Shown: piece by piece, positions 1-39,340 of the stretch | Layout of the letters: the number at the start of each line of letters is the position of its first letter | Numbering within the stretch: the first letter of the stretch is position 1 | From: Gammaproteobacteria bacterium | GTDB taxonomy: Bacteria > Pseudomonadota > Gammaproteobacteria > CAIRSR01 | NCBI GenBank assembly: GCA_963575655.1 | Contig: CAUYTY010000183.1 | Location: 1-39,340 of the forward strand | Direction of reading: 5' to 3' | DNA length: 39,340 nucleotides | The notes under the pieces: generated by a model | Seen by the model: only the letters and a program-made list of their open reading frames with translations | The model's database searches: none | What the model was told of the DNA's origin: nothing | Position numbers and translations under genes: made by a program

Positions 1-380
1 ACCGAGGAAGTCTTCGCAAATTATGCGTAATCATTTTATGGTGGCTTTGCTATATGAATTCGATCAAACGCTTTCTTAGTAGCGGACGATGATGTGGTGG
101 CGATTTTTGACTTTCTGCCGTCGTTCCCTGTATTTGTCGTTAATCTCAGAAAATCAACAAGTTACCCCGTATTCCACTTGAATCTTGTCTCGATGAATGG
201 AGGCTTGTCGAGTTCCTGCGTGGGACTGCTTCCCCAACTATTACCGTCAACTTTTCCTGCAAATTTAACTCGTTGAATACTCAACACATGAGTGGTATCG
301 TGCTGGCCGTACTTGGCTAGACGCGGTTGGATTTCCTATCCATCGAACTATCGGGTAGAATCCTGAATAGAGGATCTTTT
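1..380. other. Left edge, no supported gene
   Basis: I see no gene here. The one open frame (94-276) has no plausible ribosome binding site and no recognisable motif. The upstream part of the next gene's frame (from 327) is open, but its best start is at 381, so this stretch probably holds only the promoter and leader of the Uma2-family gene. Confidence 0.4.
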
Positions 381-1043
381 ATGCAATTCAATTTGCGCCA
401 ATTAGAAATCCCTCCCGGTCAACGGCTGATTATGCATGGCCTAGACTGGGAGGCGTTTGAACATGCCTTGGATGAATTAGGTGAGAAGCGTGGTTCGCGG
501 GTGCATTACCAAAATGGAATTCTAGAGATCATGAGTCCACTACTCCTTCACGAGTCCGATAAAAATATCATTGGTGACCTCATTCAGGCCTTGTTAGAAG
601 AGCTAGACCGTGAATTCCTCAATGCTGGTTCCACTACCTTTCGTAGTCGCCGCGCAGGAAAGGGGTTAGAGCCTGACCAGTGTTTCTATATCGAACACGA
701 ACGGGTCATTCGCGGTAAGACCAGCGTCGAACTGGATGATAATGATCCACCACCGGATCTGGCGGTGGAGGTCGATATTACTTCCAAGACTGATCCTGCC
801 CTCTATGCTGCTTTAGGTGTGCCTGAGTTATGGCGTTTTGATGGAGAAACCCTATACATCGATCTGCTGCAACCCAACGGCTGCTATATCGCTAGTGAAG
901 AGAGTCGCCAGTTTCCCTATTTTCCCCTGCGTGAGGCCATCCCACGCTATCTCAAACAGAGCAAAATTGACGGTCGCAATGCTACCCTGCGAGCCTTTCG
1001 GGAATGGGTGAGAATGGTATCTCCTGCTGTACGGGCAGATTGA
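381..1043 (+). CDS. Uma2 family (DUF820) putative PD-(D/E)XK nuclease
   Basis: The 220-residue product matches the Uma2/DUF820 family, which carries a restriction-endonuclease-like PD-(D/E)XK fold and is found in many copies in cyanobacteria and some gammaproteobacteria. No cellular role is established. Seen in the sequence: a central GILEIMSP strand, an LEPDQCFY segment with the first acidic residue, then PPDLAVEVDITS with a second acidic cluster, and the VPELWRFDGETL segment near the C terminus. The ATG at 381 is preceded by GAGG at a good distance, so I prefer it to the upstream start at 327. The gene runs toward the cut end of the neighbouring aldolase/dehydrogenase relic, and may mark where that gene was broken. 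Function beyond a nuclease-like fold is not inferable. Confidence 0.85.
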   Translation: MQFNLRQLEIPPGQRLIMHGLDWEAFEHALDELGEKRGSRVHYQNGILEIMSPLLLHESDKNIIGDLIQALLEELDREFLNAGSTTFRSRRAGKGLEPDQCFYIEHERVIRGKTSVELDDNDPPPDLAVEVDITSKTDPALYAALGVPELWRFDGETLYIDLLQPNGCYIASEESRQFPYFPLREAIPRYLKQSKIDGRNATLRAFREWVRMVSPAVRAD

Positions 1044-1101
1044 AATAGTGTAGCAATACCTGGAAAACTGATGTCAAGCAAGTGGCTAAAACGAATATCA
1101 A

Positions 1102-2304
1102 GAATAACAGACATCCCCCGGCCCCCTGGGCGCGCATTACCCGTACCGCATTATGAGCCACGGTTTGGTGGGCATGGAAATTGAGTTCAAAAGAGGTTCG
1201 CAATACAGCATCATCAACCTCGCCTATTACCCCTTGCCAAGCGGCTATTGCATTAGAAACCGCGATATCTATTCCGCCGAGAGCAGCACAGGCCGCGTAA
1301 AATGCCTTGCGTACCGCCAGAGGATTGGTAATATCGCAACAAAGCCCAATACTCCCCCCGCTACAGCCAACGCGGCTGTCTTCATTACGGTCCAAAATTA
1401 CTACCTCCGCCCCTTCTCGGACAAAGGCCAACGCCGTCGCCGCCCCAATTCCTGAACCCCCGCCGGTAACCAATACCACCTGTCGGGCGAAAGGACGCTT
1501 GACGCTTTTACCGAGTTTGGCCTGCTCCAACGACCAATACTCCATATCAAACATCTCGGCCTCAGAGATTGGAGTGAAACGCCCGACCGCCTCCGCATCG
1601 CTAATGCAATCCACAGTGGCCGTTGCAATATCCGCAGCGATGGCCGCCTCCTTTTTTGATTTCCCAACGCCAAACAAACCCAGCCCCGGTATTAGCGCCA
1701 GCCGTGGCACTGGGTCCAAGACTTTGCGTGGCGGGGTTGCATAGGCGTTGTGGCGCTCGAAATAATCGAGGTAGCGCGTAGCAAAGGCGGCAACCGCCGC
1801 CCGCGCGTCGCTCGCCCACTACTCCAGAGTGTTGGCGGTGGGGGAGGGGAGCAGTAAGGGCCAGTTCTTAGTACGCAAACAGTGGTCGGGGGTGGCCGCG
1901 CTCCGATCTGGCTATAGCGAGATATCCGCACCATCCACACCGAGGGATTGGGCGACTGCGCGTGTCCAACAGATGGATGTGCTGGAAATTGACCATGGCC
2001 TCGTTAGAGAGGGCGGTCCGGGTATGCAAGCGGCGTAATGGGACAAGACGCACGGCGGGCAATCCCTCGGGTCCAATCGTCCCCATGTCAGCCCCTGAAC
2101 CCTTGACGCACAAGACCTCCACCTCCTCCAGTAAGTCCGTGGCAGTGGTCTTGACCAAGGTATTGTCACCACCATGAAGCACCAGGCGGGGGTTTCCCCC
2201 CAGTAGGCGGGTGGTATAGACACGTAGCGCTAGGTCGGTGCCAATCCCCTGGCATAGCGGGCGACAAAGGAATTGGCGGCGTGATCAGACCAAAGACTTT
2301 TCAT
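1102..2304 (-). pseudogene. Decayed bifunctional class II aldolase / short-chain dehydrogenase (RhaD-like)
   Basis: The relic reads from an intact start at 2304 (MKSLWSDHAANSFVARYARG) through class II aldolase/adducin-type sequence (LVLHGGDNTLVKTT, VKGSGADMGTIGPEG, PAVRLVPLRRL) into the linker (LDPVPRLALIPGLGLFGVGK, DMEYWSLEQAKLG). It ends in a Rossmann short-chain dehydrogenase domain with VVLVTGGGSGIGAATALAF. These pieces lie in different frames. One shift sits near 2245, where one frame meets TAG while a neighbouring frame continues the family sequence. More shifts fall between about 2010 and 1720. The dehydrogenase part stops after the GGCLLF segment at 1102, so the C-terminal half of that domain is missing. 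Intact family members are roughly 650-700 residues and join sugar-phosphate aldolase and NAD-dependent dehydrogenase activities. This copy cannot make that enzyme. Confidence 0.85.
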
Positions 2305-2366
2305 GGGCTTGGTTAACAAGAGATTACGTGGAAGAAGGTGGTTGGCGCTGGTAGGTTTCTGCCCGG

Positions 2367-3827
2367 TTATTCGACGGCAGGATAGGTAAATACCGCCATC
2401 GATTCCATATGACCAGTGTGGGGAAACATATCCATCATCCCGGCGGCATCTAGGCGGTAACCATGTTGTTGCACCAGTTCCACTGCGTCGCGGGCGAGGG
2501 TCTCGGGGTTGCAGGATACGTAGACGATACGCTCCACCTTCAATCCGGCCAGGGCTGGGAGTATCGCCGCCGCCCCACTGCGCGGGGGGTCCAATAGGAC
2601 TTTGGAATAGGGGGGGTAGGTCGGATCGACACTACATAATCCCTCGACCGGTAATCCTCGACTCAGGTCATGGACCAGAAATTCCACAGCCAAACCATTA
2701 CGTTGTGCATTCTCCCGCGCCCGCGCCACCAGTCCGGGGTCACCCTCGATGCCGGTGACCCGTGCCCCACATCGCGCCAGCGGTAGGCTGAAGTTACCTA
2801 GACCGCAATAAAGGTCTAGAACCGCTTCTCCGGCTCGGAGGTCGAGCAAGGTAATGGCCTGTTGCACCATGGCACGATTCACCTCCAGATTTACTTGGGT
2901 GAAATCGGTGGGCCGAAAGGCAATAGAAACGCCATAAGCCGGTAGGTGATACTCCAAAGGTGGCGGCAATTTCGGCCACAGCGAGGTGACGGTATCCAAT
3001 CCTCCCGATTGGAGAAAGATCTGTAGCCTTGCCTCTCTTTCCTGGTTGCTGGAAGAGGCCCCAAAGGAAAGACATGCCGGAGGATGAGTGGCAAAAGCGA
3101 TCAGCCGTTCTTGATCGGTACTGGAAAGCGGCTCGGTATGACGAAAAATTAGCGCCACGTCGCCTTCTCCCGCCGCTACCTCGATTTGGGGGATGCTCCG
3201 CCGCGCCTCCAAGGAGGTAATTAACGCACGCAGGGCCGAGATCCGCTCTCCTACCGCCGGATGTAATACGGCGCAAGATTCAATCTCCGCAACAAACGAT
3301 CGGCCTCGTTCACGAAAACCCACCAGCAGAATGTCACGCTTGTCTACAAATTTCACCCCAAGACGTGCCTTGCGTCGGTAACCGTAAATGGCAGCGGTTT
3401 CTTTTGGGGTTGTTCCTGTTTCTTCCACAACAGTTGGAGAATTATCAAGAGTCGCGGCGCTGGTCATGGCAATAATCGGGGCAAGCCAGCGTACGGGGCC
3501 TCCCGCAGCCGCTAGATATTCCGCAAGGTGTGCCTGATGTAGACGTATTTGCGCGGGGTGATCCAAATGTTGCAAGGTACAACCACCGCATCGCAGAGTA
3601 TGAGGACAGCGCGGCACCACTCGTTCTGGATGGGGCTGTGCGACGTGTACCGCTATTCCATCGTCGCCACCACGATGACGACGCAAGTAATTAAATTCCA
3701 CTATCTCCCCAGGCAAACTATTGGCAATACGTGTCCGTCGTCCATTAACGGTAGCAATCCCCAATCCGCTGGGAGTAAGGCGATCAATGGTGGCAGAAGT
3801 GAGCCCTTGAGGGATTTTGGTAGGCAT
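2367..3827 (-). CDS. rlmD: 23S rRNA (uracil-1939-C5)-methyltransferase RlmD
   Basis: The enzyme methylates U1939 of 23S rRNA using S-adenosylmethionine. The 486-residue product has an N-terminal TRAM RNA-binding domain (about 8-62) and cysteines for the iron-sulfur cluster at C74, C80 and C83, with a fourth in the IESCAVLHP segment. The SAM-binding domain shows DLYCGLGNFSLPLA, LLDPPRSG, and the nucleophile segment YVSCNPETLARD. It is longer than E. coli RlmD (about 433 residues). Part of the excess is an insertion around residues 118-142 rich in Ser/Thr/Pro, just before the conserved YGYRRKARLGV segment. The gene stands alone, with a repeat-filled spacer upstream. RlmC is the closest alternative, but the TRAM domain and the cysteine pattern favour RlmD. 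Confidence 0.93.
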   Translation of the reverse strand: MPTKIPQGLTSATIDRLTPSGLGIATVNGRRTRIANSLPGEIVEFNYLRRHRGGDDGIAVHVAQPHPERVVPRCPHTLRCGGCTLQHLDHPAQIRLHQAHLAEYLAAAGGPVRWLAPIIAMTSAATLDNSPTVVEETGTTPKETAAIYGYRRKARLGVKFVDKRDILLVGFRERGRSFVAEIESCAVLHPAVGERISALRALITSLEARRSIPQIEVAAGEGDVALIFRHTEPLSSTDQERLIAFATHPPACLSFGASSSNQEREARLQIFLQSGGLDTVTSLWPKLPPPLEYHLPAYGVSIAFRPTDFTQVNLEVNRAMVQQAITLLDLRAGEAVLDLYCGLGNFSLPLARCGARVTGIEGDPGLVARARENAQRNGLAVEFLVHDLSRGLPVEGLCSVDPTYPPYSKVLLDPPRSGAAAILPALAGLKVERIVYVSCNPETLARDAVELVQQHGYRLDAAGMMDMFPHTGHMESMAVFTYPAVE

Positions 3828-3916
3828 GATTCAGATTGGAGGACAGGCACACCCTGTGCGATGGTGGTGATACTGGGGAGGGAATGATTGCGGGCACCAA
3901 TCTAACGAGATGCTCT

Positions 3917-3958
3917 TAGTGTTTGGCCGAAAACTCCGATTTTGTATTTCGCAACCTG
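3917..3958 (+). repeat. Dispersed ~40-bp repeat (motif X), copy 1
   Basis: The core GGCCGAAAACTCCGATTTTG recurs with few changes at four other places in the window: complement of 29718-29760, complement of 36363-36402, complement of 39183-39222, and 39248-39283. This copy lacks the adjoining AAGTTGCTACCTA block seen beside most of the others. All five copies are intergenic. Confidence 0.75.
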
Positions 3959-3988
3959 GAGGGGGCGGCTACAGGGAACGCAGGTCAG

Positions 3989-4099
3989 GACGCTCCAGCG
4001 TCTCGTATTCTGTATACATCCACTCACCTGCGCCTAAACCATCATTAAGCCGTGACGCTGGAGCGTCGGAATCTGCATTCCCACGCTGAAGCGCGGGAA
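3989..4099. repeat. Cluster of small palindromes between rlmD and the DUF971 gene
   Basis: Two 14-bp hairpins, GACGCTCCAGCGTC (3989-4002) and its reverse complement GACGCTGGAGCGTC (4054-4067), face each other. A third imperfect hairpin of the type TTCCCACGC...GCGGGAA follows at 4078-4099. The right edge of the window (39292-39340) carries the same two hairpin types in the opposite order. With the motif X copy they fill the 330-bp spacer; no gene is visible there. Confidence 0.7.
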
Positions 4100-4156
4100 C
4101 GAGAAAACGCGAATGATGTGGTTCGTTCCCCACTGCACCCTACGCGCTACGGATTT

Positions 4157-4543
4157 TTATTGTGTATGTGGCGCCTTGCGTTGATGTCCTGCTGCTTCCA
4201 GGCGTTCCAGGTAACCTTTCCATAATGATTCCTGGTTCTTCCCCAGCGAGTAGAGATATTGCCAAGAATAGATGCCGGTATTATGGTCGTCATCGAAATG
4301 CAGCAGAATGGCGTAATTGCCCATCGGCTCGATATTCTTGATATTCACATCCTCCTTACCGACCTGAAGTACCTCTTGACCGGGGCCATGACCCTGAACC
4401 TCGGCCGAAGGAGAGTAGACGCGCAGATATTCGCAGGGCAAGTGGAATTGGGCGCCATCCTCGAAGGTAATCTCTAGGATCCGCGATTTCTGGTGAAGCA
4501 GAATATCCGTGGGCTTGATGTGTTTAGATGTTTCACTGACCAT
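4157..4543 (-). CDS. DUF971 (gamma-butyrobetaine hydroxylase N-terminal-like) protein
   Basis: The 128-residue protein matches the DUF971 family, a small domain also found at the N terminus of gamma-butyrobetaine hydroxylases and in proteins linked to iron-sulfur metabolism. Landmarks are LEITFEDGAQFHLPCEYLRVYSPSAEVQGHG (shown in parts: LEITFEDG, LPCEYLRVYSP), then IEPMGNYAILLHFDDDHNTG and IYSWQYLYSLG.. The start at ATG 4543 is favoured over the TTG at 4561 because GGAG lies 6 bases upstream of it. The gene follows hslV-hslU on the same strand, an arrangement common in gammaproteobacteria, but a 26-bp hairpin separates it from hslU. It may therefore be transcribed at a different level. Its biochemical role is not known from the sequence. 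Confidence 0.85.
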   Translation of the reverse strand: MVSETSKHIKPTDILLHQKSRILEITFEDGAQFHLPCEYLRVYSPSAEVQGHGPGQEVLQVGKEDVNIKNIEPMGNYAILLHFDDDHNTGIYSWQYLYSLGKNQESLWKGYLERLEAAGHQRKAPHTQ

Positions 4544-4602
4544 AGCGTGCTCCAGCGGCAATGGCCGCCTTGGATGGGTACTTCGGAAGGTTTCAATAGT
4601 GG

Positions 4603-4667
4603 ATTTTAATTTTCAATATAAAAGAAAAACGTTCTAAATTATTTTCTTTTATATTGAAAATTAAAAT
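4603..4667. repeat. Perfect 26-bp A/T-rich hairpin after hslU
   Basis: Arms 4603-4628 and 4642-4667 are exact reverse complements (ATTTTAATTTTCAATATAAA begins the left arm) with a 13-base loop. The dyad lies 16 bases beyond the hslU stop codon. Its A/T content is far above that of the surrounding DNA. It could act as a terminator or RNA-stabilising stem for hslVU, or be a small inserted palindrome; it lacks the usual G/C-rich stem plus U-tract. Confidence 0.8.
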
Positions 4668-4683
4668 AGATCCTCAGGTGGCC

Positions 4684-6015
4684 TCAGAGGATATAACGAC
4701 TGAGGTCCTCGTTCTGAGCCAGGTCGTTGAGCTGGGAATTTACGTAAGCGGCGTCGATGATCACGGTTTGACCGGTACGCTCGGTAGCCGAAAAAGAGAT
4801 GGTATCAAGTAGTCGCTCCATTACGGTGTGCAAACGCCGTGCCCCGATGTTCTCGGTGCGCTCGTTGACCTGCCAAGCGACTTCAGCAATTCGTCGAATA
4901 CCGTCGGGGAGGAATGAAAGATTCACCTCTTCGGTAGCCAGGAGGGCAGCGTATTGTTCGGTGAGTGAGGCATCGGGCTCGGTGAGAATACGCACGAAAT
5001 CTTCGGCGCTGAGGGCATTTAGTTCTACCCGAATGGGCAGACGTCCTTGGAGTTCTGGGATGAGGTCCGAGGGACGTGCCAGGTGAAAGGCCCCCGAGGC
5101 AATAAACAAGACATGGTCGGTACGCACAATCCCGTACTTGGTAGAAACCGCGCAGCCTTCGACCAAGGGAAGCAGGTCACGTTGTACCCCTTCGCGGGAG
5201 ACATCGTGCCCGACCGTCTCGCCACGGCGAGTGACCTTGTCGATCTCGTCCAGAAAGACAATGCCGTTTTGCTCTACCGCTCGTAGGGCTCGGGTCTTGA
5301 TGTCGTCCTCGTTGACCATTTTGGCGGCTTCCTCGTCGGTGAGCAGCTTCATGGCTACGTGTATAGGCAGGCGTCGAGTACGGGTGCGCCCACTACCGAG
5401 GTTCTGGAACATGGTTTGGAGCTGGTTAGTCAGTTCCTCCATCCCGGGCGGGGCCATAATCTCAACACCAACGGTGGTGGTGGTAGAGACCTCTACCTCG
5501 ATTTCCCGGGCATCTAGCTCTCCGGCTTGGAGCTTGCGTCGCATAATCGCACGGGTTACCGATTCCTCCGCCTCGGTCTCGCTACCAGCGTGGCGCTGTG
5601 GCCGTGGTAGGAGGATGTCCAGGATGCGGTCTTCCGCAGCACTCTCGGCACGGGCGCGGACCTTGCGGGTTTCTTCTTCACGGGTCATCTTGACTGAGAT
5701 GTCCACTAAGTCGCGGATGATGGACTCTACATCCCGTCCGACATAGCCCACCTCCGTAAACTTGGTGGCCTCTACCTTGAGAAAAGGCGCGTTGGCCAGC
5801 CGTGCTAGACGCCGGGCAATCTCGGTCTTGCCCACACCGGTGGGACCGATCATCAATATATTTTTGGGCGTAATTTCGCTCCGCAGGGCCTCGCTGACCT
5901 GAGAACGACGCCAGCGATTACGCAGGGCAATGGCCACGGCACGCTTGGCATCCGCTTGGCCAATAATGTGTTTATCTAATTCGGAGACAATCTGTTGGGG
6001 GGTCAATTCGGGCAT
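4684..6015 (-). CDS. hslU: HslU, ATPase subunit of the HslVU protease
   Basis: HslU is the AAA+ unfoldase that feeds substrates into the HslV peptidase in the cytoplasm. At 443 residues it is the same length as E. coli HslU. Visible motifs are [17 protein letters not shown] (Walker A, about 55-71), [31 protein letters not shown] (Walker B), a charged intermediate domain (about 110-230), and the sensor/C-terminal segment [18 protein letters not shown] ending in the conserved SRYIL tail that docks into HslV. The gene follows hslV with 9 bp between them, so the two are one transcription unit. Nothing looks damaged. Confidence 0.97.
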
Positions 6016-6024
6016 GAGAGGCGC

Positions 6025-6567
6025 TCAATCGCAGGACAACTCTTCCAGCGTTAACTGATGGTTGGTATACACGCACATATCAGCGGCAATGTGTAATGCT
6101 CGTTCGACGATGCTCCGGGCATCCAGTTCACTCCCCTCTAAGAGGGCTCGTGCCGCTGCTTGGGCGTAGGGTCCGCCAGAACCGATAGCCTGAAGCCCGT
6201 GTTCGGGTTCCAGGAGTTCGCCGGTACCGGAGATCATCAGGGAGGTGTTGCGATCCGCTACAAGCATCAGGGCCTCCAAGCGTCGCAGGGCACGGTCGGA
6301 GCGCCAGTCCTTGGCTAGTTCCACGGCGGAACGGGTAAGATTCCCCTGATGCTTTTCGAGTTTGGCCTCGAAGCGTTCATACAAGGTTAAGGCATCGGCG
6401 GTACTACCGGCAAAGCCAACCAGAACACGGTCATGGTAGAGACGGCGAACCTTGCGGGCATTGGTCTTAACCATGGTGCTACCCATGGATACCTGACCGT
6501 CACCGCCAATAACGACCTTGCCGGCACGACGCACTGACAGTATGGTAGTTCCTCGAAATTGTTCCAC
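6025..6567 (-). CDS. hslV: HslV, peptidase subunit of the HslVU protease
   Basis: HslV is the proteasome-like threonine peptidase that pairs with HslU. The start codon is GTG at 6567, with GAGG five bases upstream. The first residues MEQFRG are a short propeptide; cleavage would expose the N-terminal catalytic Thr of TTILSVRR. Further family segments are [32 protein letters not shown] and [13 protein letters not shown]. The 180-residue length is typical. It is the first gene of the hslV-hslU unit and is divergent from fxsA, with only 50 bp between the two starts, so the promoters of both must be crowded into that space. Confidence 0.97.
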
Positions 6568-6617
6568 TGGGGCCTCACGGTCCGATTCTTCAAGAAAAAA
6601 TTAAGGTAAGAACACCT

Positions 6618-7058
6618 ATGTCGCTCCTGCGACTTTTGCCCATTATCTTGCTAGTGCTACCCATCGCCGACATCGTCCTGCTGGTGAAGATCGGGGGCCT
6701 GATTGGAGTCTTACCCACTATAGCGCTAGTGTTACTGGCCGCGAGCGCGGGGGGGTGGTTATTACGTCGCCAGGGACTCGCCACCCTCGATCGAGTCCAG
6801 GAGAGTGTGGCACGGGGCGAGCTGCCCGCAGCACAACTTCTGGAGGGGATTGTACTGCTCCTCTCTGCTGCCTTGTTCATTGCCCCCGGTTTTCTTACCG
6901 ACTTGATTGCTGTCATTGGCCTGATTCCCCCCCTACGTCGTTGGCTGGTGGCGCGGGTGTTGCGTCACGGACTCCTGGGAATGGTAAGTCCCTCAGCCCC
7001 TAATCGACCTGGTACAGCACAAAAGACCATTGAGGGTGAATTCTGGCGTGATGGCTAA
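6618..7058 (+). CDS. fxsA: FxsA family membrane protein
   Basis: FxsA is a small cytoplasmic-membrane protein; in E. coli its overproduction relieves F-plasmid exclusion of phage T7. The 146-residue product has a hydrophobic N-terminal hairpin (about 1-50: LRLLPIILLVLPIADIVLLV, then a second segment ending GGWLLRRQG). A polar linker (LDRVQESVARGELPAAQLLEG) and a second hydrophobic pair containing APGFLTDLIAVIGLIPPLRR follow, which is the family signature. The C-terminal tail (about 120-146) is polar. The ATG at 6618 lies downstream of a TAAGGTAAG ribosome binding site. It is divergent from hslVU and converges with gpsA, leaving 9 bp between the stops. Confidence 0.92.
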   Translation: MSLLRLLPIILLVLPIADIVLLVKIGGLIGVLPTIALVLLAASAGGWLLRRQGLATLDRVQESVARGELPAAQLLEGIVLLLSAALFIAPGFLTDLIAVIGLIPPLRRWLVARVLRHGLLGMVSPSAPNRPGTAQKTIEGEFWRDG

Positions 7059-7067
7059 GGCCAGCAG

Positions 7068-8069
7068 CTATTCCGGTCGTAACGCCCGCGTCAACAGAGT
7101 TTGTACCGCCGAGCGGGGGTCGTGGTGCGCGTGGAGGACAGCGAGTACTTGGTTAGTGATGGGCATATCTACCCCCAATCGCTGTGCCAGGGTTGCTACC
7201 TCGCGGACTGTACCAAACCCCTCTACTACCTGACCGACGCTTATCAGTGCCTCGCTAACCCCCTGTCCTCGACCAATGAGCAACCCAAAGCGACGGTTGC
7301 GGGAGAGATCGTCGGTGCAGGTGAGTACTAAATCGCCGAGGCCAGCCAATCCCATGAAAGTCTCACGTCGTCCGCCTAGGGCCTCACCAAGACGCATGAT
7401 CTCCGCCAAGCCACGGGTGACGAGCGCCGCACGGGCATTGGCTCCAAAGCCCAGACCATCAGAGATCCCTGCCGCAATGGCCAATACATTCTTCACTGCT
7501 CCACCGACCTGCACCCCCACCACATCATCCGAGGTATAAGGTCGAAACCTGGCGTTGCGCAGACAACCGGCCAACCATTGGGCATAGTCCGGGAAGCGTG
7601 AGGCCACAGTGACCGCCGTAGGTAACCCCGCCACGACTTCCTTGGCGAAAGAAGGACCAGAGATTACGGCAGTAGGGGTCTCTGGTCCCAAAATCTCCGC
7701 AGCTACCTCGTGAAAAGGGCGCTGGGTACCGGGTTCCAACCCCTTAGTGGCCCAAGCCAGGCGTAGACCGTTGCTACGGCGCGCCGCACAGGCCTCCAGG
7801 GTGACCCGAAAGACGTGACTAGGCACCACCAGCAACACCTCGGGCGTGCTGGCGAGGACCGCATCCAGATCACTCGTCGGGAGGAGGTTGTCTGGAAACG
7901 GGGCGTCCGGAAGGTACCAAAGGTTGGCCCGGGCCTCGGCCAACGCACGCATTCGCGTCGGGTCTCGACCCCATAACCAGACCGGATGACCGTTATGAGC
8001 GAGCAGGATGGCCAACGCCGATCCCCAGGAACCGGCCCCCAGAATCGCGATGGGATTAGCTGTGCTCAT
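7068..8069 (-). CDS. gpsA: Glycerol-3-phosphate dehydrogenase [NAD(P)+] GpsA
   Basis: GpsA reduces dihydroxyacetone phosphate to sn-glycerol 3-phosphate, the backbone precursor of phospholipids. The 333-residue protein starts with the nucleotide-binding segment PIAILGAGSWGSALAILLA. It continues with GLRLAWATKGLEPG, VISGPSFAKEVVAGLPTAV, VGGAVKNVLAIAAGISDGLG (with the catalytic lysine) and AGLGDLVLTCTDDLSRNRRFG. All expected motifs are present. It is the last gene of the rhodanese-grxC-trx-secB-gpsA cluster, 16 bp after secB, as in enterobacteria. Only a short AAGG lies directly upstream of the start, so translation may be coupled to secB. Confidence 0.97.
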   Translation of the reverse strand: MSTANPIAILGAGSWGSALAILLAHNGHPVWLWGRDPTRMRALAEARANLWYLPDAPFPDNLLPTSDLDAVLASTPEVLLVVPSHVFRVTLEACAARRSNGLRLAWATKGLEPGTQRPFHEVAAEILGPETPTAVISGPSFAKEVVAGLPTAVTVASRFPDYAQWLAGCLRNARFRPYTSDDVVGVQVGGAVKNVLAIAAGISDGLGFGANARAALVTRGLAEIMRLGEALGGRRETFMGLAGLGDLVLTCTDDLSRNRRFGLLIGRGQGVSEALISVGQVVEGFGTVREVATLAQRLGVDMPITNQVLAVLHAHHDPRSAVQTLLTRALRPE

Positions 8070-8085
8070 CCTTGCGAGAGGTGGT

Positions 8086-8544
8086 TCATGCGTGGGCAGG
8101 GGCCGACTGTTGCTGGAGGCGTTGTAGGTAGACCGCGTCGAAATTGACCGGGGCTAGCAACAGCGGGGGGAATCCACCACGAATGGCCAGATCGGAAACT
8201 ACCTCACGAGCATACGGGAAAAGGATGGCCGGACAGAAAGCCCCGAGCATCTGGTCCAAGTGTTGTTCCGGGACCCCTGTGATCGTGAAAATGCCCGCTT
8301 GGTGGACCTCTGACAGATAGGCGGTGCGTTCTCCGACCTTCACTGTGGCGGTAATCGAGACCACTACCTCGAAATTCTGGGCGTCGAGGCTCTGTGCCGA
8401 TGTATCGATCTGTACATCTACCTCTGGCCGACGCTGGTCCATGAAGACCGTGGGCGAGTTGGGGGTCTCGAAGGAGAGGTCCTTGACGTAGAGTTTCTGG
8501 ATCAGAAACTGGCCTTCTGGACTTTTGGCATTCTCGTTGGCCAT
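8086..8544 (-). CDS. secB: Protein-export chaperone SecB
   Basis: SecB is a tetrameric cytoplasmic chaperone that keeps precursor proteins unfolded and hands them to SecA. Family segments are FLIQKLYVKDLSFETPNSP, the acidic/hydrophobic middle including EVVVSITATVKVG, and the signature HLDQMLGAFCPAILFPYARE followed by VSDLAIRGGFPPLLLAPVNF. I take ATG 8544 (MANENAKSPEG) rather than the upstream GTG at 8553; neither has a clear ribosome binding site. The 152-residue length is typical of the family. Its neighbours (grxC, a thioredoxin, gpsA) follow the classical gammaproteobacterial order with the thioredoxin added. Confidence 0.96.
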   Translation of the reverse strand: MANENAKSPEGQFLIQKLYVKDLSFETPNSPTVFMDQRRPEVDVQIDTSAQSLDAQNFEVVVSITATVKVGERTAYLSEVHQAGIFTITGVPEQHLDQMLGAFCPAILFPYAREVVSDLAIRGGFPPLLLAPVNFDAVYLQRLQQQSAPAHA

Positions 8545-8586
8545 GGTAGACACTTTTTGAGAGGGAAATGAGAGAGGAGGTCGTGG

Positions 8587-9021
8587 TTACAGGTACTGCC
8601 GAGTCCAAGCGAGAAGTCGCCCCAGATCCATGGCCCCTGTACTACGCGCCACCTCGTGTCCACCCCGAAACAATGCCAGGGTGGGAATACTGCGAATGCT
8701 ATGGCGGGCCGCCAATTTCTGCTCTTCCTCGGTGTTGATTTTGATCAAACGTACCTGTGGTTCCAAGGTACTTGCCGCCTGTTCAAAGGCCGGGGCCATA
8801 GAACGGCAGGGGCCACACCAGGGCGCCCAGAAATCCACCAACGTGGGTAGATCGCTACGACTCATATGCAGCGCAAAGCGCTCCTCGCTGAGGGATAGTG
8901 GATGTCCGGAAAACAGAGGCTTGCGACAACGTCCACAGAGAGGAGCTTCAGCCAATCGTTCAACAGGGATACGGTTGGTGCTGTCGCACTGCGGGCAGAC
9001 GACATGCACAACTTCAGGCAT
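8587..9021 (-). CDS. trxC: Thioredoxin 2-like (TrxC) zinc-ribbon thioredoxin
   Basis: A 144-residue thiol-disulfide reductase. The N terminus has a zinc-ribbon of two cysteine pairs (C9/C12 in VCPQCD and C29/C32 in LCGRCRK), which distinguishes thioredoxin 2 from thioredoxin 1. The thioredoxin fold follows with the active site WCGPC at residues 68-72, the conserved cis-proline segment SIRSIPTLALFRGG, and a normal C terminus. In E. coli trxC stands elsewhere; here it sits between grxC (20 bp upstream) and secB (42 bp downstream) on the same strand, so a monothiol/dithiol redox set is embedded in the secB operon. All active-site residues are intact. Confidence 0.93.
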   Translation of the reverse strand: MPEVVHVVCPQCDSTNRIPVERLAEAPLCGRCRKPLFSGHPLSLSEERFALHMSRSDLPTLVDFWAPWCGPCRSMAPAFEQAASTLEPQVRLIKINTEEEQKLAARHSIRSIPTLALFRGGHEVARSTGAMDLGRLLAWTRQYL

Positions 9022-9040
9022 GGTTCATTCCTAGTGAGAT

Positions 9041-9298
9041 TTAGGCCAAACCCAGTAGAGGATCGAGGCCACCTTGGGCGTCCAGGGCGGCGGTATCGTC
9101 ATAGCCACCCACATGATGGTCACCGACGAAGATTTGGGGCACCGTGCTGCGACCGCTCCGGGCCTCCATCTCGGCCCAGCGAGCTGGTTCTTGATCTACG
9201 CGGATTTCGTTGTAATTCACCCCCTTGCGCTTCAGCAAACGACGGGCTCGTTCGCAGTAAGGGCAAGTGGCGGTAGCGTACATGGTCACCTCAGGCAT
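9041..9298 (-). CDS. grxC: Glutaredoxin 3
   Basis: An 85-residue dithiol glutaredoxin that reduces protein disulfides and glutathione mixed disulfides. The active site CPYC is at residues 12-15, followed by ERARRLLKRKGVNYNEIRVD. The cis-proline segment is STVPQIFVGDHHVGGYDD, which forms the glutathione-binding groove. Length and motifs match GrxC. It lies 11 bp after the rhodanese gene and 19 bp before the thioredoxin gene, in one minus-strand operon. The glutathione it needs could be supplied by the gshA gene of this window. Confidence 0.95.
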   Translation of the reverse strand: MPEVTMYATATCPYCERARRLLKRKGVNYNEIRVDQEPARWAEMEARSGRSTVPQIFVGDHHVGGYDDTAALDAQGGLDPLLGLA

Positions 9299-9309
9299 AG
9301 CGAATTCCT

Positions 9310-9738
9310 CTAGCGTTTCTGTGTTAGGGGTAGGCTGGCGTTTTGCCAGGCGAGAAGCCCCCCTTCTAGGTTGTACACCGTTGCAAAGCCCTGCTTACGC
9401 AGGATCGAGCAGGCACGCCCCGAGCGACTACCACTACGGCAGGCGATGATGAGGGGGCGATTGCGGTACTTCTCTAGTTCTCTCATCCGCTCCATCAAGC
9501 GCCCTGCGGGGATATGCACCGCATGTAGGACGTGACCCTCCTTAAATTCGTTTTCCTCACGCACGTCCAAAAGCACTGCGTCTTGGTGGTTGATGAGGCC
9601 GGTGGCTTCCATCGGACCTACCCCCAAGTAACCCTGCGCGCGACGCGACAATGGCTCACCCATGATCATCCCCAGGACGACTGCCAGGGCGAGGAATAGT
9701 TCCCAATGGTTGACAACGAAACTGCTGTATTGTTGCAT
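9310..9738 (-). CDS. Membrane-anchored rhodanese-like protein (YibN type)
   Basis: A 142-residue protein with one N-terminal membrane segment (about 8-30, HWELFLALAVVLGMIMGEP) and a rhodanese domain (about 45-138). The active-site loop is IIACRSGSRSGRA, with the cysteine that would carry the persulfide. Other landmarks are AVLLDVREENEFKEGHV and the C-terminal YNLEGGLLAWQNA. I use the ATG at 9738; the frame is open upstream to 9942, but the extra 68 residues do not look conserved. The position directly before grxC matches yibN of E. coli. A sulfur-transfer role is inferred from the domain; the substrate is unknown. Confidence 0.9.
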   Translation of the reverse strand: MQQYSSFVVNHWELFLALAVVLGMIMGEPLSRRAQGYLGVGPMEATGLINHQDAVLLDVREENEFKEGHVLHAVHIPAGRLMERMRELEKYRNRPLIIACRSGSRSGRACSILRKQGFATVYNLEGGLLAWQNASLPLTQKR

Positions 9739-11407
9739 AGTATTGTTTTGTAAGGACGTTATAGGCAAGGGCGAGAGAGCTGCGGGCGAATCGAGGCGAT
9801 CGGTAGGACCAAGATGCGGGTGGTTAACACGCCTCACCGTGGCCACCCCAGTGCCGGCGGCGCGACAAGATACACGATCCGGTGGGTCCGACTCCAGCCC
9901 TAGAGGAAGGCGTTCAGAATTACCGTTGCTATCAAGTTTCAAATAAAAGTAAAGATTATTTCTAATTTACGACGCATTTAATTTCTAATTAATTGAGGTC
10001 CACTCTTGGTTTTCCATTCGTTGCCTCCGAGTGGAAAGAGGAAACTCTTGCGGGAGATGCGAATATCTCCTTTGTATACAACAGGTTACCTTGCATTCTC
10101 GAATTACTTATTTGTTAATCAACGAGTTACTGTGCGGTGCTATTTCGGGTGAGCAGCCGGCCTGGTTACCTGCCCGTCTTGCCCATTTTTGAGGGAAGAA
10201 TAATTCAAGGTAGATATTCAGATAATTATTCAAATCAATCACCGCAGTAGGATGGCTAAGAATGTCAGGGTGGCTAGGTAGGCAATTCAGATGGGATTTT
10301 CTCCTCCCGTCACTTTTTATGCGTACTTAGGGTAGGAAAAGGCGTGGGGTAAGATAGCGAAGAACTCCCTAGCCTTGTAAGTGAAGGCTGTACCAATCCT
10401 CGTCAACACTCCAACCAATAGTCATCAGGGGCATAACGATAAACCTGACGGCGTCTAACTAAAGGGCCGTGTTGGATGCCTCAAACAGAGTCCGTGGTCG
10501 AGGGCATTTCGACTACAACTAGCCCTATAAGTAAACTGATATTTTGGCAATATGGGAGAAACGTCCTCATTGGAATGGTGGTAATTGACTTGGTCGGGTT
10601 CTGGGTTATCCCTTCAGGAGGGCGAAGAGAATGGATGGCGATCACTAATAGTGTTCCATAGCAGAAAATCCCTCCCACAGTAGGTTGAAAGTGTCGCTAT
10701 TGCTATGTTGGTAAAGGTCGTTGCAGCGCTTATGGCTGTCGTTGTTGCAATAACTTTCGCCTTCTTCGAGTACCAACCAGCTCGCTCAGCTTCAAAGGCG
10801 GGGTAGGGGAAAAAGGCGCATGGATGGGGGGGCAAAGGTGCTGAAGTGCTTTCGAAACGGAGATTAGGTCTGTTGTTGCAGAACCAGTCCGTAACCATAA
10901 CCTTCCACCGTAGTGGCGCAGAAGTGCCAGTGATTATCGAGGTTTACTCTGGTTCACAGCAAGAAACCTAGTGCTAATATCGGTAATAAATTAGGTAGGT
11001 GGGGATTATAACCTTACTCATAAGTCGTTCTCTATAAGGGCGTTAAGGGGTGTTCAGTGCCGCAGGAAGGCGCTCAGAAAGGTCAGAATAATCGTGTAGA
11101 AATGGCGTGAGAGCGGGTATGGCTAGGTTTGGAATCAGTGGCAGCAATCCTTGGTTATCCGTCTGATCAAATTTGTCGCCATTGTAATGCTTGGCCAAAG
11201 ACTGAGTCGTTCATTGAAAAACGGCGAGAACCCATAGGATGGGGGCGGTCCAAGCGACAACCGACTCTCCTGCACAGCTTTGCTGTGCTCGGTTTTCGAT
11301 GAGATACCGTTTGGGAATGATGAAGTAATAAATGGGGGGGCACGGTAGTTTACTGTGGGGTTAAGACGGGGCATCTGGTTATATCTGTATCGCCCCCACT
11401 ACGCAAA
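9739..11407. other. Gene-poor region with broken open frames
   Basis: About 1.7 kb with no intact gene. I see stretches that read like damaged coding sequence. On the minus strand, a frame from 10678 to 10310 is interrupted only by TGA at 10483 and 10405, and includes RRRQVYRYAPDDYWLEC. On the plus strand, a frame from about 10685 to 10971 is interrupted by one TAG near 10803. Another plus-strand frame, 11023-11301, is interrupted by one TGA near 11102. None of them resembles a family I can name, and the opposite strands are partly open as well. This may be decayed accessory DNA; the weaker reading is chance. Confidence 0.35.
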
Positions 11408-11460
11408 CGTCCCTTTAGTTACCTTTTCCCGCTCGAAAGGAAAGGGTAAGTAAAGGGACG
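11408..11460. repeat. Imperfect inverted repeat (about 21-bp arms)
   Basis: The left arm at 11408-11430 (CGTCCCTTTAGTTACC...) and right arm at 11439-11460 (...GGTAAGTAAAGGGACG) pair with two or three mismatches around an 8-base loop. It lies in gene-poor DNA some 200 bp beyond the end of the H-NS gene. It may be a terminator-like stem or a short mobile palindrome. Confidence 0.6.
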
Positions 11461-11665
11461 CTCAGGGGGATTCTCGGTATGGATAGGGCAGTTATAACCG
11501 ATCCCTTATGCACTATCAAGACAGTCGCAGGGGAACGACGAACGGGCCACGATAGGTGATTGTTGCTGCTCTTTAAAAACATAACCCACGGCGATCGCGT
11601 CGACGTTCCCCTTACGGAACTCCAGAAGACCTTCCCTGTCGACTCCTTGAGTGGAGCCGCATTTA

Positions 11666-12070
11666 CTATGCGTCAGCAGCGCCTGGCATTTCATTCGCTG
11701 GAATGAGCATTCCTTCCAGGGCGTCACCGCGCTGTAGGGCGCCCAATAGCCAACCCGGCTTACGGCCCTTGCCGGTCCAGGTCTGGGTATGGTCATCGGG
11801 ATTGCGGTACTTAGGTGGTGATTTGCTTACGTTCTTGCGACCTTCACCTTTTGCTGCCCGCTTTGCCCGATTTGCCAACAGCTCGTCCATGCTCAAGCTG
11901 TGCGCGCTGATCAGTTCGCGGACTTGCTTCATCACTGCGCGACGACGGTCACGCTCTTCACGATAACTGGCCTTTTGTTCCTGAACTTGCTTTGACTTGA
12001 GTTCACGGTCCAGTCGCTTGCCTAACTCTTGCAATTCATCGATAGATAGTTCGTTTAGCTCGATAGACAT
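11666..12070 (-). CDS. H-NS family nucleoid-associated protein
   Basis: A 134-residue protein with the two-domain plan of H-NS. The N-terminal part (about 1-65) is a charged coiled coil for oligomerisation (SIDELQELGKRLDRELKSK onward). A basic linker RAKRAAKGEGRKNVSKS follows. The C-terminal DNA-binding domain has the signature PKYRNPDDHTQTWTGKGRKP, whose GRKP loop is the AT-hook-like element that enters the minor groove. Such proteins silence A/T-rich and foreign DNA. The gene stands alone in a decayed region. A start at 12070 is supported by GAGGAAG upstream. It is probably a second-site or horizontally acquired xenogeneic silencer, but a chromosomal H-NS cannot be excluded. Confidence 0.93.
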   Translation of the reverse strand: MSIELNELSIDELQELGKRLDRELKSKQVQEQKASYREERDRRRAVMKQVRELISAHSLSMDELLANRAKRAAKGEGRKNVSKSPPKYRNPDDHTQTWTGKGRKPGWLLGALQRGDALEGMLIPANEMPGAADA

Positions 12071-12115
12071 CGTTGTTGCTTCCTCATTGGGGTTAAAGGG
12101 GTAATCAATGGCGCT

Positions 12116-12144
12116 ATTCTATGCATCGATAGAACAATATGCAA
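12116..12144 (-). promoter_or_regulatory. Candidate sigma-70 promoter of the H-NS gene
   Basis: Reading the minus strand, TTGCAT (12144-12139) and TAGAAT (12121-12116) are separated by exactly 17 bases. This places a transcript start near 12109, about 40 bases before the start codon. The -10 element matches the consensus in five of six positions, the -35 in three of six. Confidence 0.4.
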
Positions 12145-12496
12145 TATCACAGCACTGTTTTTTTGGTTGTAGTGCGGGATTCTAAACGGAGTACTGGAAG
12201 CGTTGGGTGGCATCTTTCCTGAGCTATCGTCCATCATCCAGGGGAGCGATTGGGGGGGGCTCGGCCGATCATTGGCCAAAAAACTGGTTTCGAAGGAAGG
12301 CGTTATATAACTTTTACCTTACCACATTGAGTGATTGCGTCGTAGTCTTCAGAGATAACGACTTGGTCTCGTGCGAGGGGGGAGTACGAGACGCTTACTG
12401 ATTTGAGCGTGCTGTCCTGATGGCCGTTAACCAAACTCGGTTCTTCGTCACGTCAAAGAATTGGCGTGATGCTGACGGAGAAGTAGTGCCGACTCC

Positions 12497-13408
12497 CTAT
12501 GGATCTCTTAGTACCAACCGGAGGGCGGCGGCTGTGTCTGATCCTGATTGGTCTCGGTCGGTCTTCGCACGCTCGAAGATGTCTGCCTTGAAACGGTTGG
12601 GTACACTGCGGTAGATCACCGCTTGTTCCTGACGTTGTGAAACCAGAAACAGATGGGCGTTTATTCGAAAAGGGATGGCTGAAGTTAGTCAAGGAGGCGC
12701 CAACCTCCCAGGCTCATCTAGTAGCTTCGCTTGGATCTGGGCAACCTCCCGGAGGTTCAAGACCTCGAAGCTTGCAAGGAATCGTAGCGTGAGATACTCG
12801 TCGATTACAGCGGCGTTGGTGGCTGTGCCTTGTAAAACTAAGCAGGAGATTACGGTGGGATCGTTGCTCTATATATGAAGGAAGGGACCGCATCAGGTCT
12901 CTGGTATCGTCAAGATGCTGTGATTATGCGGAGGGAATCGTTACAGTCTTTATCAACTCTGATTGGGCTTGGCGCGTCCTATCTAAGATCAAAGGTGGTG
13001 GCCAGTTCCTTGGTGACTTGCCCCGTTCGCTCCCTACTAATGGCTGGGGAGCGGTCCCCCAAAGTGGCGACTAACCCGTTGACCAACAGCAGGGAACGCG
13101 CCATTCTGGCCTGGACATATCTTCCTAATTGACAGCGAGATAGGGAGGTTATACCTCCTGCGAACGAATCGCTAAAGGGATGCCTATGGCGGCTCGATAA
13201 CACCCTTCTCATTCTTGGCAAAGTTCGAGGCAATGGGCCTCGTGGCATTGGTCAAAGAAATCGATACTGACCAAGGGCATGTCAAAACGTAACCGTTCAC
13301 CCGCCTCCAGTGGAAGGAGAGGCGAACGATTGGATTCAGATCCGTAGTGGGGGGCATCGCTGGGCTCCCGTGCGCTACTTCCGACGAAGCTATACGATGA
13401 ATCAATCA
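12497..13408 (-). pseudogene. Relic of an unidentified protein-coding gene
   Basis: On the minus strand, three successive frame segments read like one damaged protein. About 13400-13209 contains LEAGERLRFDMPLVSIDFFD. About 13190-12850 contains GRYVQARMARSLLLVNGLVA and RERTGQVTKELATTFDLR, with TAG at 12981 and then a TGA and a TAA in the same frame. About 12848-12497 contains AVIDEYLTLRFLASFEVLNL, REVAQIQAKLLDEPGRL and VPNRFKADIFERAKTD, with one TGA at 12691. The composition (regular charged and hydrophobic alternation, low Cys/Trp) is protein-like, and the plus-strand frames are not. I do not recognise the family. It probably had at least 280 codons. Two or more frameshifts and several nonsense codons make it a pseudogene rather than a sequencing artefact. 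Confidence 0.45.
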
Positions 13409-13608
13409 GTTAGGTAGGGGTGGTCATGGGTATTCGAGAGAGGGTTATATGCGATGGGTTTTGAATAGCTTTATTCTGGAATTTATTTTGCCTTGCGCAA
13501 AATAATTTTCTATCGGTTTCTTTATTTCCTAACGCAAGAGAAATATTCATATCTCTTGACTTTCTGGTTAATACCAGAAAACACCCGAATCGAGCAGAGT
13601 TTCTATCT

Positions 13609-14286
13609 ATGTGTGGCCGCTATACCCTGACGACCGGAGGTGCTGGGCTAGCAGTGGTCTTCGGTCTGACTGAGGTCCCAGTACTTGTGCCGCGCTATAA
13701 CATCGCACCCTCTCAAGGGGTGCCTGTTGTGCGCCTGACATCGGGGAGACGGGAGTTGGCACATCTCCGTTGGGGATTGATTCCTGGCTGGGCTACAGAT
13801 CCCACCATTGGCAACCGATTCATCAATGCTCGTGCCGAGACGATCGCTGATAAACCCACTTTCCGCTACGCCTTACACCGACGTCGTTGCCTGGTGCTCG
13901 CCGATGGTTTCTATGAGTGGTGTGCTGCCCAGGGTAACCAACGTAAGAAACAGCCCTACCTCATCCGCCGTGCCGATCAGGGGTCTTTTGCCATTGCTGG
14001 GCTGTGGGAAAATTGGCGCTCTCCGACTGGCGCAGAGATTGAGAGTTGCATCCTGATCACCACCACGGCCAATCCCCTGGTTGTACCCATTCATCAGCGT
14101 ATGCCGGTAATTCTCTCGGAGCCTGAGTGTGAGCAGTGGTTGGACCCGGTTATCGACCGTTCTGATCGATTGCTTGCCCTCCTGCGTCCCTACGCGGGCC
14201 ACAACTTGGTTCTCTTTCCGATAGGACCATGGGTTAACCATCCTTCCCACGACGACCCGCAGTGCCTTCAGCCATTGATTGGATAG
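13609..14286 (+). CDS. SRAP/HMCES (YedK-like) abasic-site processing protein
   Basis: SRAP proteins cross-link to abasic sites in single-stranded DNA through their N-terminal cysteine and shield them until repair. The 225-residue protein begins MCGRYTL, giving Cys2 as the new N terminus after removal of Met. Other conserved segments are PRYNIAPSQGVPVVR, LRWGLIPGWA, FINARAETI, RCLVLADGFYEW (active-site glutamate), IAGLWENW and PIHQRMPVIL (active-site histidine). All catalytic elements are intact. It stands between the gene-poor region and the zinc-ribbon/permease genes, on the same strand as the latter but separated by a strong hairpin. Confidence 0.95.
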   Translation: MCGRYTLTTGGAGLAVVFGLTEVPVLVPRYNIAPSQGVPVVRLTSGRRELAHLRWGLIPGWATDPTIGNRFINARAETIADKPTFRYALHRRRCLVLADGFYEWCAAQGNQRKKQPYLIRRADQGSFAIAGLWENWRSPTGAEIESCILITTTANPLVVPIHQRMPVILSEPECEQWLDPVIDRSDRLLALLRPYAGHNLVLFPIGPWVNHPSHDDPQCLQPLIG

Positions 14287-14326
14287 CTACGGGCGATTAT
14301 TCGCTCCCCCGCCATTGAAGGAAGAG

Positions 14327-14359
14327 CGTTCCCCCCCTCCCGTTGGGAGGGGGGGAACG
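14327..14359. terminator. Perfect 15-bp G/C-rich hairpin after the SRAP gene
   Basis: Arms CGTTCCCCCCCTCCC (14327-14341) and its exact complement (14345-14359) flank a three-base loop, 41 bp beyond the stop codon. The following bases GTTACGATAACGG also follow a related hairpin at 20791-20829 (as GATTACGATAC), so this belongs to a dispersed hairpin family that may serve as terminator. There is no U-tract. Confidence 0.55.
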
Positions 14360-14429
14360 GTTACGATAACGGAAGGTCCGTATACTATTCGCTGCGCTGT
14401 GCACCATCGTAGAACTCGCTGGAGGACCC

Positions 14430-14819
14430 ATGTCCGAGCTATTGGTGTGCTGGAAGTGTGGGACATCCCTGGCAAGCCTTCCTCTACCTCTGTCGCGGGT
14501 CGCCGAGTGTCTCGTCTGTTGTGCCGATCTGTACGTCTGCCGCCTGTGCCATTTCTACGACCCTATGGTCGCTGATGCCTGTAGCGAACCTATGGCGGAA
14601 CCGGTATTGGACAAAGATCGCGCTAATTTTTGCGAATATTTCCAGCCCCGCCAAGGTGCCTACACTCCTGCCGCAGCGGAGCAAGCGGCTCGTTCGCGGG
14701 CTGCATTGGCTGCCCTGTTCGGGCTTACCTCGGATAATGCCCCGTCACCGTCGTCAGTACCCACCGCAAAAGACCCCACCCGAAGCGCCTTGGAACAGTT
14801 ATTCAGCGCGGGTGGGTGA
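14430..14819 (+). CDS. Small cysteine-rich (zinc-ribbon-like) protein of unknown function
   Basis: A 129-residue protein with cysteine pairs LVCWKCG (near 7-10), ECLVCCADLYVCRLCHFYDP (about 28-46) and a later NFCEYFQPR segment. The spacing suggests a double zinc ribbon or rubredoxin-like knuckle. The C-terminal third is Ala/Ser/Pro-rich and ends in a short helix (TRSALEQLFSAGG). No enzyme motif is visible. I recall similar uncharacterised proteins in Chromatiales, but cannot check this here. Its stop codon overlaps the GTG start of the next gene in GTGA, so it is translationally coupled to the permease genes and probably belongs functionally with them. A role as assembly or regulatory factor for the transporter is speculation. 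Confidence 0.8.
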   Translation: MSELLVCWKCGTSLASLPLPLSRVAECLVCCADLYVCRLCHFYDPMVADACSEPMAEPVLDKDRANFCEYFQPRQGAYTPAAAEQAARSRAALAALFGLTSDNAPSPSSVPTAKDPTRSALEQLFSAGG

Positions 14820-15766
14820 GGTATATACGCAACACCATGACTCATTTCCTCGTATCGCGTATTGCTAGTGCCTTCATGGTTGTTCTCGGGGTCTCCTGCC
14901 TGGTTTTCTTACTCATCCACCTCGTTCCTGGGGACCCGGTGGAGGTGATGTTGGGAGAATCGGCGCACCCTGGTGACCGGGAGGCACTACGTGCGGCTTT
15001 GGGGCTGGATCGGCCACTGCTCGAGCAGTTCTGGCATTATTTCACCGCACTTATCCATGGTGATTTGGGGGCCTCGCTGCACTCGCGGCAACCCATCGCC
15101 GGATTGCTCGCGGCTCGAATCCCGGCCACCAGCCAACTCGCCGTGGCGGCGCTGGGTGTGGCGTTGGCGTTGGCCTTGCCATTGGGCGTTACGGCCGCCC
15201 TGCACCGAGGCTCGGGGTGGGATCGCGGAGCGATGGCGTTGGCCTTGTTCGGAATGTCGGTGCCCAATTTTTGGTTGGGACCGTTACTCATCCTGTTTTT
15301 CTCGATGGAGCTGGGTTGGCTGCCAGTGAGTGGCCGCGAGGGACCCGCCTCACTCGTCCTACCGGCTTTGACCCTAGGAGTTGGGATGGCCGCCATCTTG
15401 GCGCGAATGCTACGTTCTGCCTTGCTTGAGGTACTTTCCGAGGACTATGTCCGTACCGCCTACGCCAAGGGTCTTTCCCCTGCCACTGTGGTCTGGCGCC
15501 ACGCCCTGCCTAATGCAGCCCTGCCGGTGGTAACCCTGCTTGGTCTACAACTCGGTGCCCTACTCGGTGGGGCGGTAATTACCGAAACGGTCTTTTCTTG
15601 GCCGGGATTGGGGAGCCTGATGGTAGAAGCCATCAATCGTCGTGATTATCCGGTGGTCCAGGGCTGTGTCCTCCTCATCAGCCTGGTCTACGTGGGGGTG
15701 AATACCCTGACCGACCTGGTCTACGCAGTTTTGGACCCACGGTTGCGTTCGGGGACTACGGGATGA
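14816..15766 (+). CDS. Dipeptide/oligopeptide-type ABC transporter permease, DppB-like
   Basis: One of two inner-membrane subunits of a peptide-type ABC importer. The first membrane segment is MVVLGVSCLVFLLIHLVPGDPVE (in parts: SCLVFLLIHLVPGDP), typical for the DppB half. At least five further hydrophobic segments follow. The ATPase-contact EAA loop is in AILARMLRSALLEVLSEDYVRTAYAKGLS (visible as EDYVRTAYAKGLSP), and ETVFSWPGLGSL follows. I give the GTG at 14816, which overlaps the previous stop codon; ATG 14837 is the other possible start. It ends in an ATGA overlap with the DppC-like gene. No ATPase or solute-binding protein gene lies in this window, so those subunits must be encoded elsewhere. 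Confidence 0.92.
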   Translation: MRYIRNTMTHFLVSRIASAFMVVLGVSCLVFLLIHLVPGDPVEVMLGESAHPGDREALRAALGLDRPLLEQFWHYFTALIHGDLGASLHSRQPIAGLLAARIPATSQLAVAALGVALALALPLGVTAALHRGSGWDRGAMALALFGMSVPNFWLGPLLILFFSMELGWLPVSGREGPASLVLPALTLGVGMAAILARMLRSALLEVLSEDYVRTAYAKGLSPATVVWRHALPNAALPVVTLLGLQLGALLGGAVITETVFSWPGLGSLMVEAINRRDYPVVQGCVLLISLVYVGVNTLTDLVYAVLDPRLRSGTTG

Positions 15767-16569
15767 AAGTAATTGTTTTGGCGGCTACGGTGCTGGGGGT
15801 CTGGGCATTACTCGCGTTGGTGGGACATTGGCTCCCCCTGGACCCAGAACGCATGGATCTCACCCACCTCCTGGCACCACCAGCGTTGGACGGCTGGCTG
15901 GGCTGGGACGACTTGGGTCGACCAGTGTGGGATCGCTTGGTGATGGGCGCACGCACTTCGTTTCTGGTGGCAGTGGGAGTGGTGACCTTATCCGCGACAC
16001 TGGGGACCCTGTTCGGGACTGTCACCGCCTACCTGGGGGGCTGGTGGGACCACGTAGCGGTACGGATCATCGATGTTTTTCTGGCATTTCCCGGTATCCT
16101 GCTTGCCATCGCCTTGGCGGGATTATTGGGGCCGGGCATCGACAACGTGGTGATCGCTTTGGGGGTGGTGGGGTGGGTGGGTTACGCGCGCTTGGCGCGT
16201 GCCCAGACCCTGTCACTCAAGCATCGTGACCACGTTCAAGCGGCTCGAGCGCTGGGGGTACGCGGGCTGTGCATCGTTGTTCGTCACTTGCTCCCCCTCA
16301 TCCTTGCCCCCCTCATCGTCGAAGCTACCTTCGGGGTTGCCGCAGTAGTTACAGCAGAGGCGGGTTTATCTTTTCTAGGGTTGGGGGTACAACCTCCCAC
16401 TGCCTCCTGGGGCAGCATGATCCGAGATGGGACCCGTTATTTGTTGGTTGCCCCGCACTTAGTCTTGGCGCCGGGGGTCGCCTTAGCGGCGGTGGTGCTG
16501 GCGGTGAACCTGCTCGGAGATGCGCTACGCGACTATTTAGATGTACGTCAAGGGAATGAGCGAAGCTAG
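15763..16569 (+). CDS. Dipeptide/oligopeptide-type ABC transporter permease, DppC-like
   Basis: The partner permease. It has a short N-terminal membrane segment, then HLLAPPALDGWLGWDDLGRP leading to GRPVWDRLVMGARTSFLVA, the usual DppC landmark. The EAA loop is RDHVQAARALGVRGLCIVVRH (key residues EAA-like QAARALG), and VEATFGVAAVVTAEAGLSFL leads to GLGVQPPTASWGSMI. The 268-residue length is slightly short but normal. Its ATG overlaps the preceding stop by four bases (ATGA), so the two permeases are made in a fixed ratio. nagZ begins 53 bp later on the same strand, which hints that the transported peptide may be a peptidoglycan fragment; this is inference. Confidence 0.92.
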   Translation: MKVIVLAATVLGVWALLALVGHWLPLDPERMDLTHLLAPPALDGWLGWDDLGRPVWDRLVMGARTSFLVAVGVVTLSATLGTLFGTVTAYLGGWWDHVAVRIIDVFLAFPGILLAIALAGLLGPGIDNVVIALGVVGWVGYARLARAQTLSLKHRDHVQAARALGVRGLCIVVRHLLPLILAPLIVEATFGVAAVVTAEAGLSFLGLGVQPPTASWGSMIRDGTRYLLVAPHLVLAPGVALAAVVLAVNLLGDALRDYLDVRQGNERS

Positions 16570-16622
16570 ATGTTACGGCCTTTCCTCTCTGCCGAATTAA
16601 AATCACCCGTTTGGAGTACGTT

Positions 16623-17669
16623 ATGCCTCTAGGGCCAGTGATGATAGATATCGAGGGTACTGCGCTAACTGCCGAGGATCGGGAGTTGTTGCGTCACCCT
16701 CAGGTCGGGGGGCTCATCCTCTTTTCCCGCAATTACACCTCGCTAGAACAGCTCCAAGCCCTGTTGGCGGAGATTCATACCCTGCGTAATCCTCGTCTTT
16801 TGGTGGCCGTGGACCACGAAGGTGGACGGGTACAACGCTTCCGGGAGGGATTCACTCGTCTACCGGCAGTCGCGCGTTTGGGGGAAGTCTATGACCTTGA
16901 CCCGCGTCGTGCCCTACGTCTCGCCGACCTTGCTGGCTGGTTAATGGCAGCGGAACTACGGTCAGTGGGGGTGGACTTTAGCTTTGCCCCGGTGTTGGAC
17001 CTAGGAAAGGGGGTGAGCTCGGTCATTGGGGATCGTGCCTTTCACTCCACGCCTCAGGGGGTCGCAAGGCTCGCCCAGGCCTACGTTACGGGGATGCAGC
17101 GGGCAGGAATGGCGGCTACCGGTAAGCACTTCCCCGGCCACGGGGCAGTAGCAGCGGATTCGCACCTGGCGCTACCGGTAGACGAACGCTCCTTCGATGA
17201 AATTGCCGCTGAGGATCTCTATCCATTTCGGACGCTGATTGCCCACGGCTTGGTTGGCATCATGCCCGCCCATGTGGTCTATCCGCGTGTTGACCCGGCA
17301 CCGGCGGGATTTTCGCGTTTCTGGTTGCAGGAGGTATTGCGCATCCGCCTGGGTTTCCAGGGGGTGATTTTCAGTGATGACTTGTCGATGGTCGGGGCCG
17401 AAGGGGTTGGCGGCTATCGGGCGCGGGCTCGTGCTGCACTAGAGGCGGGGTGCGACATGGTACTCGTGTGCAATCGTCGGACGGCAGTCGCCGAAGTACT
17501 GCACGCCGTGGAGGGCTATGACCGGCCCCTTACCCACCTCCGATTAGTGCGTATGCATGGTCGTGATGGCATCGATCCCGCCGCTTTGCATCGTGATAAT
17601 GCTTGGCGTACTGCAGTGACCGAGCTTACCCACGCTCTGGACGACCCTGGTCTCTCCCTCAACCTCTAA
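16623..17669 (+). CDS. nagZ: Beta-N-acetylhexosaminidase NagZ
   Basis: NagZ is the cytoplasmic glycoside hydrolase family 3 enzyme that removes N-acetylglucosamine from anhydro-muropeptides during cell-wall recycling. The 348-residue protein has GPVMIDIEGTALTAEDRELL at the start, HPQVGGLILFSRNY, VAVDHEGGRVQRF, the family signature TGKHFPGHGAVAADSH (with the catalytic His/Asp dyad) and VIFSDDLSM with the nucleophilic aspartate. The ATG at 16623 follows TTGGAG, which is its ribosome binding site; the TTG at 16611 inside that site is not a start. It is the last gene of a plus-strand run after the dipeptide permeases and is followed by a hairpin. Confidence 0.96.
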   Translation: MPLGPVMIDIEGTALTAEDRELLRHPQVGGLILFSRNYTSLEQLQALLAEIHTLRNPRLLVAVDHEGGRVQRFREGFTRLPAVARLGEVYDLDPRRALRLADLAGWLMAAELRSVGVDFSFAPVLDLGKGVSSVIGDRAFHSTPQGVARLAQAYVTGMQRAGMAATGKHFPGHGAVAADSHLALPVDERSFDEIAAEDLYPFRTLIAHGLVGIMPAHVVYPRVDPAPAGFSRFWLQEVLRIRLGFQGVIFSDDLSMVGAEGVGGYRARARAALEAGCDMVLVCNRRTAVAEVLHAVEGYDRPLTHLRLVRMHGRDGIDPAALHRDNAWRTAVTELTHALDDPGLSLNL

Positions 17670-17804
17670 TTCGCATCGGAGAACCGCCATTTTTCGCAAA
17701 ACCGGATGGGGGAACCTCCGTCACCTTCGGGAACGAGAAATGGATGCTCTGTGTTCCCGAGGGGACTAAGCAGTTTAAGCAGTTGCGTGCCTACGATCTC
17801 AATT

Positions 17805-17850
17805 GGCGTCGCCAAAAGGATAATTCCTATCCTTTCAGTATGGCGACGCC
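17805..17850. terminator. Hairpin between convergent nagZ and cupin genes
   Basis: GGCGTCGCC (17805-17813) pairs with GGCGACGCC (17842-17850), and AAGGATA (17816-17822) with TATCCTT (17828-17834), leaving a small internal bulge. It overlaps the last codons of the cupin gene on the minus strand and lies 136 bp after nagZ. It could serve as a bidirectional terminator. The rest of this short spacer is empty. Confidence 0.5.
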
Positions 17851-18272
17851 AGGGGGGGGATCCGCACCACATCGGCCTCGTAGACTTCGTGGGCGCGGGA
17901 ATTGCGACCAAAGGTGAGAAATGTTGTGTCCTTGGTAAACACCATAGCGTGATCCTGTGATGGCCCGGTAAAAAACATCGTACCGGGGCCGATCACTGTC
18001 TTAACTGCGGGATCGGTTGTTCCCGTGGGACGTTCCCAGTATTCGATTTCACCCTCCAGCACATAGCAATAATGCCAATCGGTTCTATGGTAGTGATTGG
18101 CGCGCACCGTACCTTTCTTCGAGGAGATTAGGACACAGGATTCCATTGCGACATTCATCAAGGGCTGGATACTCCCGCGTTCATCCGTGAATGGTTTTTC
18201 TAATGGCACAATAACCGTTTTGGGCCATGTGTCTTGCTCTTCCTTGGTGACCGGACGTATTTTTGTTTCCAT
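17835..18272 (-). CDS. Cupin-domain protein, sugar-epimerase-like (WxcM/FdtA type)
   Basis: A 145-residue single-domain cupin. The metal- or sugar-binding motif is NHYHRTDWHYCYVLEGEIEY, close to the pattern of dTDP-4-dehydrorhamnose 3,5-epimerase and dTDP-sugar isomerases. The segment FTDERGSIQPLMNV at about 30-45 is also typical of that group. The second cupin motif is in GPGTMFFTGPSQDHAMVFTK. The start at 18272 is chosen because GAGG lies seven bases upstream; the ORF opens earlier at 18311. It is third in a minus-strand group with the glycosyltransferase and TPR genes, which supports a role in making or modifying a surface sugar. The exact substrate cannot be told. Confidence 0.78.
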   Translation of the reverse strand: METKIRPVTKEEQDTWPKTVIVPLEKPFTDERGSIQPLMNVAMESCVLISSKKGTVRANHYHRTDWHYCYVLEGEIEYWERPTGTTDPAVKTVIGPGTMFFTGPSQDHAMVFTKDTTFLTFGRNSRAHEVYEADVVRIPPLASPY

Positions 18273-18361
18273 GGGAAAACCTCGCAGAAAAGTTCGTGTG
18301 GTATCGTTCAAAGGTCTATTTTTCTACTATTCAAAACGGCGCTGGGCCGCTATAAGAAGAA

Positions 18362-20278
18362 TCAAAACGGGCTCGTTTCATATTGTGCAATCTCGGCACG
18401 GATCCGATTCCGCCAATAACTCAGCAATATTTTATCAAGAAAACGACGCTCCGATCGTATCTGTGCCTCTTTCTGTGCGAGAAATTCTGGCGTAATCTCA
18501 CCCCAATCGGAAACCGGCAAGATTGGCAGATCTACGAAATCTTCCATCCAGGCACCGATGGGAACTATCGGAATAACGCCAAGGTGCAGTGCCTCCCAAT
18601 TACGATGAGAATCCAGGCCATTGCCGCACGGCGAAATAACGAAGCGATGCTCCGCCAATTGTTCCAGATATTCTCGATAGGGGCGTCGTTCACTCTGCGT
18701 GATAAATGACCGACTGGCCAATAGATTGAGAATTGGTTCACGATGCGCAACGTTGGTACTAACATCGATATTTAAATAGGCATCGCGAATCTTTGCTCGT
18801 GGTTGGCGCGCGGTCTCAATTAAGGCCCGAGTATTGCCATGGGGCCATTGGGCATTGGCCAATCCGGCGGGTAGCGCCGTCACCTTTCGATGACGGATAT
18901 CAACACCTTGTGAGAACCAGTGAATTACCCGCACATCCTCAATAAAACGTCGAAAACTTTCGGTGATGCGAATATCGCTATTGTGGGTGATCAAAACAAA
19001 ATGCTGCGTTAGGTGCGGAACTACATGTTCGAAGAAACTCTCGACTAGGTGGGTATAAACAAAAATGACGCTGGCGTTTTGTACCTCCCTAATCTGCGCC
19101 GCATTATCTACCACCAGGTGGTGGCGGGGACCACGCAAATGACAAAGACGAATGTTGGGCGTATTGCGAAGGCTAAGGTGGAAGGCGATCGTGCTGTCAT
19201 CAATGATCGAAATATCCGCCAATGCCTGTAGCCGCTCCCCGGTAATCACCTCATATTCGGGAATAGTGTGAGGCTGTATAACTCCCAGGACAGACCCAGC
19301 CAGACGTAAAGCCGCCGGGCGTGGGCGCGGACGCGACAAAAAGGCGGATAGATTCTTGGAGTGGAAATGTAAATTTATGATGGGCCATCGATGATTGGCA
19401 GTACATAGATAGGGAATGCGCCGCCCCTGCTCATCAAAAGCCAAAAGATAACGATACCGCGACGGCCAGTATACCGCCGTCTCGTTGATGAAGCCGATAA
19501 TCTTCCGACCGGGTGCATTGCGTGGGTCGATCCCGTCGATAAACTGGCCCAGCGGACCCGGATCAAAGATTGCGCGAAAGCTATCAAAATGACGTGTATA
19601 CAGCGTTGGATCCGCAGCTTGCGTGCCGACGAGGCTCTGCATTGGACCGGGGTCATCACTCGGCACAACCGGAAGTGAATCAATCACCGCCGGCCCGAAA
19701 CTCTGGCGTAATACGCCAAGAAGATCCATATCGTTAATCTGTACGCCAGGATTATTCAGAAAGATGTTGGCGAAGAATAGTGTCAGGCGTGCCAGCGCGT
19801 TGTGGTCTTTGAAATAAACAATTCCCGCAATTGCACGATCATCCTTGACGAAGGGGACCGCGATCCCTTGGTAACAGCGGGCCAGTAGCGGGACGATAAC
19901 CGTAAGATCGGCATATAGCAAGTTATCCGTTTCCAGATGGATAATATTCTCTAATCCAAAACGCAAGGCGAGCGTCTCCAGATAGAAAAATCTTTCTATA
20001 ACATACGTCCAGAAGCCGGAACGGAATTGTCGATCAACCTTGGTGCTTTTCCGAAAGGCAGCGTGAGATGCCGAGGTGGGTAGTGACTCAACCGTAACTA
20101 TGGTAACGGCTAGTGCAGAGTCAAAAGAGACCGCTGCCAATGCCGCCTGTTCCGCAATCAGATAAATCGGGCAACTATTGAAAAGTCTCGCCTGAAACAG
20201 GGCATCCGCCGTATAATTAGGGAGGACCTCTCCCAACTGAACAAAAACAATGCTGTGAGGTAGCTTCTCAGTATTCAT
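18362..20278 (-). CDS. Two-domain glycosyltransferase with C-terminal exostosin-like (GT47) domain
   Basis: A 638-residue protein without a signal peptide or membrane segment. The N-terminal half (about 1-330) looks like a GT-A nucleotide-sugar transferase: alternating strands and helices, with HLETDNLL around residues 114-121 as a candidate metal-binding DXD-type motif and an acceptor-side stretch with NDMDLLGVLRQ. The C-terminal half (about 380-620) contains FVISPCGNGLDSHRNWEALH leading to LGVIPIVPIG, which is the signature of exostosin/GT47 nucleotide-sugar binding. Two transferase domains in one chain suggest it adds two different sugars or makes an alternating glycan. It lies 18 bp after a TPR gene and 89 bp before the cupin gene. 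The sugars are unknown. Confidence 0.8.
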   Translation of the reverse strand: MNTEKLPHSIVFVQLGEVLPNYTADALFQARLFNSCPIYLIAEQAALAAVSFDSALAVTIVTVESLPTSASHAAFRKSTKVDRQFRSGFWTYVIERFFYLETLALRFGLENIIHLETDNLLYADLTVIVPLLARCYQGIAVPFVKDDRAIAGIVYFKDHNALARLTLFFANIFLNNPGVQINDMDLLGVLRQSFGPAVIDSLPVVPSDDPGPMQSLVGTQAADPTLYTRHFDSFRAIFDPGPLGQFIDGIDPRNAPGRKIIGFINETAVYWPSRYRYLLAFDEQGRRIPYLCTANHRWPIINLHFHSKNLSAFLSRPRPRPAALRLAGSVLGVIQPHTIPEYEVITGERLQALADISIIDDSTIAFHLSLRNTPNIRLCHLRGPRHHLVVDNAAQIREVQNASVIFVYTHLVESFFEHVVPHLTQHFVLITHNSDIRITESFRRFIEDVRVIHWFSQGVDIRHRKVTALPAGLANAQWPHGNTRALIETARQPRAKIRDAYLNIDVSTNVAHREPILNLLASRSFITQSERRPYREYLEQLAEHRFVISPCGNGLDSHRNWEALHLGVIPIVPIGAWMEDFVDLPILPVSDWGEITPEFLAQKEAQIRSERRFLDKILLSYWRNRIRAEIAQYETSPF

Positions 20279-20296
20279 TTGGCTTGCACAATACCG

Positions 20297-20737
20297 TTAT
20301 TTCAGATAGAGCTGGAGAATTTTTGCGGATTCGGCGTATGCCAGGTCGATAGAAAATCCAGGTTCAAATAGAAGTGTGCCATCGCCTAGGTTTCGCCACG
20401 TTGGGGAATAAGCGTGGGCACTGGCGCCCGGGTCCAGGGCAACCGCTTGATGAAAACAAGCGATTGCCTTCTCCGTATCACCGTGACGCATGAGTGCAAC
20501 CCCGTAGTTATGGTAAAACGCCGCAAAGAGCGGCGACGACGAGACCGCAATTCTCAAATAGTTTAGGGCATTATCAAGATCGCCCTCGTCCAAGGCAATG
20601 ATTCCGAGAAGATACATGGCAAGAAGGTGCGACGGGCTATTTTTATCACGGAGAATCTCCCCGCACAAATCTTTTGCCTCTGTACGCTTTCCGGTAGCGT
20701 AATGAGCGAACGCATTTGAAATAATCTCTAAGCTCAT
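20297..20737 (-). CDS. TPR-repeat protein
   Basis: A 146-residue protein made mainly of tetratricopeptide repeats. Clear repeat units are SHLLAMYLLGIIALDEGDLD / NALNYLRIAVSSSPLFAAFY (about 36-75) and HNYGVALMRHGDTEKAIACF / HQAVALDPG (about 76-105). The C-terminal segment ends in a helix (DLAYAESAKILQLYLK). GAGGGAGAG directly upstream supports the start. It is the first gene of the glycosyltransferase-cupin group, 18 bp from the glycosyltransferase. TPR proteins beside sugar transferases often act as scaffolds or, in OGT-like enzymes, as the substrate-reading arm; here that arm would be a separate chain. This pairing is inference. Confidence 0.8.
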   Translation of the reverse strand: MSLEIISNAFAHYATGKRTEAKDLCGEILRDKNSPSHLLAMYLLGIIALDEGDLDNALNYLRIAVSSSPLFAAFYHNYGVALMRHGDTEKAIACFHQAVALDPGASAHAYSPTWRNLGDGTLLFEPGFSIDLAYAESAKILQLYLK

Positions 20738-20790
20738 GACTCTCCCTCAATTATTCGGATGTAAACTCAGTATTGAGCGGGTACTAGGTA

Positions 20791-20829
20791 ATCATTCACA
20801 CCCCCTCCTAACGAGAGAGGGTGAATGAT
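20791..20829. repeat. Imperfect hairpin of the C-rich family
   Basis: ATCATTCAC (20791-20799) pairs with GTGAATGAT (20821-20829) around a CCCCCTC/GAGAGGG inner stem. It is followed by TACGATAC like the 14327 hairpin. It lies upstream of the TPR gene, not after a gene end, so a terminator role is doubtful. Between 20738 and 21240 I see only this and the next two repeats, no gene. Confidence 0.55.
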
Positions 20830-20889
20830 TACGATACTAGCGTACAACCCGTTAAGTACCTGTCTGCCTAAAACATCTCTACAATACCA

Positions 20890-20983
20890 TTCAACCGACA
20901 TTCACGGAAACCCTGAACCGCCCCGATGATCGCTACTCAGGTCAAGGGGTGAAGATTCAGGGTTTCCGTAAATGTCGGTTGAA
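20890..20983. repeat. 94-bp element with 28-bp terminal inverted repeats
   Basis: Left arm 20890-20917 and right arm 20956-20983 are reverse complements at 27 of 28 positions; the left arm begins TTCAACCGACATTCACGGAA. The 38-base centre is not palindromic. This is the size and structure of a very small MITE or a long processed RNA hairpin. I see no second copy in the window and no clear target-site duplication. Confidence 0.8.
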
Positions 20984-21100
20984 AAGTAGCCTTCTTGGTT
21001 TGATAACCACTTGATTTTTGTTCTGATGTGTGCGATTTTATCACGCATCATCTGTCAATGTGGTCTGGTTTGAGAACGGAAACGAATTTTTGACGTAGAT

Positions 21101-21182
21101 ATCCAAGTTGCCACCTATTCGTCATTCCGCTAATCCCTGCAGGAATGACGGTTGAGTTGAGCCGTGGATAGCAACTTGAGTT
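21101..21182. repeat. Small TIR-bounded element, copy A (GTCATTCC core)
   Basis: Outer arms ATCCAAGTTGCCACCTATTC (21101-21120) and, on the complement, AACTCAAGTTGCTATCCAC (21182-21164) form a near-complementary pair. Inside is a second hairpin, GTCATTCC (21121-21128) with GGAATGAC (21132-21139 region, loop CTAATCCCTGC). The right half GACGGTTGAGTTGAGCC to the end recurs at 22618-22650. It stands about 60 bp before the nitroreductase start and may fall within its leader. Confidence 0.75.
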
Positions 21183-21240
21183 AAATAAGCAGTCTAAAAT
21201 GGACTGCCCTTCTCTGAATGCTTAGTTGAGGAGTCATTTT

Positions 21241-21843
21241 ATGAATGTAGCTGAAGCTATTCGTACCCGTCGTGCTGTCAAGGCGTTTGACCCTACGCAT
21301 CGTATGACCGAAGAAGAAATCAAACAATTCTTTGAGTTAGCCATGCTGGCCCCCACTGCCTTCAATATTCAAAATTGGCGTTTCGTGCTCGTCCAGGATC
21401 CGATACTTCGCCAACAAATTCGCGAGGTCTCTTGGAATCAAGCCCAGGTTACCGACGCATCTCTACTGGTGGTGATGACTGCTGATCTTCGCTCCTGGGA
21501 AAAAGAACCTCAACGCTATTGGCGTTTAGCCGCGCAACCGGTACAAGATTTTCTCCTACCGGCCATCGATCAATATTATCGTGGTCGTGAACAGGTCCAA
21601 CGGGATGAAGCCATGCGTTCCTGCGGTATTGCCGCTCAGACGTTGATGTTGGTCGCTCGTGAATTGGGTTATGATTCCTGTCCAATGGATGGATTTGATT
21701 TCGATGCCGTTGCCCGGCTGATCAACTTACCCGCTGATCACGTCATTGCCATGTTTGTAGCGATTGGCAAAGCCATTCAGCCGACCCATCCTCGTAGTGG
21801 CCCCTTGGATATGTCTGAGGTTGTTATTCGCGATCGGTTCTAG
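21241..21843 (+). CDS. Nitroreductase family flavoprotein
   Basis: A 200-residue NAD(P)H-dependent FMN enzyme of the nitroreductase fold. The N-terminal MNVAEAIRTRRAVKAFDP holds the FMN-phosphate-binding Arg-x-Arg-Arg segment. ELAMLAPTAFNIQNWRFVLV supplies the flavin-contact Pro-Thr-Ala-Phe-Asn. DEAMRSCGIAAQTLMLVARE and GYDSCPMDGFDFDAV are the second conserved block, and VIAMFVAIGKA the C-terminal strand. The start at 21241 follows GAGGAG by a good distance. The native substrate is not predictable; quinones, nitroaromatics and other acceptors are usual. The PAP2 gene follows 17 bp later, so both may be transcribed together. Confidence 0.93.
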   Translation: MNVAEAIRTRRAVKAFDPTHRMTEEEIKQFFELAMLAPTAFNIQNWRFVLVQDPILRQQIREVSWNQAQVTDASLLVVMTADLRSWEKEPQRYWRLAAQPVQDFLLPAIDQYYRGREQVQRDEAMRSCGIAAQTLMLVARELGYDSCPMDGFDFDAVARLINLPADHVIAMFVAIGKAIQPTHPRSGPLDMSEVVIRDRF

Positions 21844-21860
21844 AAAATAAAGTAGAGAGT

Positions 21861-22553
21861 ATGCCCCTGCCGTCGATGAGCGGAACCTGGATAACTGTAC
21901 AACGCCACCCTGTGCTAATGGCGTTTCTCGTGGGGGTGGTTTTGTTTCTGGTTTTTCCGTCACTGGATCTGCGAATAAGTTATTGGTTCTACCGTCCCGA
22001 CGAGGGATTTTTCTGGCGTAGTCATCCGCTGGTAGTATTTATTTATAATGTGGTTCCCTGGCTGGCAGCGGGATTAGTTGTGGGATATAGCGCGGTATTA
22101 CTCGGTCCTCTCGTCTCAAAAAAGGTCTGGTTACAATCACGGCGACGATCTGTTGGTTATCTGTTATTGGTCTTGCTCTTAGGGCCAGGTTTGATGGTGA
22201 ATACGGTCCTCAAAGACCACTGGGGGCGGGCGCGACCCTACCAGGTACAGTTCTTCGGGGGTACCCAGCAATTCACGCCCGCGCTGGTACCCGCAACCCA
22301 ATGTGATCGTAATTGTTCTTTCGTGAGTGGTCATGCGTCACTTGGTTTTTACTTCGTTGCCTTTGGTTTTGTGCTAAGACACCAGCGCCGTGCCTGGTTG
22401 GCAATAGGTCTAGTGGCAGGAACGGGAGTAGGTTTAGTACGCATTATCCAGGGAGGGCATTTCCTAGGCGATGTGATCTTTTCATTTTTTGTTGTCTATG
22501 TCGTGGCCTGGGTGTTACAAGGTTTGGTTCACCCACTGTCTGAAGGTGACTGA
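21861..22553 (+). CDS. PAP2-family membrane phosphatase (LpxE-like)
   Basis: A 230-residue inner-membrane protein with about six membrane segments. The three phosphatase motifs are visible: KDHWGRARPYQ (KX6RP, about 114-124), CSFVSGHASLG (SGH, about 150-160) and RIIQGGHFLGDVI (R-X5-GHX3D, about 194-206). The nucleophilic histidine and its partners are intact. The N-terminal region with DLRISYWFYRPDEGFFWR resembles lipid A phosphatases and lipid-phosphate phosphatases. The likely substrate is a lipid phosphate such as undecaprenyl diphosphate, phosphatidylglycerophosphate or lipid A. The gene follows a nitroreductase gene closely, without an obvious functional link. Confidence 0.9.
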   Translation: MPLPSMSGTWITVQRHPVLMAFLVGVVLFLVFPSLDLRISYWFYRPDEGFFWRSHPLVVFIYNVVPWLAAGLVVGYSAVLLGPLVSKKVWLQSRRRSVGYLLLVLLLGPGLMVNTVLKDHWGRARPYQVQFFGGTQQFTPALVPATQCDRNCSFVSGHASLGFYFVAFGFVLRHQRRAWLAIGLVAGTGVGLVRIIQGGHFLGDVIFSFFVVYVVAWVLQGLVHPLSEGD

Positions 22554-22590
22554 TTCATAACTTTCCTGGCTATCGGTAAATCGTTCGGTT

Positions 22591-22650
22591 GTCATTTCGG
22601 CAGGAATTGCCGAAATGACGGTTGAATTGAACCATAGATAGTAACTTGCA
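22591..22650. repeat. Half copy of the small element, copy B (GTCATTTCGGCA hairpin)
   Basis: A perfect 12-bp hairpin, GTCATTTCGGCA (22591-22602) with TGCCGAAATGAC (22608-22619), is followed by a right flank that matches copy A at 21139-21176 with about six changes. The left terminal repeat (CAAGTTGCCACCTA) is missing. It lies 38 bp after the PAP2 gene and 8 bp before the DUF4124 stop, so it may terminate both convergent genes. Confidence 0.75.
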
Positions 22651-22657
22651 CCAGCTA

Positions 22658-23125
22658 CTATCTGTGTCTTGTCCATCGATGGTCATTGTCTCTCAATCTT
22701 GATTTTCGTTCGGATTGATGGCATTTCATGCGCATCTGAGCCTCTGCCACTTTTATCGATGCATGGGTACTTGTTAGGGAGTTGGATTCAATCTCATAGT
22801 GATGCATTGCGTCCTCACATTCTGCTCGGGATGGGGTTGTCCCGCTTCTGTTATTTACGATGAAGGAGAGCGGATGCTCTCGATTATAGGTACGAAATTC
22901 CTTGAGACGCTGTAGGCCCTGTTCCTGGCTTTGGGGGGAGGGTGGGGTGTAGCTCTGTGTCTCCTCCAGATGATGATTAGGGGACGGTGGAATAGCGCTA
23001 TCGCTAAAGGTAACCTGACCAGTTTTATCGATCCAGCGATAAAATTGCTCAGCACTTGACGGAACAGAGACCAAGCAAGAAAGTAATAGCGTCGTTTTAG
23101 CGATAACGATAGATAGAGAGTGCAT
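22658..23125 (-). CDS. DUF4124 domain secreted/periplasmic protein
   Basis: A 155-residue protein with a signal peptide (about 1-25: hydrophobic ATTLLLSCLVSVPSSA-type core ending SSAEQ). A short DUF4124 domain follows (EQFYRWIDKTGQVTFSDSAIPP), the small beta unit found at the N terminus of many gammaproteobacterial envelope proteins. The rest is polar, with a helical segment rich in Glu/Lys/Met (EAQMRMKCHQSERKSRL) and Pro-rich linker (YTPPSPQSQEQ). No enzyme motif is seen. It converges with the PAP2 gene; only the half repeat lies between them. A periplasmic structural or accessory role is plausible but not shown. Confidence 0.82.
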   Translation of the reverse strand: MHSLSIVIAKTTLLLSCLVSVPSSAEQFYRWIDKTGQVTFSDSAIPPSPNHHLEETQSYTPPSPQSQEQGLQRLKEFRTYNREHPLSFIVNNRSGTTPSRAECEDAMHHYEIESNSLTSTHASIKVAEAQMRMKCHQSERKSRLRDNDHRWTRHR

Positions 23126-23358
23126 GGGAGGTTTCCTCCTTTTGGTTTTTTGCCCTTGGTAATAATTGTTTCAGCGTCTAGGATAGTCCACCGCGTGAGG
23201 AGGAGCCCTGCGGTTGGCGTAAGGTAGGGTACCGGGGCTGCTTCCTTAATGAGCTAATTCAACACGATGTATATTTACGCGAGATTGCCTCTCGGGTATA
23301 AAAACCTGATTCGTTGCGGTGTACACTGGCGCCAGAGCGCAGCCAAGAGATTTTACTT

Positions 23359-25266
23359 ATGAAGAGAGCGATGCCTACTCACAGTATCGGTATCCCTGCC
23401 ATCCGGGTAGCTAGTCACCAAGACAGGGTACCCAAGTCGATCTTTAACCAGTGCCTGCGGGTCGTGAGAGTCACAGTGCCTCTCGCTTTCTCCCTATTCA
23501 GTGCAGGAATCTTATCGACACCGTCGGCGCAGGCGGGTGTGATCAGCGCATGGCCTCACCCCGCGCCATCCCTCTACGAGACAAACATCCTTGCCAGTCC
23601 CCCGCTTCCATTTGCTAACTTCATCTTGCTATTGCCGACGGGGACAGAGCGTGGAATTGACCCCGCTGACCGCTGGACCGTTACGGCGAATATTGAGGCT
23701 GGCCACGTTTGGATTGGTCATCAAGCCCTCAATCATGTTCAGGGATTCGTAAACGACCCTAGCACCCAGGATTCCGACCGAAACCCCTTGACCCCCGAAT
23801 ATGACCGTCATGCCACTGGGGTGGGGAGCGTCATCGCGGGTCGTGGTGCGCAGGGTCAGCATCCCGGTATTGCACACAATACCGAATTGCATTCTGGCGC
23901 CGTGGCGACGAAGTGGAGTGGCAAAGCCTACTCTGGAAGTTTTGCTACGACCCCACAGGCAGTAGCAACCGCCTATGGGGCCTTTTTTGGTTTCGCTGAC
24001 GTTATTAACAGCAGTTGGGGCGGCGGAGACCCAACTGGGACCTCGTTTCCAGCGCTAATCACCGATGGCCTCGCCAACGAAAATCCTGCCTCTACCTTTG
24101 TTGTCTCGGCGGGCAATGCGGGTCCGGGCAACAATACGGTAGGTGGACCGGGGTCCGGTTATAACAATATCACCGTTGGCGCCCTCCAGAACAATGGTTC
24201 CAATATCTACGATAGCGTTGCCAAATTCAGCAGTCGTGGCCCCCATGATTATTCTGATCCGCTCAACGGCATCATTCCGGGGGTACGCGCAGAAGTCGAT
24301 ATTGTCGCTCCTGGAACTCATCTGACTACCGCCCACTATGGTGGCCAGACTGGCGGGAATCATCCGGCGCTGCCGGGAAATATTGCCAGTGGTGGCCCAA
24401 ACGCCTACATGACTAATGTCAAAGGCACCAGCTTTGCCGCCCCAATGGTTGCCGGAGCGGCAACCGTGATCGTGAGTGCTGCGAAGAGCACCCCAGAATT
24501 GGCCGGAAACCCTAATGCCCGTGACGCCCGCGTGATTAAATCGGTACTGCTCAACAGTGCGGATAAGATCCCAGGTTGGAACAACGGGCAAACTCCACAT
24601 TCAAATGAATTGGGTGGCGTGGTTACTACTCAGGCGTTGGATTGGGCCAGTGGTGCCGGTGCGCTCAATTTGAATCGTGCTCAGGAGCAATATATTGCTG
24701 CGGGAACTCGCGATCTCGCCGGATTAGAGGGCGGGATGGTAAAGAAGAGTGGCTGGGATTATGGGCAGGTCGAGATTGGGAAGACCAATGTCTACCGTAT
24801 CAATGAGATGCTACCTGCGGATACTCTTTTGAGCGTAACCTTGAATTGGTTTCGGGATCGTGCCTTCAATTCGGAGATGTTAATTGCCCAGGAGTTGGGG
24901 CATGCCGATCTGGATCTGATGGTGCGTGACACCATCACCAAAAAAATTATTGCGGAATCTATTAGTACCTACAATGTCACGGAACATCTTTATTTTACGT
25001 TACCGGCTACATCATTGTATCAAATTGAGGTCAATTACGGTGGGAACCTCTTTGGTGCGACACGCAAAGAGGAATATGGCCTTGCTTGGCTTACCAATCC
25101 AACCGTAGAGACACGCAGGGCGCTACGCCGTTGTCAGGTCGAGAGTAGTACTCGACCACTAAGACCAGGAGAGATCCATCCTGCTGCTTGTTTTAGTGCG
25201 CCCCCCCGTCCGGTTCGTGCAAATGCAACGGTACTACCTCGGGGCGGGTGGTTAGTTGCAAAATAG
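23359..25266 (+). CDS. Secreted subtilisin-like (S8) protein with altered catalytic aspartate
   Basis: A 635-residue extracellular protein with a long N-terminal signal region (hydrophobic VPLAFSLFSAGILSTPSAQA, about 40-59). The S8 domain spans about 100-440. The usual His is in DRHATGVGSVIAG (H151), the oxyanion Asn in VVSAGNAGPG (N253), and the nucleophile in KGTSFAAPMVAG (S358). The first catalytic motif, usually Asp-Thr-Gly or Asp-Ser-Gly, is here NIEAGHVW, with Glu113. The C-terminal part (about 440-600) looks beta-rich and may be a P- or pre-peptidase domain. The chain ends in a basic Pro/Arg-rich tail. I use ATG 23359; 23314 is the outer limit. Whether it is a protease or a pseudo-protease is open. 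Confidence 0.85.
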   Translation: MKRAMPTHSIGIPAIRVASHQDRVPKSIFNQCLRVVRVTVPLAFSLFSAGILSTPSAQAGVISAWPHPAPSLYETNILASPPLPFANFILLLPTGTERGIDPADRWTVTANIEAGHVWIGHQALNHVQGFVNDPSTQDSDRNPLTPEYDRHATGVGSVIAGRGAQGQHPGIAHNTELHSGAVATKWSGKAYSGSFATTPQAVATAYGAFFGFADVINSSWGGGDPTGTSFPALITDGLANENPASTFVVSAGNAGPGNNTVGGPGSGYNNITVGALQNNGSNIYDSVAKFSSRGPHDYSDPLNGIIPGVRAEVDIVAPGTHLTTAHYGGQTGGNHPALPGNIASGGPNAYMTNVKGTSFAAPMVAGAATVIVSAAKSTPELAGNPNARDARVIKSVLLNSADKIPGWNNGQTPHSNELGGVVTTQALDWASGAGALNLNRAQEQYIAAGTRDLAGLEGGMVKKSGWDYGQVEIGKTNVYRINEMLPADTLLSVTLNWFRDRAFNSEMLIAQELGHADLDLMVRDTITKKIIAESISTYNVTEHLYFTLPATSLYQIEVNYGGNLFGATRKEEYGLAWLTNPTVETRRALRRCQVESSTRPLRPGEIHPAACFSAPPRPVRANATVLPRGGWLVAK

Positions 25267-25333
25267 GTAGTGATGGCGAGAATTAAATAACCTGAGTCAC
25301 TATGTATTACGTTCTGTTGCCGGATATCTTTAC

Positions 25334-26089
25334 GTGTCGCTGCTGACCCCACCCAAGTCATTATTACGCCTCGCTGGATCGGCGATTGCCGATTACCGAA
25401 TGATCCGCCCGGGCGATCGAGTGTTGCTAGGCTTGTCGGGGGGTAAGGATTCTTTTTCCCTGCTCCACATTCTATTACATCTTCAACGCCATGCCCCGAT
25501 CCGTTTTGAGGTGGGGGCAATTACCGTGGACCCGCAAAGCCCGAGCTTCGACCCCTCGCCGCTGAAGACCTTAATTCCTGCGTTGGGGATCCCCTATATC
25601 TATGAGGCACAACCTATTTTGGAGCAGGCCCAGGCTCATATGGATGGTGATTCTTATTGTTCTTTCTGCGCACGTATGAGGCGTGGCATCCTTTACACCC
25701 AGGCGCGGCGGCACGGTTACAATGTTCTGGCCTTGGCCCAGCATTTGGATGATTTGGCGGAGAGTTTTCTAATGTCAGCCTTTCATGGTGGGCGACTCAA
25801 GACCATGAAGGCTCATTATGTGAACGACGCTGGAGATCTACGTATTATCCGTCCGTTGGTCTATGTGCGTGAACGTCAGACTGCTGCTTTTGCCGTAGCG
25901 GCGGGATTACCTGTGATTTCCGAGAATTGTCCCGCCTGTTTCACCGCACCCACTCAGCGCCAACACTTCAAGGAACTCCTCGCCCGCGAGGAAGGTACCA
26001 ATCGTCACCTCTTCAAAAGCCTACTTGCGGCCTTGCGGCCGGTCATGGGTACGATACCGGAAGAGCCGCCAAAAGTGCTGGGGGAGTAA
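25334..26089 (+). CDS. ttcA: tRNA 2-thiocytidine(32) synthetase TtcA
   Basis: TtcA activates and thiolates C32 in certain tRNAs using ATP and an iron-sulfur cluster. The 251-residue protein begins at a GTG without a strong ribosome binding site. It has the PP-loop SGGKDS at 35-40, the cysteine pair CSFC at 109-112, ALAQHLDDLAESFLMSAFHG, and a third cysteine in ENCPACF (C199-C202). Family members are usually 270-310 residues, so the N or C terminus is trimmed. All cluster and ATP-binding residues remain. It converges with gshA, 32 bp downstream. Confidence 0.92.
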   Translation: MSLLTPPKSLLRLAGSAIADYRMIRPGDRVLLGLSGGKDSFSLLHILLHLQRHAPIRFEVGAITVDPQSPSFDPSPLKTLIPALGIPYIYEAQPILEQAQAHMDGDSYCSFCARMRRGILYTQARRHGYNVLALAQHLDDLAESFLMSAFHGGRLKTMKAHYVNDAGDLRIIRPLVYVRERQTAAFAVAAGLPVISENCPACFTAPTQRQHFKELLAREEGTNRHLFKSLLAALRPVMGTIPEEPPKVLGE

Positions 26090-26121
26090 TTACGTGGTGA
26101 GTGTTTACTCTCCAACTGACA

Positions 26122-27492
26122 TCAACATTGTTTCGGTGCCAGATTATGTTGGATAAGCTCTCGAGCCGCAGCAACCAATGCCAAGCGAGCGATGACACCG
26201 TAAGCGTAGAATCGATTGGGACGACAATCTGGGGGGCTGTCTTGATCGGGGGTAATACATGATTCCTCGAAAGACAACGGTTCAAAGTGCATCCCAGGGG
26301 CATTGAGATTTTCATCTCGTCCGCGTTCGGTATGGACGCGATAGAAACTCCCGACGACAAAACGGTCAATCATATAGACTACCGGTTCCGCCACGGAACC
26401 TTTCCAACTCTCGAAGGTATATACCCCCTCTTGTAGAATTACCCGCGATACCTCCATCCCTCCTTTGCTAGTTGACATGCGTGTTCGTTGCTTACGATTA
26501 AGCTCCTTGAGTTCTGATGCCGAGCGTACGGTCATTACCCCCATACCATAGGTCCCTTGATTGGCTTTCACGATGAGAAAAGGGGGCTGATCGAGCTTGT
26601 ATTCGTCGTATTTGCGCTGGATGGCATTCAATAAAGTAGCGGCACTCTCAGTTAAGCATTCTTCTCCACCACGAGCCATGAAATCCACAGCGCCGCAATC
26701 GGTGAAAAGGGGATCGATAACCCACGGATCGATATCGAGGAGATGAGCAAACTCTAATACGACCTGGCGATACTCGGCAAAGTGGTCTGATTTGAGACGA
26801 TTCGACCAACCTAGCTCAAGAGGGGGGACAAGTGGTTGGTCTAAATTTTCCAGAATAGGGGGGCAGCCTCCCGCCAAATCGTTATTGAGCAGTACCAGAC
26901 AAGGGAAAAAATCGTTGACGTAAACACGGTTGCCTTCACGACGCAGAGGCTCAAGATGGAGGCTATTGCCTCTCGGTAAGGCGATCTCCCGAGCAGCGCC
27001 CTCTACCACTCCCTCCGGAAGAACACCGATGCGAACTTGGAAACCGGCCTTCGTAAGAATCTTCCGTAACCGAGCAACACTTTGGAAATAAAACAAATTA
27101 CGGGTGTGACTCTCCGGGATGATCAGAATATTGCGAGTAGTAGGGTGTATCTGTTCAATGGCATGTTGTACCGCCTGGATACACAGAGGTAGAAAAGCAG
27201 GGTTGAGATTATTGAATCCCGCTGGAAACAGATTAGTGTCCACAGGTGCCAATTTGAAACCTGCGTTGCGCAAATCCACGGAGGCATAGAAAGGTGCCGG
27301 CGTTTCCTGCCATTGAGTGCGCAGCCAGGCCTCAATGGTTGCTTGATGTCCTAGGAGGCGGCGCTCTAGGTCAAGCAAGGGGCCATCTAGGGCAGTGGTT
27401 AGACGGGGGACAGACATGACAGGTGAAAGGTTCATAACAGGGATGACGGAAGGTACGAGGGAGACACGTTCCATACTAACGTAGCGTCCCAA
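26122..27492 (-). CDS. gshA: Glutamate-cysteine ligase, type III
   Basis: This enzyme makes gamma-glutamylcysteine, the first step of glutathione synthesis. The product of up to 456 residues matches the proteobacterial type III group (as in Xylella and Nitrosomonas), not the E. coli type. Landmarks are FYASVDLRNAGFKLAPVDTN leading to LFPAGFNNL, IIPESHTRNLFYFQSV, PLVPPLELGW, PPFLIVKANQGTYGMGVMTV (ATP-grasp-type loop) and APGMHFEPLSFEESC. The TTG at 27492 has GGAGGAG about 10 bases upstream; ATG 27435 or 27417 are other starts. No gshB follows in the window. Its product feeds the glutaredoxin encoded at 9041-9298. Confidence 0.9.
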   Translation of the reverse strand: MGRYVSMERVSLVPSVIPVMNLSPVMSVPRLTTALDGPLLDLERRLLGHQATIEAWLRTQWQETPAPFYASVDLRNAGFKLAPVDTNLFPAGFNNLNPAFLPLCIQAVQHAIEQIHPTTRNILIIPESHTRNLFYFQSVARLRKILTKAGFQVRIGVLPEGVVEGAAREIALPRGNSLHLEPLRREGNRVYVNDFFPCLVLLNNDLAGGCPPILENLDQPLVPPLELGWSNRLKSDHFAEYRQVVLEFAHLLDIDPWVIDPLFTDCGAVDFMARGGEECLTESAATLLNAIQRKYDEYKLDQPPFLIVKANQGTYGMGVMTVRSASELKELNRKQRTRMSTSKGGMEVSRVILQEGVYTFESWKGSVAEPVVYMIDRFVVGSFYRVHTERGRDENLNAPGMHFEPLSFEESCITPDQDSPPDCRPNRFYAYGVIARLALVAAARELIQHNLAPKQC

Positions 27493-27617
27493 AAAGTTGA
27501 GTCTCCTCCGAAAAGTTTCCTCGGCTCGCGAACTATGCGATAAGGATGGTAAAGCAACAACAAGCCGAAAAATTTTCAGATGAGTGCCACCAGCGATGTC
27601 CCAAATTAGTCCTAACT

Positions 27618-27637
27618 AATCCAGGTTGCTGCCTATA
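27618..27637. repeat. Possible single terminal repeat of the small-element family
   Basis: AATCCAGGTTGCTGCCTATA differs from the family end AATCCAAGTTGCTACCTATA at two positions. I see no partner arm nearby, so this would be a solo end or a decayed copy. It lies in the 193-bp spacer between gshA and the response regulator. Confidence 0.35.
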
Positions 27638-27685
27638 ACCCGTTAGATTGTCATCAATTTGATGTAAACGGTTTTCTATTCAGAA

Positions 27686-28606
27686 TCATCCGCAAATCTG
27701 ATTCCGACCTTTATTCTTTGCCAAGTATAGTGACTGATCTGCAGTCTCGATCAAAATACGTGGTTCGGTATCCAGAGAAGGAAAAATGCTGGCACAACCA
27801 ACGCTGACCGTTATCCAGTTAGTGACCGCTGAATGACGATGGGGGATATGCAAGGATTCAACCTTAGCTCTAATACGCTCCGCAACACAACGAACATTCT
27901 CAGCATCACATTCCGGTAGTATCACGATAAATTCTTCACCACCCACTCGGGCAACGAAATCTGTGGTGCGAATTAACGAGACTCTGAGGGCAGTGGCAAC
28001 CTTTCTCAAGCATTCGTCACCGGCGCCATGGCCATAATTATCATTGAATGCCTTGAAGTGATCTACATCCACCATCAGCAACGAAAGCACGAGGTGGTTA
28101 CGAGCCGCACGCTGCCATTCTGTTGAGAATACTTCATCAAAGCGACGCCGATTAGGAATACCGGTCAGGCTATCCAGTAGGGCGAGATTTTCCAGTAAGA
28201 CAGTTCTTCGCTTAAGATTAACATGGGTACGAACCCGGGCGCGCACAATCGGGAGAAAGAAAGGCTTGCTGATGTAATCCACTGCCCCCAGATTAAATCC
28301 ATATTCCTGGTCTGAGGTGTCATTGCGGGCAGTAACAAAAATGATCGGGATATGCCAAGTCAAAGGATTATTCTTTAACCGCTGACAAACCTCGTAGCCA
28401 TCCATCCCGGGCATCATGACATCTAATAGGATCAGGTCGGGCGGTTCTTCCTCAACCAAGGTCAAGGCCGTGGGACCATCAATGGCAACCTTTACTTGGT
28501 ATTCTCCCTTTAAAGCATGTTCCAACATTCGAACATTAATCGGTGAGTCGTCTACGATTAGAACCTGGGGAGGAGAATCATCAATCGAAATAAAATCATC
28601 CGTCAT
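27686..28606 (-). CDS. Response regulator with GGDEF (diguanylate cyclase) domain
   Basis: A 306-residue protein of the PleD/WspR type. The receiver domain (about 14-128) has the acidic pair VLIVDDSP (D19, D20), the phosphoacceptor D62 in LLLDVMMPGMDGYE, VTAR and the lysine in DYISKPF. A helical linker leads to a GGDEF domain (about 140-306) with the active site VGGEEF at 222-226, that is GGEEF. RTTD at 213-216 stands exactly five residues before it, a complete product-inhibition I-site. The protein should make cyclic di-GMP when phosphorylated. GAGG precedes its ATG. No kinase is adjacent; the hybrid kinase at 34290 is too far to assign. Confidence 0.94.
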   Translation of the reverse strand: MTDDFISIDDSPPQVLIVDDSPINVRMLEHALKGEYQVKVAIDGPTALTLVEEEPPDLILLDVMMPGMDGYEVCQRLKNNPLTWHIPIIFVTARNDTSDQEYGFNLGAVDYISKPFFLPIVRARVRTHVNLKRRTVLLENLALLDSLTGIPNRRRFDEVFSTEWQRAARNHLVLSLLMVDVDHFKAFNDNYGHGAGDECLRKVATALRVSLIRTTDFVARVGGEEFIVILPECDAENVRCVAERIRAKVESLHIPHRHSAVTNWITVSVGCASIFPSLDTEPRILIETADQSLYLAKNKGRNQICG

Positions 28607-28799
28607 GGAATACCTCGAGGCTATCGTAAAGATTCATCAGTGATTGTTGTATCACCCACGTAAAACTATCCTAGACTACAGTAGATGTTTTCGCAGTGAA
28701 TACCCTATTGCATCAATTTGTTAATCTGATAGGGTGGACCGGCATTTTCCGCTGGTAGCCGGTGGCTTGCACCGGACTCTCAAGGCGGTGGCATATCTC

Positions 28800-28874
28800 A
28801 CCCAAGTTGCCACCTAGCACGCTTTTCTCCTCCTCCCCCCCCGGAGATGGGCTCATAGGTAGCAACTTGGATTA
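28800..28874. repeat. Small TIR-bounded element, copy D (CTCC/GGAG core)
   Basis: Left arm ACCCAAGTTGCCACCTAG (28800-28817) and right arm, complement AATCCAAGTTGCTACCTATG (28874-28855), pair at 15 of 18 positions. The core (28818-28854) holds a C-rich stretch and GGAGATGGG; its hairpin is unlike that of copies A and E. It lies about 110 bp before the ferritin-like gene. The remaining bases of the 375-bp spacer (28607-28981) show nothing else. Confidence 0.7.
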
Positions 28875-28981
28875 TCTCTATCTTTCAGCGATGGCGAAGG
28901 AACAGGCCCCCCTCCGGTCCATGGTGAGGACCGAAACGATGACCAAGAACCACCAAATACCCACATATCAGGAGATTATTC

Positions 28982-29545
28982 ATGACCGAAACCCCCCACC
29001 TCCCCGGAAGCAGCCAACCCTTTCTAACGGATATCAGAACATTACGCGAACGCGCTCGCAAACACATTGAAGACGGGGCGGTAACCGCAGGTTACCGTGC
29101 CGAGCGTGAGACCGTTATCCAGTTGTTAAACGAGGCTTTGGCTACGGAGATTGTCTGCATTTTGCGCTACAAGCGACACTTTTTTATGGCCTCAGGGATC
29201 AATGCCGACGCGGTGGCTCAAGAATTTCTACAGCACGCCAATGAGGAGCAGACCCACGCTGACCAAATTGCCGCACGTATCGTTCAACTCAAAGGCGCCC
29301 CCGACTTTAATCCCGAAGGATTAACCACGCGCAGTCACGCCGAATACGTGGAGGGTGATACTCTACTGGATATGATCCGCGAAGACCTGGTTGCTGAGCG
29401 TATCGCCATCGATAGCTATGGTGAGATGATTCGCTACCTTGCCGATCGCGATTCCACTACGCGTCGCATGTTGGAAGGAATCTTAGCCATGGAAGAGGAA
29501 CATGCCGACGACCTATCAAGTCTGCTGGAAGATTTAGCCGATTGA
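28982..29545 (+). CDS. Bacterioferritin-like ferritin-fold protein
   Basis: A 187-residue four-helix protein. The di-iron ligands appear in order: a Glu in ALATEIVCILRYKRHFF, the ExxH in FLQHANEEQTHADQIA, a Glu in REDLVAERIAIDSYGEMIRYL, and the second ExxH in EGILAMEEEHADDLSSLL. This is the bacterioferritin/DPS-like pattern; the haem-binding Met of true bacterioferritin cannot be assigned. The N-terminal 30 residues are extra and polar. AGGAG lies well placed before the ATG at 28982. Iron storage or oxidant protection is likely. It stands alone between the response regulator and a repeat block. Confidence 0.88.
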   Translation: MTETPHLPGSSQPFLTDIRTLRERARKHIEDGAVTAGYRAERETVIQLLNEALATEIVCILRYKRHFFMASGINADAVAQEFLQHANEEQTHADQIAARIVQLKGAPDFNPEGLTTRSHAEYVEGDTLLDMIREDLVAERIAIDSYGEMIRYLADRDSTTRRMLEGILAMEEEHADDLSSLLEDLAD

Positions 29546-29570
29546 CAGTAGCAAAGATAATGTTGTCCAC

Positions 29571-29603
29571 CGTTCATCCCTTCCCGCCAGGAGGGGGTGA
29601 ACG
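29571..29603. terminator. Hairpin after the ferritin-like gene
   Basis: CGTTCATCCCTTCCC (29571-29585) pairs with GGAGGGGGTGAACG (29590-29603) apart from two mismatches. The arrangement CGTTCAxCCCxTCCC...GGGTGAACG is the same family as 14327-14359. It starts 26 bp after the stop codon, so a terminator role is reasonable. Confidence 0.55.
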
Positions 29604-29652
29604 AGTTTCCTCTTCTGTCATCGCTCAAAATCCGCAGATATCATCAAACCTA

Positions 29653-29760
29653 GATTCCGACAATCCCTGTCGGAATAACGATCTGACGGGGTATAGGTAG
29701 CAACTTTAGCAATTCTCGGGTTGCAAAATACAAAATCGAAATTTCCGGTCAGTCGCTGGA
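29653..29760. repeat. Composite repeat: ATTCCGACA hairpin plus right TIR plus motif X (copy C)
   Basis: A hairpin ATTCCGACA...TGTCGGAAT (29653-29675) is followed by ATAGGTAGCAACTT, the right end of the small-element family (29693-29706). Directly after comes GCAATTCTCGGGTTGCAAAA and motif X in reverse orientation (to 29760). The block from the TIR end through motif X recurs almost unchanged at 39166-39226. Confidence 0.7.
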
Positions 29761-29772
29761 TAGCGCCTCGTT

Positions 29773-30870
29773 TTAGGCACCGATAATAATACGTGAATGT
29801 CGTCCGAAAATACGCCTCAGCCCGATACCCACACCTACGCAAATCGATACTACCGCGACCAATACGACGACAATGATAACGATAAGTCCCGTCATTGATA
29901 CTGGAGGTGGTACCAATCTCAAGGCGAAGACTGTTAGCATATGCAAGAAAAAAGTATGGATAAAATATATGGTAAAGGCGTAGTTCGCGAATACTTCCAG
30001 ATGTTTTGGTAAGCGTTTCTGATAATGGTTTAGAAATACCAGCAGCAGTGCCGCAAAAGCCAATTTTTGCAAATAAAAGATAGATTCTTCAATGGATACC
30101 AGTCCGCCAATTGGCCAGTTATTGATGTACCAGGCGAGCAATATGGTTGTTGTGATAACGGCAATCATCGCAAACAGGTGTATCTTTGAACGTAAATAGC
30201 GGATGCTTTTGTTGTAGTCGATACCAAGGTACATGCCGATGGTGTAGGCACCAAGGAAAAATACGACCGATTGTGCCGACAGCAAGATCGATGTCCTAGA
30301 AAACAATAATGGTAACAATGCCATAACTAGTACTGCCGCTGGTGTCTTGCGGACTAGAAACCAGATTATTGGCGTAAGCAAGAACAGTAGAAATAATACA
30401 GGGATGTACCAGTACGGGAGGGCAGCGCTACCCAGTAAAATATTTTTGAGCAGCGTCTTTAGATATGGAACCGGTCCACCTCGGTAGATGTAGAAAAACC
30501 CATTGGCAACTTCAACGTGATAGTCTACGAAAGTAAATAGGGCTGACATCACGATATAGGGAAATAATACATTCTTTGTCCTGCTGTAGAAAAATGCCAC
30601 CCAGCCGCGTGCCGCAGAAACGACGGAAAACAGCAGGCCCGATATTAGCGAGAAATATATCGTTGTATTATGCCACAACACTTCATTGATGGCGGTTAGC
30701 AGTCGCTCTGGTTCGTATTCTCCCACCACTTGCTGGTGGTGATAGAGGTAGGTACCGCTGACATGTGCCGCTACGATAAAGAGAATTGCTACGCCGCGAA
30801 AACCGTGCACATCTTGTAGGTACGGCGATTTTTTTTCTGGCATAATAATCTGGTAATTTCCGACTGGCAC
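29773..30870 (-). CDS. Acyltransferase 3 family membrane protein (OafA/NodX-like)
   Basis: A protein of up to 365 residues with about ten membrane segments, typical of the acyltransferase 3 family that puts acetyl or other acyl groups on polysaccharides and lipids. The N-terminal catalytic segment YLQDVHGFRGVAILFIVAAHV carries the conserved His-containing AAH element. The R-rich loop and the last pairs of membrane helices follow (YAFTIYFIHTFFLHMLTVFA has the FIHTF landmark). Starts at 30870 (GTG) and 30843 (ATG) are both possible; I keep the longer. It could modify the glycan made by the 18-20 kb cluster, but there is no direct evidence. A low-confidence small ORF precedes it. Confidence 0.85.
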   Translation of the reverse strand: MPVGNYQIIMPEKKSPYLQDVHGFRGVAILFIVAAHVSGTYLYHHQQVVGEYEPERLLTAINEVLWHNTTIYFSLISGLLFSVVSAARGWVAFFYSRTKNVLFPYIVMSALFTFVDYHVEVANGFFYIYRGGPVPYLKTLLKNILLGSAALPYWYIPVLFLLFLLTPIIWFLVRKTPAAVLVMALLPLLFSRTSILLSAQSVVFFLGAYTIGMYLGIDYNKSIRYLRSKIHLFAMIAVITTTILLAWYINNWPIGGLVSIEESIFYLQKLAFAALLLVFLNHYQKRLPKHLEVFANYAFTIYFIHTFFLHMLTVFALRLVPPPVSMTGLIVIIVVVLVAVVSICVGVGIGLRRIFGRHSRIIIGA

Positions 30871-30877
30871 ACGGAGG

Positions 30878-31102
30878 TTACCAGGTATGAGTAGAGAAAT
30901 TCAGCAGCAATTCCGAATACGATCGCTTACCGCCGCTCCCATCTGTCGCTAGATACAATACCCGTCCGTGGTGTAGTCGAATTTGTCCGAAGTCCAACTC
31001 GATAGACGACGCGACCTCCCGCGTCTCGTTACCGGAGGATGGCGAGGTTTCCGATGATATTGGGGCTTCAGCGAAACGTCGTGGCAGGCAATGAAGCGTC
31101 AC
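30878..31102 (-). CDS. Doubtful small open frame upstream of the acyltransferase gene
   Basis: A 74-codon frame starting at GTG. It contains SSIELDFGQIRLHHGRVLYL, which looks protein-like, but there is no ribosome binding site, no family match and little length. It ends 8 bp before the acyltransferase start and might be a relic of an upstream gene in that operon. I list it for completeness only. Confidence 0.2.
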   Translation of the reverse strand: MTLHCLPRRFAEAPISSETSPSSGNETREVASSIELDFGQIRLHHGRVLYLATDGSGGKRSYSELLLNFSTHTW

Positions 31103-31192
31103 AAAGTTACTTCAGAAAGATCTGCCACAACGGTGGGGCCGGCGAGGTCTAACCCGAGGGGAATCCTCCCCCCAACGTTAGATTAATCTTTT

Positions 31193-31262
31193 CGTTGGCT
31201 ATAGGACACCGCACCCTGCGTTGTACTGCTCTCCGTATGTATAACGTGTCCTCTAACCAACG
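31193..31262. terminator. Hairpin in the spacer downstream of pnp
   Basis: CGTTGGCTATAGGACAC (31193-31209) and GTGTCCTCTAACCAACG (31246-31262) pair at 15 of 17 positions around a 36-base loop. It starts 50 bp beyond the pnp stop codon on the minus strand. It may act as a 3' stabilising stem or terminator for the rpsO-pnp transcript. No U-tract follows. Confidence 0.5.
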
Positions 31263-31312
31263 CGAAGATTTCGGTTTTGATGTGAGGTCGGAGCTAACCT
31301 CTATTCCACACT

Positions 31313-33400
31313 TCAGCCTTCGTCCACGGCCTTCATGCTTAACCGGATACGGCCCTGTTTATCTACCTCCAAGACCTTGACCTTTACGACGTCACCCTCG
31401 GCGAGATTATCGCTCACCTTTTGGACACGCTCGTTGGAGATCTGGGAGATGTGTACCAAGCCATCACGACCGGGCAGGATAGTCACAAAGGCGCCAAAGT
31501 CCATGAGTTTGGCGACGCGCCCTTCGTATACTCGACCCACCTCCACATCGGAGGTAATCTCTTCGATACGCCGTTTGGCCTCTTGGCCGGCAGCGAAATC
31601 AACCGAGGCGATCTTGATAACGCCATCGTCGGTAATATCGATACTCGCCCCTGTCTCTTCGGTAATAGCGCGGATGGTTACCCCACCCTTACCAATAACA
31701 TCGCGAATCTTTTCCGGATTGATACGAATGGTAATAATCCGAGGGGCATATTCCGACATTTCCTCGCGGGGCTTGGTGATGACGGAATTCATTCGGGAAA
31801 GGATATGTAGCCGTCCTTCTCTCGCTTGAGCGAGGGCCTGCTCCATAATCTCCCGCGTAATGCCGTCGATCTTGATATCCATCTGGAGGGCAGTGACCCC
31901 TTCTGAGGTGCCTGCCACCTTGAAATCCATGTCACCGAGGTGATCTTCGTCGCCTAGGATGTCGGAAACCACGGCGAAACGGTCCCCTTCCTTGATCAGA
32001 CCCATGGCAATGCCTGCCACGGCGGACTGGATGGGTACACCGGCATCCATCAAGGCCAGAGAGGAACCGCATACGCTGGCCATAGAGCTAGAGCCATTGG
32101 ATTCCGTAATCTCGGAGACCACGCGCACGGTATAGGGAAACTTGGTCATGTCCGGCATGACCGCTAACACCCCACGCTTGGCCAGGCGACCATGCCCAAT
32201 TTCGCGACGCTTGGGGCTGCCAACCATACCGGTCTCGCCTACCGCATAGGGGGGGAAGTTGTAGTGCAGAATGAAGGGCTCTTTCCGTTCTCCTTCAATG
32301 GCATCGATGATCTGGGCATCGCGGGCGGTACCCAGGGTTGCCACCACCAAAGCCTGCGTTTCGCCACGAGTAAACAGGGCTGAACCGTGAGTACGCGGTA
32401 ACACCCCCACCCGTGCGGTGATAGGACGTACCGAGCGGGTATCGCGTCCATCGATCCGTGGCTTTCCATCTAGGATCTGGCCACGAACCACCCGGCGTTC
32501 CAACTTCTCGATGGCATTGCGTACGACATCGGCCGCAAAACGCGGGGAATCACCCGCACTAAGCTGCGCGAGGATCTCCGCATTAACCTGCGCTACTTGG
32601 TCCTGACGGGCGAGTTTCTCAGGGATCTGGTAGGCAGCCCGCAAGGACCCTTCCCCTATCTCAGCTACCGCCGCAGAGACTTCCTCGTTGCTGGCCGGAG
32701 CGGTCCAAGACCAGCGTGTAGGATTGACCTCAGCGGTCAACTCCTTGATCGCTTGGATAGCCGTCTGCATCTGGGCGTGACCATACATCACCGCCCCAAG
32801 CATCACTGCCTCAGACAACTCATTGGCCTCAGATTCAACCATCAGAACCGCTGTTTCCGTACCCGCCACCACTAAGTCCAGCCGTGAGTCGGCAAGCTGC
32901 TTGGCAGTAGGGTTGAGGACATATTGCTCACCGATATAACCCACCCGGGCAGCCCCTAAAGGCCCATTGAAGGGTAACCCGGAGACGGCCAATGCCGCAG
33001 AGGCACCGATCATGGAGGGGATATCTGGGTCAATCTCGGGATCCAGTGACATCACCGTAGCGACGACCTGGACTTCGTTGGTAAAACTCTTGGGAAAGAG
33101 CGGGCGCAAGGGTCGATCAATGAGGCGAGAGGTCAGGGTTTCCTTCTCTGTGGGACGCCCCTCACGCTTAAAGAAACCACCTGGGATCTTGCCGGCGGCA
33201 TAGGTACGTTCTTGATAATTAACTGTGAGCGGGAAAAAATCCCTACCTTCCAATGCTTCCTTATTGCCCACTGCGGTTACCAACACCACCGTATCACCCA
33301 GGCTGACGAGTACAGCGCCACTCGCCTGGCGTGCGATCTCGCCGGTCTCCAGGGTGACCGTGCTCGCACCATATTGAAACGTTTTCTTAATTGGGGTCAC
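31313..33400 (-). CDS. pnp: Polyribonucleotide nucleotidyltransferase (PNPase)
   Basis: PNPase degrades RNA 3' to 5' with phosphate and is part of the degradosome. The 695-residue protein starts at GTG 33400 with GAAGGAAG upstream. It has two RNase PH domains: the first about 1-210 with [20 protein letters not shown] and [12 protein letters not shown], the second about 310-540 with [20 protein letters not shown] and [17 protein letters not shown] domain follows (about 552-610, [20 protein letters not shown]), then an S1 domain (about 620-690, [15 protein letters not shown] and [10 protein letters not shown]). Nothing is missing. It follows rpsO by 41 bp, the classic order, and probably controls its own messenger there. 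Confidence 0.97.
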
Positions 33401-33441
33401 GACGAACTTCCTTCAAAGGGGTGAGGATCGACGGGACACCA

Positions 33442-33711
33442 TTACTTGCGCAAGCCCAGACGGGAGATAAGGGTATGGTAACGGTCGTCGCTCGAACGCC
33501 GTAGATAATCCAACAGTTTGCGGCGTTGGCTCACCAGACGCAGCAATCCACGGCGGGAGTGGTGGTCATGGACGTGGGTCTTGAAATGGCCAGTCAAGTG
33601 CTCGATACGAGCCGACAGCAACGCCACCTGGACCTCTGGTGAACCGGTGTCAGTGTCGGAACGGCGATGCTCCTGGAGGATCTGGCTCTTCTGTTCAGCG
33701 GAAAAAGACAT
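33442..33711 (-). CDS. rpsO: 30S ribosomal protein S15
   Basis: S15 binds the central domain of 16S rRNA early in small-subunit assembly. From the ATG at 33711 the product is 89 residues, the same length as in E. coli, and carries [40 protein letters not shown] and the C-terminal RLGLRK. The ORF opens further upstream at 33741, but GGAG about 10 bases before 33711 and the family length decide the start. It leads the rpsO-pnp pair. Between 33712 and 34168 lies its promoter region; I see no other gene in this spacer. Confidence 0.97.
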
Positions 33712-34168
33712 GTGGACAAAACTCCAAAGGGGGATGCTCAATGATTACCAGAAAACCACATACCCACAGATAATCAACAGGTTACAACATTTTATGCGGG
33801 GTTCTGGCAATTTGTACGATTAGACGATCTTCTGTGGCTCCCCCCCATTTTACGGGCGGACCATGGATTTGAACAAGCCGCCCATAGTGGGTGCAGGGCA
33901 AAAGCGTTAGAGTTTCAATGGGTTCTGGCGATTTCTATGGTCCTTTGCCTTTGAGTAGTGGGCGGGTTCCCTGTCTGGGGTTGTTGACATGGTTACGATG
34001 CAGAGAAATACATGCCAACATCGCTCACTGGGTGGCATTGCTTGCCGCAAGGCTTCGCACAAATTCCCCTTACGTACAAACTTCTACAATGCTGGAATTT
34101 GGAAACTAGAGGATCGTCAAATCTTCCTGCCTCCGGTCAAAGAGAGGGCACCGGGGGTAAGGTTTGGA

Positions 34169-34269
34169 GTTTCCGATAATAGACATTATCCGAAACCTAA
34201 AACCTCACCCCCCGGCCCCCTCTCCTGGCCAGGAGAGGGGGCCGGGGGGTGAGGTTTTTGATAATGTCT
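34169..34269. repeat. Nested palindrome with a perfect 56-bp core
   Basis: The core 34201-34256 is a perfect 28-bp dyad with no loop; the left half begins AACCTCACCCCCCGGCCCCC and its exact complement follows the TGGCCA centre. It is extended outward by AGACATTATC (34181-34190) and GATAATGTCT (34260-34269), with an 8-base insertion on the left. A further small dyad sits at 34169-34196. It lies between rpsO and the hybrid kinase gene, so it could separate the two transcripts. Confidence 0.85.
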
Positions 34270-34289
34270 AATGCCTAAAGTCTATTCCA

Positions 34290-35873
34290 TCAATGTCCCA
34301 GCAGTGCTTGAAGGTCTTTAAGGTCCACCGGCTTGAGCAGATGATGGTCGAAACCGGCACGTTGGGCGCGTTCTGAGTCGTGGTCCTGGCCATAACCGGT
34401 TACTGCCACCAGGCGTAGATTTCCCTGCCGATGCTCGGCACGTAAACGTTGTGCTACCTCATAACCGTCCATATCGGGCATGGCGATATCGAGAAATACG
34501 ATGTGAGGCATGAACTCTCGTACCGCATCCAAAGCCATGTGCCCATCTAAAACCACCCGTACATCGTGACCCAGCACTTCCAGTAATGCACCAAAGGAAA
34601 TGGCCACGTCTTCGTTGTCATCCACCACCAGAATACGGCTTGTTGGGGTACTCGCGTTGAGATGATTTAACGGAAATGCGGTGGACTCTTTTACTGGCGG
34701 CGTGGCCATGGGGAGACGCATCGTGCGTTCATTGCCCTGCCCTGGCCCTAAATTGACTGCCCGAGTCGTTCCACCATGGAGTTCCACCACACGTCGGACT
34801 ACAGCCAATCCGATACCCGGTTCCTTTTCCGGTTGCTCCGGATCTCCTGGGATCTCCCCGTAGAGATCGAAGATGCGTGGCAGAAGGTCGGGTGGAATCT
34901 CACGGCCATTGTCTCGTATTGCTATGACAATCTCCGTTTTTTCCTGGCGTACCACGAGTTGAATCCGTCCACCGGGGCCAGTGTAATAAGCCGCGTTGTG
35001 GATGAGATGTTCTAGGGCTTGAGAAAGACGTTGGATATCGGCATCCACCCAGAGTCCTTGGTCTTCCGGTTGGATTATTTCCAAGGTTTGGTGTTGGTCA
35101 TCCAACAGTGGTTGTGCCCATTCCATCGCCTGATTGATTACCTCTGTCAGCGGTAATCGATCCTTATTTAACTCGAATTGGCCGCTTTCCAGTCGTGCCA
35201 AGTCCTGTAATTCGTCGACCAAACGAGCAAATTGGCCGATCTGGCGGTCAATTACCGTTATGCACCAGCGTACCTCGGACTCTCCGGGTAGCTTGTGGTG
35301 CAAGAAGCGGGCGGCGTTGCGTACTGGCGAGAGATGATTACGGAGTTGGTGACCGATTGTGGCGAGGAATTCGTCTTTGCGCCGTTGGGCCTCGCTGTTT
35401 TGAGCAGCTTGGTGGCGCAGGGCAGCCTTCATTTCGACGTTGCGACGATTGGCCTCGGCTACGAGCCGCTGTGCCTGTTCTAATTCGGCGTTGCCCACTC
35501 TATCCCTTCCCTCAGAAGGGCGCCGGTTTTGGACAAGACGTAAGGACAGGGCTACGTAGTGTGGTGGGGAACCGTCATTAGATAGTGACCAGCAACGGAG
35601 ATCGGCGGGAATGCCGCCCGGAAGTGTGCAGGGGACCTCATCGTAAACGTCATCCCCCGCAAAACAACGCTCTAACGGAGACAGTATCTGTTTCAGAAGG
35701 GTGGGAGATTGGATATCGCGTAATGAGCGTCCCACGATGCTTGTGCTTCCCCCCAAAAGGCTAATGAAGGCGGCATTAGCGGTGTTGCAAATCAACCCGC
35801 GACCTACGATGCAAAGGGGATCGGGGAATTGCTCGAAAAATCGGGTATGGAGAGCGAGGCGACGGTCGGACAA
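34290..35873 (-). CDS. Hybrid histidine kinase with C-terminal receiver domain
   Basis: A 527-residue cytoplasmic kinase; there is no membrane segment. PAS-like N terminus about 8-115 (FFEQFPDPLCIVGRGLICNT), then a coiled coil (about 125-165). The HisKA box is FLATIGHQLRNHLSPVRN with phospho-acceptor H175. The ATPase domain shows LIHNAAYYTGPGG (N box), IRDNGREIPPDLLPRIFDLY and GIGLAVVRRVVELHGG. The receiver (about 405-525) has VVDDNED, FLDIAMPDMDGYE and the Lys in LLKPVD. The start is a TTG at 35873 without a ribosome binding site and the true start may lie further in. No output domain or partner gene is adjacent. A tRNA fragment marks the edge of accessory DNA 255 bp upstream. Confidence 0.92.
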   Translation of the reverse strand: MSDRRLALHTRFFEQFPDPLCIVGRGLICNTANAAFISLLGGSTSIVGRSLRDIQSPTLLKQILSPLERCFAGDDVYDEVPCTLPGGIPADLRCWSLSNDGSPPHYVALSLRLVQNRRPSEGRDRVGNAELEQAQRLVAEANRRNVEMKAALRHQAAQNSEAQRRKDEFLATIGHQLRNHLSPVRNAARFLHHKLPGESEVRWCITVIDRQIGQFARLVDELQDLARLESGQFELNKDRLPLTEVINQAMEWAQPLLDDQHQTLEIIQPEDQGLWVDADIQRLSQALEHLIHNAAYYTGPGGRIQLVVRQEKTEIVIAIRDNGREIPPDLLPRIFDLYGEIPGDPEQPEKEPGIGLAVVRRVVELHGGTTRAVNLGPGQGNERTMRLPMATPPVKESTAFPLNHLNASTPTSRILVVDDNEDVAISFGALLEVLGHDVRVVLDGHMALDAVREFMPHIVFLDIAMPDMDGYEVAQRLRAEHRQGNLRLVAVTGYGQDHDSERAQRAGFDHHLLKPVDLKDLQALLGH

Positions 35874-36127
35874 GGGTAAGTACCAGAATAGGGCTGCTTA
35901 GAAGGTCGGGGAGCAGGAGGTAACCGATAAGATGACAATTCGCCAACGTTGCCGGTCACGATGAGTGGAGTCCCTGCTGCTACATCAACCCCGTAGGTCG
36001 TCAGGTGATCGCAGCAGTGGAGTGGCAACTAGAGAGAGTGCGATGGTTCCGCGTGCGGTCATCACTCAAGCCGCCACACAAGGGCAAAACAAAGGGAAGG
36101 CAACGCTGCATAAGGCAATGATTTACT

Positions 36128-36172
36128 TGGTCGAGGTGAGAGGATTTGAACCTCCAACTCCTGTCTCCCGAA
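36128..36172 (-). other. 3' fragment of a tRNA-Pro(CGG) gene, probable attachment site
   Basis: Read on the minus strand, 36172-36128 gives the anticodon loop TTCGGGA (anticodon CGG), stem half GACAG, variable loop, T arm GGAGGTTCAAATCCTC, acceptor strand CACCTCG, discriminator A and encoded CCA. The 5' half is absent: the bases before the loop cannot pair with GACAG, and no CGAGGTG acceptor partner lies nearby. Such a fragment is what a tyrosine integrase leaves at one end of an element inserted at a tRNA 3' end. Core genes lie on its 3' side and accessory DNA on the other, as expected. Confidence 0.75.
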
Positions 36173-36362
36173 TGGGTTTCTGACCATATTACCCGCTTAA
36201 ACTTCATATTACTAGCTGCTGCTTTTTTCCTTGTAAAACAGGGAACAGCACCTTGTCTTACCTTACCAGGGGCTACCCTGATTTACCTTTGGTTGCTTGC
36301 ATGATTTACCCCGATCCGGGGGGCGTTCTTTTCAACCCCCTGTTAATAGCTGGCAACCCTCC
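36173..36362. other. Spacer beside the tRNA fragment, no gene
   Basis: No open frame of interest. The motif TGATTTACC occurs twice (36279-36287 and 36302-36310), with related CTTACCTTACC at 36257-36267. Short direct repeats of this type beside an attachment core can be arm sites of an integrase, but this is only a suggestion. Confidence 0.3.
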
Positions 36363-36420
36363 GCATTGCGAAACACAAAATCGGGATTTCCGATTAAGTG
36401 CTGGGTAGCAACTTGGGCTA
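36363..36420. repeat. Motif X plus small-element end, reverse orientation (copy F)
   Basis: On the minus strand this reads CCAAGTTGCTACCCAGCACT, then CGGAAATCCCGATTTTGTGT of motif X. It is the same order as at 39236-39283 (end block, then motif X) and differs by a few bases. No second terminal repeat is seen. The bases 36421-36583 hold nothing else. Confidence 0.65.
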
Positions 36421-36583
36421 ACTACTCATTTTCAGAACTTTGATCTTGCAAATCCGGTTTCTGATGCGTTGCCCCAGCCTGATATAAAATCGTACCGTTG
36501 GTGCTATCTGAAGTAGTTACAATTTCTCTTCTACTCTCTGATTTCCTAATCGTCCCCACAATCCCTCTCTTCCCATTTTTCAT

Positions 36584-37006
36584 TCATTCCCCATTCCCCG
36601 GCAACGCCCCAAAAACCTCCGCCGGATAACGGACAAGACTCCCGGTTTCCGGATCCACCGCCTGCCAGCCCAACCAGCGCCACGCCTCCCCGCCGGTTGT
36701 GATCACCCGGTTTTCGCTCAATTCCAGACAGGCCCAAGCGCTGTTAGGGAACGTCCGCCACTGCCGCAATTCCTTGCCACTGGTCACTTCCCACAAGCGC
36801 AGGCTGCTGTCCCCTGAAGATGACAGCAGGGTGCGTCCATCGGGGCTGAAGGCGCAGCCGTAAACCGGACCACCGTGACCGTTCAACGCTGCCAAGCGGA
36901 ATGGAACAGAGGGAAGGGAAAGGTGGCTTTCCGGCAGACACCGGGCATAACGCACATCGGTGCTATCCGACGCCAACCCTTCCGCACGTTCTAGCCCGCA
37001 ATGCAA
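36584..37006 (-). pseudogene. C-terminal relic of a WD40-repeat protein
   Basis: The frame encodes one complete WD40 unit, LNGHGGPVYGCAFSPDGRTL to SLRLWEVTSGKELRQW. It is followed by the conserved tail GGEAWRWLGWQAVDPETGSL and AEVFGALPGNGE, which reads as a proper C terminus. Upstream, ERAEGLASDSTDVRYARCLP is a linker-like segment, and the frame then meets a stop near 37020. No N-terminal effector or further blades are found. WD40 proteins of this type are usually several hundred residues long, with nuclease, caspase or NTPase modules in front, so this is a fragment left in accessory DNA. Confidence 0.7.
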
Positions 37007-37211
37007 CGCGAGTGATGCGGTTCATTCTTCACCACACCCTACGCGGCCTTTTCGTCCTCCCTCTCTCTCCTTGGGAAAATTGGGGAGGGGAAACGTGCCA
37101 GAAGGTAATTTTCTCACATTGGCAAATTTGTTTCTATGCAATATGGTATTTGCTTCGTGGGAGATTTTGCGAATAGATGCTTGTTCAACCCTGGAATAGA
37201 GAGGTATGTTG

Positions 37212-38066
37212 ATGAAAATGTTACGGTTATTATTTACCACACGTTGTGTCTGCTTGCTGGTGAGTTTGCTTCCTGTCGTTACCGAGGCGGTGCCAGCCTC
37301 CGTCGCTCAGGGGTCTCAAGTCCTTGCCGTTAAACGTAATCAAACTATTGGAGTGGTCACCATTACTCCAACTACTTTGACGATCGGTCTTATTGCTAAA
37401 GCCGAGGCTACGGCAACTTCCGAACTGCCGGTGAGTTTTAGCTCCAGTACGCCCGCTATTTGTGCCACTAGCGGGATGAATGGCAGTTTTGTTTCGGCCA
37501 TTGCTACCGGTACTTGTACGGTGGTTGCCAATCAAGCGGGTAATGCAAATTACAACGCGGCTCCACAGAAAACCAATAATGTCACCATTGGTAAAGTGGA
37601 TCAGGCAATCGGCACGATTACTTTCGAGCCAATTACCTTGAACGTTGCTGGGACCAGCATCGTGGTTGCTAATTCCACTGCTAATCTGCCGGTGAGTTTC
37701 AGTTCCACTACCCCAGCTATCTGCACAATCGGTGGACCCGATGGTGATACGGTAACGGGCGTTTCGGTGGGTAATTGTATCGTGGCCGCTACTCAGCCAG
37801 GTAACAACACCTACAGCGCTGCACCTCGGAAAACCAAAACCATCAGTATTACCAAACTTCCTCAGACGGTTGGTACGATTAGTTTTAGTCCGACAACTTT
37901 GGCGGTGGGGCGGCCGAATATCGTGAGCGCTACGGCGACCTCGGGATTGCCGGTAACTTTCACCTCGGGTACGCCAAATATCTGTGCGGTGAATGGTGGG
38001 ACGGTCACCAATATCTCGGTGGGCGCTTGCATGATTATTGCCATTCAAAGTGGCAATACTCAATAG
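37212..38066 (+). CDS. Secreted tandem Ig-like repeat protein, truncated at its 3' end
   Basis: A 284-residue protein with a signal peptide (about 1-26, LRLLFTTRCVCLLVSLLPVV core) and three tandem repeats of about 85 residues (starting near protein positions 43, 130 and 215). Each has the pattern QTxG-xIxFxPxTLxVG, LPVSFSSxTPAIC, VGxCxVxAxQPGNxxYxAAP. The third stops after AIQSGNTQ, before the YxAAP part, exactly where IS-derived sequence begins, so the reading frame has lost its C terminus. Whether more repeats or a surface anchor followed cannot be told. ATG 37212 has GAGAGG at the right distance. Such repeats form adhesin-like stalks; that role is inference. Confidence 0.75.
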   Translation: MKMLRLLFTTRCVCLLVSLLPVVTEAVPASVAQGSQVLAVKRNQTIGVVTITPTTLTIGLIAKAEATATSELPVSFSSSTPAICATSGMNGSFVSAIATGTCTVVANQAGNANYNAAPQKTNNVTIGKVDQAIGTITFEPITLNVAGTSIVVANSTANLPVSFSSTTPAICTIGGPDGDTVTGVSVGNCIVAATQPGNNTYSAAPRKTKTISITKLPQTVGTISFSPTTLAVGRPNIVSATATSGLPVTFTSGTPNICAVNGGTVTNISVGACMIIAIQSGNTQ

Positions 38067-38470
38067 ATATGCCCCTAAATATCAAAAGGTAACCTATTGA
38101 ACAATATAATGATTCCTTAGGTTGCAAAGGCCTGCGACCAATAAAATGACCTGATCGCCTATGTTCCTTATTCGGTTTCGGAATTTAATGGTTAAAATTT
38201 GGAAGTTTTTCATATCCCCAATCAAATGTTCTACAGCGACACGAACTCGGCTAACTACTCGATTTTCCTTTTTTTGTTTAGGGGTCAGAGTGGGATCTGG
38301 ATTATTTTTCGACTTTCTTGGCTTCTTGTGTGGAATATGGATATCCTTGAAAGTGGGGTACAAATCTTTAATTCCCTGATACCCCAAATCAACCCAAACC
38401 TCAATAGAAGAGAGTCCCGGTTGTTTTGAGTCTAACTCTTCTTTCAATAAAAGACTTGCCCCTAAATAAT
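38067..38470 (-). mobile_element. Fragment of an IS5-like (DDE_Tnp_4 type) insertion sequence
   Basis: Minus-strand frame to 38094 encodes the C-terminal part of a transposase: VWVDLGYQGI (catalytic Asp region) and VRVAVEHLIGDMKNFQILTI with the last Glu, then IRNIGDQVILLVAGLCNLRN. The N-terminal part with the first Asp is missing; the frame stops near 38485. TGCCCCTAAATA is found at both borders (38070-38081 and 38457-38468) as a direct repeat, which suggests deletion or insertion at that motif. Inverted terminal repeats are not seen. The element interrupts the Ig-like gene. Confidence 0.7.
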
Positions 38471-38687
38471 TTTTCTTATATGTTTAAATCTGTTACTCAA
38501 GACAATACGTTCGCCAAATTTGATGACCACAGGAAGTTAGAGGGTATACTTAGCGGCCACTAATCCAGCTGCTCGCAGGGGAGGGCACTGGTCTATTTTG
38601 ATTCTTGCTATAATCGATTGAAAATTATACACTATTCTATCTTAAGCTAAAATCATCCCATTTCCTGATAATTTGAAGAAGCTCTTA
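38471..38687. other. Spacer between the two broken insertion sequences
   Basis: No open frame of interest, no inverted repeat that would mark an IS end, and no promoter I would defend. A/T-rich compared with the rest of the window. Confidence 0.4.
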
Positions 38688-38969
38688 ATGTTGACCACAA
38701 TCCGCTGCCTTCATTGCAATTCTGAAGACTGCCGTATCTCCAAAACTTATAATACATCCAGCAACGGCAGCAGAAATCTTTATGAATGCAATAGCTGTCG
38801 GAATGTTTTTTCAGAAACAAAAGGAACATTTATGGAGAATATAAAAAAACCCATAAGCCTGATTGCAAAGGTACTCCAGGCGCGAAGTGAGGGAATTGGC
38901 CTTAACGCTGCCTGCCGACTTTTTGAAATAGCAAAAAATACGTTATTAGAAATTGAAAATAAGAAATAA
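38688..38969 (+). mobile_element. N-terminal fragment of an IS1-like transposase
   Basis: The frame (93 codons from ATG 38688) holds a zinc-ribbon CLHCNSEDCRISKT with a second pair YECNSCRNVFSE, then a helix-turn-helix segment LQARSEGIGLNAACRLFEIA. It matches the InsA-like start of IS1 family transposases, which should continue into a DDE domain. Here it stops after LEIENKK. Just downstream, in another frame, NKGRQNRKRGRKRSK looks like a basic transposase tail, so the DDE core may have been deleted. No ends are visible. Confidence 0.65.
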
Positions 38970-39016
38970 GAATAAGGGAAGACAAAATCGTAAGCGAGGC
39001 CGGAAACGTTCTAAAT

Positions 39017-39164
39017 AATCCAAGTTGCCACCTATTCAAAATTCGGGATCGCATCCAATCGTCCCCCCTCAATCCCCCCGTAAACGGGGGGAGGTCTGCG
39101 GTCTACTCCCTCCCCGTTTACGGGGAGGGCTGGGGAGGGGGCAAGTAGGTGGCAACTTGGGTTA
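39017..39164. repeat. Small TIR-bounded element, copy E (G/C-rich core)
   Basis: Left arm AATCCAAGTTGCCACCTATT (39017-39036) and right arm, complement TAACCCAAGTTGCCACCTAC (39164-39145), pair at 17 or more of 20 positions. The interior holds a large G/C-rich dyad around CCCCCCGTAAACGGGGGG and CCCTCCCCGTTTACGGGGAG. At 148 bp it is the longest copy and the best candidate for a complete element. A second block with motif X follows directly. Confidence 0.8.
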
Positions 39165-39165
39165 A

Positions 39166-39283
39166 GTAGCAACTCTAGCAATTCCCCGGGTTACAAAATA
39201 CAAAATCAGGGTTTTCGGTCAAGCATTAGTTAATTCAAGTTGCTACCTAGTGTCTGGCCGAAAACCTCGGTTTTATACACGTT
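39166..39283. repeat. Two opposed motif X copies around TIR-like ends
   Basis: GTAGCAACTCTAGCAATTCC and motif X on the minus strand (39183-39222) are followed by CAAGTTGCTACCTAGTGTCT and motif X on the plus strand (39248-39283). The two X copies therefore point away from each other with the TIR-like blocks at 39166-39174 and 39236-39250. The first half equals the block at 29693-29760. Confidence 0.7.
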
Positions 39284-39291
39284 CATACATC

Positions 39292-39340
39292 GTTCCCACG
39301 CTCCGCGTGGGAATGCATCCCGCGACGCTCCTGCGTCGCG
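39292..39340. repeat. Two small hairpins at the right edge
   Basis: TTCCCACGC...GCGTGGGAA (39293-39312) and CGCGACGC...GCGTCGCG (39321-39340) are perfect or near-perfect stems. The same pair of hairpin types is seen at 3989-4099. The array may continue beyond the window. Confidence 0.7.

Follow-up and report, generated by a model that had tools for sequence, protein, structure and literature searches.

A 45-base stretch of a gammaproteobacterial draft genome (4.2 Mb in 261 contigs) is very probably the displaced 3′ half of its tRNA-Pro(CGG) gene, left as the scar of an integrase-mediated integration. It lies in the window, the whole stretch of DNA analysed here, which is the complete contig C183 (39,340 bases). 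Features of this kind are known and very common; the present scar is old and degraded, and the element that left it can no longer be delimited. The features on which the argument turns are collected in Table 1.

Table 1. Features at and around the tRNA-Pro(CGG) fragment on contig C183.
Feature	Position	Strand	Basis or remark
tRNA-Pro(CGG) 3′ half, very probably a decayed attachment-site copy	36128-36172	minus	42/45 match to the intact gene, C221:1441-1517
Decayed, frameshifted tyrosine-integrase C-terminus	about 35948-36124	plus	DNA alignment to the G001 flank; tblastn
Hybrid histidine kinase (PAS-HisKA-HATPase-receiver)	34290-35873	minus	Neighbour of the scar
rpsO and pnp	31313-33741	minus	Apart from the kinase in relatives
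Stretch from the 5′ side of the fragment as far as the contig end	36173-39340		Dispersed repeats, WD40 relic, truncated repeat protein, IS pieces

The minus-strand letters of 36128-36172 are TTCGGGAGACAGGAGTTGGAGGTTCAAATCCTCTCACCTCGACCA. In a whole-genome search 42 of these 45 bases (93%, E = 5e-13) are identical to those of the single intact tRNA-Pro(CGG) gene, on contig C221, and all three differences are transitions; the second-best tRNA is tRNA-Pro(GGG), with 31 bases at 90%. The fragment spans the anticodon loop to the CCA, exactly where a sequence-only reading of this DNA had placed it. That reading had also held that identity to a tRNA ends inside the anticodon loop, and this is borne out: identity starts at TTCGGGA in the loop, and a search upstream of that end for a tRNA 5′ half found similarity no better than in shuffled sequence. 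Neither ARAGORN nor Rfam called a tRNA over the window, the fragment scoring too low for either. When the whole genome was scanned for a T-loop-to-CCA pattern, 39 matches were obtained (control count 8). The fragment was the sole match that was both clearly a tRNA 3′ end and outside an intact tRNA gene, and the other non-tRNA matches look like chance. The tRNA 3′ fragment is therefore confirmed as real. A group I intron or a split tRNA was rejected (no hidden 5′ half above shuffles, no Rfam intron), as was membership in a dispersed repeat, the repeated sequence starting only at 36309.

The evidence for an integrase comes from the DNA that follows the fragment on its 3′ side, which the sequence-only reading had taken for core genes. 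What stands directly against the fragment there is the decayed end of a tyrosine integrase, reading toward the tRNA 3′ end. Its recognition rests on a relative of the same family, G001, whose intact tRNA-Pro(CGG) gene has beside it a tyrosine-integrase remnant covering the catalytic C-terminal region (HNLRHTFA...LGHD...SRYT; Pfam Phage_integrase, 33.2 bits against a cutoff of 27.1). This coding sequence points at the tRNA and ends some 18 bases short of the tRNA 3′ end. The 3′ flank of the fragment aligns with this flank in register from the CCA, at 69% identity over about 178 nt (score 78; 117 identities, 53 mismatches, 17 gaps), so that the relic is homologous to, and placed identically with, its counterpart in G001. 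None of 2000 dinucleotide shuffles reached this score (mean 29, maximum 52), and it was equalled by 2 of 3000 random real stretches, drawn from a pool in which the G001 locus was also present. A comparison limited to the first 20 bases of the flank is not decisive; one over 100 to 180 bases is. At the protein level, tblastn of the G001 counterpart to the window returned segment 36028-36096 (E 7.5e-6) and a collinear segment in a different frame, 35948-36022, which is weak alone (E 1.5). An integrase reading toward the tRNA 3′ end has the normal orientation for integrated elements. The comparison with a sister species thus corrects the polarity of the supposed island, since the trace of the integrase lies on the side that had been read as core.

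The relic weighs on two explanations that dispense with site-specific recombination. One is that tRNA-Pro(CGG), whole or in part, was copied by segmental duplication and the 5′ half was then lost by a chance deletion. Repeats and IS are indeed abundant in this genome, and the order of genes varies among the four family members. Such an event is nevertheless quite improbable: the gene is interrupted in its anticodon loop, where integrases are known to act, the remains of an integrase adjoin the fragment, and the 3′ flanks of the fragment and of the intact copy in the same genome do not match. The other is retro-insertion, in which a cleaved tRNA 3′ half would have been copied to DNA by a reverse transcriptase. 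Its appeal is that one end of the fragment coincides with the anticodon loop and the other with the mature CCA terminus. We give it almost no credence, as the adjoining relic makes it unnecessary and the same ends arise by integrase action in two control systems described below (genome G007 and phage P24).

The position of the intact gene bears on a third explanation, that of the sequence-only reading, in which a single island, with the fragment as its attR, begins at 36173 and extends past the right edge of the window to an intact tRNA-Pro(CGG) gene with an integrase nearby. The polarity fits, as the element would lie on the 5′ side of the 3′ half; the DNA to the right looks accessory, and the fragment bears the flank that is found at the intact tRNA of G001. 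The window, however, is a complete contig, and the intact gene lies on another contig of the draft, at C221:1441-1517. There it stands behind ispB, as it does in G001, G003 and apparently G002. A PF00589 profile search gave no match on C183 or on C221, the latter covering 22 kb on the 3′ side of the tRNA. Reading the translations on that side, we recognised in order an IS66-like piece, an apparent toxin-antitoxin pair, sugar-type genes, yqeY and tsaD, and a type III CRISPR cluster. We then followed tsaD in the relatives. As tsaD is single-copy and lies 6 kb from the intact tRNA, C221 beyond its first few kilobases is not a mobile island. Moreover, the left side of the fragment opens with an integrase relic and not with core sequence. 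To the right, should the fragment be an attR, the bases 36173-39340 would represent the distal end of a later element; we found there no similarity to an integrase and recognised no phage, conjugation or other mobile-element core gene, so that the view of this side as an element has no positive evidence in what it contains. A single island of this kind is thus unlikely. The sequence-only reading was to be given up if the intact gene turned up at an unrelated locus lacking an integrase, and in this assembly it does. Its core idea, a scar of tyrosine-integrase insertion, nevertheless survives, because the integrase relic adjoins the fragment and is homologous to that of G001; it is the map of the island that lacks support.

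How the half came to be displaced may be pictured as follows. A tyrosine integrase would have recombined at the anticodon-loop site of tRNA-Pro(CGG). In an ancestor of the studied genome and G001, an element may have inserted with its integrase toward the tRNA 3′ end and then decayed to the integrase stub. In the studied lineage, a second site-specific insertion into the same tRNA most likely parted the older 3′ half and its stub from the 5′ half, which would have been completed by the 3′ half of the incoming element to give the copy now intact on C221. Later rearrangement mediated by IS and repeats would then have removed or scattered the element, leaving the scar. The stub stands beside the intact tRNA in G001 and behind the displaced half here, where the intact gene has another flank, and the simplest order is therefore insertion, decay, second insertion and loss. 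The presence of the G001-type flank at the fragment and its absence from the intact tRNA are also what displacement by a later insertion predicts. If there were indeed two insertions, the displaced fragment keeps the older neighbourhood and the intact gene carries the newer one. Against this scenario, no intact element can be traced, neither C221 nor C183 has an integrase gene, and these contigs cannot be joined to each other. We infer this order, together with the second insertion and the later disappearance of the element, at about even chances against its rivals: that the stub stems from an ancestral element, and was pushed off by a second one replacing the 3′ half of the gene, is in our judgement evenly balanced.

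One might suppose instead that the stub and the tRNA half belong together to one element in an attP-like junction, joined to unrelated DNA by a tandem array, by insertion at a secondary site or by rearrangement, with what is left of its body on the kinase side. The attP of phage P24 shows the same order: its integrase reads toward the 3′ terminus of a tRNA half that lacks its 5′ counterpart. The fragment and the intact copy also share two variable-loop bases that differ from those of G001 and G003, which means that the 3′ half at the fragment is not clearly the older one and counts somewhat against the order of two insertions given above. This possibility deserves to be kept in mind, but we hold it to be doubtful: the stub is a C-terminal piece within about 75 bp of a kinase that is vertically inherited, and its being common to G001 suggests vertical inheritance and not a fresh element. 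We prefer the two successive insertions, at the strength given above.

The neighbourhood of the scar has itself been reshuffled. Each of the three relatives from the same family (G001, G002 and G003) has a single clear orthologue of the hybrid histidine kinase, with no tRNA beside it. The kinase is 73% identical to its homologue in the metagenome-assembled genome 'uncultured Thiotrichales bacterium KR_bin-0880'. Its neighbours, named by reading the translations, are ruvB and pheA in G001, rluD in G002 and secDF and rluD in G003; here they are rpsO and the tRNA scar. The rpsO-pnp pair is not next to the kinase in any of the three relatives. With both the kinase and rpsO-pnp elsewhere in the relatives, this part of the genome must have undergone rearrangement, and no island is defined by what now flanks the scar. 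Between rpsO and the kinase, at 34178-34270, lies a palindromic dispersed repeat, copies of which pair as a 79-base inverted repeat; the same repeat also occurs on C221, where it follows the intact tRNA-Pro(CGG) at a distance of about 170 bases. On the other side of the fragment, the dispersed repeats at 36309-36525 recur in about 20 more places of the genome, at 73-93% identity and in several orientations.

The same half of tRNA-Pro(CGG) is in use by intact or mobile elements elsewhere, which is further evidence that an integrase made the scar. In G007, a genome of another family of the same class, an intact tRNA-Pro(CGG) gene has a broken integrase against its 3′ end and reading toward it, an intact integrase of 410 aa with an arm DNA-binding domain, and a second tRNA 3′ half 4.9 kb away. 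This island resembles the scar in the tRNA concerned, in the broken integrase at the 3′ end and in the second 3′ half a few kilobases off; unlike the scar, it keeps an intact tRNA, an intact integrase and both ends within 5 kb. The array is compact (C25:116000-131000, positions 6341-11356 of that stretch) and contains two cargo-like genes, with a PAS-type kinase-like gene just outside. In Alteromonas phage P24 (MK241539.2), a 43-nt tRNA-Pro 3′ half and the integrase gene are about 0.8 kb apart. In its attP, too, the integrase gene points toward the tRNA-Pro half, but this attP belongs to a phage genome and the integrase is complete and of another subfamily, giving no match to the G001 relic at E 1e-5. 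In Pseudomonas fluorescens Pf-5, a defective prophage is reported to have its integrase beside a tRNA-Pro (PMC2647930). tRNA-Pro(CGG) is a recurrent integration site in these gammaproteobacteria. A search of phages and plasmids gave nothing closely related to the integrase relic of G001 at 1e-5. In viral contigs and in the class, only partial integrase matches to the relic were obtained, none of them beside a tRNA-Pro (tRNAs were checked for the matches in the class only), and the exact core of the fragment did not occur in the viral contigs.

Set against the islands catalogued by Islander, in which a 3′ fragment accompanies 3760 of 3919 tRNA islands and the site is anticodon-centred in 2083 (PMC4383910), the present locus agrees in part. 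An intact tRNA gene and its cognate fragment occur in one genome, and the break falls at one of the known crossover subsites (anticodon loop or T-loop/acceptor junction), namely the anticodon loop. Like those islands, the locus thus has a displaced 3′ fragment, an anticodon-centred crossover and a PF00589-type integrase sequence toward the tRNA 3′ end. It differs from them in having no integrase gene inside an interval, a C-terminal relic, 3′ of the fragment, being all that is left, no delimitable element, and its intact tRNA on another contig; it is a scar only. Attachment-site remnants and partial tRNA genes have been described as pervasive (PMC9897764). The fragment is like those partial genes that are mis-called as tRNA genes in being a partial 3′ copy of a host tRNA such as marks an attR; the difference is that it scores below the level at which ARAGORN or Rfam would call it.

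Traces of mobile DNA near tRNA genes are found at other places in the studied genome as well. The IS piece at 38503-38951 of the window has a copy on contig C122, 99-100% identical, which follows tRNA-Pro(GGG) at a distance of about 1 kb. On contigs C58, C239, C22 and C184, tyrosine integrases or pieces of them lie 0.1 to 3.4 kb from other tRNA genes, and the genome may thus hold several tRNA-linked insertions besides the scar of tRNA-Pro(CGG).
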